DNA of 64,000 bases from Haloferax marinisediminis. GTDB lineage: Archaea; Halobacteriota; Halobacteria; Halobacteriales; Haloferacaceae. The position numbers and the translations under genes are program-made. Positions 1 through 64,000 of this stretch are shown piece after piece. The number at the start of each line of letters is the position of its first letter. Within the stretch, counting starts at the first letter, position 1. The stretch spans positions 1,550,001-1,614,000 of the forward strand of contig NZ_WKJP01000001.1 in assembly GCF_009674585.1 (NCBI RefSeq), read 5' to 3'. Below the pieces are notes generated by a model. It worked only from the letters and a program-made list of their open reading frames with translations, had not been told where the DNA came from and did not search any database.

Positions 1-38
1 GACGACGGAGTGCTGCGAATCCAAACTCCCGCACTGAG

Positions 39-260
39 CTACAGTTCTCGGGGATTTCTGCGGTGTCTCGAGATGGTTCTCGTGACGCTGACGACGTCGA
101 CAGTCGGGTCGACGACGAATCTGGACCCATCTTCGCCGAGTTTCCACGCGACGGGGGCGTAGCCCTGCGGTGCAGGCCCGCCGTCGACGAAGACGAGGTC
201 TCCCGTTTCGTCGCGGAACACGACCGGTGCTCTGGTTTCGCCCGGCTCGTCAGCGTTCAT
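39..260 (-). CDS. Small acidic hypothetical protein (73 aa)
   Basis: A 73-residue protein starting MNADEPGETRAPVVF. It is acidic in the first two thirds and has a short basic tail (SRHRRNPREL). There are no membrane segments, Cys pairs or nucleotide-binding motifs. The alternating hydrophobic pattern around VVFRDETGDLVFVDGG suggests a small beta-rich fold. It is divergent from the flavoprotein gene to its right. I do not recognise a family. The acidic composition and GC-rich third positions favour a real gene over a chance frame; a + strand frame over the same bases is Arg-rich and less convincing. Confidence 0.55.
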   Translation of the reverse strand: MNADEPGETRAPVVFRDETGDLVFVDGGPAPQGYAPVAWKLGEDGSRFVVDPTVDVVSVTRTISRHRRNPREL

Positions 261-441
261 TGACCCGGAACTCGGCCGGACTGCCTGATAAACCTCCGCA
301 CCCAGTTATCACACACGGTAGTGAGACTGCGGACGCGTCCTCGAACGCGCGAAATCTCGTCGTCTACTCGAGCAGGTGGCGAGCCGTGAAGGACCACGTC
401 GGTTCAGGGGGTTTAATAGCCGAGCGAAGTGCTGTAGCGGT

Positions 442-1833
442 ATGGAACGCGTAGACGTCGCCATCGTCGGTGGCGGCCCGGCCGGAACGGCGGCAGCACA
501 CGCCGCTGCGTCGGCCGGGGCCACCGCTGTGGTCTTTGAGAAAGGCGTCCCCCGAGCGGACCGACAGGGCCTCGGTCCAGATTCGACGGACGCAGCAGGT
601 ATCCTCGACTATTGGGTGGACATCATGGGAATCGATCCCGACGAGATGCCAGACGACGTCGTCCTCGACATCCTCGACCGGGCCGAGTTCATCGGGCCGA
701 CCGAGTCGCTGACGCTTCGGAGCACCGGTATCGACTCGTCGTACGACGAGTTCGGATACACCTTCCACCGTGCGAAGTTCGACGACTGGATGCGGAGTCG
801 TGCAGAGGACGCAGGTGCAGAGTACCGTGTGAAGGCGTCCGTCCGTGACGTCGAGACCGACCTCGACGCGGCTGACAGTGCGGACGACCCACGACACGTC
901 GTTCGGTTAGCGAACGGTGAGGACATCGGTGCCGACTTCCTCATCCTCGCCGACGGTCCACAGCGGACGGTCACCAACAAGGTTCTCGACAAGTACCTGT
1001 CCTTCGACATCACCGACCGCCTCGCCGCACCGAAGGTGAACCACATCGCCTATCAGGAACACCGAGAATTCCCGCCCGAACTGTTCGACGAAGTCGACGG
1101 TGCAATCAAGTTCTGGTGGGGGTACATGCCCGGCCACACCGCCTATCCGTGGATTTTCCCGAACGACAACAACGTCTGCCGGGTCGGTCTCACGATGCCA
1201 ATCGGCCTCGACATCGACGAGGTGAAAGACCGAGACGACTACAAACTCCTCCGCCCTGACGACGAGCGCATCCCACAGGGACGTGAGTACATCCGCCGAC
1301 TCCTCGAACAGGAGTACGGTGACGAGTACGATATCGACGAGGACTTCCCCATCGTCGAAGACCGAGGGAAGACCAAAGGGACCGAGACGTACGCTATCTC
1401 GTCGACGCGACCAATCGACTCGCCCGCGAAAGCAGGCATCGCCGTGACTGGCGGTGCGATGGGGTCGACGTCGGCTTTCCACGAAGGTGGCGACCACGTC
1501 GCCGTTCGAACTGGTGCCATCGCCGGCGAACTCGCCGCTGCGGGTGACATGAGCGAGTACAACGAGCGGTGGAAAGACGCCATCGGCGACGAAATCCTCC
1601 GGAACGTCGCGATGGCCGAAATCGTCCACGACTACGGGCCGAACGACTGGGACAAGACGTTCAAAGCGGCACGGAAACTGCTCGCAGAAGACGGCGGCTA
1701 CACGGCGTTCGACACCGCCAAACTCTCTGCGGGCTTCAGCGCGGCGAAACTCGCCACACGATACAAGAAGACGAAACTGAAGTACCGCAACGGGAAGTAC
1801 GTCCAACTGAAGGAATCCGAGTACACGCTGTAA
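442..1833 (+). CDS. FAD-dependent oxidoreductase, geranylgeranyl reductase / digeranylgeranylglycerophospholipid reductase family
   Basis: The 463-residue product begins MERVDVAIVGGGPAGTAAA, a classic Rossmann FAD motif (GxGxxG) within the first 15 residues. An acidic/Lys patch (VVFEKG) then ends the second beta strand. A later 'GFDYNCG-like' region is absent, but ADFLILADGPQRTV and a C-terminal AVTGGAMGSTSAFHEGGDH segment fit the second FAD contact of the geranylgeranyl reductase/FixC family. Family members saturate isoprenoid chains of archaeal lipids or quinones, or act as ETF-quinone-type flavoproteins; which one cannot be decided here. An upstream in-frame ATG would add 22 residues with no FAD-fold character, so I place the start at the ATG directly before the dinucleotide motif. 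Confidence 0.85.
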   Translation: MERVDVAIVGGGPAGTAAAHAAASAGATAVVFEKGVPRADRQGLGPDSTDAAGILDYWVDIMGIDPDEMPDDVVLDILDRAEFIGPTESLTLRSTGIDSSYDEFGYTFHRAKFDDWMRSRAEDAGAEYRVKASVRDVETDLDAADSADDPRHVVRLANGEDIGADFLILADGPQRTVTNKVLDKYLSFDITDRLAAPKVNHIAYQEHREFPPELFDEVDGAIKFWWGYMPGHTAYPWIFPNDNNVCRVGLTMPIGLDIDEVKDRDDYKLLRPDDERIPQGREYIRRLLEQEYGDEYDIDEDFPIVEDRGKTKGTETYAISSTRPIDSPAKAGIAVTGGAMGSTSAFHEGGDHVAVRTGAIAGELAAAGDMSEYNERWKDAIGDEILRNVAMAEIVHDYGPNDWDKTFKAARKLLAEDGGYTAFDTAKLSAGFSAAKLATRYKKTKLKYRNGKYVQLKESEYTL

Positions 1834-2303
1834 GCTGCCGCCGAGTGTCGCGACTCAGCCACACCGCTCGGTCGGAACTCGTTTTACCCCCGGTGAACTA
1901 GACGCTTGTGCGTACCTCAAGTCCCCGTCCGAGTTGTCCCACTTTGGGAGCGATGACAGAACGGCGAACCCGGGTGCGCGACACCTACTGGCCGGCACAC
2001 GCCGGCGTACTTCGGAACGTCCGCGCCCGAAAGACGGACCGCCTGGCACGAGGGTTTCCCGGTTGACGCGGCACGCCGCCTCGGGATGATACCGGCCGTT
2101 AGTGTTCCGGGCGACAACTTACGACGATACAGAGATACGTCTACACTCATCTCACCGCTACTCCCAGTCTCAGAAGTAATCAGGCACGAGTCCAGTCAGC
2201 GTGTTCGATAGAGAAATTCACATTCGCCGATAGAATCTTGTGCAGTGGTAACATATGTCGTCTTTATGTCTCTCCAGAGCCTACATTATCGGTGGTGAAA
2301 TAG
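1834..2303. other. Long intergenic region with several GC-rich hairpins; possible RNA gene
   Basis: No convincing protein gene. A TATA-like TTTTAC lies near 1881. Downstream are three successive perfect short inverted repeats: GCCGGC-ACAC-GCCGGC (1991-2006), GTCCG-N11-CGGAC (2019-2039) and GCGG-CACG-CCGC (2068-2079). A 37-codon ORF (1953-2066, MTERRTRVRDTYWP...) overlaps them but is very Arg-rich, unlike haloarchaeal proteins. I found no RNase P or SRP signature motifs and no tRNA. The right end (about 2235-2303) is AT-richer and probably holds the promoter of the next gene. Confidence 0.35.
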
Positions 2304-2603
2304 ATGGCGTACCTACTGGCAAAATCGACTGTAGAGGATTTTGAGGCGTGGAGAGCGTCGTTCGATAAAAACGATTCCTTCCGCACTGAGCATGGAGAAC
2401 AGGGCTATCAGACCTTCCAGAGTGTGGACGATCCGAACGAGGTCGTCGTCCTATTCGACTGGGACGACAACGAAGACCCTCGTGCGTTCTTCGGGTCCGA
2501 GGAGATGCGTGAGCGGATGGCGCAGGCTGGCGTGAAAGGGATGCCAGATATGTCGGTCGTGAAGATGGTCGACCAGAAATCGGCTATCGAACCGTCTGCA
2601 TAA
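2304..2603 (+). CDS. Dimeric alpha/beta-barrel (monooxygenase-like) protein
   Basis: A 99-residue single-domain protein starting MAYLLAKSTVEDFEAW. The pattern (beta strand, helix with a Trp and a paired Asp/Lys, strand VVVLFDWDD, helix, strand) is that of ferredoxin-like dimeric alpha-beta barrels such as antibiotic-biosynthesis monooxygenase or Dabb domains. There is no cofactor motif, so the activity is unknown. It is a paralogue of the minus-strand gene at 16874-17176: both share VEDxxxW, a GxQGY core, FDWD and an AGVxGxP turn. It stands alone between a long intergenic region and the potassium channel gene. A stress or redox role is only a guess. Confidence 0.75.
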   Translation: MAYLLAKSTVEDFEAWRASFDKNDSFRTEHGEQGYQTFQSVDDPNEVVVLFDWDDNEDPRAFFGSEEMRERMAQAGVKGMPDMSVVKMVDQKSAIEPSA

Positions 2604-2768
2604 ACTGCTACTGCAGACTCGTCTCTGGCGAGAAAGTCTCACCCGCTGAGAGACGACTCGTTCGCTGCCTCGGAGCCACGGCGAGACGCTGTTCTGAAGC
2701 ACTCGTCCGCCGAACCACAGAGGCACGTACTGTTTTCACGGGGTCGGTACTACTATAGGTATCCGAAC

Positions 2769-4454
2769 ATGTCCTCTCTCCCCGAGTCGATTCGCCGGTT
2801 CGAACCGAGCCGTCGAATCCGACACGTCATCTACTACGTCATCGGGCTCGTGTTACTCATCGCCCTCTACACCGTCGCATACAACTACGCGCTGGGACGG
2901 CTCGAAGGCGTCGAACAGTCGATTTTCGCCTCGTTCGAGTTCGTCATCCAGACGATGACCACCACTGGATACGGTCAGGACTCGGGTATCTGGAGCCATC
3001 CGCTGATGTTTCTCTTCGTCGCGTTGATTCAGATTTCCGGCATCGCAATCGGGTTTTTTACGCTCCGTCTCATCATCATCCCACTCTTTACCGGCGCCGA
3101 GGTCAACCTTGACGACCGGCTCAGTCCAAAAACCGGCCACGTCATCATCTGTGAATACCGCCGGGACTCTGCAATCCTCCTCGACGAACTCCGCGAACTG
3201 GGCATCGACTACGTGCTTATCTCCTCCTCACGGGAGGACGCTGAGTCACTCTCGAATCGCGGCTACGCCGCCATCCACGGCTCTCCGCAAGCGACGGAGA
3301 CGTTCGAGCGAGCCAGCATCGGGACTGCACAGACGGTCATCACCGACGCCGGGGACGCGAACGTCAACACGATACTCACCGTCCGGGGGATGCGGCCGGA
3401 TATCGACGTCATCGCACTGACCGACGACAGCAGAATGGAGGAAATACTGCGCACCGTCGGTGCAGATACCGTGCTGTCGCCGCACGGCGTCTTGGGACAC
3501 CGCCTCGCAGAGAAAGCCGTCGCCTCGTTCAGCTCTGAGCTGCGAGACACCATCGAACTCGGGGGAAACACGAGTCTGATGGAGCTCCCAGTCTCCGATT
3601 CGAGCGAGCTCGTCGGGCGCAGCATCCGAGAGACCAAGGTCAGAGAGCGAACCGGGGCCAACATCGTCGGTGCGTGGCTCGACGGCGAGCTACAGCTCCC
3701 ACCCAGTCCGGACGCAGTCGTCCGTCCGAACACCGTCCTGTTGGTGTCTGGTGAGGAGTCCGCACTCAAAGACCTGAGCGAGTTCACCCGGCCCCCCCGG
3801 TCGTTCACCGAACACGAGCGCTTCGTGCTCGTGGGGTTGGGCGAAGTCGGTCGCGCCGCCAAGGCAGTCATCGAGGAGTCCGGTGGTGAAGTCGTCACAA
3901 TCGACGTCGAGGACCGTCCAGGCGTCGATATCGTCGGCGACGGAGGCTCCCGAGACGTCTTGCTCGCCGCGGGGGTCGAGAACGCCGGGGCAATCATCAT
4001 TGGCGTCCCAGACGACTCGATTGCGCTCTTGACGACCGTGCTCGCCCAGTCGATTCACCCCGAGATAGAGGTTCTCGTCCGTGTTGGAGACGCAGAGGCC
4101 ACGCAGAAGGCGTTCACCGCCGGGGCCGACTACGTCCTGTCAGTCCCGCAAGTGAGCGCGAGGATGGTTGCAAAGGAGCTTCGAGGTGAGGACGTGCTCG
4201 CGCCGGCGAGTCAGATTCGCCTCGTTCGCGTCCCGGCGACGCCGTTTTCGGGGTCGACACTCGGGAAATCCCGCATCTACGAACAAACCGGCTGTCGCGT
4301 CATCGCAATCGAGAACGGTGACGGGCAGACGGTTTCGGTCGACCCACAGTGGCGGTTCTCTGGGGACGAACGGATTACGATTGTCGGGGCTGACGAAGCA
4401 GTACAGACGTTCCTCAAGCGGTTCGACGTCACCCCAACTGACGTCTCCAGATAG
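2769..4454 (+). CDS. Potassium channel with two RCK (TrkA-N/TrkA-C) modules
   Basis: 561 residues. Residues 19-42 form the first membrane helix, about 50-71 the pore helix and selectivity filter (TTTGYGQ at 64-70), and 78-107 the inner helix. This is a two-TM K+ channel pore. Two cytosolic regulatory modules follow: RCK-N at about 122-240 plus TrkA-C at about 258-345, then RCK-N at about 352-465 plus TrkA-C to the end. The second RCK has an intact nucleotide motif (GLGEVG). The first has CEYRRDS at the equivalent turn and probably cannot bind NAD in the usual way. The tandem arrangement means one tetramer carries eight RCK lobes. Probable role: K+ flux, central to the salt-in strategy of haloarchaea. 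Confidence 0.92.
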   Translation: MSSLPESIRRFEPSRRIRHVIYYVIGLVLLIALYTVAYNYALGRLEGVEQSIFASFEFVIQTMTTTGYGQDSGIWSHPLMFLFVALIQISGIAIGFFTLRLIIIPLFTGAEVNLDDRLSPKTGHVIICEYRRDSAILLDELRELGIDYVLISSSREDAESLSNRGYAAIHGSPQATETFERASIGTAQTVITDAGDANVNTILTVRGMRPDIDVIALTDDSRMEEILRTVGADTVLSPHGVLGHRLAEKAVASFSSELRDTIELGGNTSLMELPVSDSSELVGRSIRETKVRERTGANIVGAWLDGELQLPPSPDAVVRPNTVLLVSGEESALKDLSEFTRPPRSFTEHERFVLVGLGEVGRAAKAVIEESGGEVVTIDVEDRPGVDIVGDGGSRDVLLAAGVENAGAIIIGVPDDSIALLTTVLAQSIHPEIEVLVRVGDAEATQKAFTAGADYVLSVPQVSARMVAKELRGEDVLAPASQIRLVRVPATPFSGSTLGKSRIYEQTGCRVIAIENGDGQTVSVDPQWRFSGDERITIVGADEAVQTFLKRFDVTPTDVSR

Positions 4455-4554
4455 GTGGCCTCAGTCGGCAGAGTGAGTGCCATTTTGGTCATCGGAGACA
4501 CCGTTATCCAACTGTCGCTCCGTGCGCCCACCCGTCACGCGGACATTCCAAGGG

Positions 4555-4965
4555 TCACACGACGTCGCTTCCGCCCGTATACGAGAAGTGCGCCGTGAGG
4601 TCCATCGTCGAGAGCATTCCGACGACGTGCCCTTCATCGTCGGTGACAGGCAGATGGTGAATGCCGTGTCGAATCATCTTCGCGGCAGCGTCACGGATAG
4701 AGTTCCGTGCGTCGATGGTGACGACGTGGTCTGTCATCCACGCTGAAACCGTCACGTCGGCCGGCGACCCACCCTCGGAGACGAACGTGGCGAGGTCACT
4801 GTTCGTGAACATCCCAACTGGGGTGGCCGTCTCGTCGACGACGACGAGGGAACTGATTCCTTCCGCGAGGAGCGTCGAAACAGCGTCTTCGACAGTCGCG
4901 TCAGTCGCGACGGTGCAAACGCCAGACGTCATGAGCCGTTCGACCGAGGATGTCTCCATCACCAT
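4555..4965 (-). CDS. CBS-domain pair protein
   Basis: 136 residues that are essentially two CBS motifs: residues about 5-62 (SVERLMTSGVCTVATDATVEDA, then GISSLVVVDETATPVGMFT) and about 72-130 (VSAWMTDHVVTIDARNSIRDA, then GIHHLPVTDDEGHVVGMLS). Such stand-alone Bateman modules bind adenosine nucleotides (AMP, ATP, SAM or NADH) and act as sensors. There is no attached catalytic domain. It is convergent with the potassium channel gene, so a shared transcript is impossible; a functional tie to ion transport is speculative. The ORF opens MVMET, so the start may be either Met. Confidence 0.88.
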   Translation of the reverse strand: MVMETSSVERLMTSGVCTVATDATVEDAVSTLLAEGISSLVVVDETATPVGMFTNSDLATFVSEGGSPADVTVSAWMTDHVVTIDARNSIRDAAAKMIRHGIHHLPVTDDEGHVVGMLSTMDLTAHFSYTGGSDVV

Positions 4966-5190
4966 GTCAACATAGATGCAAGATGGTCGTTAATAATTGT
5001 TGGTGGACTATCCGAATACGACCGAGTACGGAGTTTCGTGCAAGTCACCTTGCTGGCTGTCGCGTCATCACTATCGAGAGCGCACACATTCGTATGAGGC
5101 TCCTCTGGCACAGCCGGTTTTGTGAGGTTCTTTTCGTCTTTGACAACACAGTATGGTAAAAACAGTGATAGTTTATTGCCGCGCCCGGCA

Positions 5191-5198
5191 TTTATATA
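5191..5198 (+). promoter_or_regulatory. TATA box of the SnoaL-like gene (probably leaderless mRNA)
   Basis: TTTATATA ends 13 bases before the ATG at 5212, with its centre about 17 bases upstream. At this distance transcription would begin at or a few bases inside or before the ATG, matching the leaderless mRNAs usual in haloarchaea. It also supports the chosen start codon. Confidence 0.6.
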
Positions 5199-5211
5199 GT
5201 GAGAGTCTACA

Positions 5212-5652
5212 ATGGCAATCAAGCAAGCAGACGAGGGCGTCCGGGCAGTTTCTGACAGATTCTACAACGCACTGACGCAGATGGCAAACGGAGACGCGAC
5301 CCCGATGATGGAACTCTGGCCACACCGGGACGACGTAACGACGATGCACCCAATCGGAGGGCGCGAAGTGGGATGGGACGAAGTTCGAGGCCCGTGGCAG
5401 GCGGTGGCCGACATGGCAGAGGGAGGCGAAGTAAAGCCGACCGACCAGCACTTCCGAGTCTTCGGGGACGTCGCAATCGAACTCGTCACCGAGGACGTCT
5501 CGATGTCACTCGGCGGAGAGTCGGTCGAAGGGATGTACCGAGCGACGAACATCTACCACCGCGAAAACGGCGAGTGGCACATCGTCCACCACCACACCGA
5601 CATCGACATGGAGTTCATCGACATCCTCCAGCGGCTTGGCGACGACGAGTAA
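5212..5652 (+). CDS. SnoaL-like / NTF2-fold protein, DUF4440-type
   Basis: 146 residues with the cone-shaped NTF2 fold pattern: an N-terminal helix (AVSDRFYNALTQMANGD), an acidic turn with MMELWPHRDDVTTMHPIGG, then WDEVRGPWQAVADM, and C-terminal strands ending with GEWHIVHHHTDID. The HHH cluster near the C-terminus and Trp/His residues lining the pocket resemble the YybH/SnoaL group (ketosteroid-isomerase-like). The ligand or reaction is unknown. A TATA box lies directly upstream. A second, more distant SnoaL-type protein is encoded at 29422-29883. Confidence 0.82.
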   Translation: MAIKQADEGVRAVSDRFYNALTQMANGDATPMMELWPHRDDVTTMHPIGGREVGWDEVRGPWQAVADMAEGGEVKPTDQHFRVFGDVAIELVTEDVSMSLGGESVEGMYRATNIYHRENGEWHIVHHHTDIDMEFIDILQRLGDDE

Positions 5653-5774
5653 TCTACGTTGAGGGGGTGAACAACTCCCTCCGTGCAGTTTCTACCGAAC
5701 GATACAGAAATCCGGACAGTACTGGCAGATTGGTTTACAAAATCTTGTTACTGTTTGCCAATGTCATAGAGCAC

Positions 5775-6038
5775 ATGGCTCGAAAATCGTTGCTACGGGT
5801 GGTCGTCGTCGGTGTGTTCGTACTGGCATCCGTCGCAGGAGGAACTGGGAGCGTCGTTGCTGTTGGCACCGGGTCGGACGACTGCGACGACACCGACAGA
5901 GAGATCAAACCGTCCTGTGCCCGCGACGAGAATCGTGCGACTGCGAAAGACGTACTGAGTCGTGCTGGGAAATCCCTCGGTGAGACACCGAACGGCGACA
6001 AAGTCATCCGAATCCTGAAGAAGAAGTTGCCGTCGTAG
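5775..6038 (+). CDS. Small exported hypothetical protein
   Basis: 87 residues. It has a basic N-terminus (MARKSLLR), a hydrophobic stretch (VVVVGVFVLASVAGGTGSVV) typical of a Sec signal peptide, then a charged mature part with two Cys (DDCDDTD and PSCARDE) that could form a disulfide, and a basic Lys-rich end (ILKKKLPS). No family recognised. A longer frame runs upstream, but it overlaps the SnoaL gene in another frame and has Arg-rich shadow composition, so the ATG before the signal peptide is preferred. Possibly a small cell-surface protein. Confidence 0.6.
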   Translation: MARKSLLRVVVVGVFVLASVAGGTGSVVAVGTGSDDCDDTDREIKPSCARDENRATAKDVLSRAGKSLGETPNGDKVIRILKKKLPS

Positions 6039-6126
6039 ACCCGTCCTCCCGACGAGCGACGTGTGAGTCTGCCGATTGGACCGACGCGGGGTTTCATATC
6101 CACGGTGAGCGAACGAACTGTCAGCA

Positions 6127-7242
6127 ATGGAATCGCAGGGGGACGTGTTGTCGCGAGGGCCGGACGAGCGAGTGCAAGTGTTGGACGCCGACGGGTCCGT
6201 CGTGGCACCGGAACTCGTCCCGAATCTCGACGACGAGACGTTCGTCTCGATGTTTCGTGACATGCGCTTCTGTCGGCGATTCGACGAGCGGCTGATTAGC
6301 CTCCAGCGACAGGGTCGAATCGGGACCTACGCGTCGCTCGCAGGGCAGGAGGGGTCCCAGATTGGGTCGATGTACGCCCTCTCCGACGAAGACGTCGTCT
6401 CCTATCAGTACCGCGAGCACGGCGCAGTCGTTGCGCGTGGATTTCCGTGGGAGTACCTCCTCTACTGGGCGGGGCACGAAGCGGGACACGAAGCGCTCGC
6501 AGACCGCAACATCTTCCCCCTCAATATCAGCATCGCTGCCCACCTCCCACACGCTGTCGGCGTGGCGATGGCGATGAAATACCGCGAGGAACCACGCGTG
6601 ACAGTCGCGCACTTCGGCGACGGCGCGACGAGTGAGGGCGATTTCCACGAGGCACTCAACTTCGCGGGCGTGTTCGACGTGCCGGCGCTGTTCGTCTGTA
6701 ACAACAACCAGTGGGCAATCTCGACGCCACGAGACGAACAGACTGCGAGTCGAACGTTCGCACAGAAAGCCGACGCGTACGGATTCGAAGGCGTGCAGGT
6801 CGACGGGATGGACCCACTCGCGATGTACGTGGTGACACAGGCGGCCCGGGAAAAGGCACTCGACGCGTCGGGCGAGACTCCCCGTCCAACGCTCATCGAG
6901 GCGATACAGTACCGGTACGGCGCGCACACGACAGCAGACGACCCGTCGGTCTATCGTGACGACGAGGAAGTCGAACAGTGGCGACAGAAAGACCCACTCG
7001 ACCGGTTCGAGGCGTTTCTTCGTGAGACTGGCCGACTCGACGACGACTCCATCGAAGCGATGGAAGACGACATAACGGAGACGCTCGCGGATGCAATCGA
7101 CCGAATGGAGTCGTTCGATGCAGACCCCAATTCGATGTTCGAGTACGCATATGCGGACCAGACGACGGCGGTCCGCGAGCAACACGAGGAGTTCCAGCGG
7201 ATGCGTGCGGAGTACGGCGACGAGTCGTTCCGCAGAGAGTAG
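6127..7242 (+). CDS. Thiamine-diphosphate 2-oxoacid dehydrogenase E1 alpha subunit (PdhA-like)
   Basis: 371 residues in the pyruvate/branched-chain 2-oxoacid dehydrogenase E1 alpha family. The ThDP/Mg motif reads GDGATSEGDFHEALN, followed by FVCNNNQWAIS; upstream are REHGAVVARG and HLPHAVGVAMAMK. The usual phosphorylation-loop region YRYGAHTTADDPSVYR is present. E1 alpha works only with an E1 beta partner and E2/E3, none of which is adjacent, so it must pair with subunits encoded elsewhere or be a paralogue with another substrate. Haloarchaea carry several such complexes of poorly defined substrate (branched-chain or acetoin-like 2-oxoacids). Confidence 0.9.
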   Translation: MESQGDVLSRGPDERVQVLDADGSVVAPELVPNLDDETFVSMFRDMRFCRRFDERLISLQRQGRIGTYASLAGQEGSQIGSMYALSDEDVVSYQYREHGAVVARGFPWEYLLYWAGHEAGHEALADRNIFPLNISIAAHLPHAVGVAMAMKYREEPRVTVAHFGDGATSEGDFHEALNFAGVFDVPALFVCNNNQWAISTPRDEQTASRTFAQKADAYGFEGVQVDGMDPLAMYVVTQAAREKALDASGETPRPTLIEAIQYRYGAHTTADDPSVYRDDEEVEQWRQKDPLDRFEAFLRETGRLDDDSIEAMEDDITETLADAIDRMESFDADPNSMFEYAYADQTTAVREQHEEFQRMRAEYGDESFRRE

Positions 7243-7359
7243 TCGCAATCGCCCTCGACGAGCCAAGAAATCAGTGCCACTTCAAGAGGCAGAAATACGT
7301 TTGGTTCAGAAGAAACTGTCGCGACCAGTTGTGAGTCGTCAGTTCAGTTGATGGGTTCC

Positions 7360-8439
7360 TCACGGAGTTGGGTTGTACACCTCTGGGTCTGGTTCGCCTT
7401 GAACGTCGATGACGGCGAGACACCCTTTTCGAGCGACGCGACTGAGGGCGTGGTCAACGAGTTTGATTGGGAGCGGAACCGGTGACGAAAGCGTTGCGAT
7501 AACCGCGCTCCCGGGGAGGACGGGTGTCGTTTGGACGTACCGATGTGGGTCGGAGAGGATGGCACCCTGTGGATAGACTTCGTCCCAAACCGACCCGATT
7601 GGGTGGAAGCTACTGAACAGGTTCGGTCCGCCCACGGCGAAATACACGCGCGCAGTCTCACCCGTATTCATCTGCATGTCGTTGTAGCCCTGTGGTCCGA
7701 TGGCGTACTTTTCGCCGTTGATGAGGACGTACGTGGGGTCTTCGCGTGCCATTGCTTCGAAGTCGAATTCGTGGTGACCCCCTTCGCCTGTCTGTCCGTT
7801 CGTGTACAGTTCGTGCTGACCGAGGTAGAACTCGTGGTCTACTGCCGGAAGGCCTTCTTCTGGTTCGACGAGGATTGCACCAAACATCCCTGCCGAGATG
7901 TGGTAATCTAGGTTTGGAACCGCACAGTGGTAGACGAACAAACCGGGGTACGTAACTTTGAACGTGATTCGTTTGGTCTCCCCTGGCATCACTAACGTGT
8001 CTTCGGCACCACCACCCGGTCCACGGACGGCGTGGAGGTCGATGTTGTGCGGCATCGTATTCTCTGGGTGGTTCGAGATGGTGAGGTCGACGGTGTCACC
8101 AACCCGAGTACGGATGAGTGGTCCGGGGATTTGGCTGTTGAACGTCATGTACGTGAACGTCACGCCGGGTTCTATCTCTGCAACCAACTCTCGGGTCTCA
8201 AGTTCGACGACGACTGTGTCGGGAGTCGTCCGTGTAATCGGACCGGGGATGTCCGTGGGGTCTGCCGCAATTCGGTCGATATCGACAGCCATCGCAGGAT
8301 TGAGCGAGGCTGGGGCGGCGACGGATTTCACCGTCACGTTTCCAATGCGCTCGGTTGTGAGACAGCCAGCAACAGCGAGCGTCCCACCAACGCCAACCGT
8401 CTGTAACATTTGTCTTCTGGTTATCGAACGATGAGTCAT
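7360..8439 (-). CDS. nirK: Copper-containing nitrite reductase NirK (exported)
   Basis: 359 residues. The start MTHRSITRRQMLQTV gives a twin-arginine signal, followed by a lipobox-like VAGC at residues 23-26, so it is probably a Tat-exported membrane-anchored lipoprotein. Two cupredoxin domains follow. Copper ligands line up with known NirK spacing: type 1 Cu at H131, C172, H180, M185; type 2 Cu at H136, H171, H330; catalytic D134 and H279. The enzyme reduces nitrite to NO in denitrification. An upstream in-frame start would put 30 residues before the Tat motif, so it was rejected. Divergent from the halocyanin gene, its likely electron donor. Confidence 0.95.
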   Translation of the reverse strand: MTHRSITRRQMLQTVGVGGTLAVAGCLTTERIGNVTVKSVAAPASLNPAMAVDIDRIAADPTDIPGPITRTTPDTVVVELETRELVAEIEPGVTFTYMTFNSQIPGPLIRTRVGDTVDLTISNHPENTMPHNIDLHAVRGPGGGAEDTLVMPGETKRITFKVTYPGLFVYHCAVPNLDYHISAGMFGAILVEPEEGLPAVDHEFYLGQHELYTNGQTGEGGHHEFDFEAMAREDPTYVLINGEKYAIGPQGYNDMQMNTGETARVYFAVGGPNLFSSFHPIGSVWDEVYPQGAILSDPHRYVQTTPVLPGSAVIATLSSPVPLPIKLVDHALSRVARKGCLAVIDVQGEPDPEVYNPTP

Positions 8440-8486
8440 TAGACAGCGGGAAATAGGTGGTGAGATGTCATATCCTAAAGCGCTCA

Positions 8487-8503
8487 TTCTCTGGGTTTGA
8501 GAA
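8487..8503. promoter_or_regulatory. Inverted repeat in the nirK-halocyanin divergent promoter region
   Basis: TTCTC-N7-GAGAA lies in the 104-base gap between the two divergent starts. It is a perfect five-base dyad and could be a regulator site shared by both genes. It does not match the CGAA-N4-TTCG motif described for the haloarchaeal denitrification regulator NarO, so the binding protein is unknown. Confidence 0.35.
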
Positions 8504-8543
8504 GCTGAGAAGCAGATTTTCGTATTCACGTCGTTACTCTTTC

Positions 8544-9599
8544 ATGTATGATTCCATGAGTTCGAATCGCAGTGAGCCGGTGGTCGACCGGCGAACGTTC
8601 ATGCGAACAACTGCCGCCACGGCCGTCACACTCGGGGCAGTTGGGACACTCCCCACCGCGCGTGCGCAAACAGAGATTGAATTCGAATCGTGGTTCGAAG
8701 GCGTAGAAAACTATCGTGGCGTCGTAGACATGACGGGCGAATCGACCGTGACTGTCGCTGTCGGCGCAGAGGGAAACGGCGGTGGGTTTGCGTTCGAGCC
8801 GGCCGCAGTCCGTATCGACCCAGGGACCACAGTCGTCTGGGAGTGGACGGGTGACGGTGGTCTGCACAACGTCGTCGCCGAGGATGGCGCCTACGAGAGC
8901 GAACTGCTCAGTGTGGTCGGCGAGACGTTCGACCACACCTTCGATGGAGAAGGTGTGAGCTACTATGCTTGTACACCACACGAGACCATCGGAATGCGTG
9001 CGGCAATCGTTGTGGGAAACGTCCTCGTTGGGAGTAGCGTCTCATCCTTCCCTGAACCGGACTTCGGAACGTGGTTCGACGACGTAGATAACTACGCAGG
9101 GACTGTCGATGCGACCGGACTCACAGAAGTCACAATCAGCGTCGGGTCGGCCGGCAACGGTGGTAACTTCGCCTTCGAACCGGCAGCAGTCCGAATCGAC
9201 CCCGGAACGACAGTCATCTGGGAGTGGACGGGCCAAGGCGGTACACACAACGTCGTCGCAACAGACGGGACCTTCGAGAGCGAGCTTCTGACAGAGCAAG
9301 GAGAGTCCTTTGCGCTCGAATTTGACGGTGATGGTATCAGTCAGTACGTTTGTGAACCGCACGCCGGGTTAGGGATGAAAGGTGCAGTCGTGGTCGGTGC
9401 AGGGGGACAATATGAGACGACACTGACGCCACTCGGAATGGCCGTCGTCGGGGGTGCGGCCCTCATATTCGGGATTCCATTCGTCTACGCACTCTACAGT
9501 CACTACAAAGAACTCGGCGACCAAGCGACTATCGCGGCAGCAAAACAAGCAGCGAGAACCCCCGAGAACGTCGTGGTAGATACAGAAACGAGTCCGTGA
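8544..9599 (+). CDS. Membrane-anchored double-domain halocyanin (blue copper electron carrier)
   Basis: 351 residues. A Tat motif (DRRTFM) with a hydrophobic segment and AQ cleavage region comes first. Two homologous halocyanin/plastocyanin domains follow. Domain 1 (about 45-160) has ligands H108, C143, H146, M151; domain 2 (about 172-285) has H235, C270, H273, M278. Both keep the complete type 1 copper set. The repeats share GNGG.FAFEPAAVRIDPGTT nearly word for word, showing internal duplication. A C-terminal helix (about 296-321) followed by a charged tail anchors it in the membrane. Given divergent nirK, it most likely passes electrons from the respiratory chain to nitrite reductase. Confidence 0.9.
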   Translation: MYDSMSSNRSEPVVDRRTFMRTTAATAVTLGAVGTLPTARAQTEIEFESWFEGVENYRGVVDMTGESTVTVAVGAEGNGGGFAFEPAAVRIDPGTTVVWEWTGDGGLHNVVAEDGAYESELLSVVGETFDHTFDGEGVSYYACTPHETIGMRAAIVVGNVLVGSSVSSFPEPDFGTWFDDVDNYAGTVDATGLTEVTISVGSAGNGGNFAFEPAAVRIDPGTTVIWEWTGQGGTHNVVATDGTFESELLTEQGESFALEFDGDGISQYVCEPHAGLGMKGAVVVGAGGQYETTLTPLGMAVVGGAALIFGIPFVYALYSHYKELGDQATIAAAKQAARTPENVVVDTETSP

Positions 9600-9647
9600 G
9601 CGGTTTGCCTCTCCCTCGGGAACATATCGAAGTCGAGTGACCCTGCG

Positions 9648-10760
9648 TTACAACCCAGCGACGTCTTCGATGGCGTCGGTGAGTTCCTTGATGGACTCGA
9701 CATCGTGTTCGCCCATGTGGCCGATACGGAACGTCTTCTCGCCGAGTGCCGAGCCGTATCCGTTCGAGAAGGCCATGTCGTACTTCTCGGAGACCTCTTT
9801 GATGGTCGCGGGGACGTCGATACCCTGCGTGTTCTCGATGCAGGCCACCGTCTGGGACTCGTATCCTTCCTCGGGGAACATGTCGAAGTGTTCGTACGCC
9901 CAGTCGCGCGTGTACTCGGCCATCTCTTCGTGGCGACGACTGCGCTGTTTGTGTCCTTCTTCGAGCATGTACTTCATCTGCTTGCGGTAGGCCAGCATGA
10001 CTGGAATCGCTGGCGTGGAGTGCGTCTGGCCCTTCCGGTCGTAGTAGTCGAACGCCCGCTGGAACCCGCCGTACCACGAGGCAGAGTCTTTCTCGACTTC
10101 ACGCTCTCGGGCCTCGTCGCTGACCGCACAGACTGCCAGTCCCGGCGGCATCGCGAATGCCTTCTGCGTCGACGCGAAGATGACGTCGATGTTGTGTTCG
10201 TCGATATCGACGTAGTCACCACCAAGTGCGGACACCGCGTCGACGACGAAGTAGGTGTCCGGGTACTCGGCGACGACGTCGCCAATCTCCTCGATGGGGT
10301 TCCGAACACCGGTCGAACTCTCGTTCATCACACACGAGACGACGTCGTACTGTGTGTCACTCTGTTCGAGATACTCGCGGACGTCTTCGGGCTTGACCGC
10401 CTGTCCCCACTCGTATTCGAGTCTGTCGACGTTCTTCCCCAATCGCTCGGCGACGTTGGCGTGGCGTTCGCTGAAGCTCCCACAGGTCGTACAGAGGATG
10501 TTCTCGTCGACGAGGTTGAGCGTCGAAGCTTCCCAGAACTCCGTCCCCGACGCCGTGAGAATCATCAGGTTGTTGTCGGTGCCGAGGAACTCCTTCGTAT
10601 CCTCGACGATGGTCGTGTAGAGGTCGGTCATTCGGTCCATCCGATGGCCGAACATCGGCTGGCACATCTCCTGGATGACGTCCTCACGCACCTCGGTCGG
10701 CCCCGGGATGTACAGTTTTTTCTCCGGATAGTCGTCTTTGTATTCGCGTTTCTTGGTCAC
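9648..10760 (-). CDS. Class V PLP aminotransferase (serine/alanine-glyoxylate type)
   Basis: About 370 residues beginning MTKKREYKDDYPEKKLYIPG with a GTG start; a GTG nine bases upstream is an alternative and no ATG is available. Family features: PGPTEVREDV, the PLP region ASGTEFWEAS, VVDAVSALGGDYVD (Asp contacting the pyridine ring) and the Schiff-base Lys in FASTQKAF. This fold type I group transfers amino groups from serine or alanine to glyoxylate or pyruvate. A second, differently sequenced member is at 27144-28331. With formate-THF ligase and a glycolate/lactate-oxidase-type enzyme nearby, a role in glyoxylate, serine and glycine exchange is reasonable but inferred. Confidence 0.9.
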   Translation of the reverse strand: MTKKREYKDDYPEKKLYIPGPTEVREDVIQEMCQPMFGHRMDRMTDLYTTIVEDTKEFLGTDNNLMILTASGTEFWEASTLNLVDENILCTTCGSFSERHANVAERLGKNVDRLEYEWGQAVKPEDVREYLEQSDTQYDVVSCVMNESSTGVRNPIEEIGDVVAEYPDTYFVVDAVSALGGDYVDIDEHNIDVIFASTQKAFAMPPGLAVCAVSDEAREREVEKDSASWYGGFQRAFDYYDRKGQTHSTPAIPVMLAYRKQMKYMLEEGHKQRSRRHEEMAEYTRDWAYEHFDMFPEEGYESQTVACIENTQGIDVPATIKEVSEKYDMAFSNGYGSALGEKTFRIGHMGEHDVESIKELTDAIEDVAGL

Positions 10761-10885
10761 GGAAACCACCTACGTACGGGTTACTGTGAAGCGGGATAGC
10801 AAGGTACTTTTGATTCCGACACCGGCCACGATTCCGAACGGACAGCGTGGCGTCGCTACTGCTTCGACACCCCGGTCGAGCGAAG

Positions 10886-11503
10886 TTAGATTCGCTGGAC
10901 GCCGACGAAGTACGCCGGATTCCTGCTCCACCGCCGCTCGAAGGCGGTTCGGTACGCGAAGACGACTTCCCACCCACCCGTCGCTTCGAACCGTCGGCGC
11001 AACTCGCCGGGGGAGATGCCGTATATCCAGCGCTCGTCGTATCGAGCGTCACCGAGCACGCAGTAGAGTCCACCCCGTGGAACGATTCCCCCGAGTTCCG
11101 CGATAAAGCGGTCACGCTCTGTGTCACCGAGGAGGTGGAACATCGCCGAATCGACGACCGTTCGGAAGGAGAGATTCGCTGTCGCGAGTCGTGACACGTC
11201 GAGTGCGTCCCAGACGAGAAAGTGTGCAGGAATCCGCCGCCCACGAGCCTTCGCTTTGGCCTGTTGGACAGCGAGCGGAGAGATGTCGATGCCGAGAACG
11301 TCGTAGCCATGACGAGCGAAGAACAGGGCGAGTTCACCCGTGCCACAGCCAACGTCGAGTACTGGACTCCTGACGAGGTCGGCTTCGAGAAGGTGGACGA
11401 ACGCGCGCTGCGGACGGCCGATATCCCAGTTTGGGACGCCGGTGTACGCCGCATCGTACACACGTGCGAGTGGTCGTTCTGGAGGCGGTGTCGAACGACT
11501 CAT
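10886..11503 (-). CDS. Class I SAM-dependent methyltransferase
   Basis: 205 residues. SAM-binding motif I is VLDVGCGTGELALFFARHG (about residues 48-66), the acidic residue after strand 2 is in VLGIDIS, and motif II-like residues sit in VVDSAMFHLL. The N-terminus ARVYDAAYTGVPNWDIGRPQ resembles thiopurine/tellurite-type (TehB-like) methyltransferases that act on small thiols, metalloids or xenobiotics. Substrate unknown. It is divergent from an S-adenosylmethionine synthetase gene 159 bases away, so cofactor supply and use are encoded side by side. Confidence 0.88.
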   Translation of the reverse strand: MSRSTPPPERPLARVYDAAYTGVPNWDIGRPQRAFVHLLEADLVRSPVLDVGCGTGELALFFARHGYDVLGIDISPLAVQQAKAKARGRRIPAHFLVWDALDVSRLATANLSFRTVVDSAMFHLLGDTERDRFIAELGGIVPRGGLYCVLGDARYDERWIYGISPGELRRRFEATGGWEVVFAYRTAFERRWSRNPAYFVGVQRI

Positions 11504-11662
11504 CTTCCCGCTCCGTTCACCGACAGAACCATACGCTACTGTTCAGCCTACAGTCACGTATCCGTTCCCCCTCATCTGACGACGAGCAGGTCGAAAAGAC
11601 CGGGCGAGACACGGGTGGTGTGGCCACCGAGTTGTTTTCTCACTGCCAGTTGATGTCTGCGT

Positions 11663-12820
11663 ATGAACGACCGAGTTTCGGTGACGTCAGTCGGTGGTGA
11701 CCCCGTCGCTCGCCACCCCACCGAGTTCGTCGAGCGGAAAGGTATCGGCCATCCCGATTCGCTCTGCGATGGCGTCGCCGAGGCCGTCTCGCGCCGACTC
11801 TCTCGCTTCTACCGTGACGAATTCGGTCACATCCTCCACCACAACACAGACAAAGTCCACCTCGGAGCGGGACAGTCTCAGCCGGCGTTCGGTGGTGGGT
11901 CGGTCGTCGAACCGATATACGTCCTCGTCGGTGGTCGTGCGACCACGACAGTCGGTGGTGAGTCGGTCCCCGTCGACGAACTTGCGACCGCCGCTGCACG
12001 GGACTACCTCCTCCAGACGGTGCCGGAGCTTTCCCCCGAACACGTCGTCGTCGAGACGCGAATCGGGCAGACGTCGAGCGACTTAGGGTCTCTCTTCGAA
12101 CGCGGTGACGAACCGTTGGCTAACGATACGAGTCTCGGTGTTGGCTACGCTCCGGGAACGCCGACCGAACGGTTCGTCCGAACACTCGAACCGCGACTCC
12201 ACAGTGAACTCACAGCCGTCGGAAAGGACGTGAAACTGATGGCAGTTCGCCGTGGAAACCGTCTGTCTCTCACGGTTGCGGCGGCAGTCATCGACTCTCA
12301 CGTCGAAACCCTGGGCGAGTACCGCGACGTCATCGACCGCATCGAAGCCCTTGCAGAACAGCACGCGGCCGACACCATCGACCTGCCTGTCTCGGTCACG
12401 GTGAACAACGCGGACAACTACAAGGAAGAATCACTCTATCTGACGACGACCGGGCTCTCTGCCGAAGCAGGCGACGATGGGTGTGTTGGCCGTGGAAATC
12501 GTGCGAACGGGTTGATTACACCGTCTCGACCGATGAGTTTGGAAGCCACGGCGGGGAAGAACCCAGTGACACACGTCGGGAAACTGTACAACCTCCTCTC
12601 GCTTCGAATCGCTCGGCGACTCGGCGACGAACTCGGTGCGACCTACAGCAGTGTGCAACTGCTCTCTCGAATCGGCGACCCAGTTTCGGAACCACAGGCT
12701 GTCGACGTCGTCACCACGGTCACCGACGACGACGTGGTAACGAAGGCGGTTGCCGACGAATTCGAGCGGATAGACGAACTACGGTCGGACCTCCTCGCCG
12801 GCCGTGTTGCAGTCTTTTGA
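11663..12820 (+). CDS. mat: Archaeal-type S-adenosylmethionine synthetase
   Basis: 385 residues of the archaeal MAT family, unrelated in primary sequence to bacterial MetK. Diagnostic blocks: [22 protein letters not shown] near the N-terminus, [16 protein letters not shown], the [13 protein letters not shown] substrate loop, and the C-terminal SVGRGN-like block ([20 protein letters not shown]) with [13 protein letters not shown]. It makes SAM from methionine and ATP. It is somewhat shorter than the roughly 400-residue archaeal norm, with a trimmed N-terminus, so it may be a second paralogue rather than the housekeeping copy; this is an inference. Upstream is a divergent methyltransferase, downstream the Rieske-ThDP fusion gene. 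Confidence 0.9.
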
Positions 12821-12898
12821 CGAAGGTGTTCACCCACGAGCAACGACAGATCCCTCGCTACTACAGTTATGCCCAGTGTCAACGAATAACACATATCG

Positions 12899-14884
12899 AT
12901 GACGAACGAGTCAGCACCGGACACCGGCGACCTTCGCTGGCACAAGGCCCTCGACCCCAACGAACTCCCAGAGGGGCGCGTGACGGCCGTCTCCTTCGGC
13001 GGTACGACTGTCTGTATGACCCACTACGACGGGCAGTACGCAGCTATCGACAACGCCTGTCCCCACCAAGGTGGGCCACTGGGTGAAGGCTCGATAGAGA
13101 AGGGGTTGCTCCGGTGTCCGTGGCATGGGTGGGACTTCGACCCACTCACCGGACAGTCCCCGGGTGACCACGACGACTGCACGCTCGTGTACGCAGTCGA
13201 AGAACGAGACGATGGAATCTACGTCGGCCTCCCACCAGAACGAGTACGAGAACGGACCGTCTCCGACGTGATGGTGGAGACGATGACGGCGTGGGGCGTC
13301 TCACAGGTGTGGGGTATCGTCGGCCACTCCAATCTGGGACTCGCCGACGCCTTCCGCGAGGCGTCCGAGCGAGGCGACCTTTCCTACTACGGTGTCAGAC
13401 ACGAAGGGGCGGCAGCGTTCGCAGCCTCAGCGTACGGAAAACTCACGGGCGAGCCCGCGGCGTGCTTCGCCATCGCCGGCCCGGGAGCGACCAACCTCCT
13501 CACCGGCCTCTGGGACGCCAACGTTGACCGCGCACCAGTTCTCGCACTCACCGGGCAAGTCGCGACGCAAGTTCTGGGGACTGGAAACTTCCAAGAGGTC
13601 GACCTCGAAGCGGCATACGGCGACGTTGCGCTCTTCGAACAGACGGTGCTGCCGAACAGTGACCACGCCGAACTGATGACACGGGCAGCGAAGACGGCGC
13701 TCCTCGAAGGGGGCGTGTCGCATCTCGTCTTCCCAGACGAGGTACAGACGATTCCTGCGGATGGTGCGAAAGCCGGTAGCCCCGAGGGGCGACTCACGCG
13801 GCGAGATATCGCCCCACCTTCGGCATCGATTCAGGAGGCAGTGGACTTGCTCGCAGACGCGACTCGACCGCTCATCATCGTCGGCCACGGCGCTCGATTC
13901 GATATGGACCGTGTCGTCGCCCTCGCCGAACACCTCGACTGCCCGGTGGTGACGACGTTCAAAGCGAAGGGGCAACTCTCAGACACCCATCCACTCGCAG
14001 GCGGCGTCCTCGGGCGGAGTGGAACACCTATCGCGAGCCACTTCATGAACGAGTCAGACCTTCTCCTCGTCTTCGGGGCGAGTTTCTCGAACCACACGGG
14101 AATCTCCGAGTACAAGCGAATCGTCCACGTCGACCACGACCCGATGGTCCTGGGCAAGCACCACAGTGTCGACGTTCCCGTGTGGGGTGATGTGGGTGTC
14201 ACCGTCGACATCCTCAGAGACCGACTGAACGAGCTAGACCTGCACGCCGAGAGTCAACGCGCCGAAGTCGCAGAGCGGTGGGATATCTGGCGAGCAGAGA
14301 AGGCGACGAGACGCGACCAACCACCGGAACGTGGCGTCAACTACGCGACTGTATTCGACGCGATGAGCCGACTCCTCCCCGAGAACGCAATCGTGCCGGT
14401 CGACGTCGGCAACAACACCTACGCCTTCGGTCGCTACTTCGAATGCACCGACCACACGGTCTTGATGTCCGGCTATCTCGGGTCCATCGGGTTTGCATTC
14501 CCCGCCGCCCTCGGGGCGTGGGCGGCGACCCGCGAACCCGACTCACCGTTCGCGGGGCGACCAGTCGTCTCGGTTTCGAGCGACGGTGGATTCGGTCAGT
14601 ACATGGGCGAACTGACGACGGCAGTCAAGTACGACATGAACCTCACGCACGTCCTCTTGACCGATGACGAACTGGGGAAAATTAGCAAAGAACAACGCGA
14701 CGGTGGGTGGCCAGTCTGGCAGACAGACCTCGTGAACCCGGACTTCGCTGCGTACGCCGAGAACTGCGGCGCACGCGGATTCCGAGTCGAATCACCAGCA
14801 GCGCTCGAACCCGCACTCGAAGATGCACTCTCCTTCGATGGGCCGGCGCTCGTCGAGGTGCTGACCGATGCGAATCCAGTCTGA
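12899..14884 (+). CDS. Fusion of a Rieske [2Fe-2S] domain and a thiamine-diphosphate enzyme
   Basis: 661 residues. Residues 13-112 are a Rieske domain with a complete cluster set: C54-P-H56 and C73-P-W-H76. From about 118 to the end is a three-domain ThDP enzyme of the acetolactate synthase / pyruvate oxidase / benzoylformate decarboxylase superfamily. It has catalytic Glu169 (VRHEGAAAF), AGPGATNLLTGLWDA, a central domain about 300-450, and the ThDP-Mg segment SSDGGFGQYMGEL followed by LLTDDELGKI, where family members usually have NN instead of DD. The Rieske unit could pass electrons from the ThDP intermediate, making an oxidase/dehydrogenase rather than a synthase; that is inference. The frame is continuous across the junction. 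Confidence 0.9.
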   Translation: MTNESAPDTGDLRWHKALDPNELPEGRVTAVSFGGTTVCMTHYDGQYAAIDNACPHQGGPLGEGSIEKGLLRCPWHGWDFDPLTGQSPGDHDDCTLVYAVEERDDGIYVGLPPERVRERTVSDVMVETMTAWGVSQVWGIVGHSNLGLADAFREASERGDLSYYGVRHEGAAAFAASAYGKLTGEPAACFAIAGPGATNLLTGLWDANVDRAPVLALTGQVATQVLGTGNFQEVDLEAAYGDVALFEQTVLPNSDHAELMTRAAKTALLEGGVSHLVFPDEVQTIPADGAKAGSPEGRLTRRDIAPPSASIQEAVDLLADATRPLIIVGHGARFDMDRVVALAEHLDCPVVTTFKAKGQLSDTHPLAGGVLGRSGTPIASHFMNESDLLLVFGASFSNHTGISEYKRIVHVDHDPMVLGKHHSVDVPVWGDVGVTVDILRDRLNELDLHAESQRAEVAERWDIWRAEKATRRDQPPERGVNYATVFDAMSRLLPENAIVPVDVGNNTYAFGRYFECTDHTVLMSGYLGSIGFAFPAALGAWAATREPDSPFAGRPVVSVSSDGGFGQYMGELTTAVKYDMNLTHVLLTDDELGKISKEQRDGGWPVWQTDLVNPDFAAYAENCGARGFRVESPAALEPALEDALSFDGPALVEVLTDANPV

Positions 14885-14934
14885 GTGTTCGAACCCAGTT
14901 TGACCAGTTCGAACCCGAACTGACTGAGACGGTC

Positions 14935-15924
14935 TCAGTCGTCGGCTTCGACGGATTCTGCCCGCGGTATCGTTACGTCCGCCAATCCACCCTCGATTTG
15001 CTCGCGCTGGCTTTCGAACTTCCCGGGGAGGACGAGTCGTCCACCGAGGTCGTCGAGCGGTTCGTCGCTCGCGTAGCCCGGGCCGTTCGTGGCGAGTTCG
15101 AACAGCACACCGCCGAACTCTCGGAAGTAGACCGAACGGAACCAGTGGCGGTTGATCTGCTGTGTCGGGCGCAGTCCCGCCGACTGGACGGCCGCGCGCA
15201 TCGATTCCTGGTCTTCGTCGGTCGGCGTCTGGAAGGCGACGTGGTGGACCGTCCCGTGTCCTTGCCGACTGCCCTCGATTGTCGGGAGCACGTCGACGTA
15301 CTTGCCGACCGGACCGGATGCGGCGAATCGAGTTCGCTCGTCACCCGGCGTGTCGCCCTGTGCCGCTTCAGTTCCGACTTCTTCCAGCCCCATCGTTTCG
15401 AGCAGGCCCTTCGTCGGTTCTGGGTCAGCAAGCCAGAGCGTGACCGAGTGGAATCCGCGGATTGCGGCCGACTCGGGGACGAACTCAGTCCACGGGACCG
15501 TGGGGTCGTCGTCCGGGATGTCGACTTCCACGAGTTCGACCGGGAGGCCGTCGGGGTCACGGAACGGGAGGACCGTCTCTCCGAAGCGTTCTATTCGGTC
15601 GTCGTAATCGACGCCGTAGTCGTCGAATCGGTCTTCCCAGTAGTCGAGGCTCCCGTCTGGGACGCGGAACGCAGTTCGGGAGACCTGTCCCGTCCCGACT
15701 TTCCCACGCGAGAGGTGTTCCCACGGGAAGAACGTCATGCTCGTTCCGGGCGTGCCCTCAGCGTCCGTGAAGAAGAAATGGTACGTGCTGGGGTCGTCTT
15801 GGTTGATAGAGCGCTTGGCGAGTCTCAGGCCGAGCGTTTCGACCCAGAAGTCCAGATTCTGCTGGGGGTCGCCTGCCATACACGTTACGTGGTGAATTCC
15901 CGGTGTCGGAGTGGGTGTTGCCAT
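14935..15924 (-). CDS. VOC-superfamily ring-cleaving dioxygenase (MhqO-like)
   Basis: 329 residues with two vicinal-oxygen-chelate halves. The first opens with TPGIHHVTCMAGDPQQNLDFW and the second near AIRGFHSVTLWLADPE. Metal-ligand candidates are the His of GIHHVT, His of GTVHHVAF and the Glu of GGVLFELATN, the usual 2-His-1-carboxylate pattern. The architecture matches hydroquinone/catechol-type dioxygenases and glyoxalase-like proteins with about 310-330 residues. Likely role: breakdown or detoxification of aromatic or quinone compounds. It is convergent with the Rieske-ThDP fusion gene, ending only about 50 bases from it. Confidence 0.86.
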   Translation of the reverse strand: MATPTPTPGIHHVTCMAGDPQQNLDFWVETLGLRLAKRSINQDDPSTYHFFFTDAEGTPGTSMTFFPWEHLSRGKVGTGQVSRTAFRVPDGSLDYWEDRFDDYGVDYDDRIERFGETVLPFRDPDGLPVELVEVDIPDDDPTVPWTEFVPESAAIRGFHSVTLWLADPEPTKGLLETMGLEEVGTEAAQGDTPGDERTRFAASGPVGKYVDVLPTIEGSRQGHGTVHHVAFQTPTDEDQESMRAAVQSAGLRPTQQINRHWFRSVYFREFGGVLFELATNGPGYASDEPLDDLGGRLVLPGKFESQREQIEGGLADVTIPRAESVEADD

Positions 15925-16047
15925 TGAACCATAATATGGGCTGGAAGGACTTGAGTTTCTGGCGACGTGAGTGTTACCGGGTTACGGCGAGGTCGACTGT
16001 TGGTGTTCAGGGAGCGCCCCAACCCACGAGACACCGACGGCAATCGT

Positions 16048-16662
16048 TCACTGTGGGAGGAGGCTATCGAACAGTCGACTGACAGCGAAGAGAACCACGG
16101 CCAGGACTGCCGCAGTCACCGTGACACCGAAGACAGTGACCGGAAGCGTGGACACTGCAAACGGGTTGTCGCCACCGGCAGCGAGAAACATCGCTAACGC
16201 ATCTTGGCCGCCGTATCCGAGGAGGAACATCCCGTCGAAGACGGCGACGGCGAACGGGCCGGTGACTAGGCTGAAGATCGATGCGACGTCCTCGATGTCG
16301 AGCAGACGACGTGCTTCGCGTTCGGTCAACTCCGCGCCGCGGCGAATACGCTTGTAGCCCACGTACACCAGTCCGAGCGCTGCGACGACTTGGATGGCGC
16401 CCGCGTACGCGCCGATGACGATGATTCTCGGAGTCGACCACAGCGGGTTTCCGCTGGGAAAGAGCATCCGCGTCGATTCAGGGAGTGCCAACGCGATGGG
16501 GAGCACCATCGCCAGTGCAGCGAGGATGAGACTCTGCCACGCGAGTTTCCGTGAGAGTGGTTGTTTGAACAGGCTCCGGCGGCGCACCCTGAGGCGCTCG
16601 TACGTCGAGTCGCTGAGGAGTGCCGACGCGATGGGGTCGTCGATGTGATTTTCGCTGTTCAT
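16048..16662 (-). CDS. Polytopic membrane protein of unknown function
   Basis: 204 residues. The N-terminal 40 residues are hydrophilic (MNSENHIDDPIASALLSD). Hydrophobic segments follow at about 41-61 (WQSLILAALAMVLPIALAL), 80-102 (IIVIGAYAGAIQVVAALGLV), 130-150 (SIFSLVTGPFAVAVFDGMFLLG) and 172-197 (VTVFGVTVTAAVLAVVLFAVS), so about four helices. A charged loop (RRGAELTEREARRLLDIED) sits between helices 2 and 3. No family recognised. It is alone between the dioxygenase and the small barrel protein, on the same strand as both. Confidence 0.7.
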   Translation of the reverse strand: MNSENHIDDPIASALLSDSTYERLRVRRRSLFKQPLSRKLAWQSLILAALAMVLPIALALPESTRMLFPSGNPLWSTPRIIVIGAYAGAIQVVAALGLVYVGYKRIRRGAELTEREARRLLDIEDVASIFSLVTGPFAVAVFDGMFLLGYGGQDALAMFLAAGGDNPFAVSTLPVTVFGVTVTAAVLAVVLFAVSRLFDSLLPQ

Positions 16663-16873
16663 ACAGTCGTATCGGCGGGTCTGCTAGCGGATGTTAAAAC
16701 TCAGTCGGTCCGGAAATCATCATCTAACGAAGAACGTCTCAAACGCCAGAATATCGGGGAGTTGGATTCTGTACTAGAACTGTCGAACGGGCGAAAACAG
16801 CAGAGAAAGCGTGCAATCGGTGGACGAAAAATCGTGCTGTTCGTGTCTCGCCTCTCCCACGTGAGAGATAACG

Positions 16874-17176
16874 CTACGCTAACGGCTCTTCGGGTCGCTT
16901 CGACTCGACCTCTTCGAGGAAGTATATCTCGGGTTCACCGACGACACCCGCTTCTTCCATCACGGAACGGAGGTCAGACGATTCGAGGAATTTCTGTGCG
17001 TTCTCCATCGTGTCCCAGTCGAACATCATAACGAGGTCGTTCGAATCCTCAGCGAGACTGAGCAGACGATAGCCCTGTGACCCGTACTCGTTTCGGGTGC
17101 TGTCGTGGTCGTCGAAGTACGGTTTCCACTTGTCGTAGTCCTCTACAGCGTGTTTGACTAGTATTGTTACCACCAT
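16874..17176 (-). CDS. Dimeric alpha/beta-barrel protein, paralogue of the 2304-2603 product
   Basis: 100 residues starting MVVTILVKHAVEDYDKWKPY. An in-frame start 54 codons upstream gives a Cys/Arg-rich shadow-like extension, so it is rejected. It has the same layout as the 99-residue protein at 2304-2603: VEDYxxW helix, GSQGY, strand LVMMFDWD, helix, and EEAGVVGEPEIYFLEEV. The fold is that of ABM/Dabb-type barrels. Enzymatic activity is unproven. The neighbours (membrane protein downstream, divergent aldo/keto reductase upstream) give no firm hint. Confidence 0.78.
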   Translation of the reverse strand: MVVTILVKHAVEDYDKWKPYFDDHDSTRNEYGSQGYRLLSLAEDSNDLVMMFDWDTMENAQKFLESSDLRSVMEEAGVVGEPEIYFLEEVESKRPEEPLA

Positions 17177-17328
17177 TCTCCACCAACACAGACGTACGAC
17201 TGATGTGGAGATATACTCACTAGATTTGGTCGCGAAATATTCACGACGCGACGACAGACCGGACGGCAGGACTGCCACGAACCCGTGCAGGACACACGTT
17301 TTTGTTCGCTGACAGTGACTCTCCGAGT

Positions 17329-18213
17329 ATGAAGACACGCCCCCTCGGCGGAACTGGTCACGACACCAGTATCATGACCTTCGGCACCATCGCGCTCAAC
17401 TGGCTCGAACAGGAGGGCGCAGACCAGATGGTCGAACTCGTCCTCGACCGAGGGGTCAACCATTTCGACGTGGCCCCGATGTACGGGGACGCAGAACTGA
17501 AGCTGGGACCGAAGCTCCGGCAGCACCGCGACGAGATTTTCCTCGGGTGTAAGACCCAAGAACGAACCTACGACGGTGCGAAGCGAAAACTCGAACAGTC
17601 GCTCACTCGCCTCGGCGTCGACCACATCGACCTCTACCAGGTCCACGGGCTCGAATACGAGCACGAACTGGACACGATTACGGGCGACGGCGGCGCACTC
17701 GAAGCGTTCCGAGAGGCCAAAGACGACGGCCTCATCAGTCACATCGGGCTGACGAGTCACAGCGAACCGCAACTCATCCTCGACGCCATCGACCGTATCG
17801 ACGACCTGGAGACACTCATGTTCCCGATGAACCCTGTCGTCGCCGGAAAGGACGACGCCGACCACGACTACGACGCAGTGCTCGAGCGCGCGGACGAGGA
17901 GGGTATCGGAACGCTCGGCATCAAAGCCTTCGCGAAGGGTCCGTGGCCGTCGACGGACGAACTTCCCGAAGGAGACCGACCATATGCGAACTGGTACGAA
18001 CCCGTCGACACGCCCGCCGAAATCGAGGAGCGATTCGACTTCGCGGCCGCGCAGGGCCTGACGAGTGTCGTCAGCATGGGCGACCCCAAACTGATGGCGA
18101 TGGTCCTCGACGCAGCACAGCGATACGACGGGATGGACGAGGCGGCCCAGCGCTCGCTCATCGAGAAACTTCGTCACGACGAGAGTCCAGTCCCAGAACA
18201 GCTCCACCACTGA
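17329..18213 (+). CDS. Aldo/keto reductase
   Basis: 294 residues starting MKTRPLGGTGHDTSIMTFGT. AKR features: the catalytic Asp/Tyr pair in VNHFDVAPMYGDAE (Asp and Tyr of the tetrad), the Lys in IFLGCKTQER, and the His in DLYQVHGLE. The C-terminal NADPH-binding part ends in GLTSVVSMGDPKLMAMVLDA. The TIM barrel reduces aldehydes or ketones, or oxidises sugars. An upstream in-frame start adds nine residues; the ATG before KTRPLG matches the family N-terminus. The methyltransferase gene follows after 18 bases, so the two may be co-transcribed. Confidence 0.88.
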   Translation: MKTRPLGGTGHDTSIMTFGTIALNWLEQEGADQMVELVLDRGVNHFDVAPMYGDAELKLGPKLRQHRDEIFLGCKTQERTYDGAKRKLEQSLTRLGVDHIDLYQVHGLEYEHELDTITGDGGALEAFREAKDDGLISHIGLTSHSEPQLILDAIDRIDDLETLMFPMNPVVAGKDDADHDYDAVLERADEEGIGTLGIKAFAKGPWPSTDELPEGDRPYANWYEPVDTPAEIEERFDFAAAQGLTSVVSMGDPKLMAMVLDAAQRYDGMDEAAQRSLIEKLRHDESPVPEQLHH

Positions 18214-18231
18214 GAACTACTCTCTCCGCTC

Positions 18232-18951
18232 ATGGACGTTCCAACGACGGTGCAGACAGCCCTCGAAGACCGACCAGTGAGCGGTGCAGTGTGTCTCGAA
18301 GCGGGTGCTGGCGTCGGCAACACGACGGCCGGGCTCCTCGCGGCCGGGGCGAGTCGCGTCTACGCAGTCACAAACGACCCTGCGCACGCCTCACTCGTCC
18401 ACGAACGAGTCGCACGCGACGAACCTGACCGGACTGCCGTCCTCGAGGCGGACGTTCGTAGTCTTCCGCTGGCAACCAATTCAGTCGATATACTCACCGC
18501 CCATGGCCTGTTCAACGTCCTCCCACCAGCGACGTTGGACGCCGTCGTGAGCGAGTTGACACGGGTCGCCGCGCCGGGGTGTCATCTCGTCGTCGACGAC
18601 TACGACCCACTCCCCGACACCGCTCGCGTCCGCGACCTCTTCGCGCTCGAAAACGCTGCATCCGAGTTGGCTGACGGGAACCCTGCGCTGACGTTCTACC
18701 CATCAGGCGTGCTCCGTCGACTGTTCGTCGGCGAAGGGTGGGAGTTCGACCGAGAGCGGACGCTTCTCGACCCGGTTCCGTGGACGAACCGTCACCTTAG
18801 AGCACACGCCAGCGCCACCCGAACTGCGGCGTCGAGAGTCCCTGACGAACGTGGAACAGCGCTGGCTGAGGAGGCAGACCGACTCGCGGCGGCCATCGGC
18901 GAGGAGTCTGTCGGAACGATGTACAGCCTCGCATTTCGACTTCCCGAGTAA
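18232..18951 (+). CDS. Class I SAM-dependent methyltransferase
   Basis: 239 residues. Motif I is CLEAGAGVGNTTAGLLAAG (about 20-38), the strand-2 region is VYAVTNDP, motif post-I is EADVRSLPLATNSVDIL and motif III is APGCHLVVDDYDP. The overall pattern is UbiE/Methyltransf_11-like. The strand-2 acidic residue that normally contacts the SAM ribose is Asn/Asp in TNDP. Substrate unknown. It starts 18 bases after the aldo/keto reductase stop and is not closely similar to the methyltransferase at 10886-11503. Confidence 0.85.
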   Translation: MDVPTTVQTALEDRPVSGAVCLEAGAGVGNTTAGLLAAGASRVYAVTNDPAHASLVHERVARDEPDRTAVLEADVRSLPLATNSVDILTAHGLFNVLPPATLDAVVSELTRVAAPGCHLVVDDYDPLPDTARVRDLFALENAASELADGNPALTFYPSGVLRRLFVGEGWEFDRERTLLDPVPWTNRHLRAHASATRTAASRVPDERGTALAEEADRLAAAIGEESVGTMYSLAFRLPE

Positions 18952-19052
18952 CCGCCTCGCAGACGGGTTCTGGTTTCGTTCAGCGGGCCGATGCTGAACT
19001 GCCGTTCGTCCTAATAGATGCGGCTAATTTCTCCGATGGCGTATGCTATGTT

Positions 19053-20459
19053 ATGTCAACCCACACGATTGGCGACCAGCAGCTACAGGTGATACACGCT
19101 GCCTTCACGGGCACACTCGTCCAACCCGAAGACCCCGGATTCGACGACGCACGGGCGATTTGGAATGGGATGGTAGACAAGTATCCGCTCCTCATCGCTC
19201 GCTGTGCCGACGTCGACGACGTCGTCACCGCGGTGAACTTCGCTCGGGAGAACGACCTCCCCGTGGCGATCAGAGGCGGCGGTCACAACGTCGCCGGAAG
19301 CGCCATCTGTGACGATGGACTCGTCATCGACCTCTCCGAGATGACGAACGTCGTCGTCGATACAGAGACCCGCCGGGCCAGCGTACAAGGTGGTGCGACG
19401 ATTGGCGACGTCGACCGGGCGACCCAACGGCACGGCCTCGCAACGGCGCTCGGAGTCGTCTCCGAGACAGGTATCGCCGGGCTCACGCTCAACGGCGGGC
19501 TCGGACACCTCCGCAGGAAGTACGGCCTCTCGCTGGATAACCTCACGTCCGTCGAGATTGTCACTGCGGACGGAGTCGTTCGGACGGCGAGCGACGAAGA
19601 GAACACAGACCTCTTCTGGGCGATTCGAGGTGGTGGCGGCAACTTCGGTGTCGTCACGAATTTCGAGTACAAACTGCACGAGGTCGGACCCGACGTGAAC
19701 ATGCTCTTCACCTGGTACGGTGGTGACGATGTCGAAGACGCGCTGCGTGCATTCCGTGAGTACACGACAGCTGCTTCCAGAGACGGGAGTGTCGTCGCCT
19801 TCTACGCGTTCGTCCCCGAGGACGAAACGTTCCCAGAAGAATCGTGGGGCGACCCGGCAATCGCCATGATTGGTTGCTACGACGGGCCGACCGACGAAGC
19901 CGAAGCCGAGTTCCGAGAACTCCGAACGGTGGCCGAGCCAATCGCTGACATGAGTGGCCCGATAGAGTACACGGCACTCCAGACGCTCTTAGACGAGGAT
20001 TACCCCGATGGCCTGCGCTACTACTGGAAGGCCGTCTACGTGGAGGAACTCACGGACGACATCGTTGACCTCGTCGTCAGGTACGGTGCGGACAGTCCAT
20101 CACACCTCTCGACGGTCGACGTCTGGCACCTCGGTGGCGCAATCGGTGATGTCGAACCGGATGCGACCGCCTTCTGGCACCGGACCAACGACTACATGCT
20201 CACCTTCGAAGCGAACTGGGAAGACCCAGCGGTGGACGACGAAAACGTGGCGTGGGTCCGAAACGGTATCGAAGAACTCAGAGAGATGCTCGTCACGACC
20301 GGTGGCTACGGGAACTTCCCGGGGTTCGGCGAAGACCCGTCACAGACGCTGTTCGGCGACAACTACAACCGACTCGTGGACGTGAAGACCGTGTACGACC
20401 CCGAGAACCTGTTCAAACTGAACACGAACATCGAACCACACGAACAGCCCAGCGAGTGA
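19053..20459 (+). CDS. FAD-linked oxidoreductase of the berberine-bridge (PCMH/BBE) family
   Basis: 468 residues. The FAD-binding PCMH domain (about 35-210) contains RGGGHNVAGSAICDDG, whose His is the usual 8-alpha covalent FAD attachment site, and SVQGGATIGDVDRATQ. The second covalent site (Cys in a GWLxRxYG-like block) is not seen: the block here reads GGLGHLRRKYGLSLD, so single covalent attachment is expected. The C-terminal BBE segment ends FGDNYNRLVDVKTVYDPEN. Members oxidise sugars, alcohols or alkaloids with O2 or another acceptor. It has no signal peptide, so it is cytosolic. Substrate not predictable. Confidence 0.9.
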   Translation: MSTHTIGDQQLQVIHAAFTGTLVQPEDPGFDDARAIWNGMVDKYPLLIARCADVDDVVTAVNFARENDLPVAIRGGGHNVAGSAICDDGLVIDLSEMTNVVVDTETRRASVQGGATIGDVDRATQRHGLATALGVVSETGIAGLTLNGGLGHLRRKYGLSLDNLTSVEIVTADGVVRTASDEENTDLFWAIRGGGGNFGVVTNFEYKLHEVGPDVNMLFTWYGGDDVEDALRAFREYTTAASRDGSVVAFYAFVPEDETFPEESWGDPAIAMIGCYDGPTDEAEAEFRELRTVAEPIADMSGPIEYTALQTLLDEDYPDGLRYYWKAVYVEELTDDIVDLVVRYGADSPSHLSTVDVWHLGGAIGDVEPDATAFWHRTNDYMLTFEANWEDPAVDDENVAWVRNGIEELREMLVTTGGYGNFPGFGEDPSQTLFGDNYNRLVDVKTVYDPENLFKLNTNIEPHEQPSE

Positions 20460-20489
20460 GACGAGGGTCGGACTCCGATACCGACCTGT

Positions 20490-21287
20490 TTAGAGGGGTC
20501 TCTCACCGTCGTAGGCTTCGAACCATCCCTCGACGACGCCTTTCAGCGCGCCGGTCGTACTCCCAAGATTGAGCATCTGATAGCCGTGTTTCGCCTTCTC
20601 GTTCACGTCGTCCATCCCGAATCCGAGTCCGCCGACGGGAACGCCGGCGTCGACGGCGGTCGACAGAATCGTCTCGACAGCTTCCTGCACCTTCGGGTGG
20701 TCGATGTCGCCGGGGTACCCGAGCGAGACGGAGAGGTCGAAGGGGCCGATGAACACGAACCCGAGTTCGGGGACGGCCAGAATCTCGTCGAGGTTCGCGA
20801 GCGACTGGCGGTTCTCGATGGTCACACCGACGAGCGTCTCGTTGTCTTCGGTGTCGACGTAATCCTCGGCGAGGCCCCATCGTCGAGCACGCGGCGACGC
20901 GAGACCGCGGTCACCGGGACCGCCATCGTAGCGGAATCGAGACGACCGGACGGCGGCGCGAACCTCGTCGGCCGACTCGACACGGGGGAGGAACACGTTC
21001 CTGACGCCGAGGTCCAGCGCCTTCCGGACGAGTGTCGGGTCGGTGGTCGGAAGCCGAACCACCAACTCGGTTCCGGTGCGCTCCGCCGCACGAAGTACGT
21101 CCTCCATCGCACCGGCGTCCCACGGACTCGGCCCGCCGTGTTCGAGGTCGACCCAGACGAAGTCGACACCGAGGTCACCGTAGAACTCTACGAGCGTCGG
21201 ACTGTACGCGGTGTCGAGAACGCCGAGCGCGACACCGCCCTCGTCGAATCGAGCGCGAAGACCGTTCTGTCGTCGTGACGGAGGCAT
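20490..21287 (-). CDS. HpcH/HpaI-family aldolase
   Basis: 265 residues, a TIM-barrel class II aldolase of the HpcH/HpaI (2,4-dihydroxyhept-2-ene-1,7-dioate aldolase / citrate lyase beta-like) family. Recognisable blocks: VDFVWVDLEHGGPSPWD (metal/His region), LVRLPTTDP, FLPRVESADEV, TIENRQSLANLDEIL (metal-binding Glu) and FIGPFDLSVSLG (second metal Asp). Reactions cleave or join pyruvate or oxaloacetate with an aldehyde such as glyoxylate or glycolaldehyde. With glyoxylate-linked enzymes around, a glyoxylate-type substrate is possible but unproven. Confidence 0.88.
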   Translation of the reverse strand: MPPSRRQNGLRARFDEGGVALGVLDTAYSPTLVEFYGDLGVDFVWVDLEHGGPSPWDAGAMEDVLRAAERTGTELVVRLPTTDPTLVRKALDLGVRNVFLPRVESADEVRAAVRSSRFRYDGGPGDRGLASPRARRWGLAEDYVDTEDNETLVGVTIENRQSLANLDEILAVPELGFVFIGPFDLSVSLGYPGDIDHPKVQEAVETILSTAVDAGVPVGGLGFGMDDVNEKAKHGYQMLNLGSTTGALKGVVEGWFEAYDGERPL

Positions 21288-21338
21288 GCCAATGATACGA
21301 CAGGTGGTCTCAAAAAATGCGGTGGCGGTTGCGGTGAG

Positions 21339-23048
21339 TCAGAACAACCCGTGAATCGTTCCGTCGTCGTCGACGTCGATGTCGACGGCGGCGGGTCGCG
21401 CCGGGAGTCCCGGCATCGTCATCACGTCACCCGTGAGCGCCACGACGAACCCGGCACCTGCAGCAGGGTAGAGTTCGCGGACGTGGAGTGTCCAGTCGGT
21501 CGGCACACCGGTTTTCGAGGCGTCGTCCGAGAGTGAGTACGGTGTCTTCGAGAGGCAGACCGGAAGCGAGTCGAACCCGTGTTCGACGAGTCGGTTGAGG
21601 TCCTTCTCGGCTTGCTTCGAGAACGTCACGTCGTTCGCGCCGTAGACATGCGTCGCAACTGCCGTAATCTTCTCGCGGAGCGAGTCGTCGAGGTCGTACG
21701 TCAGTTGCAGGTCTGCACGCCCGGAAGAGACCTGTTGTCGAACGAGTTCGGCGAGTTCCTCAGCACCGCGTCCACCCTCAGCGTGTGCTGTCGACACCGA
21801 GGCCGGAATCTCACGGGTCGCACACGCATCGAGAATGGCTGCGACTTCGGCGTCAGTATCGTCGGGGAACCGGTTGACTGCGACGACGACGGGAAGACCG
21901 AAGTCTCGAAGCACGGAGACGTGGTGGAAGAGGTTTGGAAGACCGTCGCGGACCGCGTCGGGATTCGGGGTGGCGAGTACGTCGAAGTTTGCCGGCCACA
22001 TGTCGAGGCCGTGGCGTTTGAGGCCGCGAACCGTCGCCACGACGACGACTGCTTCCGGTGCGGCACCTTCGCGGGAGACGATATCGAGGAACTTCTCTGC
22101 GCCGAGGTCGGCACCGAATCCCGCCTCTGTGACGAGGTAGTCAGTGTGGGCGAGTCCGACTTCGTCGGCGACGAGCGTGTTGGTTCCGTGGGCGATGTTC
22201 GCGAAGGGACCACCGTGGACGAACGCCGGCACGCCTTCGAGTGTCTGGACGAGATTGGGTCGCAACGCGTCTCGGAGGAGCGCGCTGACCGCACCAGTCG
22301 CGCCGATATCGTCGACGGTCACTGGTGTGCCGTCTCGGTCGGTGGCGACGACGATTCGGGCGACCCGCCGTTTGAGGTCTGCGAGGTCGGATGCGAGACA
22401 GAGAACGGCCATCAGTTCGGACGCCGCTGTGATGCCGAATCCGTCTTCGCGCGGCGGGCCGTTCGCACTGCCACCGAGTCCGACGACGGTTTCGCGGAGC
22501 GCTCTGTCGTTTACGTCGAGCGAGCGTCGCCACGTAATCTGGTCGACGTCGATTTCGAGGTCGTTTCCGTGGTGGACGTGGGCGTCGAGCATCGCCGAGA
22601 TGAGGTTGTGTGCGGCGGTGAGTGCGTGAATGTCTCCGGTGAAGTGGAGGTTGATATCCTCCATCGGTAGCACCTGTGAATAGCCGCCGCCTGCGGCGCC
22701 ACCTTTGATACCGAACACTGGTCCGAGCGACGGTTCACGGACGGCCACGGCGACGTCTTCGCCGAGTCGGGCTAACCCCTGTGCGAGTCCGACCGAGATG
22801 ACGGTCTTTCCCTCGCCTTTCGGCGTCGGCGTGATACCAGTGACGAGCACGAGTGACCCATTTCGGCCGCGCTCGCGGGCAGCGTCGACCGCCTCTTGCC
22901 GCAGTTTCGCCTTGTTCGAACCGTAGGGCTCGATGTCGTCTGGGCCGAGGCCGAGTCGAGCGGCGACTGTCTCGATATCGTCCAGTGTGGCAGTTCGTGC
23001 GATTTCCTCGTCGGATGGAACCTCGAAATCAGCTGTTTCGTGTGTCAT
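21339..23048 (-). CDS. fhs: Formate-tetrahydrofolate ligase
   Basis: 569 residues, close to the usual 555-570. The ATP loop is TPTPKGEGKTVISVGLAQ. The family blocks VREPSLGPVFGIKGGAAGGG, DINLHFTGDIHALTAAHNL and KFLDIVSREG-like residues are all present. It forms 10-formyl-THF from formate, THF and ATP, feeding purine, methionine-type and serine C1 pools. It is divergent from the flavodoxin-like gene and convergent toward nothing (the HpcH aldolase lies downstream on the same strand after about 50 bases). Together with the serine/glyoxylate-type aminotransferases it suggests folate-based C1 traffic. Confidence 0.95.
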   Translation of the reverse strand: MTHETADFEVPSDEEIARTATLDDIETVAARLGLGPDDIEPYGSNKAKLRQEAVDAARERGRNGSLVLVTGITPTPKGEGKTVISVGLAQGLARLGEDVAVAVREPSLGPVFGIKGGAAGGGYSQVLPMEDINLHFTGDIHALTAAHNLISAMLDAHVHHGNDLEIDVDQITWRRSLDVNDRALRETVVGLGGSANGPPREDGFGITAASELMAVLCLASDLADLKRRVARIVVATDRDGTPVTVDDIGATGAVSALLRDALRPNLVQTLEGVPAFVHGGPFANIAHGTNTLVADEVGLAHTDYLVTEAGFGADLGAEKFLDIVSREGAAPEAVVVVATVRGLKRHGLDMWPANFDVLATPNPDAVRDGLPNLFHHVSVLRDFGLPVVVAVNRFPDDTDAEVAAILDACATREIPASVSTAHAEGGRGAEELAELVRQQVSSGRADLQLTYDLDDSLREKITAVATHVYGANDVTFSKQAEKDLNRLVEHGFDSLPVCLSKTPYSLSDDASKTGVPTDWTLHVRELYPAAGAGFVVALTGDVMTMPGLPARPAAVDIDVDDDGTIHGLF

Positions 23049-23216
23049 AGTAGTCTCTATCTGTCGATTCGCGCAGAAGACGAATGAAATGGGTTCGTGT
23101 CTCTAAGAATACGAGAATTGGGGACACCGACCCCGCAGTCACCTCGTTCCCGAAGAGTGAGAGTCTGAAACCGCCATTATCTCCACTGCCATCGAATACT
23201 CACCCGGTGACTGCAG

Positions 23217-23801
23217 ATGGTGTCATTCCTCGTCGGGTACGGAAGTACCGAAGGGCAGACTGCGAAGATATCGGAGCGAATCGTCGATGTACTCGAAGGA
23301 CGCGGCCACACTGCGATTGCTGTCTCGGTCGACGACGTCCCCCCGGCGGCGACGCCAGCGGAGTTCGACGCGATACTCGTCGGGTCGTCGATTCACCTGG
23401 GCAAACACGCCAAGAACGTGTACCAGTTCGTCCGCGAGAACCGCGAGGTACTCGAAGACCGGCCGAACGCGTTCTTCCAGGTGTCGCTCTCCTCGGCCGT
23501 TGGTGACGAAGCGCGACAGGCAGAGGCCGCATCGTACATCGACGAGTTCGTCGAGAAGACCGGATGGCACCCGGAGAGAATCGCGCTCTTCGGCGGTGCA
23601 CTCCGCTACTCGGAGTACGGATTCATCACTCGACTGATGATGAAACGCATCGCGAAGGAAGCGACCGGCGACACGGACACGTCTCGTGACTACGAGTACA
23701 CAGACTGGGACGAAGTCGAAGCGTTCGCTGCAGACTTCGCGTCTCTCGTCGAGACGGGTGACGTGTCGGCGGACGGAGAGACGGAAGGAACCGAGGCGTG
23801 A
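23217..23801 (+). CDS. Flavodoxin-domain protein (HemG-like)
   Basis: 194 residues starting MVSFLVGYGSTEGQTAKISE, a flavodoxin FMN-phosphate loop (T/S-x-x-G-x-T type). Later blocks FDAILVGSSIHLGKHAKNVYQFV and FFQVSLSS match the flavodoxin_5 / menaquinone-dependent protoporphyrinogen oxidase HemG group. The C-terminal tail is acidic. HemG oxidises protoporphyrinogen IX in heme synthesis, but many archaeal members are uncharacterised flavodoxins, so I keep the general name. Divergent from fhs. Confidence 0.85.
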   Translation: MVSFLVGYGSTEGQTAKISERIVDVLEGRGHTAIAVSVDDVPPAATPAEFDAILVGSSIHLGKHAKNVYQFVRENREVLEDRPNAFFQVSLSSAVGDEARQAEAASYIDEFVEKTGWHPERIALFGGALRYSEYGFITRLMMKRIAKEATGDTDTSRDYEYTDWDEVEAFAADFASLVETGDVSADGETEGTEA

Positions 23802-23917
23802 GCGCCGAGCAGGCACGCCTCGACAGTTCCTGACAACACCACGACATCGCTATCGCTCGTGGCAAAGATGACGGCGCGCACACAGACTTTTCCCGTTCTA
23901 CACTATTGTACATTACA

Positions 23918-26900
23918 ATGGTTGGTGGCGACTCCTCACGGACGAATCGAGTCACGACGACGGCACAGGGGACCGAACTGAGCGACTTCCAGCGCTTTCA
24001 GGAGTCACGTGACTACGAGGTGGCGGACGTAACCGAGTACGCCGAGGTCGCCGACGAGTTGCGCGGCGCCGTCGACGGTGAAGTCCGGTTCGACGAGTAC
24101 GCGCAGATACTGTACGCGACTGATGGGTCGATTTACGGGGCGCGACCGGCCGGTGTCGTCATCCCGAAAAGCGTCAGCGACGTTCGAGCGGCCGTCGAAA
24201 TCGCGGGAACACACGACGTGCCGATTCTCCCACGTGGTGCCGGGTCGTCGCTGGCGGGACAGACCGTCGGCCCCGGGTGCATCGTCCTCGACTTCTCGAA
24301 GTATATGGACGACATCGTCGACGTCGACCCCGAGAGCAGGCGAGCGACGGTGCAACCGGGGGTCGTCCAAGACGACCTCGACGACCGACTCGCCGAGTTC
24401 GGCCTGAAGTTCGCGCCCGACCCGGCGTCGTCGAACCGTGCGACCATCGGCGGCGGCATCGGGAACAACTCGACCGGCGCACACTCGGTTCGATACGGTA
24501 TCACCGACGCCTACACCGAGGAGTTGCAGGTGATACTCGCCGACGGGTCGATGATTCACACGAGAGACGTGGTCGTCGACAGCGACGAGTGGGACGAACT
24601 CGTCGGGAAAGACGACCGAGAAGCGGCACTCTATCGGACCGTCCGGCAATTGGTCGAAGACAACGAAGCAGAAATCGAGCGCAAGTACCCCACGCTCAAA
24701 CGCTCCGTCTCGGGCTACAACCTCCACAAGGTCATCTTCGAGAACGACGAGGGAGAGACGGTCATCAACCTCTCGAAACTCTTCGTCGGCGCAGAGGGGA
24801 CGCTTGGTGTGGTGGTCGAAGCGACCCTGTCGTTGGTGACGGTGCCGGAAGAGACGGCACTCGTCCTCTACGCCTACGACGACCTGATAGACGCGATGGC
24901 AGCGGTCCCGGATGCGCTCGACTACGGCGCGAGCGCCGTCGAACTCATGGACGACGAGGTGTTCGAGATGGCACGCGCGTCGAGTGAGTACGCGCAGTAT
25001 GTCGAGCAAATCCCGGACGGGACGGCGGCCACGCTGATGTTGGAGTTCGACTCGGAGCTCCACGACGACTTCGAGGCAGCCATCGAGGCTGCCAACGACC
25101 ACTTCTTGCAGTCCGGGTCGGACGACGGAAACGCGTTCGACGCCATCGAGGCGTACACCGACGACGCGCAAGCAAACATCTGGAAACTCCGAAAAGCGGC
25201 GATTCCGCTGCTCATGTCGTTACAGGGCGACCCCAAGCCGTACCCGTTCATCGAGGACGCTAGCGTGCCGCCGGAGGAACTCGCGGAGTACGTCCAGTCG
25301 TTCGAGGAGGTGCTCGCAAACCACGGAACGTCGGCGGCGTACTTCGCACACGCCGGGTCCGGGACGCTCCACATCCGACCTATCTTGAACCTGAAGGACG
25401 CCGACGGCATCGAGACGATGCACTCGATTACCGACGACGTGACCGACCTCGTGTTGGAACACCACGGGTCGTTTTCGGGCGAACACGGCGACGGTCGGGC
25501 CCGAACCGAGTGGAATCCGAAGATGTACGGCCCCCAACTGTGGGACGCCTTCAAGCAACTGAAGTCGGCGTTCGACCCCGACTGGCGACTGAATCCGGGG
25601 AACGTCGTCTACCGCGACGACGACCCGGCAGACATGCGCGAGAACCTCAGATACGGGCCGACCTACCAGTCGCTCGAACCCACGACTGCACTCGACTTCG
25701 AAGAGGAAGGCGGGTTTTCCCACCTCGTGGAGTTGTGCAACGGGTGTGGAACGTGCCGGCAGACTGGGTCGGAGACGATGTGTCCAACCTATCGGGCGTC
25801 GAAGGACGAAGCAGAGACCACGCGAGGGCGGGCGAACATGCTCCGGGCGGCGATTAGCGGTGACCTGCCCGAAGACGAACTCTACACCGACCGATTCCAA
25901 GAGGAGGTTCTCGGGCTCTGTGTCGGGTGTAAGGGCTGTAAGAACGACTGCCCGACCGGCGTCGACCTCGCGAAACTCAAAGCCGAGGTCAAACACCAAC
26001 ACCACCAAGAATCGGGGTCGTCGTTCCGCGAGCGACTGTTCGCACAGATAGACAACGCGGCGAAACTGGGGAGCGCGCTCGCACCGGTGTCGAACTGGGC
26101 GACCGAACTTCCGGGTGCGCGGACGGTGATGGACCGCCTCTTCGGAATCGCACCGGACCGAGAGCTTCCGTCGTTCACCCGAAACACCCTCGAAGACTGG
26201 ATGGCGACGCACGACCCCGCCGTGTCGGCGAACGACGCGACGCACAAGGTGCTCTTGTTCCCGGACACCTACACGAACTACGTCACGCCCGAAATCGGCA
26301 GGGCCGCAGTTCGGACACTGGAGGCCGCGGGCGTCCACGTACAACTGGCGAAAAACGTCGCACCCAGCGGCAGAGCAGCATTCTCCGGTGGGTTCCTCGA
26401 CCTCGCACGCGGCCGCGCCGCCCGCAACGTCGAGACGCTCGCACCCTACGTCGAAGACGGGTGGTCGGTGGTGTTCACCGAACCCTCCGACGCAGTGATG
26501 TTCCAAGACGAGTACGCCGACCTGCTCGACCACCCCGCCGTGACCGACGTTGGCGCGGCGACGTACGGCGTCATGGAGTTTATCGACGTGTACCGACTCG
26601 ACGAGGCACTCCCGATTCGTGGCCGAGACGAGTCAGTCGGTGCAGGCGCGGCAGGTGCTGGAAAGGCCGTCGTCGACGGCGGCGCGATCGAGTCACTGAC
26701 GTATCACGGCCACTGCAATCAGAAGGCGCTGAACAAGGACCACCACGCGGTGGGCGTGCTCCGCCGGGTCGGCTACGAGGTCGACCCACTCGATTCGAGC
26801 TGCTGCGGCATGGCGGGGAGCTTCGGATACGAATCCGAACACTACGACCTCTCGAAGGCGATGGGTCGCATCCTGTTCAGCCAAGTCGACGAAAGCGGGG

Positions 26901-27016
26901 GCGACACGGTGGTCGCACCCGGCGCATCGTGTCGAACACAGCTCGAAGACCGCGATACTGGCGCGACGAGGCCGCCGCACCCCATCGAGAAGGTCGCAGA
27001 GCGAATCAGTGGGTGA
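23918..27016 (+). CDS. Large FAD-linked oxidase fused to Fe-S and CCG domains (glycolate / D-lactate dehydrogenase type)
   Basis: 1032 residues. It has a PCMH FAD domain (about 70-260, with PILPRGAGSSLAGQTVGPGC and NRATIGGGIGNNSTGAH), a GlcD-type C-terminal FAD domain (to about 560, ending GEHGDGRARTEW), two 4Fe-4S motifs (CNGCGTC from Cys607 and CVGCKGCKNDC from Cys668), and a GlpC/GlcF-type CCG domain (HGHCNQK about 930; CCG at 962-964). This joins GlcD and GlcF functions in one chain and donates electrons to quinone. Substrates in the family are D-lactate, glycolate or other 2-hydroxyacids. An in-frame TTG four codons upstream exists; ATG is preferred. Confidence 0.93.
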   Translation: MVGGDSSRTNRVTTTAQGTELSDFQRFQESRDYEVADVTEYAEVADELRGAVDGEVRFDEYAQILYATDGSIYGARPAGVVIPKSVSDVRAAVEIAGTHDVPILPRGAGSSLAGQTVGPGCIVLDFSKYMDDIVDVDPESRRATVQPGVVQDDLDDRLAEFGLKFAPDPASSNRATIGGGIGNNSTGAHSVRYGITDAYTEELQVILADGSMIHTRDVVVDSDEWDELVGKDDREAALYRTVRQLVEDNEAEIERKYPTLKRSVSGYNLHKVIFENDEGETVINLSKLFVGAEGTLGVVVEATLSLVTVPEETALVLYAYDDLIDAMAAVPDALDYGASAVELMDDEVFEMARASSEYAQYVEQIPDGTAATLMLEFDSELHDDFEAAIEAANDHFLQSGSDDGNAFDAIEAYTDDAQANIWKLRKAAIPLLMSLQGDPKPYPFIEDASVPPEELAEYVQSFEEVLANHGTSAAYFAHAGSGTLHIRPILNLKDADGIETMHSITDDVTDLVLEHHGSFSGEHGDGRARTEWNPKMYGPQLWDAFKQLKSAFDPDWRLNPGNVVYRDDDPADMRENLRYGPTYQSLEPTTALDFEEEGGFSHLVELCNGCGTCRQTGSETMCPTYRASKDEAETTRGRANMLRAAISGDLPEDELYTDRFQEEVLGLCVGCKGCKNDCPTGVDLAKLKAEVKHQHHQESGSSFRERLFAQIDNAAKLGSALAPVSNWATELPGARTVMDRLFGIAPDRELPSFTRNTLEDWMATHDPAVSANDATHKVLLFPDTYTNYVTPEIGRAAVRTLEAAGVHVQLAKNVAPSGRAAFSGGFLDLARGRAARNVETLAPYVEDGWSVVFTEPSDAVMFQDEYADLLDHPAVTDVGAATYGVMEFIDVYRLDEALPIRGRDESVGAGAAGAGKAVVDGGAIESLTYHGHCNQKALNKDHHAVGVLRRVGYEVDPLDSSCCGMAGSFGYESEHYDLSKAMGRILFSQVDESGGDTVVAPGASCRTQLEDRDTGATRPPHPIEKVAERISG

Positions 27017-27112
27017 GTCGGCGGTCGAACGTCGCCGACGTCGTCACACGAGAAGTCCGCACGGACAGTTCGTGGGGAGTGGGCACACACGATTCAGTTT
27101 CCCTATGTTTTT

Positions 27113-27129
27113 TGCCTCGTAGAGAGGCA
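27113..27129. promoter_or_regulatory. Inverted repeat just upstream of the aminotransferase start
   Basis: TGCCTC-GTAGA-GAGGCA is a perfect six-base dyad with a five-base centre, following a T-rich run (GTTTTTT, TATA-like) and ending 14 bases before the ATG at 27144. It could be an operator or a hairpin in a short leader. Confidence 0.35.
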
Positions 27130-27143
27130 CGTCATCATAGACC

Positions 27144-28331
27144 ATGGCGAATGCACCAGATGTCGGCGAACTGACGCCACCGAACCGGACACTGATGGGC
27201 CCCGGACCGAGCGACGTACACCCGCGCGTACTCAAGGCGATGTCCACGCCGCTGGTCGGGCACCTCGACCCGTCGTTCATCGACATCATGAACGATGTTC
27301 AAGAGCTCATGCGCTACACCTTCCGGACCGACAACCAGTGGACGATTCCCGTCTCTGGTACCGGGTCGGCGTCGATGGAGGCGGCCATCGGCAACCTCGT
27401 CGAACCGGGTGACACCATGCTCGTCCCGACCAACGGCTACTTCGGCGGCCGCATGGAGTCGATGGCCGAACGCGCCGGCGGAAACGTCGTCCACGTCGAC
27501 GCGCCGTGGGGCGAACCGCTCGACCCCGTAGACGTTCAGGAAGCGTTCGACGAGTACCAACCCGACGTGTTCGGATTCGTCCACGCCGAAACCTCGACCG
27601 GCGTCAAGCAGCCGAACGTCTCCGAACTGACGAGCATCGCTCACGACCACGACGCACTCGTCGTCGCCGACACCGTCACCTCGCTCGGTGGCGTCGAACT
27701 CGAAGTCGACGACTGGGGCATCGACGTGGCGTACTCTGGACCACAGAAGTGTCTCTCCTGCCCGCCGGGTGCGAGTCCGCTGACGCTCAACGACCGCGCG
27801 ATGGACAAGGTGCTCTCGCGTGAGCACTCACCCCGTTCGTGGTATCTCGACCTCTCCTTGCTCGAAGGCTACTGGGGTGAGGAGCGCGCGTACCACCACA
27901 CGGCACCCATCACGAACGTCTACGCGATTCGTGAGGCGCTCCGACTCGTCGCCGAAGAAGGAATAGAGAACCGCTGGGACCGCCATCTCGAGGTCGCCAG
28001 CGCCCTCAAAGCCGGTGTCGAAGCGATGGGTCTCGGTCTGAACCCCGAAGACGACTACTGGTTGCCGAGTCTCAACGCCGTCCTCGTCCCCGACGGCGTC
28101 GACGCGGGCGAAGCAATCTCGTACGTTCTCGAACACTACGACCTCGAAATCGCTGGTGGCCTCGGTGCGCTCGCCGGCGACATCTTCCGTATCGGGTGTA
28201 TGGGCTACTCCGCCAAACCGAAGAACGTCTCGTTCCTCATGACTGCACTCGGTGAGGCACTCGAAGCGCAGGGCGCGGACGTCGACGTCGATGCCGGGTT
28301 CTCGGCGATGCGCGAGCAGCTGTCCCGATAA
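27144..28331 (+). CDS. Class V PLP aminotransferase (serine/alanine-glyoxylate aminotransferase type)
   Basis: 395 residues starting MANAPDVGELTPPNRTLMGP. Features: PGPSDVHPRVLKAM, the GSASMEAA loop binding PLP phosphate, VADTVTSLGG (pyridine-contacting Asp), and YSGPQKCLSCPPG with the Schiff-base Lys. The block NRTLMGPGPSDV and the RxG-M ending (FRIGCMGYSA) are characteristic of AGXT/serine-pyruvate aminotransferases. It converts glyoxylate to glycine at the expense of alanine or serine. Directly upstream on the same strand is the 2-hydroxyacid oxidase, whose product from glycolate would be glyoxylate: a plausible two-step route, although the two genes are separated by 127 bases with their own promoter signals. 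Confidence 0.93.
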   Translation: MANAPDVGELTPPNRTLMGPGPSDVHPRVLKAMSTPLVGHLDPSFIDIMNDVQELMRYTFRTDNQWTIPVSGTGSASMEAAIGNLVEPGDTMLVPTNGYFGGRMESMAERAGGNVVHVDAPWGEPLDPVDVQEAFDEYQPDVFGFVHAETSTGVKQPNVSELTSIAHDHDALVVADTVTSLGGVELEVDDWGIDVAYSGPQKCLSCPPGASPLTLNDRAMDKVLSREHSPRSWYLDLSLLEGYWGEERAYHHTAPITNVYAIREALRLVAEEGIENRWDRHLEVASALKAGVEAMGLGLNPEDDYWLPSLNAVLVPDGVDAGEAISYVLEHYDLEIAGGLGALAGDIFRIGCMGYSAKPKNVSFLMTALGEALEAQGADVDVDAGFSAMREQLSR

Positions 28332-28459
28332 CACGGATTGACTCGCGTCTAATCCGCGTTAATTCGGTTCAACGGACCGTAGGACCGGGACAAATCGAGT
28401 CACACAGTTTCCACCCTTCATCATCGTGGCGTCGTGAGTGGCGACCGGAGCGAATCACG

Positions 28460-28729
28460 ATGAAGCTACACACAATCGTCGGCGTCGCACTCGCCGTCCT
28501 CGTCGCGACTGCGGGTGTGGCCGCCGCCACGCCAGGAGCGAGTGCGAGCGACTCTGACGCGAACCCGAAAAACCAGCAAGGCCCCCCGAGCGAGTTGCCC
28601 GCGGAGGTTCCCGATTTCGTGTCTGACATCCACGACACGGTTACTGACTTCCTCGACGACACACTCGACGGTGCGCTCGGTCCTGCCGTGAGCGAGCATG
28701 CGGGGTCACCATCGTCGGCCGGGAACTAA
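28460..28729 (+). CDS. Small secreted acidic protein
   Basis: 89 residues. Residues 1-29 are a Sec-type signal (MKLHTIVGVALAVLVATAG, then AAATPGASA). The mature part is acidic and has a predicted amphipathic helix (VPDFVSDIHDTVTDFLDDTL). There are no Cys residues or known motifs. The start is backed by the signal peptide. Function unknown; 51 bases downstream lies another exported protein gene, so the two could share a transcript. Confidence 0.65.
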   Translation: MKLHTIVGVALAVLVATAGVAAATPGASASDSDANPKNQQGPPSELPAEVPDFVSDIHDTVTDFLDDTLDGALGPAVSEHAGSPSSAGN

Positions 28730-28780
28730 GCAGATGGCCAACAACTACACAGGGAACGGAGACGCATTGGTAGGTACAAT

Positions 28781-29395
28781 ATGAGACGGACAGTCCTCGT
28801 CGCAGCATCGATACTTGTCCTCGTCACGGCAGGTATCGGTCTCGCATTCGTAACCGGTGCTGGCCCGTTCGCTGGAGGGGCAGACACCGGAGACCAGACG
28901 ACCGAGGACTTCCCCACGCAGACAGCGACACCGACGAGTGGCGATGGTGCTGGGGGCGGAAGCAGTGGGGGCGACAGTAGTGGAAGCGATGGCGGGAGCG
29001 ACGATAGCGGAGACACGAACACGGCCGACCAGACGCAGGCCGCCTCGGGCCCACCGTTCGCCTTCACAATCGTCAGCATCGAAGAGTGCGGACAGACGTG
29101 TCGTGACGTGACGAGTAGACTGACGAACCAGCAAGAGGCAGATGCGACCGGTGTCACCGTCTACAGTCGTATCTTCGCAGGCAACAGCACGGCCTCCGAG
29201 GACGAGGTCTGGCGCGGAAGCGAAGCAGTTGGTAACCTCGACGCTGGTGAGTCGTACACAACCACGAGGAGAGTCCAACTTTCCTTCTCGGAGGCGTTCG
29301 CAGTGCAACAAGCGGACGGGTGGATTACGGTTCAGACGACCATCCAGACGGACCAGCGAACGCTGACGTACACGGAACGTCGAGACGTCATCTAA
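28781..29395 (+). CDS. Membrane-anchored extracellular protein with Ser/Gly/Asp-rich linker
   Basis: 204 residues. An N-terminal hydrophobic helix (about 4-27) without lipobox Cys may be a signal anchor. Residues about 33-87 are low-complexity, rich in Gly, Ser, Asp and Thr, typical of haloarchaeal surface linkers and possible O-glycosylation. The C-terminal about 115 residues form a beta-rich domain beginning PPFAFTIVSIEECGQTCRDV, with two Cys that could form a disulfide. It resembles the CARDB/FxLYD-like extracellular beta domains of haloarchaea, but I cannot name a family. Confidence 0.7.
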   Translation: MRRTVLVAASILVLVTAGIGLAFVTGAGPFAGGADTGDQTTEDFPTQTATPTSGDGAGGGSSGGDSSGSDGGSDDSGDTNTADQTQAASGPPFAFTIVSIEECGQTCRDVTSRLTNQQEADATGVTVYSRIFAGNSTASEDEVWRGSEAVGNLDAGESYTTTRRVQLSFSEAFAVQQADGWITVQTTIQTDQRTLTYTERRDVI

Positions 29396-29421
29396 AAACG
29401 GGGGTTCGGTCTGCGATTCGT

Positions 29422-29883
29422 TCAGTCGTCGGCGGACGCGATTCCAGTCGGGTCTTCAGGCAGAACGCCGATTCTCTGGAGCAGTCCCAGTGAGTCCCAC
29501 GTCGCCCAGCCTTCGACGATCTGTCCGTCCGTCACCCGCATCGACATGATGCCGGGAGTCTTCTCGTCGTCAGTCGGCGCGTTCCCCGTCGGCGGGATTC
29601 CGTAGAACTCTCCTTCGTGGGTCCCGCCGCCGCAGAATCCGAGCGTCACGATCTCGTCGTCCGCGTGGATATATTCGATATCCATCTCGTAGTCCGGGAA
29701 CCCCGTCAAGACGTTCTGGATGAACAACTTCAGCCCATCTCTGTCGACGTCCGCCCCGGTCATGTCGAACCAGTGGCCGACGTAGTCGGGACTGAACAGT
29801 TCATCTATCGCGTCCATGTCGTGGCCGTTCCATACCTCCTCGACGAACCGTCGTGCGAGGGCTTCGTTTTCTCGTGCAGTCAT
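29422..29883 (-). CDS. SnoaL-like polyketide cyclase / ester cyclase family protein
   Basis: 153 residues starting MTARENEALARRFVEEVWN. The hallmark SnoaL pattern is clear: helix RRFVEEVWNGHDMDAIDELFSPDYVGHW, FPDYEMDIEYIHADDEIVTLGFCGGGTHEGEFYGIPPTG, and the tail IVEGWATWDSLGLLQRIGVLP. Members fold as alpha+beta barrels around a hydrophobic pocket. Most haloarchaeal copies are uncharacterised. The upstream in-frame start gives nine extra residues and no fold support. The upstream region has an imperfect repeat (GTGACA-N4-TGTTAC, about 29914-29929) and the palindrome TAGTTAACTA (29944-29953). Confidence 0.88.
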   Translation of the reverse strand: MTARENEALARRFVEEVWNGHDMDAIDELFSPDYVGHWFDMTGADVDRDGLKLFIQNVLTGFPDYEMDIEYIHADDEIVTLGFCGGGTHEGEFYGIPPTGNAPTDDEKTPGIMSMRVTDGQIVEGWATWDSLGLLQRIGVLPEDPTGIASADD

Positions 29884-30164
29884 CTGTGAGACCTCCACGA
29901 GAAAATTCACGATGTGACAGTTTTGTTACGACCAGTCTAGGGTTAGTTAACTAGCACTTTATGGCATCACAGTGGTATGATAGTCGACGACACACATAGT
30001 AGACCGCAGCATATTTTCTTGGCATCTGATACGTGTTCGAACAGGGCGAGGGCCCGAGCGTCGCACCCGCTGCAATTCGTGAGAGTCGACCATCGCATGC
30101 GAACGAGACACAGGCCGACCACCGCATCCGCAACGACTTTTCACGCCGACACCGAACGCCGGGT
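29884..30164. other. Divergent promoter region between the SnoaL-like gene and hisD
   Basis: 281 bases with no gene. The left part is AT-richer and holds a perfect 10-base palindrome TAGTTAACTA (29944-29953) and an imperfect dyad nearer the SnoaL gene. The right part is GC-rich and open in frame with hisD for 44 codons, but its composition (Arg, His, Pro) is not protein-like. Confidence 0.4.
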
Positions 30165-31442
30165 ATGAACATCGAGGTTCGCGAACTGGCCGGTCTCGGC
30201 CCGGACGCCCGACGCGCCTTCTTCGAGCGCGACGCTGGCGTCGCCGAGGTACGGTCCGACGTGCGCGACATCGTCGAACGAGTCCACAGAGAAGGCGACG
30301 TCGCACTCCGAGAGTACTCCCGCGAGTTCGACGGCGTCGAAGTGGGGAACATCGACGTGAGTGACGCGGCAGAACGCGCCTACGACGAAATCGACGACGA
30401 CGTCCGCGAGGCAATCGAGACTGCTGCGGCGAACATCCGCGAGTTCCACGAGCGACAGGTCCCCGAAGACTGGCGCGAAGACTTCGACGGGAGAGAACTC
30501 GGGCGTCGCTACCGACCGCTCGACCGCGTCGGCGTCTACGCACCCGGTGGAACCGCCGCGTACCCCTCGAGCGTCCTCATGGGCGTCATCCCCGCGAAGG
30601 TCGCTGGCGTCGAACACGTGGCCGTCGCCACGCCGCCTGCCGACCCGATGAACCCCGTCACGCTGGCCGCGATGCACGTCGCCGGTGCCGATGCGGTGTA
30701 CTCCGTCGGCGGCGCACAGGGAATCGCCGCCCTCGCCTACGGAACCGAGACGGTCAAAGCCGTCCAGAAAATCGTCGGCCCCGGAAACAAGTGGGTGACC
30801 GCCGCGAAGGCCGAAGTCCGCGGTGACGTGGATATCGACTTCCTCGCTGGTCCCTCGGAGATTCTCGTCGTCGCCGACGAGACGGCAGACCCGCGATTCG
30901 TCGCGGCCGACCTCGTCGCACAGGCCGAACACGACCCGAACGCCTCCGTCGTCGCCGTCACCGACGACGCGGACCTCGCAGACGCCATCGTCGCCGAAGT
31001 CGAACGACAGGCCGCCGAGCGCGAGCGCACAGAGACCATCGAAGCGGCACTCGAAAACGACGCGTCGGGTGTGCTCCTCGCACGGTCGATGTCCGAGGCA
31101 GTTCTCTTCGCCGAGGAGTACGCCGCAGAGCACCTGTCGATTCAGGCCGACGACGACGAAGCGCTGCTCGACCGCATCGACTCGGCAGGGAGCGTCTTCC
31201 TCGGTCCGTACACACCCGTCGCAGCCGGTGACTACGCCTCCGGCACGAACCACGTTCTCCCGACTGGCGCGGGCGCGAAGCGACAGGGTGGCCTCTCGGT
31301 CGACCACTTCGTCCGTTCGACGACCGTCCAGCGACTCGACCGCGACGCCCTCTCGGACCTCTCGGAGACCATCACGACGCTCGCAGAAGCGGAGGGACTG
31401 GACGCACACGCACAGAGCGTCCGCGAGCGATTCGACGAGTAG
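30165..31442 (+). CDS. hisD: Histidinol dehydrogenase
   Basis: 425 residues, the normal length. Family blocks: [65 protein letters not shown] with the catalytic Glu/His region [12 protein letters not shown], and the C-terminal [19 protein letters not shown] with the Zn-binding His/Asp. It carries out the last two steps of histidine synthesis, oxidising L-histidinol to L-histidine with two NAD+. The ATG before [11 protein letters not shown] fits the family; a 44-codon in-frame upstream extension is Arg/His-rich and rejected. No other his genes are next to it, as is usual for dispersed his genes in haloarchaea. Confidence 0.96.
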
Positions 31443-31535
31443 TGAGTCACTTCCACGAGTAGGGACGTCGTACCGGGACAAACACACCTTGCTCCCGGCG
31501 CCACAGTTAACCGTTCCCACAGTATATCGGGTAGT

Positions 31536-31901
31536 ATGAGCACAGAATCCGCGACCGGAAGCGGCGACGGGGCTGTTACGGTCACGCCCGCTGCCGCGGA
31601 GGAAGCCATCTCGCTCCTCGAAGGAGAGTCGATGGACACCGACGTTGCCGGTCTCCGCCTGTTCGTCCAACAGGGTGGGTGTGCTGGCCTCTCCTACGGG
31701 ATGCGATTCGATACAGAACCGGAAGACGACGACACGGTCGTCGAACAACACGGGCTTCGTGTGTTCGTCGACCCTGCGAGTATCAACTACATCGGCGGGT
31801 CCACGCTCGCGTTCGAAGGTGGCCTGCAAGGCGCAGGCTTCCACGTCGAGAACCCGAACGCGACGAGTAGTTGCGGATGTGGTGAGTCCTTCCGGACGTA
31901 G
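31536..31901 (+). CDS. A-type iron-sulfur carrier (IscA/ErpA/HesB family)
   Basis: 121 residues. The three conserved Cys positions are present: GGCAGLSYGM (first) and SSCGCGESF at the C-terminus (second and third). The core is FVQQGGCAGLSYGMRFD, then IDxxS-like FVDPASINYIGG and GAGFHVENPNA. A-type carriers accept Fe-S clusters and pass them to apo-enzymes such as the window's Rieske and 4Fe-4S proteins. A roughly 15-residue Ser/Gly/Ala-rich N-terminal extension precedes the domain. A TATA-like CAGTATATCG lies upstream. Confidence 0.94.
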   Translation: MSTESATGSGDGAVTVTPAAAEEAISLLEGESMDTDVAGLRLFVQQGGCAGLSYGMRFDTEPEDDDTVVEQHGLRVFVDPASINYIGGSTLAFEGGLQGAGFHVENPNATSSCGCGESFRT

Positions 31902-31941
31902 GGCCCGACTTCTTAAGCCACTCGCCCGCGAATCGAGGTAC

Positions 31942-32190
31942 ATGACCGACTTACAATCACAGACAGTCGCCAGTGGAAAGACCGTCTACGTCGCCCGCGA
32001 CGAGGTCGAACGCGGGTCGAAAGGACCGTTTTACGTCGTGTACGCCACTGACGACGCCGAGAACCGATGGGGCTACCTCTGTGGCAACTGTGACTCGTTC
32101 AACACTGCGATGGACACGATGGGTCGCATCGAGTGCAACGAGTGTGGAAACGTCCGAAAACCCGACGAGTGGGACGCCGCTCACGAGTAG
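31942..32190 (+). CDS. Small zinc-ribbon-like haloarchaeal protein (DUF5816 type)
   Basis: 82 residues starting MTDLQSQTVASGKTVYVARD. Two CxxC pairs (LCGNCDSF and ECNECGNV) probably hold one zinc. The front half is beta-rich with YVVYATDDAENRWGYLCGNC. The layout matches the haloarchaeal DUF5816 group as I know it; no function is established. The AT-rich CTTCTTAAG about 30 bases upstream fits a TATA box of a leaderless gene. It follows the IscA-like gene closely on the same strand. Confidence 0.78.
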   Translation: MTDLQSQTVASGKTVYVARDEVERGSKGPFYVVYATDDAENRWGYLCGNCDSFNTAMDTMGRIECNECGNVRKPDEWDAAHE

Positions 32191-32278
32191 AGAACTCACT
32201 TCGAACACACATTCAGTTTCGAGTGGTACTGGTTACCGTGGCAAGCTTTATCACGAGAGCTAGTGTAGATAGAGTTGC

Positions 32279-32623
32279 ATGGCCCAGGCTTCGATGCCCC
32301 CTGTTCAGGAGGCTCGGTCGATATTCGGCCGGCTGGGGTACACCGTCTCGGGGGACGGAACCCAAATGCTAGCCGAACACAAGTGGCGTACGGTCCAAGT
32401 GACCGCACTGAGTTCGCGAGAAGCGTCTGAGTGCCGACCGGTACTTACAGACGGCGGCGACGACACAGGCTATCGTCTTCGCTGCTTCGTGACGTGGGAC
32501 GACCACATCGAGACGCTCAAAGAGCGACTTCTCGGTGTCGACCTCCCGTACGAGTGGGCCATTATTGGTGTGTCGAACAGTGGTGGGGACGACTACGAAG
32601 TCGTCCGCGGCGCGAACACGTAG
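32279..32623 (+). CDS. Haloarchaeal conserved protein of unknown function
   Basis: 114 residues starting MAQASMPPVQEARSIFGRLGY. It is an alpha/beta single domain with strands RTVQVTAL and RLRCFVTW and a helix DDHIETLKERLL. It has two scattered Cys (ECRPVL, RCFVTW), no membrane segment and no cofactor motif. It resembles the DUF7116-type small proteins common in haloarchaea, but that assignment is from memory. AT-rich sequence (AAGCTTTATCACG) lies upstream as a candidate promoter. Confidence 0.7.
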   Translation: MAQASMPPVQEARSIFGRLGYTVSGDGTQMLAEHKWRTVQVTALSSREASECRPVLTDGGDDTGYRLRCFVTWDDHIETLKERLLGVDLPYEWAIIGVSNSGGDDYEVVRGANT

Positions 32624-32667
32624 ACTCGCGCCCAAACGTTTTCTCAACCCATCCCTAACGGGTGGGT

Positions 32668-33354
32668 ATGCCGCAGACCACGCAGTCGGGGCTCCGTCGA
32701 TTCGTTCGTAGTAAACGGCTCAATGCGGCCCTCGCGTGGCTATTCGTTGGATTCCTCGCTGCCGTCGCTACCGGCAGCGTCGTTGCGAACGGAGACCTCG
32801 TCTGGGGTGGGTTCGCCGGAATCGTCGCCATCTTGACTGTCGTTCCGGCACTCGCGTTCCGCGACGCACAGGCGATGCTCCCGTGGGAAGTCGTCGCACT
32901 CGCGTCCTTCCCGCTCGTCGCTCGCGTGCTCGTTCGAGGGCAAACGATCGGCGGGCTGACGTTCTCGGGACGTGTCTCGACGTATCTGGCAGTCGCCGCA
33001 GTCGCGCTCATCATCGCCGTGGAGTTGGACGTGTTCACGCCCGTTCGGATGAACCACTCGTTCGCCGTCTTCTTCGTCGTCATCGCCACGATGGCCGCCG
33101 CTGGGGTCTGGGCCGTCGTCCAGTGGTTGTCAGACCTCTATCTCGGGACGCGCCTCCTGTTGAACGGCCGGCCAGAGGAGGTCATCGAGACGGCACTGAT
33201 GTGGGACTTCGTGGCCGCAACGGTCGCCGGCCTCGTGGCGGGTCTCGTATTCGAGTACTACTTCCGCCGTCGTGCTGAGCCAAAACAGCGCCTCCCCACC
33301 GAGGTGGTCGAAGCAGCGGAGATTGTCGACCCGAAGGGAGGTGGGTCTCGATGA
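32668..33354 (+). CDS. Polytopic membrane protein of unknown function
   Basis: 228 residues with about six hydrophobic segments (ALAWLFVGFLAAVATGSVVA, WGGFAGIVAILTVVPALAF, EVVALASFPLVARVLV, TYLAVAAVALIIAVELDVF, SFAVFFVVIATMAAAGVWAVV, LMWDFVAATVAGLVAGLVFEYY) and a charged C-terminal tail. The ATG overlaps the next gene's arrangement: this gene's stop overlaps the following ATG by four bases (ATGA), so translation is coupled. The downstream gene is also a membrane protein with similar segments. No family name can be given with confidence. Confidence 0.75.
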   Translation: MPQTTQSGLRRFVRSKRLNAALAWLFVGFLAAVATGSVVANGDLVWGGFAGIVAILTVVPALAFRDAQAMLPWEVVALASFPLVARVLVRGQTIGGLTFSGRVSTYLAVAAVALIIAVELDVFTPVRMNHSFAVFFVVIATMAAAGVWAVVQWLSDLYLGTRLLLNGRPEEVIETALMWDFVAATVAGLVAGLVFEYYFRRRAEPKQRLPTEVVEAAEIVDPKGGGSR

Positions 33355-34007
33355 AAATCCGCGCTCGCCTGCGCATCGGCGCACGTCGCCAACAACAACT
33401 CGCGCGAGCGATGCAACTGATTCTCATCGGCCTCATCTTCATCGGCCTCGACCGCAGAAACCTCGGAATCGTCGTGAACGCGTCGGTCGGCCTCGGTGTG
33501 ACCTACCTGCCGGCGATACTCGAACGCGACTACCGAATCCCGATGGACGCCGGGTTGACGCTCTGGATATCCGCTGCAGCGTTTCTCCACGCACTCGGAA
33601 CGGTCGGCATCCCCGGCTCCGAGACGAGCTTCTACGCCGGTGTCTGGTGGTGGGACCACCTCACGCACGCACTCTCGTCGTCTGTCGTCGCTGCCGCAGG
33701 GTACGCGACGATTCGGGCAGTCGACCAGCACACCAGTGCAATCTTCCTCCCCGGTCGGTTCATGTTCGTCTTCATCTTGCTGTTCGTCCTCGCGTTCGGC
33801 GTCTTCTGGGAGGTCATCGAGTTCGCAATCTCGCGGGTCGCCGCCCTCGCCGGCACGGGGTCGGTGTTGACCCAGTACGGCCTCGAAGATACGCTCCTGG
33901 ACCTCGTGTTCGACACGGTCGGTGGACTGATAGTCGCCATCTGGGGAACGGCACACCTGACCGACGTAGTCGGTGCTATTCGGTCCCGACTGGACAACAC
34001 GGCGTGA
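33351..34007 (+). CDS. Polytopic membrane protein (DUF2238-like), coupled to the upstream membrane protein
   Basis: 218 residues. Hydrophobic segments are at about 20-35, 45-60, 67-88, 103-122 and 138-158, with a last one near 185-203. Signature-like residues are WWWDHLTHALSS, EVIEFAISR and DTLLDLVFDTVGG, whose Asp-His and Glu-Asp placements in membrane helices match the DUF2238 (YjdF-like) membrane family. Start ATG overlaps the previous stop by four bases. The partner protein upstream is about the same size, so the two may form a heteromeric complex; that is inference. Function unknown. Confidence 0.78.
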   Translation: MKIRARLRIGARRQQQLARAMQLILIGLIFIGLDRRNLGIVVNASVGLGVTYLPAILERDYRIPMDAGLTLWISAAAFLHALGTVGIPGSETSFYAGVWWWDHLTHALSSSVVAAAGYATIRAVDQHTSAIFLPGRFMFVFILLFVLAFGVFWEVIEFAISRVAALAGTGSVLTQYGLEDTLLDLVFDTVGGLIVAIWGTAHLTDVVGAIRSRLDNTA

Positions 34008-34151
34008 CGCGGACGCGACTCGTCTCGGTCGCTGCACGCTCGACAGTCGGGTGAGTCTGCGTCGTCGCTCGCCACTCACGAAAATCGGGATGCCGTATCG
34101 TGACACATCGGGGACGATTATTTGTGATAGTACGACGAATAGTCTGCCGAG

Positions 34152-34364
34152 ATGGTGTTCAAGAAAATCACCCTCATCGGTCGGAGTAACGAGAGTTTCG
34201 ACGCAGCAGTCGACGACGCAATCGACCGAGCAGAGGAGACGCTCGCCGGTGTCAAGTGGGTCGAAGTGAAAGAACTCGGGGTAGAACTGGCGTCCGTCGA
34301 GACCCGAGAGTACCAAGCAGAAGTCGAAGTCGCATTCGAACTGCAGGCCAAAGCAGACGAGTAA
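34152..34364 (+). CDS. Dodecin (flavin-storage protein)
   Basis: 70 residues, starting [20 protein letters not shown]. Dodecins are about 65-75 residues and this shows the full pattern: [18 protein letters not shown], then helix [23 protein letters not shown] (with the Trp that stacks between flavins), and [12 protein letters not shown]. The protein forms a hollow dodecamer binding riboflavin or lumichrome; the best-studied homologue is from Halobacterium salinarum. It is monocistronic; an AT-rich TTATTTGTGA about 30 bases upstream is a candidate TATA element. Confidence 0.94.
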
Positions 34365-34481
34365 TCGGCCACACCGAGAGGGACGTCGAGAGCCGGGTCG
34401 GCGGACACTCCGGCCCAGTCCCGCGTTGCGACCTGTCCCGACGGCTTCTTGTTCGACCGCGCCCCCACATTCGAGAAGCGA

Positions 34482-35861
34482 ATGCCTCGGCTCCTCCACT
34501 ACTCTGATATCGAGAACGTCTTCGACGACCCCGAACGTGCGGGCCGTCTCGCCGGTTGCGTCACCGTCCTCGACGACGACGACACGGTGGTCGTCGGAAC
34601 GGGCGACAACACCTCTCCGGGCGTCCTGTCGCTCGTCGAACGCGGCGGACAGGCACTCGATTTCTACGACGCCGTCGACGCCGACCTCGAGACGTTCGGC
34701 AACCACGACTTCGACTACGGTGCGACTCGAACCCGAGAACTCGTCGCCGCGAGTCGTCCCACTTGGGTCTCCAGCAACGTCCGTGACGAGGCGGGCGAGC
34801 GATTCGCCGCCGCCGAAGGCGCGGTCCCGTGGACGACCCGGGACGTAGACGGGATGACACTCGGTTTTTTCGGTGTCACCGACCCCGCGACGGGGTCCAT
34901 CAACCCCGAGGCGGTCGGACTCACGTTCGACGACCCGTACGAGGCAGCGAACGAGGCCATCACCGCGCTCCGCGAGAACGGTGCCGACGTGGTCGTCGCA
35001 CTCTCACACCTCGGAAGCGGAGACGACGACCTCGTCCGCCGGTGCGACGTCGACCTCGTCCTCGGCGGCCACGTCCACGCCGAACGCGACGACGTGGTCG
35101 ACGGTGTCCCAATCGTTCGACCCGGTGCCAACGGCCACGTCGTCTGGGAGGTGCGAATCGACGCAGAGCGAATCGAGACGGTCCGACATCGGACCGCCGA
35201 GTACCGACCGGACGAGTCGTTCGTCGCGGCGCTCAACGGGCGTGTCGACGCCGCTGGACTGGACGAGGTCCTCTGCCGAATCGACCGCCCGATGGACCGC
35301 TCTGAAGAGACAGTGGCCGCCGGCGAGTGCCGTGTCGGCAACGCCATCGCCGACGCCTATCGGTGGGCCACCGGCGCCGACGTTGGCCTGCAAAACAGCG
35401 GTGGAATCCGCTCTGGTCCACCCGTTGGCCCCGAGATAACACACGCAGACCTGGTGAGTCTCGTTCCCTTCGAAGAGCACATCGTCGTCGCCGAGGTGAC
35501 CGGAACGGAACTCCTCGCGGTGTTCAACGCTGCCCGTGGTGCTACGATGGGGTTCGGGAAACCCGACTGGTGGCACGCACACGTCAGCGGTGCTCGACTC
35601 GTCTGGGACGACGACCGCGACGAAGTCGTCGAGGCGACAGTTGCAGGTGAGCCAATCGACCCAGAGGCGACGTATACGCTCGCCACCAGCGACTACGTGC
35701 TCCACAGCACACAGGAGTTCCCAGCGCTCACGCAGGCCCACCGCGCCGGCGAGTTCGAGATTCAACACGAGGCACTCGCACGGTACGCCCGCGAAGTCGG
35801 CTTCGACGCAGCGGTGGAGGGACGAATCGAGCGTCGGTCCACCGCAGCAGCGGAGGACTGA
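34482..35861 (+). CDS. Metallophosphoesterase / 5'-nucleotidase family protein
   Basis: 459 residues starting MPRLLHYSDIENVFDDPERA. N-terminal calcineurin-like domain: HYSD (metal Asp), GTGDNTSPG, GNHDFDYG, LSHLG and GGHVHAERD. The C-terminal 5'-nucleotidase domain contains NAIADAYRWATGADVGLQNSGGIRSG, then LVPFEEHIVVAEVTGTEL, typical of UshA-type enzymes. There is no signal peptide, so unlike bacterial UshA it should be cytosolic. Likely substrates are nucleotides, UDP-sugars or cyclic nucleotides. The upstream 11-codon in-frame extension is rejected because the family begins at the metal motif. Confidence 0.92.
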   Translation: MPRLLHYSDIENVFDDPERAGRLAGCVTVLDDDDTVVVGTGDNTSPGVLSLVERGGQALDFYDAVDADLETFGNHDFDYGATRTRELVAASRPTWVSSNVRDEAGERFAAAEGAVPWTTRDVDGMTLGFFGVTDPATGSINPEAVGLTFDDPYEAANEAITALRENGADVVVALSHLGSGDDDLVRRCDVDLVLGGHVHAERDDVVDGVPIVRPGANGHVVWEVRIDAERIETVRHRTAEYRPDESFVAALNGRVDAAGLDEVLCRIDRPMDRSEETVAAGECRVGNAIADAYRWATGADVGLQNSGGIRSGPPVGPEITHADLVSLVPFEEHIVVAEVTGTELLAVFNAARGATMGFGKPDWWHAHVSGARLVWDDDRDEVVEATVAGEPIDPEATYTLATSDYVLHSTQEFPALTQAHRAGEFEIQHEALARYAREVGFDAAVEGRIERRSTAAAED

Positions 35862-35944
35862 CCGATGTCCCGTGACTACTGTGACGCCGGCCACTCCGTC
35901 CAAGAGGGAAAGGTTGACGCACACCCAGTGAGTGGGTGGCGAAT

Positions 35945-36352
35945 ATGACACGGGTCGTGGTCCCGGTTCGGTATCCGCTCTCCAGACACTCGCGGGCGAC
36001 GCTCGAAGAGGCAGTCCGCATCGCGAGGGAACGCGACGCGGAGTTGACGGTCCTCCACGTCGACCTCTACCAGTCGAATCGCGGTGTCACGCGGACCGAC
36101 CTCAAGCGTGCGGTCGAGCGCGAGTTTGGTCCACTCACACGCGCACGGTACGTCGTCCGGAAAGGATTCCTCGTCGAAGAGACCATCCTCGAAGAGGTGG
36201 CCGCCGAAGAGGCCGATATCGTCGTCATCGGGTCGAAGCAAGCGAGTCGCTGGCGGCGGATGCTCCGACGGTTCCTCGACGACCCGGACATCGACATGTT
36301 CCTCCGGGAGAAACTCGACGCGACGGTCATCACCGTCCGCGCCGACCACTAG
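35945..36352 (+). CDS. UspA-family universal stress protein
   Basis: 135 residues starting MTRVVVPVRYPLSRHSRATLE. Beta strand VVVPV is followed by helix ATLEEAVRIARERDAELTVLHVD, then IVVIGSKQASRWRRMLRR and the closing strand DATVITV. The classic ATP-binding loop G-x2-G-x9-G(S/T) is not intact (GSKQASRWRRMLRRFLDDPDID), so it may belong to the non-ATP-binding UspA type. An in-frame GTG three codons upstream is a possible earlier start. No partner gene is linked. Confidence 0.85.
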   Translation: MTRVVVPVRYPLSRHSRATLEEAVRIARERDAELTVLHVDLYQSNRGVTRTDLKRAVEREFGPLTRARYVVRKGFLVEETILEEVAAEEADIVVIGSKQASRWRRMLRRFLDDPDIDMFLREKLDATVITVRADH

Positions 36353-36418
36353 TCAGCGGAACGGACACCGAACGGTCCGGTCTCGATAGTGTTCGAACTG
36401 TGAGTTCGTCACAGGGCT

Positions 36419-37513
36419 CTAGTTTACTGCTGTCTGATTACCCGAAAGGTTACTCGTCGTACTCGAATCTAAGGGGTCTTCCAGTTCACCCATGACCGCT
36501 TCGAGCGCGTCGGTCGCAGTGAGTAATCCAACGACATCCCCGTCAGAGAGGACGAGGGCTAGCTCCTGTCGTTCGGCCTGGAAGCGGTCGATTGCGTCGC
36601 TGACGGTGGTGTCTGCCGACATCGTCATCGGCGGTGCTGCAATCTCTTCGAACGTCGCGTCTCCATCCCGCAACGCGTCCATCTTATCGACCACCTGCGG
36701 GACGTAGACGATGCCCACCACTTCCTCGGGTGTGGACCCGATGAGTGGGTAGCGGGTATGTGGTGTCTCGGACACACGTTCGAGATTCTCTTCGATGGAA
36801 ACCTCAGTCGAGAGGAACACGACATCTGACTCGGCGACCATCACGTTCCGAATCTCGATAGTCCCCGCCTCCAGTGCGTTCAACACCTCGTCGTGCCGCT
36901 CGCCTTCTATCTCTCCGCGCTCCAGAAGAGAACTCAACCGGTTTCGCAGTTGGCTCCGGGATTCGATAGCGTCCTGTTCTGCTTCGAGCCACGCGCCGGA
37001 CATCTCGATTCCGAACAGTCGGAGCGTCCACTTTGCGACCCAGTCACCGAGCTTGATGAGTGGGGAGATGGCCACGTAGAACCAGTGGAGAGGGGCTGCT
37101 CCGTACCTGCAGACCAACCGAGAGCGTTCGACGCCGAGATACGTCGGCGTCTGCTCGCCGTGGGTCAGGTGGATGAGGTTGATGATGAAGTACGCGATGA
37201 GCGCCCCGGCACCGATTCTCGCGAGCGGTGTTCCGCCGAAGATAGGCTCGAATATCGCGGCGAGTGCCGGTTCGGCGACAATCCCAACTGCGATACTCGA
37301 CGCGGTGATTCCGACCTGACACGTCGTCAGGTACAGTTCGAGGTCGTTGGTCATCTTCCACGCCCGTTCCAGTTTCGAGTCACCGTCGACGAAGTCGCCT
37401 TCGGTAAATTGACGAGCGCGTGTCAACGCGAACTCGATGGCGACGAAGAAGCCATTTGCGAGGATGAGCAAAACGCCTGCGAACAAGCGAATCCCAATCT
37501 CGGCTGGGTTCAT
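36419..37513 (-). CDS. CNNM/DUF21 membrane protein with CBS pair
   Basis: 364 residues. The DUF21 domain (1-190) has four membrane segments: 8-30, about 63-83, 93-115 and 140-162, with the family turn LTTCQVGITASSIAVGIVAEPA and GEQTPTYLGVE. A CBS pair (about 220-345; IRNVMVAESDVVFLSTEVS and GVDKMDALRDG.. GLLTATDALE) follows. The C-terminal CorC_HlyC domain seen in bacterial hemolysin-like members is missing; the protein ends soon after the second CBS. CNNM/CorC proteins are Na+-coupled Mg2+ exporters or regulators. It is convergent with UspA. Confidence 0.9.
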   Translation of the reverse strand: MNPAEIGIRLFAGVLLILANGFFVAIEFALTRARQFTEGDFVDGDSKLERAWKMTNDLELYLTTCQVGITASSIAVGIVAEPALAAIFEPIFGGTPLARIGAGALIAYFIINLIHLTHGEQTPTYLGVERSRLVCRYGAAPLHWFYVAISPLIKLGDWVAKWTLRLFGIEMSGAWLEAEQDAIESRSQLRNRLSSLLERGEIEGERHDEVLNALEAGTIEIRNVMVAESDVVFLSTEVSIEENLERVSETPHTRYPLIGSTPEEVVGIVYVPQVVDKMDALRDGDATFEEIAAPPMTMSADTTVSDAIDRFQAERQELALVLSDGDVVGLLTATDALEAVMGELEDPLDSSTTSNLSGNQTAVN

Positions 37514-37676
37514 TGGTGGTAGCGCTACATCTTTGTGTTCGACACAGGAGTATGTGTCGGATTGTCCGAGAATTTAAATACGTTATTGTGGAAAACGCAG
37601 AACCACACGGCGGCGATGTCGTTTCGACACTTCTGTGGCCACGTTTTTAACTGGGTCATCCAAAACATATTGCCAA

Positions 37677-38150
37677 ATGGCGACTCGAGAGTTAGACGAC
37701 CTCGACCGACGCATTCTGTACCACCTCCAGCTGGAAGCCCGTCACACGTCTTCGAGCGACATCGCAGATGCGCTCGACGTCTCTGCGAGTACGATTCGAA
37801 ATCGGATTCAGCGACTCGAGGCGGATGGTGTGGTTCGAGGCTACCACGCCGACGTCGATTACGAGACGGCAGGGTATCAGCTGTTCACGCAAATCGTCTG
37901 TACGGCCCCGATTCCGACGCGCGGAACGCTTGCAGAGGCGGCAGCCGATGTAGACGGTGTCGTCGAAGTTCAAGAGGTAATGACCGGAGAGGCCAACGTA
38001 CTCGTTCGAGCTGTGGGTGTCGATGGCGACGACCTGACACGCATCGGTGAGGAGTTGGACGAACTCGGTCTCAAGGTTTCTGACGAGGACTTGATTCGGA
38101 GCACTCACCGCAGTTCGTATTCGCGGTTTGGAGAGTCGGACGAGACGTAA
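37677..38150 (+). CDS. Lrp/AsnC-family transcriptional regulator
   Basis: 157 residues starting MATRELDDLDRRILYHLQLE. The winged-helix domain (about 5-62) contains SSDIADALDVSASTIRNRIQRLEADGVVRGY, the standard AsnC-type HTH. The RAM ligand-binding domain (about 75-150) follows with VQEVMTGEANVLVRAVGVDGDDL. Lrp-type proteins in haloarchaea regulate amino acid and nitrogen metabolism; the effector is unknown. An upstream in-frame start 14 codons earlier is not supported. AT-rich sequence (AATTTAAATACG) near 37575 is a possible promoter. Confidence 0.92.
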   Translation: MATRELDDLDRRILYHLQLEARHTSSSDIADALDVSASTIRNRIQRLEADGVVRGYHADVDYETAGYQLFTQIVCTAPIPTRGTLAEAAADVDGVVEVQEVMTGEANVLVRAVGVDGDDLTRIGEELDELGLKVSDEDLIRSTHRSSYSRFGESDET

Positions 38151-38238
38151 TTCGAGCGAGACTTGGTGATATTTTCCCCTCCGTAGTCAGCACGCGATAC
38201 AACCCACGGTTCGAGGCGCAAAGCGTACTCAGCGAAAC

Positions 38239-39300
38239 CTACTCATTGCCACGGTCAGCATCGGTCATGTCACCTCGACCAGACGGCGGCGACGCAACTG
38301 TGTGCCGCACGCGGTCGTCGTCGCCAGAGACCTGAAGCGACCCACTCGTCTCGTCGAAGACGAGGTGCGTGTGTGGGTACGCGAACTCGACGTTCGCATC
38401 CGACTGTTCGAGCAGATTCCACAGACGTGTCTGTACGTCCGACTGGATGCGTGGCATCTTGTACGGTTTCATCGCCCAGTAGCGAAGTCGCAAGAGGACG
38501 CCGTTGTCGGCGTAGGAGGCGATGTACGCGGTCGGTTTCGCCGGGTAGCGGGCGCTCCCGACACGAATGTCCGGCCCACCTTCGATGACCTGGTCGGTGT
38601 CGCGAGCAGCGATTTCTATCAACTCGCGCGCCCGTTCCAAATCCGACTCGTAAGTGACGAGCACGTCGAGTGTCATCCGCGTCCGCTCGTCTTCGGCCGA
38701 GTAGTTGATGACGTCGCGGTTACGGATGCTCCCGTTCGGGATGACGAGGAAGGTGTTGTCGAGTGTGAACATCTTCGTGTAGCTCAGATTAATCTCGTCG
38801 ATGAACCCGCGGGTTCCGTCGTCCAACTCTATCATGTCCCCAATCTCGTAGGGTTGGTCCACGATGACGAACACACCGTTGATGATACTCCCGACGATTG
38901 GTGCGAGGACGATACCGAGGACGGCCGAAAACACCGTCACAGACAGGACGATGTTCCCGATTTTGAAGCCGAGAAGGTTCGCGGCGAACGCAATTCCGGC
39001 GAGGACGATAGACAGACGGACGATGCGGAGGACGGTCTGTGCGACACTCTGTCGGGTGAACTGCCGCGCCACTGGGCGGCCCAGCAGTCGGACGGCGTAC
39101 TTCGAGACGACGACCGTCAAGACGAGAACGATGAATGCCGCCACGTACTGCCAGCCGGGGAACAACAGGTAGTCCGGGACGAACGCCGGTGCCGTCACGA
39201 GTCCGGACTGGAGTGGAGCGAAGACGGTCTCTCGTCCCGCCATCGGGCGTAGACTCCCGACACGAACTACTGCGTCGGCAACGCCGTCGACTCCGTGCAT
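38239..39300 (-). CDS. Small-conductance mechanosensitive channel (MscS family)
   Basis: About 353 residues from the Met at 39300; an upstream in-frame start exists 35 codons earlier but those residues are Ser/Thr-rich and unlike MscS. Hydrophobic helices are TM1 (YVAAFIVLVLTVVVSKYAV), TM2 (VLRIVRLSIVLAGIAFAANLLG) and pore helix TM3 (ILSVTVFSAVLGIVLAPIV). The MscS beta domain follows: VIVDQPYEIGDMIELDDGTRGFIDEINLSYT, then IPNGSIRNRDVINYS. It opens under membrane tension and releases solutes on hypo-osmotic shock. Its C-terminus is acidic and hydrophilic. Confidence 0.9.
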   Translation of the reverse strand: MHGVDGVADAVVRVGSLRPMAGRETVFAPLQSGLVTAPAFVPDYLLFPGWQYVAAFIVLVLTVVVSKYAVRLLGRPVARQFTRQSVAQTVLRIVRLSIVLAGIAFAANLLGFKIGNIVLSVTVFSAVLGIVLAPIVGSIINGVFVIVDQPYEIGDMIELDDGTRGFIDEINLSYTKMFTLDNTFLVIPNGSIRNRDVINYSAEDERTRMTLDVLVTYESDLERARELIEIAARDTDQVIEGGPDIRVGSARYPAKPTAYIASYADNGVLLRLRYWAMKPYKMPRIQSDVQTRLWNLLEQSDANVEFAYPHTHLVFDETSGSLQVSGDDDRVRHTVASPPSGRGDMTDADRGNE

Positions 39301-39447
39301 GGAAATCGCAACGCAGAGTGACGAAAAAAGGGTTGTCACTTTCGAGGTGTAAGACCCGAAGTGAACGACCCCCCGACTCACAGAAGACCGACCGGTGGCG
39401 GGCATGTCGGAGTGAAGACGTTACCACCTATTTTCGGAATTCGGTGC

Positions 39448-39463
39448 TACTCGGATATCAGTA
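39448..39463. promoter_or_regulatory. TrmB-type operator upstream of the TrmB-family gene
   Basis: On the minus strand these 16 bases read TACT-GATATCC-GAGTA, matching the TACT-N7-8-GAGTA element known for TrmB of Halobacterium. It lies 34 bases before the chosen ATG and about 15 bases after a TATTTT element (about 39429), so it would cover the transcription start: typical of autorepression. Confidence 0.65.
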
Positions 39464-39497
39464 AATGACTTAGGTGATGCCTGTATACCTCACGAAC

Positions 39498-40559
39498 ATG
39501 GCTGATGAACTGCGGCTTACGATGGAGCGCGTCGGCGAGCGCTTTAGTCTCGGCGAGTACGAGATAGACGCGTATCTGGCCGTCCTCGAACACGGGCAGT
39601 TGACTGCGAGCGAAATCGCAGACCGAACGAGCATCCCGCAACCGCGGGTGTACGACACGGTTCGAAGTCTCTCTGACCGTGGCCTCGTGGAACTCCGCGA
39701 GTCGCGGCCGATGAAAATCGTCGCGGTCGACCCCGAAGACGCGTTCTCGAACGTCCAGTCGTCGCTCGACGAACTCATCGAGGAACTCGAAGCGCGCTAC
39801 ACCGCGCCTGCTCGTGACACCGAAGCAGTCTCGCTCGTCAAGTCGCGGTCGACGATTCTCCGGTACATCGAAGAGATCATCGAGTCCGCAGAGTACGAAC
39901 TCATCCTGTCGCTGACGCCCGACCTGCTTCGGCGCTTCCGCGACGACCTCGCGGCGGCCGTCGACAGCGGCATCAGCATCGACCTCTTGATTACGCCCGC
40001 CTCTCGCGCGCCCGACCCGGACGAGTTCAACTATCTCGACGTGGCGACCATCGCTCGCGCCCGTCGCGGTATCACCTCGCCGGTGCTCGCAGTCGCCGAC
40101 GGTGAGTACTCCATCTACGCGACGCAAGACGCCCTCCGCGACGACCGCGACCGCTACGGCGTCATCTTCAACCGCTCGGCACTCGGGTTCCTCGTCAGCG
40201 GGTTCTTCGGAACGGTCCTCTGGTCCACTGCCGAGACTATCGTCGCCAACGGGAAGCGTCGCCCCTTCCCGCGTCGCTACGCCTCGATTCGCCGTGCCGT
40301 CAAGGATATCCGCGAGATAGAAGGAGACTTCTACGCCTCTGTCTCCGGTCGCGACATCGAGACGGGAGACGCCATCGTCGTCGAAGGTCGTGTCATCGAA
40401 ACCGCGTTCGAAGACACCGAAGAAGTCGCCTCGCTCCACATCGAGACCGACGAAGGCGTCGTCGAAGTCGGTGGCCTCGTCGCTGCACTCGAAGACATCG
40501 AAGGACAAGAGATTCTGCTCGGGCTCGACGAAGTTCCAGACCGCGACCAGTTCAACTGA
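39498..40559 (+). CDS. trmB: TrmB-family sugar-sensing transcriptional regulator
   Basis: 353 residues starting [20 protein letters not shown]. The N-terminal winged-helix (about 10-75) has [45 protein letters not shown]. The central TrmB-type regulatory domain (about 105-260) resembles phospholipase-D-like folds ([17 protein letters not shown]). A C-terminal sugar-binding domain (about 275-353) contains [25 protein letters not shown]. TrmB represses or activates sugar uptake and central carbon genes according to glucose. Two shared sites (39448-39463 and 47705-47720) tie it to the ABC operon at 41448-47695. In-frame starts at 39474 and 39477 are possible but less likely. Confidence 0.9.
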
Positions 40560-40562
40560 AGC

Positions 40563-40576
40563 GGGGGAAAACCCCC
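40563..40576 (+). terminator. GC hairpin after the TrmB gene
   Basis: GGGGG-AAAA-CCCCC begins four bases after the trmB stop codon, with a T-run (GTTTTTCG) about 22 bases further on. It sits between convergent genes and could end the trmB mRNA. Intrinsic termination in haloarchaea depends mainly on T-tracts, so the hairpin may instead protect the 3' end. Confidence 0.45.
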
Positions 40577-40613
40577 AAATCGCTCGCTGACTGCGTTCGT
40601 TTTTCGACGTCTC

Positions 40614-41405
40614 TTATTCGTCGCCGAACTCGTAGACGACTGCGCCGCACTCGGCACAGCCGAGGACCTCGTGTTCCGGAGAGTCGTAGATGCCCGCAGT
40701 GCCACCACAGCAATTGCGCACCGTCGTCTCTTCGACGACGCCGCCACAACTCGGACAGACTTCGGTGAACATCCGGAGTGGTTCGGTCGCAGAGAGTGCG
40801 ACCATGGGGTCGACGGAGCGTTCGACGACCGTGTAGAGCGTTGCAACGTCGGCGATTGCCTGTGGGCGAGAAATCCAGACGGACATCGACGGCCCGTCGA
40901 TGGAGATGCCGTCGAACTCAGGAGCGACTTCTGCGTCGAACGGGAGCGCGGTGGCGACGGCTTCCGCCAGTTCATCGTCCGAGGCCTTCCGCAGCGTCGC
41001 CATCGTCGACTCCCACTCCTCGCGCGCGTCGTCCGCGAGGAACAGTCCGTCGGGCTCTTCGACCAGCACACCGGCATCGAGGAGCGTCGACAGCATCACC
41101 TCGGGTTCGACGTTGGCGTCGAGTGTGTCCGACTGGCGGGGTTCGCCGTCATCGTGTTCGAAGACACCGCTGAGTCCAACGGCCGCGACGAGTCGTGGGG
41201 CGAACGACGGCGTGCCGGGGACGACGTAGCCACGGAGGTAGACGAGGAGCGCTCCGATGGCGAGGACGACGAATCCCGCAGGAAGCCACAGAACGCCGAG
41301 TGCGAATCCGACGATGGCGACGAACGCGGCATTCACAGCTGTACAGGGGAGACACCGATTCTCACCGGTGTGCTCGGGGCGTCTCAGTGAATCGATGACA
41401 GACAT
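40614..41405 (-). CDS. Membrane protein with C-terminal zinc-ribbon, unknown function
   Basis: 263 residues. Residues about 24-58 form two hydrophobic helices (VAIVGFALGVLWLPAGFVVL, IGALLVYLRGYVV). The middle (about 90-190) is acidic and soluble. The C-terminus carries CPSCGG, NCCGG and CAECGA motifs, likely one zinc site. An N-terminal CLPC pair is also present. No family recognised. It lies downstream of the Gfo/Idh/MocA gene on the same strand, 42 bases apart, so it may be the last gene of the sugar transport transcript. Confidence 0.7.
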   Translation of the reverse strand: MSVIDSLRRPEHTGENRCLPCTAVNAAFVAIVGFALGVLWLPAGFVVLAIGALLVYLRGYVVPGTPSFAPRLVAAVGLSGVFEHDDGEPRQSDTLDANVEPEVMLSTLLDAGVLVEEPDGLFLADDAREEWESTMATLRKASDDELAEAVATALPFDAEVAPEFDGISIDGPSMSVWISRPQAIADVATLYTVVERSVDPMVALSATEPLRMFTEVCPSCGGVVEETTVRNCCGGTAGIYDSPEHEVLGCAECGAVVYEFGDE

Positions 41406-41447
41406 GAGTGGAAAATTGGGTGTGGGGGTGTTTCGCTGTTTGGGTCG

Positions 41448-42536
41448 TCAGTTCGCTGGTGGTGTCTCGACGGCGTCGAGGCGGACCGCGTGGCCTTCCT
41501 CAGACGACCGGTAGATGGCGTCGATGACACGCTGGACTGCGAGCCCCTCTTCGACCGTGTTGCGGCCGGGGTGTTCGCCAGCGGCGACCGATTCGACGAA
41601 CAGTTTCTGTTCGGACTTGTGCGTGTCGTTGGTCTGTGTCTCGACGTTGGCCGTGGTAAGGTGGTTGCTCCCACCGAGGCCACCGTCGTAGAACTGCAGT
41701 TCGTGGCTTGCACGGTCGAAACGCGCGCCGCCTTCGGTTCCGCGGAGGAAGAACTCGTCGTTGGTCGGGCGGTTCGTCGCCCACGCGACTTCGAGCGAGA
41801 TGGTCGTTCCCTCGGCGGTTCGGATGAAGGCGCTGGCGGAGTCGTCGACGTCGAACGCCTCCGGTCCGATGTCGTCACCCCACATCTCGACGAACGTGTA
41901 GTCGTCTCTGTCACCGAACTCCGAGCGAGTTACGCCGGAGACTTCGACGACGTCTGGGAAGTCGAGGAAGTAGAGCGCGAGGTCGATCGCGTGGACACCG
42001 ATGTCGATGAGAGCGCCACCGCCGGCGATATCCTTCGAGGTAAACCACGAGCCACGTCCGGGGATGCCGCGCCGTCGAACGTAGTTGGCTTCGACGTGAG
42101 TGACGTCACCGAGGCGACCCGCCTCGTAGTGGTGACGAATGACTTCGACAGGGTTCGCAAATCGGTTGTTGAAGCCGACCATGCAGAAGCCCTCGGCTTG
42201 TCTTGCTGCATCGGCGATTCGCTCGGCAGATTCGAGCGAGTGCGCGAGCGGTTTTTCGAGAAGCACGTCGAGGCCAGCGTCGAGTGCGGCGACCGCGTAC
42301 TCCTCGTGGAAGCGGTTCGGCGTCGTGATGATGACGGCGTCGACTTCGTCGAAGAGTTCGTCTTTATCCTCGTACGTGTTGACGTCGTACTTCTCTGCGA
42401 AGTGCCGACGTGCGTCTGCCTGAATGTCGAGGCCGCCAACGAGGGTCGCGCCGATGTCGACGAGGCGGTCTGCGTGGTGGTGCCCGATGTTTCCGAGTCC
42501 GACGATACCAACTCGGACCGATGAACCTGTACTCAT
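41448..42536 (-). CDS. Gfo/Idh/MocA-family dehydrogenase
   Basis: 362 residues. N-terminal NAD(P) Rossmann domain: VRVGIVGLGNIGHHHADRL (GLGxxG), then the substrate-linked motif VLLEKPLAHSLESAERI with the catalytic Lys (EKP). C-terminal alpha/beta domain: GALIDIGVHAIDLALYFLD has the family GG-x-D-x-G-x-H-x-D segment with the catalytic Asp/His. Such enzymes oxidise sugars or inositols. Position at the end of the ABC transporter operon suggests the imported sugar is oxidised directly. A second member is at 56883-58001. Confidence 0.92.
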   Translation of the reverse strand: MSTGSSVRVGIVGLGNIGHHHADRLVDIGATLVGGLDIQADARRHFAEKYDVNTYEDKDELFDEVDAVIITTPNRFHEEYAVAALDAGLDVLLEKPLAHSLESAERIADAARQAEGFCMVGFNNRFANPVEVIRHHYEAGRLGDVTHVEANYVRRRGIPGRGSWFTSKDIAGGGALIDIGVHAIDLALYFLDFPDVVEVSGVTRSEFGDRDDYTFVEMWGDDIGPEAFDVDDSASAFIRTAEGTTISLEVAWATNRPTNDEFFLRGTEGGARFDRASHELQFYDGGLGGSNHLTTANVETQTNDTHKSEQKLFVESVAAGEHPGRNTVEEGLAVQRVIDAIYRSSEEGHAVRLDAVETPPAN

Positions 42537-42669
42537 GAATCGATTATTAACTACTGCTGGTGTTAAGTTTCACGTTCTTTGGGCTGATTTACCAGAACCG
42601 ACAGCAAGCGGACGGGAGAAGAGTGCCAACTGACGACTGAGACTGAGACTGAGACGATGACTGTTCGTC

Positions 42670-42873
42670 TCAGTAGAGTTGCTCTTCGCGCTCTTTCCGT
42701 TCTTGTTCGCGGCGTTCTTCTTCTTTGAGTCGCCGACGGCCACGAAGGTACTGCCGCCCTTTCGGGATGAACTTGTTCTTCACGTCGAGCAGGAACGAGA
42801 CGATGCCGTAGGCCCAGAAGAAGAACAGAATCGTCATCCCGCCGAGATAGAACCAGCCGAGTTCGTTGACCAT
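42670..42873 (-). CDS. Small single-helix membrane protein within the sugar ABC operon
   Basis: 67 residues starting MVNELGWFYLGGMTILFFFW. One strongly hydrophobic helix (about 6-29) is followed by a very charged helical tail (about 38-67, rich in Arg, Glu and Lys). It lies between the ATPase gene and the dehydrogenase gene on the same strand, with short gaps (53 and 133 bases). It has no known family that I recognise. Its location suggests an accessory subunit of the transporter or a membrane tether. Confidence 0.65.
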   Translation of the reverse strand: MVNELGWFYLGGMTILFFFWAYGIVSFLLDVKNKFIPKGRQYLRGRRRLKEEERREQERKEREEQLY

Positions 42874-42926
42874 GGATGTGTGATACGTCCTCGGTCGGAT
42901 AAACGTTGTGTGGGAGCGTCGAGGCT

Positions 42927-44114
42927 TCAGTCGTCGCTTTCGGCTTCCGTGCCGGTTGGCCCACCCGCTTTGACGGCGCTTTCGATACCGTGGCTGATTG
43001 CCTCACCCGTCTCCGTGTCGAAGAGGTGGACTCTCGAGCGGTCGAGGACCACCGAGACGTCCGTGTCTTCTTCGATGACGGTGTCGGGTGCGACACTCAT
43101 CAGCAGTTGGTCGTTCATCGCGATGGTGTCCTCGTCGAGGTGCGCTTCCGCATCTTCTTCGAGTTTCAGGTAGACGAAGATTTCGTCACCCATCGGTTCG
43201 AGAACGTCCGTAATCGCTTCGATCTCGTGGCTCGGGTTCGTCACGAGATGTTCGTCTTCGACGAGGTAGACGTCCTCGGGACGGATACCCAGCGTGACCT
43301 CTCGTCCGACCTCGATACCGAGGTCTGCGGGGTCGAATTCGATGTCGATGTTGGTCGACTCGAAGCCAGATTCCGTGACGTCACCGTCGAGGAAGTTCAT
43401 CGACGGCGACCCGATGAAGCCAGCGACGAACAGGTTCGCCGGTTCGTTGTAGCAGACCAACGGCGGGTCGATCTGCTGGAGTTGACCGGAGTCGATGACT
43501 GCGATGCGGTCGGACATCGTCATCGCCTCTGCCTGGTCGTGGGTGACGTAGATGATGGTCGTGTCCAGTTCCTTGTGGAGGCGCTGGAGTTCCGTCCGCA
43601 TGTGGACGCGAAGCTTCGCGTCGAGGTTTGCGAGCGGTTCGTCCATCAGGAAGACACCGGGGTTCCGGACGATTGCACGGGCGATCGCGACGCGCTGTCG
43701 CTGTCCACCGGACATCTCGTCGGGCATGCGCTCGAGCATGCCTTCGAGTTGCACGACGTCTGCAGCACGGTTGACGCGGCGTTCGATTTCTTCTTTGTCG
43801 TAGTTACGGAGTCGAAGGCCGAACGAGATGTTGTCGTACACGTCCATGTGCGGGAACAGCGCGATGTTCTGGAACACCATCGCCACCCCACGGTCCTTCG
43901 GCGGGAGGTTCGTGACCTCGCGGTCACCGATGAAGACCTTCCCCTCCGAGGGGATGGTCAGTCCCGCAATCATCTCCATCGTCGTCGACTTCCCGCATCC
44001 GGACGGACCGACGAGACAGATGAATTCGCCGTCCTGGATGTCGAGGTTCATGTCGTCGACAGCCGTTACATCGTCGTAGTGCTTGCTTACGTGTTCGAGT
44101 TTGACGTCTCCCAT
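42927..44114 (-). CDS. ABC transporter ATP-binding protein (MalK/UgpC type)
   Basis: 395 residues starting MGDVKLEHVSKHYDDVTAVD. Walker A GPSGCGKST (about 37-45), Q-loop VFQNIALFPHMDVYDN, signature MSGGQRQRVAIARAI, Walker B FLMDEPLANLDAKLR, and H-loop VTHDQAEAMT. A C-terminal MalK-like TOBE/OB regulatory domain follows (about 240-395). It drives import of a sugar through the two permeases encoded just before it. An earlier in-frame start would add 57 Arg/His-rich residues and overlap the permease gene, so it is rejected. Only two bases separate it from the permease stop. Confidence 0.95.
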   Translation of the reverse strand: MGDVKLEHVSKHYDDVTAVDDMNLDIQDGEFICLVGPSGCGKSTTMEMIAGLTIPSEGKVFIGDREVTNLPPKDRGVAMVFQNIALFPHMDVYDNISFGLRLRNYDKEEIERRVNRAADVVQLEGMLERMPDEMSGGQRQRVAIARAIVRNPGVFLMDEPLANLDAKLRVHMRTELQRLHKELDTTIIYVTHDQAEAMTMSDRIAVIDSGQLQQIDPPLVCYNEPANLFVAGFIGSPSMNFLDGDVTESGFESTNIDIEFDPADLGIEVGREVTLGIRPEDVYLVEDEHLVTNPSHEIEAITDVLEPMGDEIFVYLKLEEDAEAHLDEDTIAMNDQLLMSVAPDTVIEEDTDVSVVLDRSRVHLFDTETGEAISHGIESAVKAGGPTGTEAESDD

Positions 44115-44116
44115 GG

Positions 44117-45076
44117 TTACTCCTTCAGTGCTCCTGCAGTTAGTCCGCTGACGATACGTTCCTGTGCGATTATGACAAGGATGGCCACGGGTAAGACCCC
44201 CACGATGGAAGCGGCGGCCATCAGGTTGTACGGCGTGTCGAACTGGCCTTGATATTTCAGGATACCAGCGACGATTGGTGCCCACGAGGAGGCCTCACCG
44301 TTGTTCATCAGGAACGAGAAGAAGAACTCGTTGTACACAGCGATGAACGTGAGGACTCCTGCGGTCGCGACACCGGGTGCTGACAGCGGCACGATGACGC
44401 GGAAGAGCGCCCCGAGCCGTGTCGTTCCTTCGACCCGCGCTGCATCCTCCAGTCCGTCGGGAATCTGCCCGTAGAACGTCGTGAGGATGAAGATGGACAG
44501 CGGGAGCAGCAACGCACTGAACGGGAACACCATCGGTGCCGGCGTGTTGAACAGGTCCGGCGACGAGATGGTGATTGCGCCCAGGCTAATCGCTGTGTTC
44601 CCGGTGAACAGTTCGAACAGCGGGATGAGGAACGCTGCCGGCGGGAAGTACGAGATTGCGAGGATGCCGAGCATCAACGCTCCCTTCCCGCGGAAGCGGA
44701 GGCGCCCGAAGACGTACCCCGCGAGACTCGCGAGGAGCAACACGATAATCGTCGTCGTGATGCCCAACACGAAGCTGTTGAACATGTACAAGTGGAACGG
44801 CACGCGCTCGAACATCTCGATGAACACCGCCGGGTTGAACCCTTTCGGGAGCAGCCCCATGTTGGTGATGAGACGGTTCGGCGTGAGCGCGATGACCAAG
44901 AGCCAGTAGAACGGGAACAGCGTCGTGACCAAGAAGAACACCGTCGCGACGTAGAACATCGCTCGGTACACTCTGTCGGGGTTCTTAATCGCCTTGTTGA
45001 CCCAGCGGCCGAACGGCCCGCGCTTCATCTCAGCGTCGTCGGAACCGAGGTTGATTCCTGAGTTTTCGTTAGACAT
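44117..45076 (-). CDS. ABC transporter permease (MalG type)
   Basis: 319 residues with about six membrane helices, including VATVFFLVTTLFPFYWLLVIAL and VLGITTTIIVLLLASLAGYVFG. The EAA loop that docks on the ATPase is EDAARVEGTTRLGALFRVIVPLSAPG. The C-terminus carries a short extension (QERIVSGLTAGALKE) typical of MalG-type permeases. It forms the channel with the second permease, encoded immediately upstream (one-base gap between the genes). Confidence 0.95.
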   Translation of the reverse strand: MSNENSGINLGSDDAEMKRGPFGRWVNKAIKNPDRVYRAMFYVATVFFLVTTLFPFYWLLVIALTPNRLITNMGLLPKGFNPAVFIEMFERVPFHLYMFNSFVLGITTTIIVLLLASLAGYVFGRLRFRGKGALMLGILAISYFPPAAFLIPLFELFTGNTAISLGAITISSPDLFNTPAPMVFPFSALLLPLSIFILTTFYGQIPDGLEDAARVEGTTRLGALFRVIVPLSAPGVATAGVLTFIAVYNEFFFSFLMNNGEASSWAPIVAGILKYQGQFDTPYNLMAAASIVGVLPVAILVIIAQERIVSGLTAGALKE

Positions 45077-45077
45077 C

Positions 45078-46103
45078 TTAGAGCCCCTCGCTGGCGAAGT
45101 TGTAGATGTACACGGAGACCACGAGCGCGATGATCGCTGCGGTGACGAATGCCACCGTCGCGGAGGTCCCGTACAGCGGTGCGTTGAACGTACTGACGAC
45201 GAGACAGGAGAGCGACGGCACGGTCTGACACCCTGCCATCGTCTCGATGATACCGTAGACGCGCATCGCGTCGATGGTGCGGAACAGCATCGCGACCAGC
45301 ACCGTCGGCAGGATGAGCGGTAACGTAATCATCCTGAACTGCTGCCAGCGGGATGCGCCGGCGACTTTCGCGACGTCGTACAGCGAGCGGTCGATACTCT
45401 GCATCCCTGCGAGGATGAGCAGCGCCATGAACGCCGAAGTCTTCCAGACGTCGGCCACGATGATGAGGAACAGCGAGTCTGCGGTGTCGCGCAGTGGCGT
45501 CGTTCCGATGAGACCGAGTTGGTTCAGCAGCGCCGGGTTTTCCGTCGTTCCGATGAGGAACCCGATGTTCGGCTGGAACATCAGATACCAGATCATCCCC
45601 TGAATGACGATGGGAACGGCCCACGGGATGATGATAGCGACGCGGACCCATCGCCGACCACGGAAGTCCTGGTCTAAGATGAGTGCCTGACCGAAGCCGA
45701 TGAGTGTTTCGAAGAGCACACTGAAGACGGTGAAGATGAGCGTCACCATCAGCGCACTCGAGTAGATGTCTGTTACGAACGGGAATTCTGTCGTGAAGGT
45801 CGGAAGGAAGGCCGACGGAAGCGCGAAGTCTCGCGCGCCAGTGAAGAGGTCGATGTAGTTCTGCAGCCCAACGAACTCACCCAGTCGTGCAGACCCCGTT
45901 AGCTGGTCGGCGAACAGCGACATGCTGAACGTCGTCGCTAGCGGGTACACTGCGATTACCCCCAAAAGGATGAGTGCGGGCGTTAGAAGCAGGTACGCGA
46001 ACTGCGTCTCGGACAGATTCTCCATCCAGTTGACGGCAGACGCGTACGGACCGCTCCGTCGGGACTCAGAGAGTGCCTCCCCCGATTTTTGCTCTGTTGC
46101 CAT
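45078..46103 (-). CDS. ABC transporter permease (MalF type)
   Basis: 341 residues. A soluble N-terminus of about 30 residues is followed by TM1 (FAYLLLTPALILLGVIAVYPLA) and about five further helices. The EAA loop is DVAKVAGASRWQQFRMITLPLILP. The periplasm-facing loop after TM1 is long (about 60-115), as in MalF-type permeases for di- or monosaccharides. It is translated from a start 50 bases after the binding-protein stop. Confidence 0.94.
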   Translation of the reverse strand: MATEQKSGEALSESRRSGPYASAVNWMENLSETQFAYLLLTPALILLGVIAVYPLATTFSMSLFADQLTGSARLGEFVGLQNYIDLFTGARDFALPSAFLPTFTTEFPFVTDIYSSALMVTLIFTVFSVLFETLIGFGQALILDQDFRGRRWVRVAIIIPWAVPIVIQGMIWYLMFQPNIGFLIGTTENPALLNQLGLIGTTPLRDTADSLFLIIVADVWKTSAFMALLILAGMQSIDRSLYDVAKVAGASRWQQFRMITLPLILPTVLVAMLFRTIDAMRVYGIIETMAGCQTVPSLSCLVVSTFNAPLYGTSATVAFVTAAIIALVVSVYIYNFASEGL

Positions 46104-46153
46104 GACAATTAATAACGATTGTGGGTGGTGTTACGTCTTACCCAACGACGGAG

Positions 46154-47695
46154 TTACGAGGCGCTCTGCTCGATCTGTTCGAGCTGGTTTGCGAGGTCCG
46201 ACATCGCCTGTTCGGGCGACTTCTCCTGGGCCATCGCGTTGTTGACTTCCTGAGAGACCTTCCCGGACTGCTGGGGCCACACGACGGTGACCGGACGCGG
46301 AATCGCGTTCTCGCCAGCAACCTTCAGGGCGTCGAGGTACCGACCGATGACCGGCACCTGTTGTGCGCGGTCGGAGTCGAGCGTCGCGGGACGCGGCGGA
46401 ATCCACCCACCGATTTCGAACATGTCGAGCTGGAACTGCTCTTCCTGCATGGCCTTGAACACCTGCACAGCGGCCTGCTTCTTCTCGTCCGGTGCGTTCG
46501 GGTTCAGCGTCAGGTGCCAGCCACCGAGGGCTGCGACGGGGCCACCAGTGCCTTCGTACTGAGCTTCGTCCGGCGTGACACCGTACGGAATCGGCATGAC
46601 ACCGAGGTCTTCGCCGAAGACGTCGTCGGCACCGTTGATGTTGATCGAGTACGGCCAGTTGCGGTGCATGATTGCGTTGCCACCGGTGAACGGCTTGCGC
46701 GACGGCTCCTCGGTCCACTGCAGGACGGCCTCGGGCGAGATGTTACCCGTGATGCCGTCGAGAGCGTGTTCGTCGTCCTCGCCGTGGATGAGCGTGCGGA
46801 CCATCCGGATGGCGTTGAGGACGGGTTCTTCTTCGACCGTAATCGGTCGGTCACCGACGGGGCCGAAGAGGTTCTCGCGGCCACCGAAGTAGGCGCCACC
46901 GTACGAGGTCATGAACTCGTTGAAGTCACAGCACGAGAGACCCTCGTAGACGTTCGCCTGGAAGGTAAAGCCGTACTCGATGTCGGAGTTCGCTTCCATG
47001 GCTTCCTTCGTAATCGCCGAGAACTCTTCCCAGGACATGGACTCGGTCGCCCACGTCTCGAAGTCCTCGTCGGTGTAGCCTGCGTTGCGGAGCAGGTCCT
47101 TGCGGTACTGCATCGTCGGGAAGTCAGGGAACAGCGGCTGACCGTACAGGTCGCCGTTCGCGCCCTTCGCCGTGGCGACGCTCGCACCGAAGTACTGGTC
47201 CTCGATGGTCGAAATCATCTCGGACGGGAGCGACTGCGACAGGTTTTGGATCTGGTTACGCGCGATGAACGGAACCGTCCACCCACTGTCCATCATGAGG
47301 AGCGTTGGTTCTTCGCGGCCACCGTTCAGCCACTGCTGGTACTGCGCCTGACGGTTGTCGGTAACCTGCGAACCTGCGATGAGTTCGACAGTGATGTTGT
47401 CTGGGAGACCAGCGTCAGAAAGTGCCTGACGGATTTCGTCCGCGCTGTCTGCCATACGCGTGTCTGCGGCCCACTGAAGCGTGATGTCCTCAGTCGGTGC
47501 TTCGGTGTTGATCGGGGTGTCGGTGTCTCCACCGTCGCCGCCGTCTCCACCGTCTCCACCGGAGTCACCATCGCCGCCGCCGGTGCTAATACAGCCCGCG
47601 AGTCCAACTGCGACGCCCGATGCGCCTGCAGCCTTCACGAAGCTGCGTCGTGAGACGCCATTCCGCTTGCCCTTGCGTGATTCAGCATCAACCAT
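46154..47695 (-). CDS. Sugar ABC transporter substrate-binding lipoprotein (Tat exported)
   Basis: 513 residues starting MVDAESRKGKRNGVSRRSFV. The Tat motif SRRSFVKAAG is followed by a lipobox LAGC at about 31-34, so it is exported folded and anchored by lipid. A Gly/Asp-rich linker (about 37-60) precedes the type I periplasmic-binding fold (DITLQWAADTRMADSADEIRQAL). Family 1 extracellular solute-binding features: RMADSADEI, FPTMQYRKDLLRNAGY, GGNAIMHRNWPYS. The ligand is probably a sugar, judged from the MalK/F/G partners and TrmB-type control. It is the first gene of the operon. Confidence 0.94.
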   Translation of the reverse strand: MVDAESRKGKRNGVSRRSFVKAAGASGVAVGLAGCISTGGGDGDSGGDGGDGGDGGDTDTPINTEAPTEDITLQWAADTRMADSADEIRQALSDAGLPDNITVELIAGSQVTDNRQAQYQQWLNGGREEPTLLMMDSGWTVPFIARNQIQNLSQSLPSEMISTIEDQYFGASVATAKGANGDLYGQPLFPDFPTMQYRKDLLRNAGYTDEDFETWATESMSWEEFSAITKEAMEANSDIEYGFTFQANVYEGLSCCDFNEFMTSYGGAYFGGRENLFGPVGDRPITVEEEPVLNAIRMVRTLIHGEDDEHALDGITGNISPEAVLQWTEEPSRKPFTGGNAIMHRNWPYSININGADDVFGEDLGVMPIPYGVTPDEAQYEGTGGPVAALGGWHLTLNPNAPDEKKQAAVQVFKAMQEEQFQLDMFEIGGWIPPRPATLDSDRAQQVPVIGRYLDALKVAGENAIPRPVTVVWPQQSGKVSQEVNNAMAQEKSPEQAMSDLANQLEQIEQSAS

Positions 47696-47704
47696 TACAG
47701 TTTG

Positions 47705-47720
47705 TACTCTACATTTAGTG
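47705..47720 (-). promoter_or_regulatory. TrmB-type operator of the sugar ABC operon
   Basis: On the minus strand the 16 bases read CACT-AAATGTA-GAGTA, one base from TACT-N7-GAGTA and with the same spacing as the site before trmB. It lies between the TATA box and the expected start of transcription, so a bound regulator would block initiation. Confidence 0.62.
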
Positions 47721-47731
47721 ATTATTTATAG
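47721..47731 (-). promoter_or_regulatory. TATA box of the sugar ABC operon
   Basis: Minus-strand CTATAAATAAT centred about 30 bases before the ATG of the binding-protein gene. Transcription would then begin about five bases before the start codon, so the mRNA would be almost leaderless. Confidence 0.65.
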
Positions 47732-47744
47732 TTTGGGTGCCGGC

Positions 47745-47763
47745 TACTACCGCTGTTGTAGTA
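47745..47763. promoter_or_regulatory. Second palindrome upstream of the sugar operon promoter
   Basis: TACTAC-N7-GTAGTA is a perfect six-base dyad 14 bases upstream of the TATA box on the operon side. Related to the TrmB half-sites (TACT/AGTA) but with different spacing; it may be a site for activation or for a second regulator. Confidence 0.45.
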
Positions 47764-48241
47764 AACCGCTTGTCAATAGTGCTGCCACTCCGGAAGCCTC
47801 CCCGTCTTGCAACTTCGACGACTACAGAGTCATTTCGGAGTATTGAAACTTAATCTTTGCCCGGGTCCGGGGCCTGCGGTGTCTACAACGCCGCACGAGT
47901 TTACTCCTGTTGACTGCCAGGTTACGCTCGACCGAATCGAGGTCGTCGCCGAGCGTGGTTCAGTCGGCGACGACACGGTGTACGTCGATGTTCGAGTTGT
48001 TGGGACTCGGGTTGTTCGAGCCGTTTGGGCTCACCTATTTTGGACTCTAAATGGTTCACACGCGTGCCCGCGAGGAAAGCGGTACCCAAGGCCGTCGTCG
48101 ACCATCACCACGTGTGAGGGTCAGTTTACGTGTGAGAGTCAGTTTGTGTGTCCACGGTGAGAATAGTAGACCGTTGAGAGGTCCACTTCTGAACGCGTAG
48201 AGACGTAATCGCTTTACCCCCGCCTCTGGAATCCGAGGTGT
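47764..48241. other. Intergenic region with an 18-base tandem repeat
   Basis: 478 bases without a convincing gene. Two tandem 18-base units, ACGTGTGAGGGTCAGTTT (48110-48127) and a copy with one changed base (48128-48145), lie in the right half. A TATA-like CTTTACC near 48210 sits about 30 bases before the priS ATG. An open frame over 47807-48160 has two Cys-rich repeats that only reflect the tandem repeat, so I do not call it. Confidence 0.4.
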
Positions 48242-49399
48242 ATGGATGGGCGCACTCGCGAGTACCTCGAAGGTCGCTTCGGAGATTACTACCGAAGCAC
48301 CGACATCCCCCTTCCGCCCGCCCCGAGCGAACGGGAGTGGGGCGTCATCCCGTGGTCTGCCGGCGGGACACGGATGCACCGCCACCAGTCGTTACTCGAC
48401 CTGGGAGACCTCAGTGACTACCTCGCACGCACCGCGCCCCGGCACGTGTACTTCTCGTCCGCCCGCTTTGCCGACCCCGGCGCGGCCTCGATGGACGACA
48501 AGGAGTGGCGCGAGGCCGACCTCGTGTTCGACATCGACGCGGACCACCTCCCCGGTGTCGACCCCGAGACGACCGCCTACCCGGACATGCTCGAAGCGGG
48601 CAAGCAAGCACTGCTGGACCTCCTCGACATCCTCGAAGACGACTTCGCCTTCGACGAGATGCAGGCAGTGTTCTCCGGCGGTCGCGGCTACCACGTCCAC
48701 GTCCGCGACGAGTCGATTCGCGGCCTCGACAGCGAAGCACGCCGCGAAGTCGTCGACTACATTCGCGCAATCGACCTCGACGTCGACGGCCTCATCGAGA
48801 CGCGCCAGCACGGGACGACGACTCGTCGCGTTCTCCGAACTGAGGGTGGGTGGGGGCGGCGCACCCACCAGCGCCTCCTCCGGTTCGTCGACGGGCTGAT
48901 GGACCTCGAAGAAGAGGCGGCCCTCGAACGACTGAAAGAACTCGACGGCATCGGTGACGGGCGAGCGAAGACCATCCTCGGTGCGTTCCAGAACAACCCC
49001 GATGCCATCCGCGAGGGGAACGTCGAGGCGGGTGGCCCCGGCGTCCGGACACTGGTCGAAGCACTCGCACAGGAGACCATCACCGACGAGACGTCGCCAA
49101 TCGACGAACCCGTGACCACGGACACGAAGCGCCTGATTCGATTACCGAAGAGTATCCACGGTGGGTCTGGCCTCGTCGTCGAACCGCTCGACCGCGACGA
49201 AATCGAGGCGTTCGACCCACTCGTCGACGCCGTTCCCGACCGCTTCCGGGGACGCGACATCACTGTCAGAGTCACCGACCCCGGTGAGGTGAGGTTCGAT
49301 GACGATACCTTTACACTTCAGTCGGGCGTCCACTCAGTACGCGAAAGCCTCGGGGTGTTTCTCATGGCCCGCGGTCGAGCAGAGAAGGTGTCAGAATGA
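48242..49399 (+). CDS. priS: DNA primase small (catalytic) subunit PriS
   Basis: 385 residues starting [20 protein letters not shown]. Archaeo-eukaryotic primase features: [12 protein letters not shown] holds the metal-binding Dx[16 protein letters not shown] gives the nucleotide-binding SGGRGxHxH block, and [21 protein letters not shown] is the conserved third motif. It makes primers (RNA or DNA) with PriL. Its stop codon overlaps the start of the GINS gene by four bases (ATGA), so the two replication proteins are translationally coupled. Confidence 0.96.
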
Positions 49400-50382
49400 A
49401 CGTAGACGACCTCAGGAGTGTGCTGCGGACGGAGCGACAGAAAGATAGCTTGCAGCAGCTCCGCGAGTCGTTCTACGACGACGTCGCGGAGTTCATCGCC
49501 GAACAGAAGGCGATGCGCAATCGCAAGGCCGAGGAGCTCGGCACCCACTACTCGTCGGAGATTCGTCGTATCACCGACGAAATCGAGACTGCCGAAGAGG
49601 TCGTCACCTCGATTTACGAACGGCGTGTCGGCAAAGTCGTCAAAGCCGCCAGTTTCGCGGCCGCTGGGATGTCCTCGACCACGGAAGGACTGACCCACGA
49701 AGAAAAACGTCTCTTCGACGACCTGGTCGCCCGCATCGAGGAGAATCGGACGAACGTCCTCTCGACGCTCGAAGACGTGGGTGCCGACGACGCGACGGGC
49801 ACTGCTGGTGCCGCAGGGGCAGTCTCTCCCGACACACCGAGTGCACGAGAGGCCGAGCCAGCGTCCACCGAAACTGCCTCACCGGGCCCGGCGGTTCCAC
49901 CGGACGAACCCGACCCGGAGATTGGTGTTCCCGAAACCGAAGACGCGGGAGACGTGCTCGCGGACGCGATGGGTGGCAGTTCGAACGACTCGTCGCCGAC
50001 AGACGACGAGCAGTCAGCCACGACGCACGAGCAGCCGACCGGACCAGACGAACAGTCGGCCGGACAAGACGCCAAGTCGGCCACGAGCGACGACACGTCC
50101 AGCACCGACCGCCCTGTCGACGAAGCGGCGGCAGTTATCGGCGACGACACAGCACCGGCGGCCGACCCGTCGACCGAAGAGCGCGCTGCGTCGGCCCCCG
50201 ACGACGACCCGCTTTCCGGCCTCGTGGACGAACGCGAGACGGTTCGTATTACCGCCGACGTAGGCACCATCTTCGGCGTCGACGAACGCGAGTACGACCT
50301 CGCAGAAGAAGACGTGGTGACGCTCCCGTCGGCCAACGCGGGCCCACTCGTCGAACGCGGTGCCGCAGAGAGACTCGAGTAA
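49396..50382 (+). CDS. GINS replication complex subunit (archaeal Gins51/Gins15 type)
   Basis: 328 residues. The N-terminal A domain is helical (residues about 1-115: [35 protein letters not shown]). The middle (about 130-275) is a long disordered linker rich in Asp, Glu, Ser, Thr and Pro with repeated EQS/SAT-like phrases. The small B domain at the C-terminus (about 277-328: [22 protein letters not shown]) completes the A-linker-B order of the Gins51 type. GINS links MCM helicase and the primase/polymerase at the fork; archaeal GINS binds primase. The linker is unusually long compared with non-halophilic relatives. Confidence 0.92.
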
Positions 50383-50418
50383 GAAACACCCTTCTGCTCG
50401 CCGTCCGAAGCGAGTGAT

Positions 50419-50877
50419 ATGCTCGCAATCGGCGACGATGCCCCCGACTTCGAACTCACCGACCAGCACGGCGACTCCGTCTCACTCTCTGACTTCCGCG
50501 GCGAGCACGTCGTGGTCTACTTCTACCCCCGAGCGGACACGCCGGGCTGTACCACCGAAGCCTGTGGGTTCCGTGATTCGTGGGACGAGTTCACTGCCCG
50601 TGACGTGACCGTCCTCGGCATCAGCGACGACCCCGTCTCGGACCTCGACTCGTTCGCCGAGAAGTACGACCTTCCGTTCTCACTCCTCTCAGACGAGGAC
50701 GGTTCCGTCTCGACGAAGTACGACTCCTACGGCGAGAAGAACATGTTCGGAAAGACCTTCGACGGAGTGTTCCGCAACACGTACGTCATCGGCCCCGGTG
50801 GAACCATAGAACACGTTTACGAAGGCGTCTCTCCCGAGGGACACGCCGAAGCAATCCTCACAGATATCGAGGCCTGA
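50419..50877 (+). CDS. bcp: Peroxiredoxin (Bcp/PrxQ type)
   Basis: 152 residues starting MLAIGDDAPDFELTDQHGDS. The peroxidatic Cys is in YPRADTPGCTTEACGFRDSW, with a second Cys five residues later that can act as the resolving Cys, as in PrxQ alpha-type. It detoxifies hydrogen peroxide and organic peroxides using thioredoxin. Follows GINS on the same strand after 36 bases. The C-terminal ending ILTDIEA is standard. Confidence 0.96.
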   Translation: MLAIGDDAPDFELTDQHGDSVSLSDFRGEHVVVYFYPRADTPGCTTEACGFRDSWDEFTARDVTVLGISDDPVSDLDSFAEKYDLPFSLLSDEDGSVSTKYDSYGEKNMFGKTFDGVFRNTYVIGPGGTIEHVYEGVSPEGHAEAILTDIEA

Positions 50878-51165
50878 GGTATCGAACAGGAGGGTTTTGA
50901 CCAGCAGCGTGGCCGCTGGTCGAGAGACAACTACACACCGAGTACCATCTTTACAATCGGGGAGGGACACACCGCATTTCCGGTGAAACAAACGCGTAGC
51001 TAGTTGAAAATTTAGTATCCCGATTAGTGGGTACCACTACATAGCAGACAGGAGTATTAAGAATATATCGGTCCGGCGGAATCACACGAACCAAAGATAG
51101 TCAACGAAGACTGAACGCCGGTCAGCAAGAGAGACCTACCAGCGGTCGGCAGACCCTACTGGAAC
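50878..51165. other. Convergent intergenic region, AT-rich, with an ORB-like motif
   Basis: 288 bases between the peroxiredoxin and cdc48 stops, with no ORF of note. The middle (50990-51075) is much AT-richer than its surroundings. TTTCCGGTGAAACAAACGCG at 50978-50997 resembles archaeal origin recognition boxes (TTCCxxxGAAAC core). It occurs once here, and no orc1/cdc6 gene is in the window. Short elements TAAGAATATAT (51058-51068) look like TATA sequence. See the finding. Confidence 0.35.
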
Positions 51166-53430
51166 CTATTGGAAGGTCCGACCGACTTCGGTCTCGCGGT
51201 CGCGTTCGACCTCGCTCTTCTGGAAGCGCTCTTCGATCTCTTCGTACCGGCGGCGGACGTCGTCGGTGACGCTCGCACGGATTTCGTCGAGTGCGTTCTC
51301 GAAGTGTTCCATCGTCACGCGGACGTTGCCGATGCTCTCGTGGATATCCTCTTTCTTCACGCTCTGGATGAACTCGCGGGAGGCGTTCATCGATGCCTCA
51401 CGGGTGAGCGCTTCGATGTCGGCACCGACGTAGCCGTCGGTCTTCGCGGCGATTTTGTCGAGGTCGACGTCGTCAGCCAGTGGTTTGTCTCGGGTGTGCA
51501 CGTCGAGGATTGCACGGCGTGCATCCTCGTCTGGCACGGGGACGTGGACGTGACGGTCCAGTCGACCCGGACGCAGGAGCGCCGAGTCGATGAGGTCTGG
51601 CCGGTTGGTCGTCGCGATGACGACCACGTCTTCGAGGGATTCGAGGCCGTCGAGTTCCGTCAGGAGCTGCGAGACCACGCGTTCGGTGACACCCGAACTC
51701 GACGAGTCGCGGCCACGTTCGGTCGCGATGGAGTCGATTTCGTCGAAGAACACCACCGTGGGGGCGTTCTCGCGGGCCTTCTTGAACACTTCGCGGACGC
51801 CCTTTTCGGACTCACCGACGAACTTGTTCAGCAGTTCGGGCCCCTTGATGGAGATGAAGTTGGACTCCGCCTCGTTGGCGACGGCCTTCGCGAGGAGCGT
51901 CTTCCCCGTTCCCGGCGGACCGTACATCAGGACGCCCTTGGCGGCGTCCATGTCCATCTGCTGGAACACCTCGGGGTATTCGAGCGGCCACTGGATGGTC
52001 TCGCGGAGGCGCTCTTTGGTGTCTTCGAGGCCACCGACGTCGGTCCAGCTGACGTCCGGGACTTCGACGAACACTTCGCGGAGCGCCGACGGTTCGATGC
52101 TCTTGCGGGCCTGTTTGAAGTCGTCCTCGGTGACCCGAAGGTTTTCGAGGACTTCGGCGTCGATTTCCTCCGCGTCGAGGTCGATTTGCGGGCGGATGCG
52201 ACGCAGGGCGTGCATCGCCGACTCCTTGGCGAGGGATTCGAGGTCGGCACCGACGAACCCGTGGGTGCTGTCGGCGTACTCGTCGAGGTCGATGCCGTCC
52301 GACAGCGGCATGTTCCGCGTGTGGACCTGCAGAATCTCCTTGCGGCCGTCGCGGTCCGGGACGCCAATCTCTATCTCACGGTCGAACCGGCCACCCCGAC
52401 GGAGTGCGGTGTCGATGGCGTCGACACGGTTGGTCGCGCCGATGACGACGACTTCGCCGCGTTCGTCCAACCCGTCCATAAGCGAGAGGAGTTGGGCGAC
52501 GACGCGGCGTTCGACGTCACCGCCGGCCTCGCTTCGTTTGGGTGCGATGGAGTCGATTTCGTCGATGAAGACGATGGCGGGCGACTGCTCGGTCGCCTCC
52601 TCGAAGATTTCACGGAGTTGTTCTTCGGACTCTCCGTAGTACTTCGACATAATCTCCGGGCCGGAGATGGTGTGGAACGAGGCGTCGATTTCGTTGGCGA
52701 CAGCCTTCGCGATGAGCGTCTTCCCGGTGCCCGGCGGGCCGTGCAAGAGCACGCCTTTCGGCGGTTCGATACCGAGGCGCTTGAACAGTTCCGGGTGGCG
52801 CATCGGGAGTTCGATCATCTCCCGGACCTGTTCGAGTTCCTTGTCGAGGCCACCGATGTCTTCGTAGGTCACAGACGGCCCGTCGCCGCTGCTCGGGGCG
52901 GTGTCTTTGATCTGCTCGGCAGGCTTTTGGCTGACCTGGAACTCCGTGCTGTCGGTGACGACGACCGTCCCGTCGGGGTCGGTCGAGGCGATTTTGATGG
53001 GGACCGACTGACTGGACGCACTCATGAAGCCGAATCCGAGCGGAAGCTGCACGTTCTGGCCCGTCGTGACGGGTTGCCCAGAGAGCTTGTCGCGGATGTA
53101 GGTCCCGATGTTTCCGCCGATACGGAGGTTCTGCGGGAGCGCAATCGTGACGCGCTTGGCGGGCTTTACGTCCGCCTTTTCGACTTCCACACGGTCGTCG
53201 ATACCGACACCGGACTGCTGGCGAAGTCGGCCATCGATGCGGATGATGCCCGTCCCCTGGTCTTCAGGGTACCCGGGCCAGACTCGCGCGATAGCGGTCG
53301 CGCTGTTGGGCCCCTCGATGCGGATGAAGTCGCCACCTTCGAGGCCGAGTTCGGAGGCGGCAGCGCGGTCGATTGCGGCGAGTCCACGGCCTGCGTCCTT
53401 CTGCTTGAGTGGTTTGACAGTGAGTTTCAT
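51166..53430 (-). CDS. cdc48: Cdc48/VCP-type AAA+ ATPase
   Basis: 754 residues. The N-domain (1-190) has the double-psi barrel and four-stranded beta domain ([20 protein letters not shown]...). The two AAA+ modules carry Walker A GPPGTGKT at about 230-238 and again at about 503-511, Walker [13 protein letters not shown] and [12 protein letters not shown], sensor/second-region residues ATNRVD and TTNRPD, and paired Arg fingers. It unfolds or extracts proteins for degradation, often with a proteasome. The gene follows the small crystallin-like gene with no spacer: its ATG begins right after that stop. Confidence 0.97.
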
Positions 53431-53682
53431 TTATTTCTGGATGGTGATGGTGAGCACGCCGTTTCGAACGTCCACGTCGACATCGCCGCCGACGGGGAGT
53501 TCGAACTCCGTCTCGGTCATGTGGCCGCCGGTGTCGGCGACGACGATAGCCGTCGTGCCGACGATATCGACGTCGATCTCGTCCTCCGAGAGACCGATGT
53601 CGGCCGCGATGACCCAGCTATCTTCGTATTCGTACCGGCGGATGAAACGTTCGTTTCCACCGGCGAATTGCTGCATGCTCAT
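53431..53682 (-). CDS. Small alpha-crystallin/Hsp20-like protein (haloarchaeal DUF7127 type)
   Basis: 83 residues starting MSMQQFAGGNERFIRRYEYE. The remainder is a compact beta fold: EDSWVIAADIGLSEDEIDVDIVG, ADTGGHMTETEFELPVGGDVDVDVRNGVLTITI. This repeats the final strands of Hsp20 domains (NGVLTI motif) and shows the mix of alternating charged strands used in the small heat shock family. It is the first gene of an operon with cdc48 (stop and start abut). The link suggests substrate holding or delivery to Cdc48, which is inference. A palindrome sits in its promoter. Confidence 0.82.
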   Translation of the reverse strand: MSMQQFAGGNERFIRRYEYEDSWVIAADIGLSEDEIDVDIVGTTAIVVADTGGHMTETEFELPVGGDVDVDVRNGVLTITIQK

Positions 53683-53689
53683 GATAAGT

Positions 53690-53704
53690 CTAACCCAAGG
53701 TTAG
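53690..53704. promoter_or_regulatory. Perfect palindrome downstream of the TATA box of the crystallin-like/cdc48 operon
   Basis: CTAACC-CAA-GGTTAG lies 7 bases upstream of the first gene's ATG and about 10 bases after the TATA box, so it overlaps the likely transcription start. The position is typical of a repressor site. Confidence 0.55.
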
Positions 53705-53712
53705 CGTTTTGA

Positions 53713-53722
53713 CTATATAAAC
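53713..53722 (-). promoter_or_regulatory. TATA box of the crystallin-like/cdc48 operon
   Basis: Minus-strand GTTTATATAG is a near-consensus haloarchaeal TATA box about 35 bases before the ATG, in an otherwise A/T-rich patch (53701-53735). The strength and location indicate a robust promoter. Confidence 0.7.
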
Positions 53723-53918
53723 TTTTCTCCCAAAAACCGGGTGACGACGGTGGAGTACCACATTATCGGTTGAATTGCGGTTCACACTCGTCGTACCTCG
53801 GTAGTTGATTCGCAGGGGAGTAACGTCAAACTAGTGGCCCATTTGGCGAACTGAATTCGAACCCGGAGGTTCACCACTTCGTGGGGGTTTATTCTCTCGT
53901 GGCGTTCAGTTCGCTAGT

Positions 53919-54707
53919 ATGGACGCGGCTACGGTGGACCACCACGGACGGACGACGGCCTATCGACTCCGCGACGCGGGCGGGGAGGGGCCAACGATAC
54001 TGTGCATTCACGGGAGCGGAGGCTCACACGCCGTCTGGCGCGGGCAGTTCCGACTCGCAGGTGACTACCCGGTCGCCGCACTGGACCTGAGCGGGCACGG
54101 TGACAGTGACGACATCGACGCAGAACCGGGATACGAGACGCTCTCTGCCTACGTCGACGATGTCGTCGCCGTCGCCGACGCGACGGGGGCGAGTGTCCTC
54201 GTGGGCAACTCCCTCGGCGGGGCCGTCGTCATGACGCTCGCACTGGAACGCGACCTCGACCTCGACGCCCTCGTCCTCACCGGAACTGGCGCGAAACTCG
54301 CCGTCCTCGACGACCTATTGAACTGGCTGGACGACGACTTCGACCGCGCTGTCTCGTTCCTTCACGGTGACGACAAACTGTTCCACAGCGACGACGAGCG
54401 ATTCATCGACGGCTCGAAACAAGCCATGTACGACGCCGGGCAGGCGGTCACCAGCCGCGACTTTCGCTCCTGTCACACCTTCGACGTCCGCGACACCCTC
54501 GATGAGATAGCAGTCCCGACGCTCGCACTCGTCGGTGAACACGACCGTCTCACGCCACCGTCGTATCACGAGTATCTCGCCGACTCGATGCCGGACTGCG
54601 AGATGGCGACGATAGCGGACGCTGCACATCTGGCGATGTTAGAACAGCCGGCGGCGTTCAACGCGGCAGTGAAATCGTTCCTCGACCAGCGTGTCTCCGA
54701 AACATAG
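53919..54707 (+). CDS. Alpha/beta-hydrolase fold protein
   Basis: 262 residues starting MDAATVDHHGRTTAYRLRDA. The oxyanion loop is CIHGSGGSHAVWRGQF. The nucleophile elbow GNSLGG (SVLVGNSLGGAV) gives Ser. The acid is Asp in LVGEHDRLT and the His is in ADAAHLAMLE. The catalytic triad is therefore complete. It hydrolyses an ester, thioester or similar; substrate not predictable. No close partner; the neighbouring panB gene runs convergently. Confidence 0.9.
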   Translation: MDAATVDHHGRTTAYRLRDAGGEGPTILCIHGSGGSHAVWRGQFRLAGDYPVAALDLSGHGDSDDIDAEPGYETLSAYVDDVVAVADATGASVLVGNSLGGAVVMTLALERDLDLDALVLTGTGAKLAVLDDLLNWLDDDFDRAVSFLHGDDKLFHSDDERFIDGSKQAMYDAGQAVTSRDFRSCHTFDVRDTLDEIAVPTLALVGEHDRLTPPSYHEYLADSMPDCEMATIADAAHLAMLEQPAAFNAAVKSFLDQRVSET

Positions 54708-54790
54708 GTGCCCGGCGCATCTTCGGAACATGGGCGTCTGATGCGTCACCGAAAACGAGGCGTCTGACGCGACGTTCGAGTGTCGTCCGC

Positions 54791-55600
54791 TCAGTACAAC
54801 TCGTCTAAGTCTTTCTCGACGTGGCTGTGTTCTTCGGCGGGGAATTCTCCCGCTTCGACGGCGTCTCGGTACGCACCTACTGCCTTCTCCATCTCGGCTT
54901 TCACGTCGCCGAACTGGGTTGCGAACGGCGGCACACGGTCGCTCATGCCGACCACGTCGTCGATGACGAGAACCTGTCCGTCACAGTCGGGGCCAGCACC
55001 GATACCGATGGTCGGGATGTCGATGGTCTCCGTCACCTGCTTGGCGACGTTCGCCGGGACGTGTTCGAGGACCAGTGAGAACGCGCCTGCCTCGGCGTGT
55101 GCCTTCGCCAGTTCGAGGATTTCTCGGGCGCTATCGCGGGTGGTTCCCTGTCTGCTGTAGCCGACTTCTTTGACGCGTTGCGGCGTGAGACCCAGGTGTG
55201 CCATCACTGGGATACCGAGTTGGACGAGGCGCTTCGTCAACTTGACCGTGTGCGGGCCGCTCTCCAACTTGACTGCGTCTGCGTCTGCTTCTTTGAGCAT
55301 CCGGCCGCAGTTCTCGATACTCGCTGCTTCGTCCACGCCGAACGAGAGGAACGGCATGTCGGCGACGACGAGGGCGTCGTCAGTCGCCCGTGCCACCGCA
55401 CCAGTCCGACTCAACATCTCGTCGACCGTCACCGGAAGCGTCGATTCGTACCCGAGCGACGTGTTTCCCATGCTGTCCCCGACGAGGACGATGTCGATTC
55501 CAGCCTCGTCGACGATGCGCGCTGTCGGGGCGTCGTACGCCGTGAGCATCGTAATTGGCTCCGTCCCAGCCTTCGTCTGTAGGGCCCGTACCGTGACCAT
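54791..55600 (-). CDS. panB: 3-methyl-2-oxobutanoate hydroxymethyltransferase
   Basis: 269 residues starting MVTVRALQTKAGTEPITMLT. Blocks: LTAYDAPTARIVDEAGIDIVLVGDSMGN (metal Asp), YESTLPVTVDEML, VVADMPFLSF, AHLGLTPQ (metal and substrate), and AGPDCDGQVLVIDDVVG. It transfers a hydroxymethyl group from methylene-THF (or methylene tetrahydromethanopterin analogue) to 2-oxoisovalerate, the first step to pantothenate and CoA. In archaea the rest of the pathway uses pantoate kinase and phosphopantothenate synthetase, not seen here. An in-frame start 22 codons upstream is weaker. Confidence 0.95.
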   Translation of the reverse strand: MVTVRALQTKAGTEPITMLTAYDAPTARIVDEAGIDIVLVGDSMGNTSLGYESTLPVTVDEMLSRTGAVARATDDALVVADMPFLSFGVDEAASIENCGRMLKEADADAVKLESGPHTVKLTKRLVQLGIPVMAHLGLTPQRVKEVGYSRQGTTRDSAREILELAKAHAEAGAFSLVLEHVPANVAKQVTETIDIPTIGIGAGPDCDGQVLVIDDVVGMSDRVPPFATQFGDVKAEMEKAVGAYRDAVEAGEFPAEEHSHVEKDLDELY

Positions 55601-55692
55601 GAAGGCCGTTCGCGCGTCTGACTTATCAGCGTCACCCTTGTGGTCCGCGACGGAACCGGCACGCATTAGCCCCCGCCCTCGTAGCTTTAGTC

Positions 55693-55962
55693 GTGCAACC
55701 AGTCGAGCGAACGAACCCAGAGGGCGTCGACTATGGGTGGGTCATGCAGATGACGTTCGTCACGACGATTCTCGTCGGGTCGCCCATCGTGGCAGTCCTC
55801 TCGTTGAACACGACGCTCCCGACGTGGGGTGCTCGTGCCGGGTTCGCCATCCGAGTCGGTGCAGTCATCTGGTTCGTGACGGCCATCGTCCTGTTCATCT
55901 ACGCCAAACGGACCGACGCAGGCGACGGCGGGTCGACTCCCGAACCCGAGCCGGAAAACTGA
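55693..55962 (+). CDS. Small two-helix membrane protein (DUF5822 type)
   Basis: 89 residues starting with GTG, read MQPVERTNPEGVDYGWVMQM. Two hydrophobic helices lie at about 18-38 (MQMTFVTTILVGSPIVAVLSL) and 49-71 (AGFAIRVGAVIWFVTAIVLFIYA). The acidic, Pro-rich tail PEPEPEN is typical of haloarchaeal membrane proteins. The segment VERTNPEGVDYGWVMQ before the first helix matches the haloarchaeal DUF5822 proteins as I remember them, which is why the GTG start is preferred over the ATG at 55744. Divergent from panB, 92 bases away. No function is known. Confidence 0.72.
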   Translation: MQPVERTNPEGVDYGWVMQMTFVTTILVGSPIVAVLSLNTTLPTWGARAGFAIRVGAVIWFVTAIVLFIYAKRTDAGDGGSTPEPEPEN

Positions 55963-56015
55963 CACGTCGACCACTGTCCCGGAAACTCTTTCACACGATA
56001 CGCAGAGGTTCTCGT

Positions 56016-56864
56016 ATGATAGACGAGACCATCGAGGAGATTCGCGAGATGCAGACACACAGCTCCTCGGTCGTCGCCGTCAAGGCTACACGCTCACTCG
56101 CGGAGTTGACCGAGCGCAACTACGCGACCGTCGAAGAGTTCGAACGTGACCTCGAACGCAACGTCGGCGCGCTCAAGCGCGCGAACCAGTCGCACGCCTC
56201 TCTCTACAACGCGTTGATGGAAGTCCTTCGAGGCGTACAGGGGAAGGCAGACACGTTCGAAGAGGCACGAGAACTCACCCTCGACACCATCGACCGCGTC
56301 GTCGAGAGTGTCGAGATGGGCAAGAGTCGTGCCGCAGAGAACGCGGCGTCGCTCTTCGAAGACGGCGATACCTTCCTCACGCACGACTACTCCTCGACGG
56401 TGATGGAAGCCGTCGAACTCGCCGTCGCGGACGGCGCAGACCTGACCGCCTACGTCACAGAGGCCCGACCACGGTTCCTCGGACGGAAGTTCGCACGTGA
56501 ACTCGCGGCTATCGACGGCGTCGAACCACACCTGATGGTCGACGGCGCGTCCGGCATATTCCTCAGTGAGTGTGACCGAGTCGTCATCGGCATGGACTGC
56601 ATCGTCGACGAGACGCTGTACAACCGCGTCGGCACCTTCCCGCTCGTCGCCACTGCCACCCGGATGGGCGTTCCCGTGACTGTCGTCGGGTCGAGTGCCA
56701 AAGTCGTCGACGATGGCTTCCGCTTCGAGAACGAGATTCGCTCGCCCAGCGAGGTCATGCTCGAACCCGTCGAAGGAATCCAACTGGAGAATCCCGCCTA
56801 CGACGCGACGCCGGTCGAACTTATCGACCAGGTCATCACCGACGAAGGCGTCATCGAGTTCTGA
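56016..56864 (+). CDS. Ribose-1,5-bisphosphate isomerase (eIF2B-like family)
   Basis: 282 residues starting MIDETIEEIREMQTHSSSVV. The eIF2B-related fold shows in SSVVAVKATRSLAEL, GKSRAAENAASLFEDGDTFLTHDYSSTVMEA, TAYVTEARPRFLGRKFARELA, MDCIVDETLYNRVGTFPLVATATRMGVPVTVVGSSAKVV. In archaea this enzyme converts ribose-1,5-bisphosphate to ribulose-1,5-bisphosphate in the AMP/nucleoside degradation path upstream of RubisCO type III; haloarchaea use a variant of the pathway. No RubisCO or AMP phosphorylase is in the window. Confidence 0.9.
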   Translation: MIDETIEEIREMQTHSSSVVAVKATRSLAELTERNYATVEEFERDLERNVGALKRANQSHASLYNALMEVLRGVQGKADTFEEARELTLDTIDRVVESVEMGKSRAAENAASLFEDGDTFLTHDYSSTVMEAVELAVADGADLTAYVTEARPRFLGRKFARELAAIDGVEPHLMVDGASGIFLSECDRVVIGMDCIVDETLYNRVGTFPLVATATRMGVPVTVVGSSAKVVDDGFRFENEIRSPSEVMLEPVEGIQLENPAYDATPVELIDQVITDEGVIEF

Positions 56865-56882
56865 GTCGCTGACTGACTTCTT

Positions 56883-58001
56883 CTATTCGACAGCGACCCA
56901 CTCGCCAGACTCGTCAGAGCGCTCGATTGCGTCGAGCACCTGCTGGACCTCGTAGGCGTCTTCGAACGACGGGTGGAACTCGCCGCCTTCCGCAGCGGCC
57001 GTGAGGAACTCGTAGTTCTCGTGGACGAAGGTGTGCTCCCACCCGATGACGTGGCCCGGTGGCCACCAGTGGTCGACGTAGGGGTCGGACTCGTCGGTGA
57101 CGAGCACCGTCTCGTAGCCTCGTGAATCGCCCGTCTTGACCTCCAACTCGTTGAGGCGTTCGAGCGAGAACTTCAGGCTTCCGTCGGACCCGTGAATCTC
57201 GATGGTGTGGTCGTTCTTGTGACCGTTCGCGAAGCGCGAGGCTTCGAACGAGCCAATCGCGCCGTTCTCGAACTCGGCCTGTGCGGTGTAGGCGTCGTCG
57301 ACGGTGACCGGTTTGTACTCGTCCGTTCCGGGGACGGGACGTTCGTCGACGAACGTCTGGAGGTGCCCGGAGACGCGAGTGATGTCGCCAGCAACCTCGC
57401 CGACGAGGAAGCGCGCGAGGTCGACAGTGTGTGCACCGAGGTCACCGAGGGCACCGGACCCGGCGAGGTCTTTGTCCATCCGCCACGCCCACGGCGCTTC
57501 GGGGTCGACGAGCCAATCTTGAAGATAGCGACCGCGCACGTGGTGAATCTCACCGAGTTCGCCGTCTTCGATGAGGCCTTTCGCGTACTGGATAGCCGGC
57601 ACGAAGCGGTAGTTGAAGGCACACCCGGCGACAGCGTCGGCGTCGCGGGCGGCGTCGCGCATCTCCTTTGCCTCTTCGAGGGTCGGCGCGAGCGGTTTCT
57701 CACAGAAGACGTCGACGCCGGCGTCGAGCGCCGCAATCGAGGGTTCGGCGTGGAGGTGGTTCGGACCGAGGTTGTAGAACACGTCCACGTCGTCGACGAT
57801 ATCGCGCCAGTCGGTCGCCGTGGATTCGAAGCCGAATCGGTCGGCAGCGTCCGCGAGGGCTTCCTCGTCGCGGCCGACGATGACCGTTCGCTCCACCTCG
57901 GGTGCCTCGGGGAAGAACATCGGGAGGCGTGCGAGGGCGTTCGAGTGGGCTTTGCCCATGAAGCGGTAGCCGAGGACGCCGACTTTGAGGGGTTCAGACA
58001 T
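56883..58001 (-). CDS. Gfo/Idh/MocA-family dehydrogenase
   Basis: 372 residues. Rossmann domain: LKVGVLGYRFMGKAHSNAL (GYRFMG replaces the more usual GxGxxG, keeping the last Gly), NLGPNHLHAEP, and catalytic EKPLAPTLEEAKEM. Second domain: SGALGDLGAHTVDLARFL. It oxidises a sugar or cyclitol. The isomerase gene upstream in the operon ends three bases before this ATG (58001 vs 58005), so the two are surely co-transcribed; the pair looks like an inositol- or sugar-acid-type catabolic unit. Distinct from the copy in the ABC operon. Confidence 0.92.
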   Translation of the reverse strand: MSEPLKVGVLGYRFMGKAHSNALARLPMFFPEAPEVERTVIVGRDEEALADAADRFGFESTATDWRDIVDDVDVFYNLGPNHLHAEPSIAALDAGVDVFCEKPLAPTLEEAKEMRDAARDADAVAGCAFNYRFVPAIQYAKGLIEDGELGEIHHVRGRYLQDWLVDPEAPWAWRMDKDLAGSGALGDLGAHTVDLARFLVGEVAGDITRVSGHLQTFVDERPVPGTDEYKPVTVDDAYTAQAEFENGAIGSFEASRFANGHKNDHTIEIHGSDGSLKFSLERLNELEVKTGDSRGYETVLVTDESDPYVDHWWPPGHVIGWEHTFVHENYEFLTAAAEGGEFHPSFEDAYEVQQVLDAIERSDESGEWVAVE

Positions 58002-58004
58002 TGG

Positions 58005-58973
58005 TTACTCCGCCCAGTAGGCTTCGCCGGGTTTCGTCTCGAAGACGGCGCGCGAGAGCACGTCGACCGCCTTCTCCAGTCCTTCGTTCGAGGAGGTGAG
58101 GGCGTCTTCGTGTTCGATGGAGAGCGCACCTTCGTAGCCGACCATCCGGAGCGTCGAGACGACGTCCTTCCAGTGTTCTTCGCCGTGGCCGTAGCCAATC
58201 GAGCGGAAGAGCCACGAACGGTCCGCGGTGTCGGCGTAGGAGGTGGTGTCGAGGACACCCTTGACCTTCGCGTGGTGGTCGTACACCTTCGTGTCCTTGG
58301 CGTGGAAGTGGTGGATTGCGTCGTGTTCGCCGAGGAATCGGATTGCCTCGGTGATGTCGATGTCCTGCCAGTAGAGGTGTGATGGGTCGAAGTTAGCTCC
58401 GATGCGCTCGTTGGTTGCTTCGCGGAGTTTCAGCATCCCCGTCGGTTCGTAGACGAGCATGTTCGGGTGCATCTCGATGGCCATGTCGACGCCGTGGTCG
58501 TCTGCGAACTCGGCGAGGTCCGACCAGTAGTCGATGGCGACCTCCCACTGGTACTCGTGCGCGTCGGCGTGCTCTGTCGGCCACGGGGCCGTAATCCAGT
58601 TCGGAACCTCGTCGTTCGGACCGCCCGCAGGAAGTCCGGAGAAGCAGGTGACGGTGTCGACGCCGAGCGCATCGGCGAGTTCGATGGCTTCCCGGAGTTC
58701 GTCGTCGGCCTCGGCGGCCGTCTCCTCGTCCGGATGGAGCGGGTTGTTGTGCGTCGCCAGCGCGCTGATTTGCATGTCGCGCTCCTCGACCGCTGCGAGG
58801 AGGTCTGCTTGCGCGTCGTCGTCGCCGAGGACAGAAGTTCGGTCGACGTGGTCTTCGCCCGGCCACCCGCCGACGCCGAGTTCGACGCCCGAGACGCCGA
58901 TACTCGACAGGTAGTCGAGGGCGTCGTCGAGTGATTCGTTCCCGAGTGGGACAGTGAGCACTCCGATGTACAT
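58005..58973 (-). CDS. Sugar-phosphate isomerase/epimerase (xylose-isomerase-like TIM barrel)
   Basis: 322 residues starting MYIGVLTVPLGNESLDDALD. AP endonuclease 2 (xylose-isomerase-like) family: VSGVELGVGGWPG, AMDMAIEMHPNM-like VDMAIEMHPNMLVYEPTG (metal Glu), IGANFDPSHLYWQDID (Asp and His ligands), HHFHAKDTKVY (His/Asp pair) and LSIEHEDAL (last Glu). The enzyme isomerises or epimerises keto sugars or inositol-type intermediates (IolE/IolI-like). An upstream in-frame start adds 16 hydrophobic residues but the family starts at MYIGVL. It is the first gene of a two-gene operon with the dehydrogenase. Confidence 0.9.
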   Translation of the reverse strand: MYIGVLTVPLGNESLDDALDYLSSIGVSGVELGVGGWPGEDHVDRTSVLGDDDAQADLLAAVEERDMQISALATHNNPLHPDEETAAEADDELREAIELADALGVDTVTCFSGLPAGGPNDEVPNWITAPWPTEHADAHEYQWEVAIDYWSDLAEFADDHGVDMAIEMHPNMLVYEPTGMLKLREATNERIGANFDPSHLYWQDIDITEAIRFLGEHDAIHHFHAKDTKVYDHHAKVKGVLDTTSYADTADRSWLFRSIGYGHGEEHWKDVVSTLRMVGYEGALSIEHEDALTSSNEGLEKAVDVLSRAVFETKPGEAYWAE

Positions 58974-59087
58974 ACGCGGTCCTACTACTACGAAGCGAAT
59001 AAAAATTAAGGATACGAGCAAGGGTGTGTGACAGCGTGCGAATCTGTCGTTCGTCGACGTGAGTGAACCTGAGAACCCGATTCCGCG

Positions 59088-59564
59088 TCAGCGACGCAGG
59101 AATTCCGAGAGACGTTCTCTGAGGCCCGCCTCTTCACCGAGGCGGAGGTAGTACGACGCACCGCCGTCTTCGTAGTAGTTGTCGATGCGACGTTGGACCT
59201 CGAAGCCCATCCGCTCGTAGAAGTCGAGGGCGTTCTGGTTCGTCGTCCGGGCGTGGCACGTCACCACCGGATGTTCCTTGGCGACTTCGGCGACGAGTCG
59301 TTTGCCGTGGCCTTCACCGCGGGCCTCGGGAGCGACTGCGAGAAACAGGATGTAGCCGTCGCGTCGTGTCGACGCGAAGGCGACGAGTGCGTCGTTTTCG
59401 AAGAGGAGATAGGTCGTCGACCGCCGGTAGGCGTCCATGAAGAACCCTCGGCGCTGCTTCAGGAGACCCTCGTTGACCCGAATTTCTTCTTTGAGGGCCC
59501 ACGCCGCTTCGGCGTACTCGGTCTCGCCGGGGCCGTCTATCCGCATCTCCACGTTGACGCTCAC
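59088..59564 (-). CDS. GNAT-family N-acetyltransferase (RimI-like)
   Basis: 158 residues starting MSVNVEMRIDGPGETEYAEA. The acetyl-CoA binding site is in FLAVAPEARGEGHGKRLVAEVA (motif A with RGxGxGKxLV). The final motif is NQNALDFYERMGFEVQRRIDNYY. The 30-residue N-terminal helix and substrate site resemble RimI and Nat-type enzymes acting on protein N-termini. Protein N-terminal acetylation is common in haloarchaea, so this is a plausible role. It is divergent from archease. Confidence 0.9.
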   Translation of the reverse strand: MSVNVEMRIDGPGETEYAEAAWALKEEIRVNEGLLKQRRGFFMDAYRRSTTYLLFENDALVAFASTRRDGYILFLAVAPEARGEGHGKRLVAEVAKEHPVVTCHARTTNQNALDFYERMGFEVQRRIDNYYEDGGASYYLRLGEEAGLRERLSEFLRR

Positions 59565-59720
59565 ATCCCGAGGTAACCGGAGCGAGAATATAACTCCACC
59601 GTCCGTCAGGACACCTGCCAGTCACGACAGACTCCTGTCTCGATACCCCTCTGTCAGGATAGCTGCCAGTCACGACGGCCGACCGAAAGGACGAGGATAG
59701 TCGCCCACGCTCTAGTCGAT

Positions 59721-60131
59721 ATGGGCTTTACACTCCGCGAACACACCGCCGACGTGGCCGTCGAGGCCGACGGCCCGAGTCTCGGAGCAGTCTTCGCCGC
59801 CGTCGCCGACGGCCTCGCTGCGGCGATGTGTGACGACATCCCCGAGACAGGAGAACGCTTCTCCCTCTCCGTTCGCGCCGAGAGCAGAGAGGCCGCGTTG
59901 TTCGACTACCTCGACCAACTCATCTACGAACGCGACGTTCGGGGCGTCCTCCCCGTCGCTCACGAAGCGACGGTCCGACAGGACGGCGACGAGTGGGTGG
60001 TCGATGCCTCGGCACGTGGGGTTCCGTTCGCCGACGTCGATGCGCGCGACGTGAAGGCAGTCACCTACTCCGAGATGCGACTCGACTCGACTGACGACGG
60101 GTGGGAGTCGTACGTCGTCTTCGACGTCTGA
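59721..60131 (+). CDS. Archease (RtcB activator)
   Basis: 136 residues, the normal length. Signature blocks: MGFTLREHTADVAVEADG (His/Asp metal site in REHTADVAV), LFDYLDQLIYERDVRGVLP, and VKAVTYSEMRLDSTDDGWESYVVFDV at the C-terminus. Archease speeds turnover and guanylylation of the RNA ligase RtcB. RtcB itself is encoded 1.3 kb downstream on the same strand (61410-62870), with only the DoxX-like gene between them. Confidence 0.95.
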   Translation: MGFTLREHTADVAVEADGPSLGAVFAAVADGLAAAMCDDIPETGERFSLSVRAESREAALFDYLDQLIYERDVRGVLPVAHEATVRQDGDEWVVDASARGVPFADVDARDVKAVTYSEMRLDSTDDGWESYVVFDV

Positions 60132-60239
60132 TTCGACGCATCGGCTGATTCTCTTGTTCAATCGTTCTATACCTTCTCTCTGCTGAATTCAGCCGAATAA
60201 TTCCCTCGGCGTTTTACGCACTCGTCGGCTAGGTTGGGT

Positions 60240-61349
60240 ATGTCCTCCACCGTTCGACGCGCGGCCATACTGAGTGGCCTCGTCGCCCTCCTCACCGTCG
60301 CGACCGGCACCGTGAGTGCGCACGTCAAGTACGTGACTCCGGGGAGCGACCCCATCGAAGTCCTCGCGTTCCTCGTCACGGCGCTGTCGAACCCGTTCAA
60401 CCTCGCCGTCCTCGGCGTGGGTGGCCTCGGTGTCACCATCGCCGGCGCGGCCTACCTCAAACTCCGACCGTTCCCGAACGACGTCCGCGTCTTCCGGCGC
60501 ACGCTCAAATCGTACGAAGACCTCCTTCCGTGGCTGCTTCGCCTCGCGGTCGGTCTCCCACTGGTCGGCGCAGGCTTTTCGGGCTACTTCTTTTCGCCCG
60601 TCGTCGAACCCGCGTCGCCAGTCTTCGTCCGCTTGTTCGGCATCACTGTCGGGTTCCTCCTGCTGTTCGGCTTTGGGACGCGACTCGTCGCTGCGTTCGG
60701 TCTCCTCTCATATCTCGTCGGCCTCGCCGTGGAACCCGCGCTCCTCCTCGCGTTCGAGTACGTCCCGGGGTTCCTCGCGATCGCACTCGTCGGTGGTGGA
60801 AAGCCGAGTGCTGACGACGTGGTCGCCTCCATGGCGGCAGACGACCGGACGGTCTACTCCCGCTTCGACCCGTTCTACCGCCGCGTCGCGCTTCCGTTCG
60901 TCGAGCGAACCAATCACCTCGAAGCGTACGTCCCCACGATACTCCGCCTCGGCCTCGGTATCACCTTCATCTACCTCGGTGTGGCACAGAAACTGATGGA
61001 ACCCGGCGACGCGCTCGCCGTCGTCGCCAAGTACGACCTCACTGCTGTCGTGCCCGTCGCACCCGAGTTGTGGGTCGTCGGCGCGGGACTGACCGAACTG
61101 CTCGTTGGGCTGCTCCTCCTCGCCGGCGCGTTCACTCGTGCGGCATCGAGCGTCTCGTTCCTGCTCTTTACGACAACGCTGTTCGGCCTCCCGGACGATC
61201 CAGTTCTCGCCCACATCTCACTGTTCGGCCTCGTCTCGGCACTGCTCGTGACCGGCGGTGGACCGTTCTCCGTCGACGAGGCGTTGCACACTCGCAGTCA
61301 GAGTGACACCCCGACCACCGAACCACCCCGGTCTGCGAAGGGCGACTGA
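60240..61349 (+). CDS. DoxX-like polytopic membrane protein
   Basis: 369 residues starting MSSTVRRAAILSGLVALLTV. There are about nine hydrophobic stretches (for example PFNLAVLGVGGLGVTIAGAAYL, LLRLAVGLPLVGAGFSGYFF, VGFLLLFGFGTRLVAAFGLLSYLVGLAV and LRLGLGITFIYLGVAQKLMEPGDAL). The C-terminal third repeats the DoxX pattern (GxTELLVGLLLLAGAFTRAASSVSFLLFTTTLFGLPDDP). The N-terminus may be a signal anchor. The DoxX name is by pattern only; family members have been linked to quinone or thiosulfate oxidation, but the role is unknown. Placed between archease and rtcB on the same strand. Confidence 0.8.
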   Translation: MSSTVRRAAILSGLVALLTVATGTVSAHVKYVTPGSDPIEVLAFLVTALSNPFNLAVLGVGGLGVTIAGAAYLKLRPFPNDVRVFRRTLKSYEDLLPWLLRLAVGLPLVGAGFSGYFFSPVVEPASPVFVRLFGITVGFLLLFGFGTRLVAAFGLLSYLVGLAVEPALLLAFEYVPGFLAIALVGGGKPSADDVVASMAADDRTVYSRFDPFYRRVALPFVERTNHLEAYVPTILRLGLGITFIYLGVAQKLMEPGDALAVVAKYDLTAVVPVAPELWVVGAGLTELLVGLLLLAGAFTRAASSVSFLLFTTTLFGLPDDPVLAHISLFGLVSALLVTGGGPFSVDEALHTRSQSDTPTTEPPRSAKGD

Positions 61350-61409
61350 CTGGCGACTGACTGGCGGCGTGACGGAATCCTATTCAATCGCCGTCTCGAT
61401 TGTTCGGAT

Positions 61410-62870
61410 ATGACCACACGCGAGTTCGGCGATATCGAACTGCGACGAGTTCGCGAGCACGTCTGGGAGATTCCGCAGGAGGGCGAGATGAACGCCCCCG
61501 CGCGAATACTCGCATCCGAGGCGCTGCTCGAACAGATTGGACAGGACAAGACGCTCGAACAGTTGCGGAACGCGACGCACCTGCCGGGCATCACCAAACA
61601 CGCGATTTGCATGCCCGACGGCCACCAGGGCTACGGCTTCCCCGTCGGCGGCGTCGGCGCGACAGACACCACTGATGGGTGTATCTCGCCGGGAGCCGTC
61701 GGCTACGACATCAACTGCGGCGTCCGCATGATGACGACGAACCTCACCTACGAGGACCTTCAGGGACACGAAGAGGAACTCGTGGAGGCGCTCTTCGACG
61801 CGATTCCGAGTGGCCTCGGCGGCGGCGGTGTCGTCACGGGCGACGCGGAGACGATAGACGACATCCTCGAACGTGGGATGCAGTGGGCGCTCGACGAAGG
61901 CTACGCCACGGAAGACGACCTCGCCCACTGTGAGGACGAAGGCTTCCGCGACGACGCACGTCCAGAGTTCGTCTCGCAAAAAGCCAAAGACCGCGGTCGC
62001 AACCAAATCGGCAGCCTCGGCTCCGGAAACCACTTCCTCGAAGTCCAGCGCGTCACCGACATCTACCGCGACGACGTGGCCGAATCGTTCGGCCTCGAAG
62101 CCGACCAAATCGTCGTTCTCATTCACTGTGGCTCGCGTGGCCTCGGCCACCAGACCTGTACGGACTACCTCCGTCGCATCGAGAAAGAACACACGGACCT
62201 GCTCGAAGAACTGCCGGACAAGGAACTCGCCGCCGCACCCGCCGGGTCCGAACTCGCCGAAGAGTACTACGGCGCGATGTGCGCCGCCATCAACTTCGCG
62301 TGGGTGAACCGACAACTCATCATGCACCGCACGCGCGAGGTGTTCGCCGACGTGTTCGACCGCGACTGGCGCGACATGGAGATGCGTCTCCTCTACGACG
62401 TAGCGCACAACATCGCCAAGAAAGAGGTCCACGACGTGAACGGCGACGAGCGCGAACTCTACGTCCACCGAAAAGGCGCGACCAGAGCGTTCCCCGCTGG
62501 CCGACCCGAACTCCCGCCGGCGTACGCCGACGTGGGGCAACCCGTCATCATCCCTGGGAGTATGGGTGCAGGAAGCTACGTTCTTCGAGGCGGCGAGCAG
62601 TCCCTCGGTCTCACGTTCGGGTCGACGGCCCACGGCGCAGGTCGCTTGATGAGTCGGACGAAGGCGAAACAGGAGTACTGGGGCGAGACGGTTCAAGAAG
62701 AACTCCGCGAGCAAGAGAAGATATACGTGAAAGCACAGTCGGGTGCGACGGTTGCCGAAGAAGCACCCGGCGTCTACAAAGACGTAGACGAAGTCGTGCG
62801 CGTCTCCGACGAGTTAGGCATCGGCGACAAGGTCGCCCGGACGTTCCCCGTCTGCAACATCAAAGGCTGA
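61410..62870 (+). CDS. rtcB: tRNA-splicing ligase RtcB
   Basis: 486 residues starting MTTREFGDIELRRVREHVWE. Active-site residues are visible: metal Cys in GYDINCGVRMMTTNL, metal His in GSLGSGNHFLEVQ, His in LIHCGSRGLGHQTC, the guanylylated His region in GSTAHGAGRLMSRTKAK, and a C-terminal DVDEVVRVSDELGIGDKVARTFP. It joins tRNA halves (5'-OH and 2',3'-cyclic phosphate) after intron removal, as needed for haloarchaeal tRNA-Trp and tRNA-Met. Archease is encoded nearby. Confidence 0.97.
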   Translation: MTTREFGDIELRRVREHVWEIPQEGEMNAPARILASEALLEQIGQDKTLEQLRNATHLPGITKHAICMPDGHQGYGFPVGGVGATDTTDGCISPGAVGYDINCGVRMMTTNLTYEDLQGHEEELVEALFDAIPSGLGGGGVVTGDAETIDDILERGMQWALDEGYATEDDLAHCEDEGFRDDARPEFVSQKAKDRGRNQIGSLGSGNHFLEVQRVTDIYRDDVAESFGLEADQIVVLIHCGSRGLGHQTCTDYLRRIEKEHTDLLEELPDKELAAAPAGSELAEEYYGAMCAAINFAWVNRQLIMHRTREVFADVFDRDWRDMEMRLLYDVAHNIAKKEVHDVNGDERELYVHRKGATRAFPAGRPELPPAYADVGQPVIIPGSMGAGSYVLRGGEQSLGLTFGSTAHGAGRLMSRTKAKQEYWGETVQEELREQEKIYVKAQSGATVAEEAPGVYKDVDEVVRVSDELGIGDKVARTFPVCNIKG

Positions 62871-62890
62871 AAAAGTCACAAACTCGATTT

Positions 62891-63238
62891 TCAAGCAGTC
62901 GTCGTAGCCACGACTCGGCGCTTGTAGAAGTAGTACGCGAGCGCCGCGAGGCCGAGGAAGACGGCGGTGACGCCGTCACCGACTGCACCGCCGGAGAGGA
63001 ACGCCGAGACGATGCTCCCGAGTCCGAGTGCTAGGACGAGGAGGCCGCCACCGAGAATCCATGCTCGGGGGTCGGGATTCGCGTCGGCGTACTGGCCGCT
63101 CTCGATGAGCGCCATCTCCTTTCTGTGGTCGAGATACACCATCACCGCACCGAAGACGAGGATGGCGACACCGAGGAGGACGAATGGCGTGAAGAACAAC
63201 GCGTCACCAAGACCGAATGCAGACTGAACTGGTATCAC
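62891..63238 (-). CDS. Small membrane protein, unknown function
   Basis: 115 residues. Three hydrophobic stretches: about 15-34 (LFFTPFVLLGVAILVFGAVMV), 57-81 (RAWILGGGLLVLALGLGSIVSAF) and 87-105 (GVTAVFLGLAALAYYFYKR). The loop YLDHRKEMALIESGQYADANP between the first two resembles the small DUF6249-like group, an idea only. It ends about 20 bases after the rtcB stop (convergent). Confidence 0.72.
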   Translation of the reverse strand: MIPVQSAFGLGDALFFTPFVLLGVAILVFGAVMVYLDHRKEMALIESGQYADANPDPRAWILGGGLLVLALGLGSIVSAFLSGGAVGDGVTAVFLGLAALAYYFYKRRVVATTTA

Positions 63239-63329
63239 AGACGTCTATCGATGTGAGAGGTATTGAAACACCAGTGATAGTTGTTACCTACTCACGTCTC
63301 GATAAATCGACCAGAACGTATCACCGACC

Positions 63330-63734
63330 TCAGAAGTAGCCCGGTCCACGTGGCCCCGGATTCGGCCCACGCGGACTCGCCGGTCCCTGTCCACCGATGA
63401 CGACGTAGTCGCTCTCGGGGGTCCCGTCGACTTCTCGCCCGTTTTCGTACTTGACGAACGAGAGGTAGAAGTCGCGTCCACAGGGCGACTCCAATCCCGG
63501 ATTCTCGACGTCGTCTGCGTCGCTCACTACGTCGGTCCACGTCACTTCTGCGGCGTCGCTCTCACCACAGACGAAGTGGACACCCTCGGCGTCTTCGAAC
63601 TCCTCGCCGGGGTCGGCGTATTCCCACCCTTCCAGTGGGTACGGCGTCACCGACTTGTCGGCGAGGTAGCCGTCACGTTCGAGTTCGACGACGGCACCGC
63701 AGTGTGGACAGTAGTAGGAGACCGGAAATCCCAT
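63330..63734 (-). CDS. Small zinc-binding hypothetical protein
   Basis: 134 residues starting MGFPVSYYCPHCGAVVELER. The CPHC pair at 9-12 and later Cys residues (VCGESD, SPCGRDF) could coordinate zinc. The middle is acidic (PGEEFEDAEGVHFVC). The C-terminal 20 residues are Gly/Pro-rich (QGPASPRGPNPGPRGPG), a low-complexity tail that stands out. No known family beyond a haloarchaeal conserved protein. Its promoter may share the TATA region at about 63799-63810 with the RNA candidate to the right. Confidence 0.7.
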   Translation of the reverse strand: MGFPVSYYCPHCGAVVELERDGYLADKSVTPYPLEGWEYADPGEEFEDAEGVHFVCGESDAAEVTWTDVVSDADDVENPGLESPCGRDFYLSFVKYENGREVDGTPESDYVVIGGQGPASPRGPNPGPRGPGYF

Positions 63735-63798
63735 GAGAGAATGTAGGATTCTGCGGCCTTAACGCCCCCGCCGGAGTGAGTACGACTCGCCACTGAAG

Positions 63799-63900
63799 TT
63801 TATATACTAATCCGCGGCCAGCAACCGTATCCGTTGAGAATCACCGCGAGGCGTGATGCGGGTGTGCGGCACGTCGCCTCGCGGTCGCGAGTGCCGCCTG
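63799..63900 (+). ncRNA. Candidate structured RNA with a strong TATA box and a potential H-type pseudoknot
   Basis: GTTTATATAC (63798-63807) is a near-ideal TATA box and predicts a start near 63830. Immediately after it, CCGCGAGGCG (63844-63853) pairs perfectly with CGCCTCGCGG (63875-63884), 10 bp. The loop segment GCGGCAC (63866-63872) pairs perfectly with GTGCCGC (63891-63897), 7 bp. The order is stem 1 left, stem 2 left, stem 1 right, stem 2 right: an H-type pseudoknot. An ATG frame (63857 to the window end) is open but Arg-rich and not haloarchaeal-like. Identity unknown; it is not tRNA or recognisable SRP/RNase P. The 3' end is not determined. The TATA element could alternatively serve the minus-strand gene at 63330-63734. 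Confidence 0.4.
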
Positions 63901-63943
63901 TTCGCCATCGATTCAGTCCGCCGTTCAGTGGTCAGTCCCGAGT

Positions 63944-64000
63944 TCAGACGCCCGATGGCCCGTCACCGACGTACCGGAACGCGACACCAGCACGTTCGGC
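63944..64000 (-). CDS. 3' end of a protein gene leaving the window (partial)
   Basis: Read on the minus strand, the last 57 bases give 18 residues, AERAGVAFRYVGDGPSGV, then TGA. The composition (acidic/neutral, GC-rich third positions) is far more protein-like than the opposite strand. Only the C-terminus is present, so nothing can be said of its function. It is convergent with the RNA candidate. Confidence 0.4.
   Translation of the reverse strand, partial: AERAGVAFRYVGDGPSGV

Follow-up and report, generated by a model that had tools for sequence, protein, structure and literature searches.

Pyruvate oxidase (POX) and acetohydroxyacid synthase are thiamine diphosphate (ThDP) enzymes whose central domain holds FAD; POX uses O2 as electron acceptor, and PoxB, which has a membrane-binding tail, uses quinone. 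ThDP is combined with an Fe-S electron outlet in the 2-oxoacid:ferredoxin oxidoreductases (PFOR/OFOR). The gene analyzed here lies in a 64,000-nucleotide stretch of Haloferax marinisediminis contig NZ_WKJP01000001.1 (hereafter the window) and encodes a Rieske domain and a ThDP enzyme in a single chain. PFOR/OFOR resemble this protein in joining ThDP to an Fe-S electron outlet, but they belong to another branch of the ThDP superfamily, carry [4Fe-4S] clusters, depend on CoA and have no Rieske domain. Acetohydroxyacid synthase is a member of the same superfamily and gives similar scores for the central domain, but is an anabolic carboligase without a fused Fe-S domain. Closest by sequence profile and fold are POX, PoxB and PQO, at about 27-28% identity, from which the fusion differs by its extra N-terminal Rieske domain and, in haloarchaea, by the change of a Mg-ligand Asn to Asp.

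Architecture of the fusion and its relation to pyruvate oxidase

The fusion is encoded by an unbroken, ATG-initiated reading frame on the forward strand (12899..14881, stop codon to 14884; 661 aa). Following a poorly conserved N-terminus (residues 1-13), it comprises a Rieske [2Fe-2S] domain (residues 14-112, 12938..13234, +; PF00355 over residues 14-86, E 9e-17), a short linker placed from regional conservation at about residues 113-119 (13235..13255, +), and the three domains of a POX-type ThDP enzyme, each of which exceeded its Pfam cut-off (E 1e-31 to 1e-34). These are the PYR domain (TPP_enzyme_N, PF02776; residues 120-237, 13256..13609, +), with E169 and F231-Q232 located from invariant columns and the PoxB/LpPOX (L. 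plantarum POX) alignment, the central domain (TPP_enzyme_M, PF00205; residues 311-437, 13829..14209, +), with conserved L371-G-R-S374, S395-F-S397 and D412, and the PP domain (TPP_enzyme_C, PF02775; residues 502-654, 14402..14860, +), with D562, D589 and K594-I-S-K-E598-Q. The AlphaFold model of the fusion was confident (mean pLDDT 88.8, pTM 0.86).

The single-chain fusion, its continuous frame through the junction, Rieske ligands C54, H56, C73 and H76 and catalytic E169 were all as the preliminary description had read them, and these five residues were invariant in 82 aligned members. The Rieske motif, read directly, is C54-P-H56-(16)-C73-PW-H76, and lacks the extra cysteines of bc-type Rieske proteins, which assigns the domain to the ferredoxin/oxygenase type. 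That the junction might arise from a frameshift or misassembly, or be a fusion private to this strain, has nothing in its favor except the odd architecture; the continuous frame, together with identically built orthologues from many separate assemblies, some of them complete plasmids, makes the chance of an artefact practically negligible.

At least 98.5% invariance was found at 193 of the 661 positions across the 82 aligned proteins, including the Rieske ligands, E169, F231, Q232, D562, K594, K597 and E598, and the window protein matched the family at every column conserved at 97% or above. Comparison of the window gene with that of H. larsenii gave a dN/dS of 0.09, and the window gene is under strong purifying selection. 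In the Mg-binding region of the PP domain, the ligand D562 lies in an invariant D562-G-G and the second ligand position is D589. The preliminary description had reported DD in place of the usual NN after the ThDP motif; the replacement of Asn by Asp at 589 stands, but the pair had been misplaced, as alignment to LpPOX gives T588-D589 rather than D589-D590, with D590 the next, variable residue. Asp stood at position 589 in the 7 haloarchaeal proteins alone, the other 75 of the 82 aligned members, every bacterial one included, having Asn; judging from this alignment the reported DD is a minor haloarchaeal detail, a single conservative change at a Mg-ligand position.

The best matches in the PDB, by both sequence and fold, were PoxB (3eya), LpPOX (1pow/4fee) and C. 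glutamicum PQO (9ev5), all sharing the three-domain ThDP fold with the fusion (prob 1.00, TM about 0.7-0.9). Much of the POX active site is retained: the catalytic Glu, F121-Q122 and E483 of LpPOX correspond to E169, F231-Q232 and E598 of the fusion, and F231-Q232 and E598 are invariant. At the active-site Phe (F479 in LpPOX, F465 in PoxB; the aligned position is the one mutated to W in 2ez4) the fusion instead has the invariant K594, and its substrate may therefore differ from pyruvate. The best NCBIfam match, pyruvate oxidase NF006377, reached 382 of the 742 bits set as its cut-off, and the SpxB model 295 of 638. Because of K594 and these scores below the curated cut-offs, the fusion is not classed as a pyruvate oxidase. 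It also lacks the lipid- and membrane-binding C-terminal tail of PoxB: the alignment reaches residue 527 of PoxB's 572, and the fusion ends 5 residues further on. The FAD-contact positions of PoxB, which we take to be those of its annotation, were mapped onto the fusion by means of the PoxB alignment; the equivalent positions are conserved within the fusion family, and the fusion probably contains FAD as well. Kinship with pyruvate oxidase makes oxidation of a 2-oxoacid plausible, and the fusion is most likely a POX-family 2-oxoacid oxidoreductase that exchanges electrons via its Rieske cluster.

Spread of the fusion and exchange of its N-terminal carrier

The nearest relative found (84% identity) is carried on a complete Haloferax larsenii plasmid, and a 75% orthologue is present in another genome, G018. 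When species genomes were scanned, the best 80 of 452 loci were all full-length fusions at 60-76% identity. These 80 loci came from about 17 bacterial and archaeal phyla, among them haloarchaea, Acidobacteriota, Gemmatimonadota, Rhodothermota, Myxococcota, Nitrospirota, Nitrospinota and Planctomycetota, as well as Cyanobacteria, Proteobacteria, Bacteroidota, Calditrichota and others. A more distant member (53% identity) was found on a Mycobacteroides plasmid. Rieske fusions in G036, G029, G002 and G010, which matched the Rieske half, proved to be a different protein and were set aside.

Within haloarchaea the distribution is patchy, with a match to the ThDP fusion in 18 of 391 genomes (E below 1e-100) and in none of the 14 other Haloferax species examined. 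In G006 and similar congeners the genes for an aminotransferase and a dioxygenase lie about 90 bp apart; in the window the same two genes (aminotransferase, 9646-10823; dioxygenase, 14935-15990) flank a block holding an S-adenosylmethionine (SAM) synthetase gene and the fusion. Haloarchaeal fusion genes formed one clade (SH-aLRT 100) nested among bacterial ones (96), a placement that suggests acquisition from bacteria by transfer. In G015 the fusion is truncated after about residue 230 (L032:6287-7069, -) and appears as a decaying gene.

When 297 Acidobacteriota genomes were searched with the ThDP half as query, the Rieske domain was present in all 16 relatives above 60% identity (63-68%), and the next ThDP relatives followed only at 31-37%. 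The closest relative without a Rieske domain in this phylum has a rubredoxin at its N-terminus (PF00301, E 8e-12). Rubredoxin-ThDP fusions are common in the archaeal phylum of the window, in anaerobic archaea (L195-L206), where a rubredoxin is also fused to the Glu_synthase domain of glutamate synthase (GltS; PF00301 E 7e-16; L217-L221), often in the same genomes. Among 295 genomes, 31 had rubredoxin-ThDP, 25 rubredoxin-GltS and 17 both (Fisher 1e-13, shared ancestry ignored). The rubredoxin-ThDP proteins resemble the window fusion in that their ThDP part, which falls in the same clade, is preceded by an N-terminal one-electron Fe-S carrier, and in that they co-occur with a GltS domain bearing the same carrier, as the Rieske pair described below does; they differ in the carrier itself, in overall sequence (36% identity) and in having LKNIKKEQ for LGKISKEQ. 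Rieske-ThDP, rubredoxin-ThDP and the ThDP proteins of unfused pairs grouped in a single clade (SH-aLRT 94) that excluded other ThDP enzymes. Such unfused pairs occur in one archaeal family (f18), in which the GltS and ThDP genes are adjacent and both without a fused carrier. In another archaeal family the GltS domain is fused to a cysteine-rich DUF2769 (L236:1566-2990, +), possibly a further carrier or metal module.

The presence of Rieske domains on both enzymes in some organisms and of rubredoxin on both in others is the strongest evidence that these domains act as one-electron ports and that the enzymes are partners: it strongly supports a port function for the N-terminal domain, and supports a functional link between the ThDP and GltS enzymes. 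The built-in one-electron carrier put forward in the preliminary description thus gained support from retention of the fusion across phyla and from substitution of rubredoxin for Rieske in anaerobic archaea; the wide spread of the family and the GltS partner had not been foreseen. A reported association of a ThDP enzyme with rubredoxin was considered as a precedent and rejected, the rubredoxin-like protein in that case being a separate zinc ribbon of an acetone pathway (PMC8084838).

A glutamate-synthase-like partner and its absence from the window genome

In G018 the gene directly downstream of the ThDP fusion encodes a Rieske domain fused to the FMN domain of glutamate synthase (Rieske-GltS). 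A Rieske-Glu_synthase gene was found within 8 kb of the ThDP fusion at 42 of 81 loci, many of which lie on short contigs, and 12 of 13 checked genomes without a nearby copy had Rieske-GltS elsewhere. Overall, the partner was present in the same genome in 16 of the 17 other genomes checked, but not in the window genome. Across 391 haloarchaea, the ThDP fusion was found in 18, the GltS fusion in 20 and both in 14 (Fisher 6e-18, shared ancestry ignored). A DUF5996-like gene often adjoins these Rieske-GltS/Rieske-ThDP loci.

In the partner the three [3Fe-4S] cysteines and the K..Q..K motif are kept, as are the Rieske ligands in every sequence that covered them. GltB and Fd-GltS (1llw) have the same FMN/[3Fe-4S] Glu_synthase domain, three Cys and K..Q..K included, but the partner has no glutaminase domain and carries Rieske (or rubredoxin) in place of the usual electron input; its putative function is glutamate-synthase-like. 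One contig (G026, L033:1-1506, +; genome 56% complete) reads in frame from a GltS-type FMN domain into the C-terminal part of Rieske-ThDP, and was discarded as a likely assembly or recombination chimera. A third Rieske fusion, in which a Ferric_reductase-like (MsrQ-related) membrane domain precedes a C-terminal Rieske domain, lies beside some bacterial loci (L107:6368-7426, -; L093:4544-5608, -; L087:1012-2820, +) and is a possible membrane electron partner.

Rieske-GltS was not found in the window genome (95% complete) or on the H. larsenii plasmid; it is present on three other plasmids of haloarchaea that bear the ThDP fusion. G347 keeps the ThDP fusion with GltS reduced to a 63-residue remnant; no GltS fusion was found in the genome of G015, where the ThDP fusion is itself truncated. 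From these sequences, the ThDP-Rieske enzyme can evidently persist under selection without its GltS partner, which points to an acceptor that is shared or can be replaced, and away from an obligate complex; with Rieske-GltS missing from the window genome, a strict two-enzyme circuit cannot be general.

Candidate electron route, alternatives and genomic surroundings

From architecture, conservation, association, carrier exchange and selection, we infer, at somewhat better than even confidence, a POX-family ThDP enzyme, probably containing FAD, with an N-terminal Rieske electron outlet and usually paired with Rieske-GltS. The Rieske domain would take the place that the tail and quinone have in PoxB, or O2 in POX, as acceptor. 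A 2-oxoacid would bind ThDP and be decarboxylated, and two electrons would pass to the flavin and then out (or in) singly via the Rieske cluster. Its counterpart in most organisms would be an FMN/[3Fe-4S] GltS-type enzyme with a Rieske port of its own, the two exchanging electrons directly or via a common carrier; in anaerobic archaea rubredoxin would serve as the port on both enzymes, and in Haloferax (the window and the H. larsenii plasmid) the ThDP-Rieske enzyme would use an acceptor other than Rieske-GltS. We put forward more tentatively, as a possibility short of even odds, that oxidation of the 2-oxoacid powers the FMN enzyme directly, through a common, exchangeable one-electron module, independently of NAD(P)H or free ferredoxin.

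Electrons might also flow in the opposite direction, the Rieske ports importing them from a membrane cytochrome or other donor for a GltS-like reductive amination and a reductive or carboligation step on ThDP. This would suit the partner's homology to ferredoxin/NADPH-dependent GltS, an enzyme that accepts electrons, and the Ferric_reductase-Rieske membrane protein next to some loci; but the POX branch is normally oxidative and electrons at the quinol level would be poor donors for ThDP chemistry, and we consider this direction unlikely. Improbable, too, is a Rieske domain that lies outside the catalytic path and switches the ThDP enzyme on and off as a redox or oxygen sensor. Replacement by rubredoxin, and the sharing of one type of carrier by both enzymes, fit an electron port better than a sensor, and the closest ThDP relatives, POX and PoxB, are redox enzymes, despite the location of several haloarchaeal plasmid copies amid redox/stress-type genes (DsrE, pirin, rhodanese, MerA-like reductases, thioredoxin-like) and the Haloferax copies that have no GltS partner. 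A non-redox, acetolactate-synthase-like decarboxylase or carboligase with a vestigial Rieske domain would accord with the good scores of acetolactate synthase models and with K594 in place of POX F479; given that the Rieske ligands do not vary across about 17 phyla and rank with the most conserved residues, and that the window copy is under purifying selection, we regard it as very unlikely.

The open-access papers that were searched contained no description of a Rieske domain with ThDP, pyruvate oxidase or glutamate synthase, nor of this system under DUF5996 or under a rubredoxin domain combined with glutamate synthase or acetolactate synthase. The data point to Rieske-ThDP and Rieske-GltS, or their rubredoxin versions, as an undescribed pair of electron-exchanging enzymes. 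Among POX-family ThDP enzymes, the proposed protein would be the first whose electrons leave through a Rieske domain, and the pair, if the proposal is correct, a widespread two-enzyme redox system using Rieske in aerobes and rubredoxin in anaerobic archaea. Parallel exchange of Rieske and rubredoxin on two co-occurring enzymes illustrates how a redox module is swappable with oxygen regime while the pairing is retained. The proposal also offers a testable function for many genes of about 17 phyla annotated only as 'thiamine pyrophosphate-binding protein' or 'glutamate synthase-related protein'.

No operon or interacting protein for the fusion was evident within the window. The upstream neighbor is an archaeal SAM synthetase (11663..12820, +; PF01941, E 9e-135), of which a second, diverged copy exists elsewhere in the genome (C1:1909508), and it is probably unrelated to the fusion. 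The convergent downstream neighbor, a glyoxalase/ring-cleaving dioxygenase-like gene (14935..15924, -; PF00903), is present by synteny in congeners without the fusion. Elsewhere in the window, two halocyanin (blue copper) domains are encoded at 8457-9599, overlapping a multicopper-oxidase-like reading frame on the opposite strand (7360-8529). Several haloarchaeal genera encode a protein of ~600 aa with an N-terminal Rieske domain followed by about 450 residues without a Pfam match (L035:4551-6356, -; also L034, L036 and L037). Haloarchaeal plasmid copies of the fusion (L207, L209, L210 and L211) lie amid genes for DUF3179, NAD(P)H-hydrate epimerase, DsrE, MerA/dihydrolipoyl-dehydrogenase-like, TauE/SafE and Na+/H+ antiporter proteins, loci that resemble a mobile stress or redox island.
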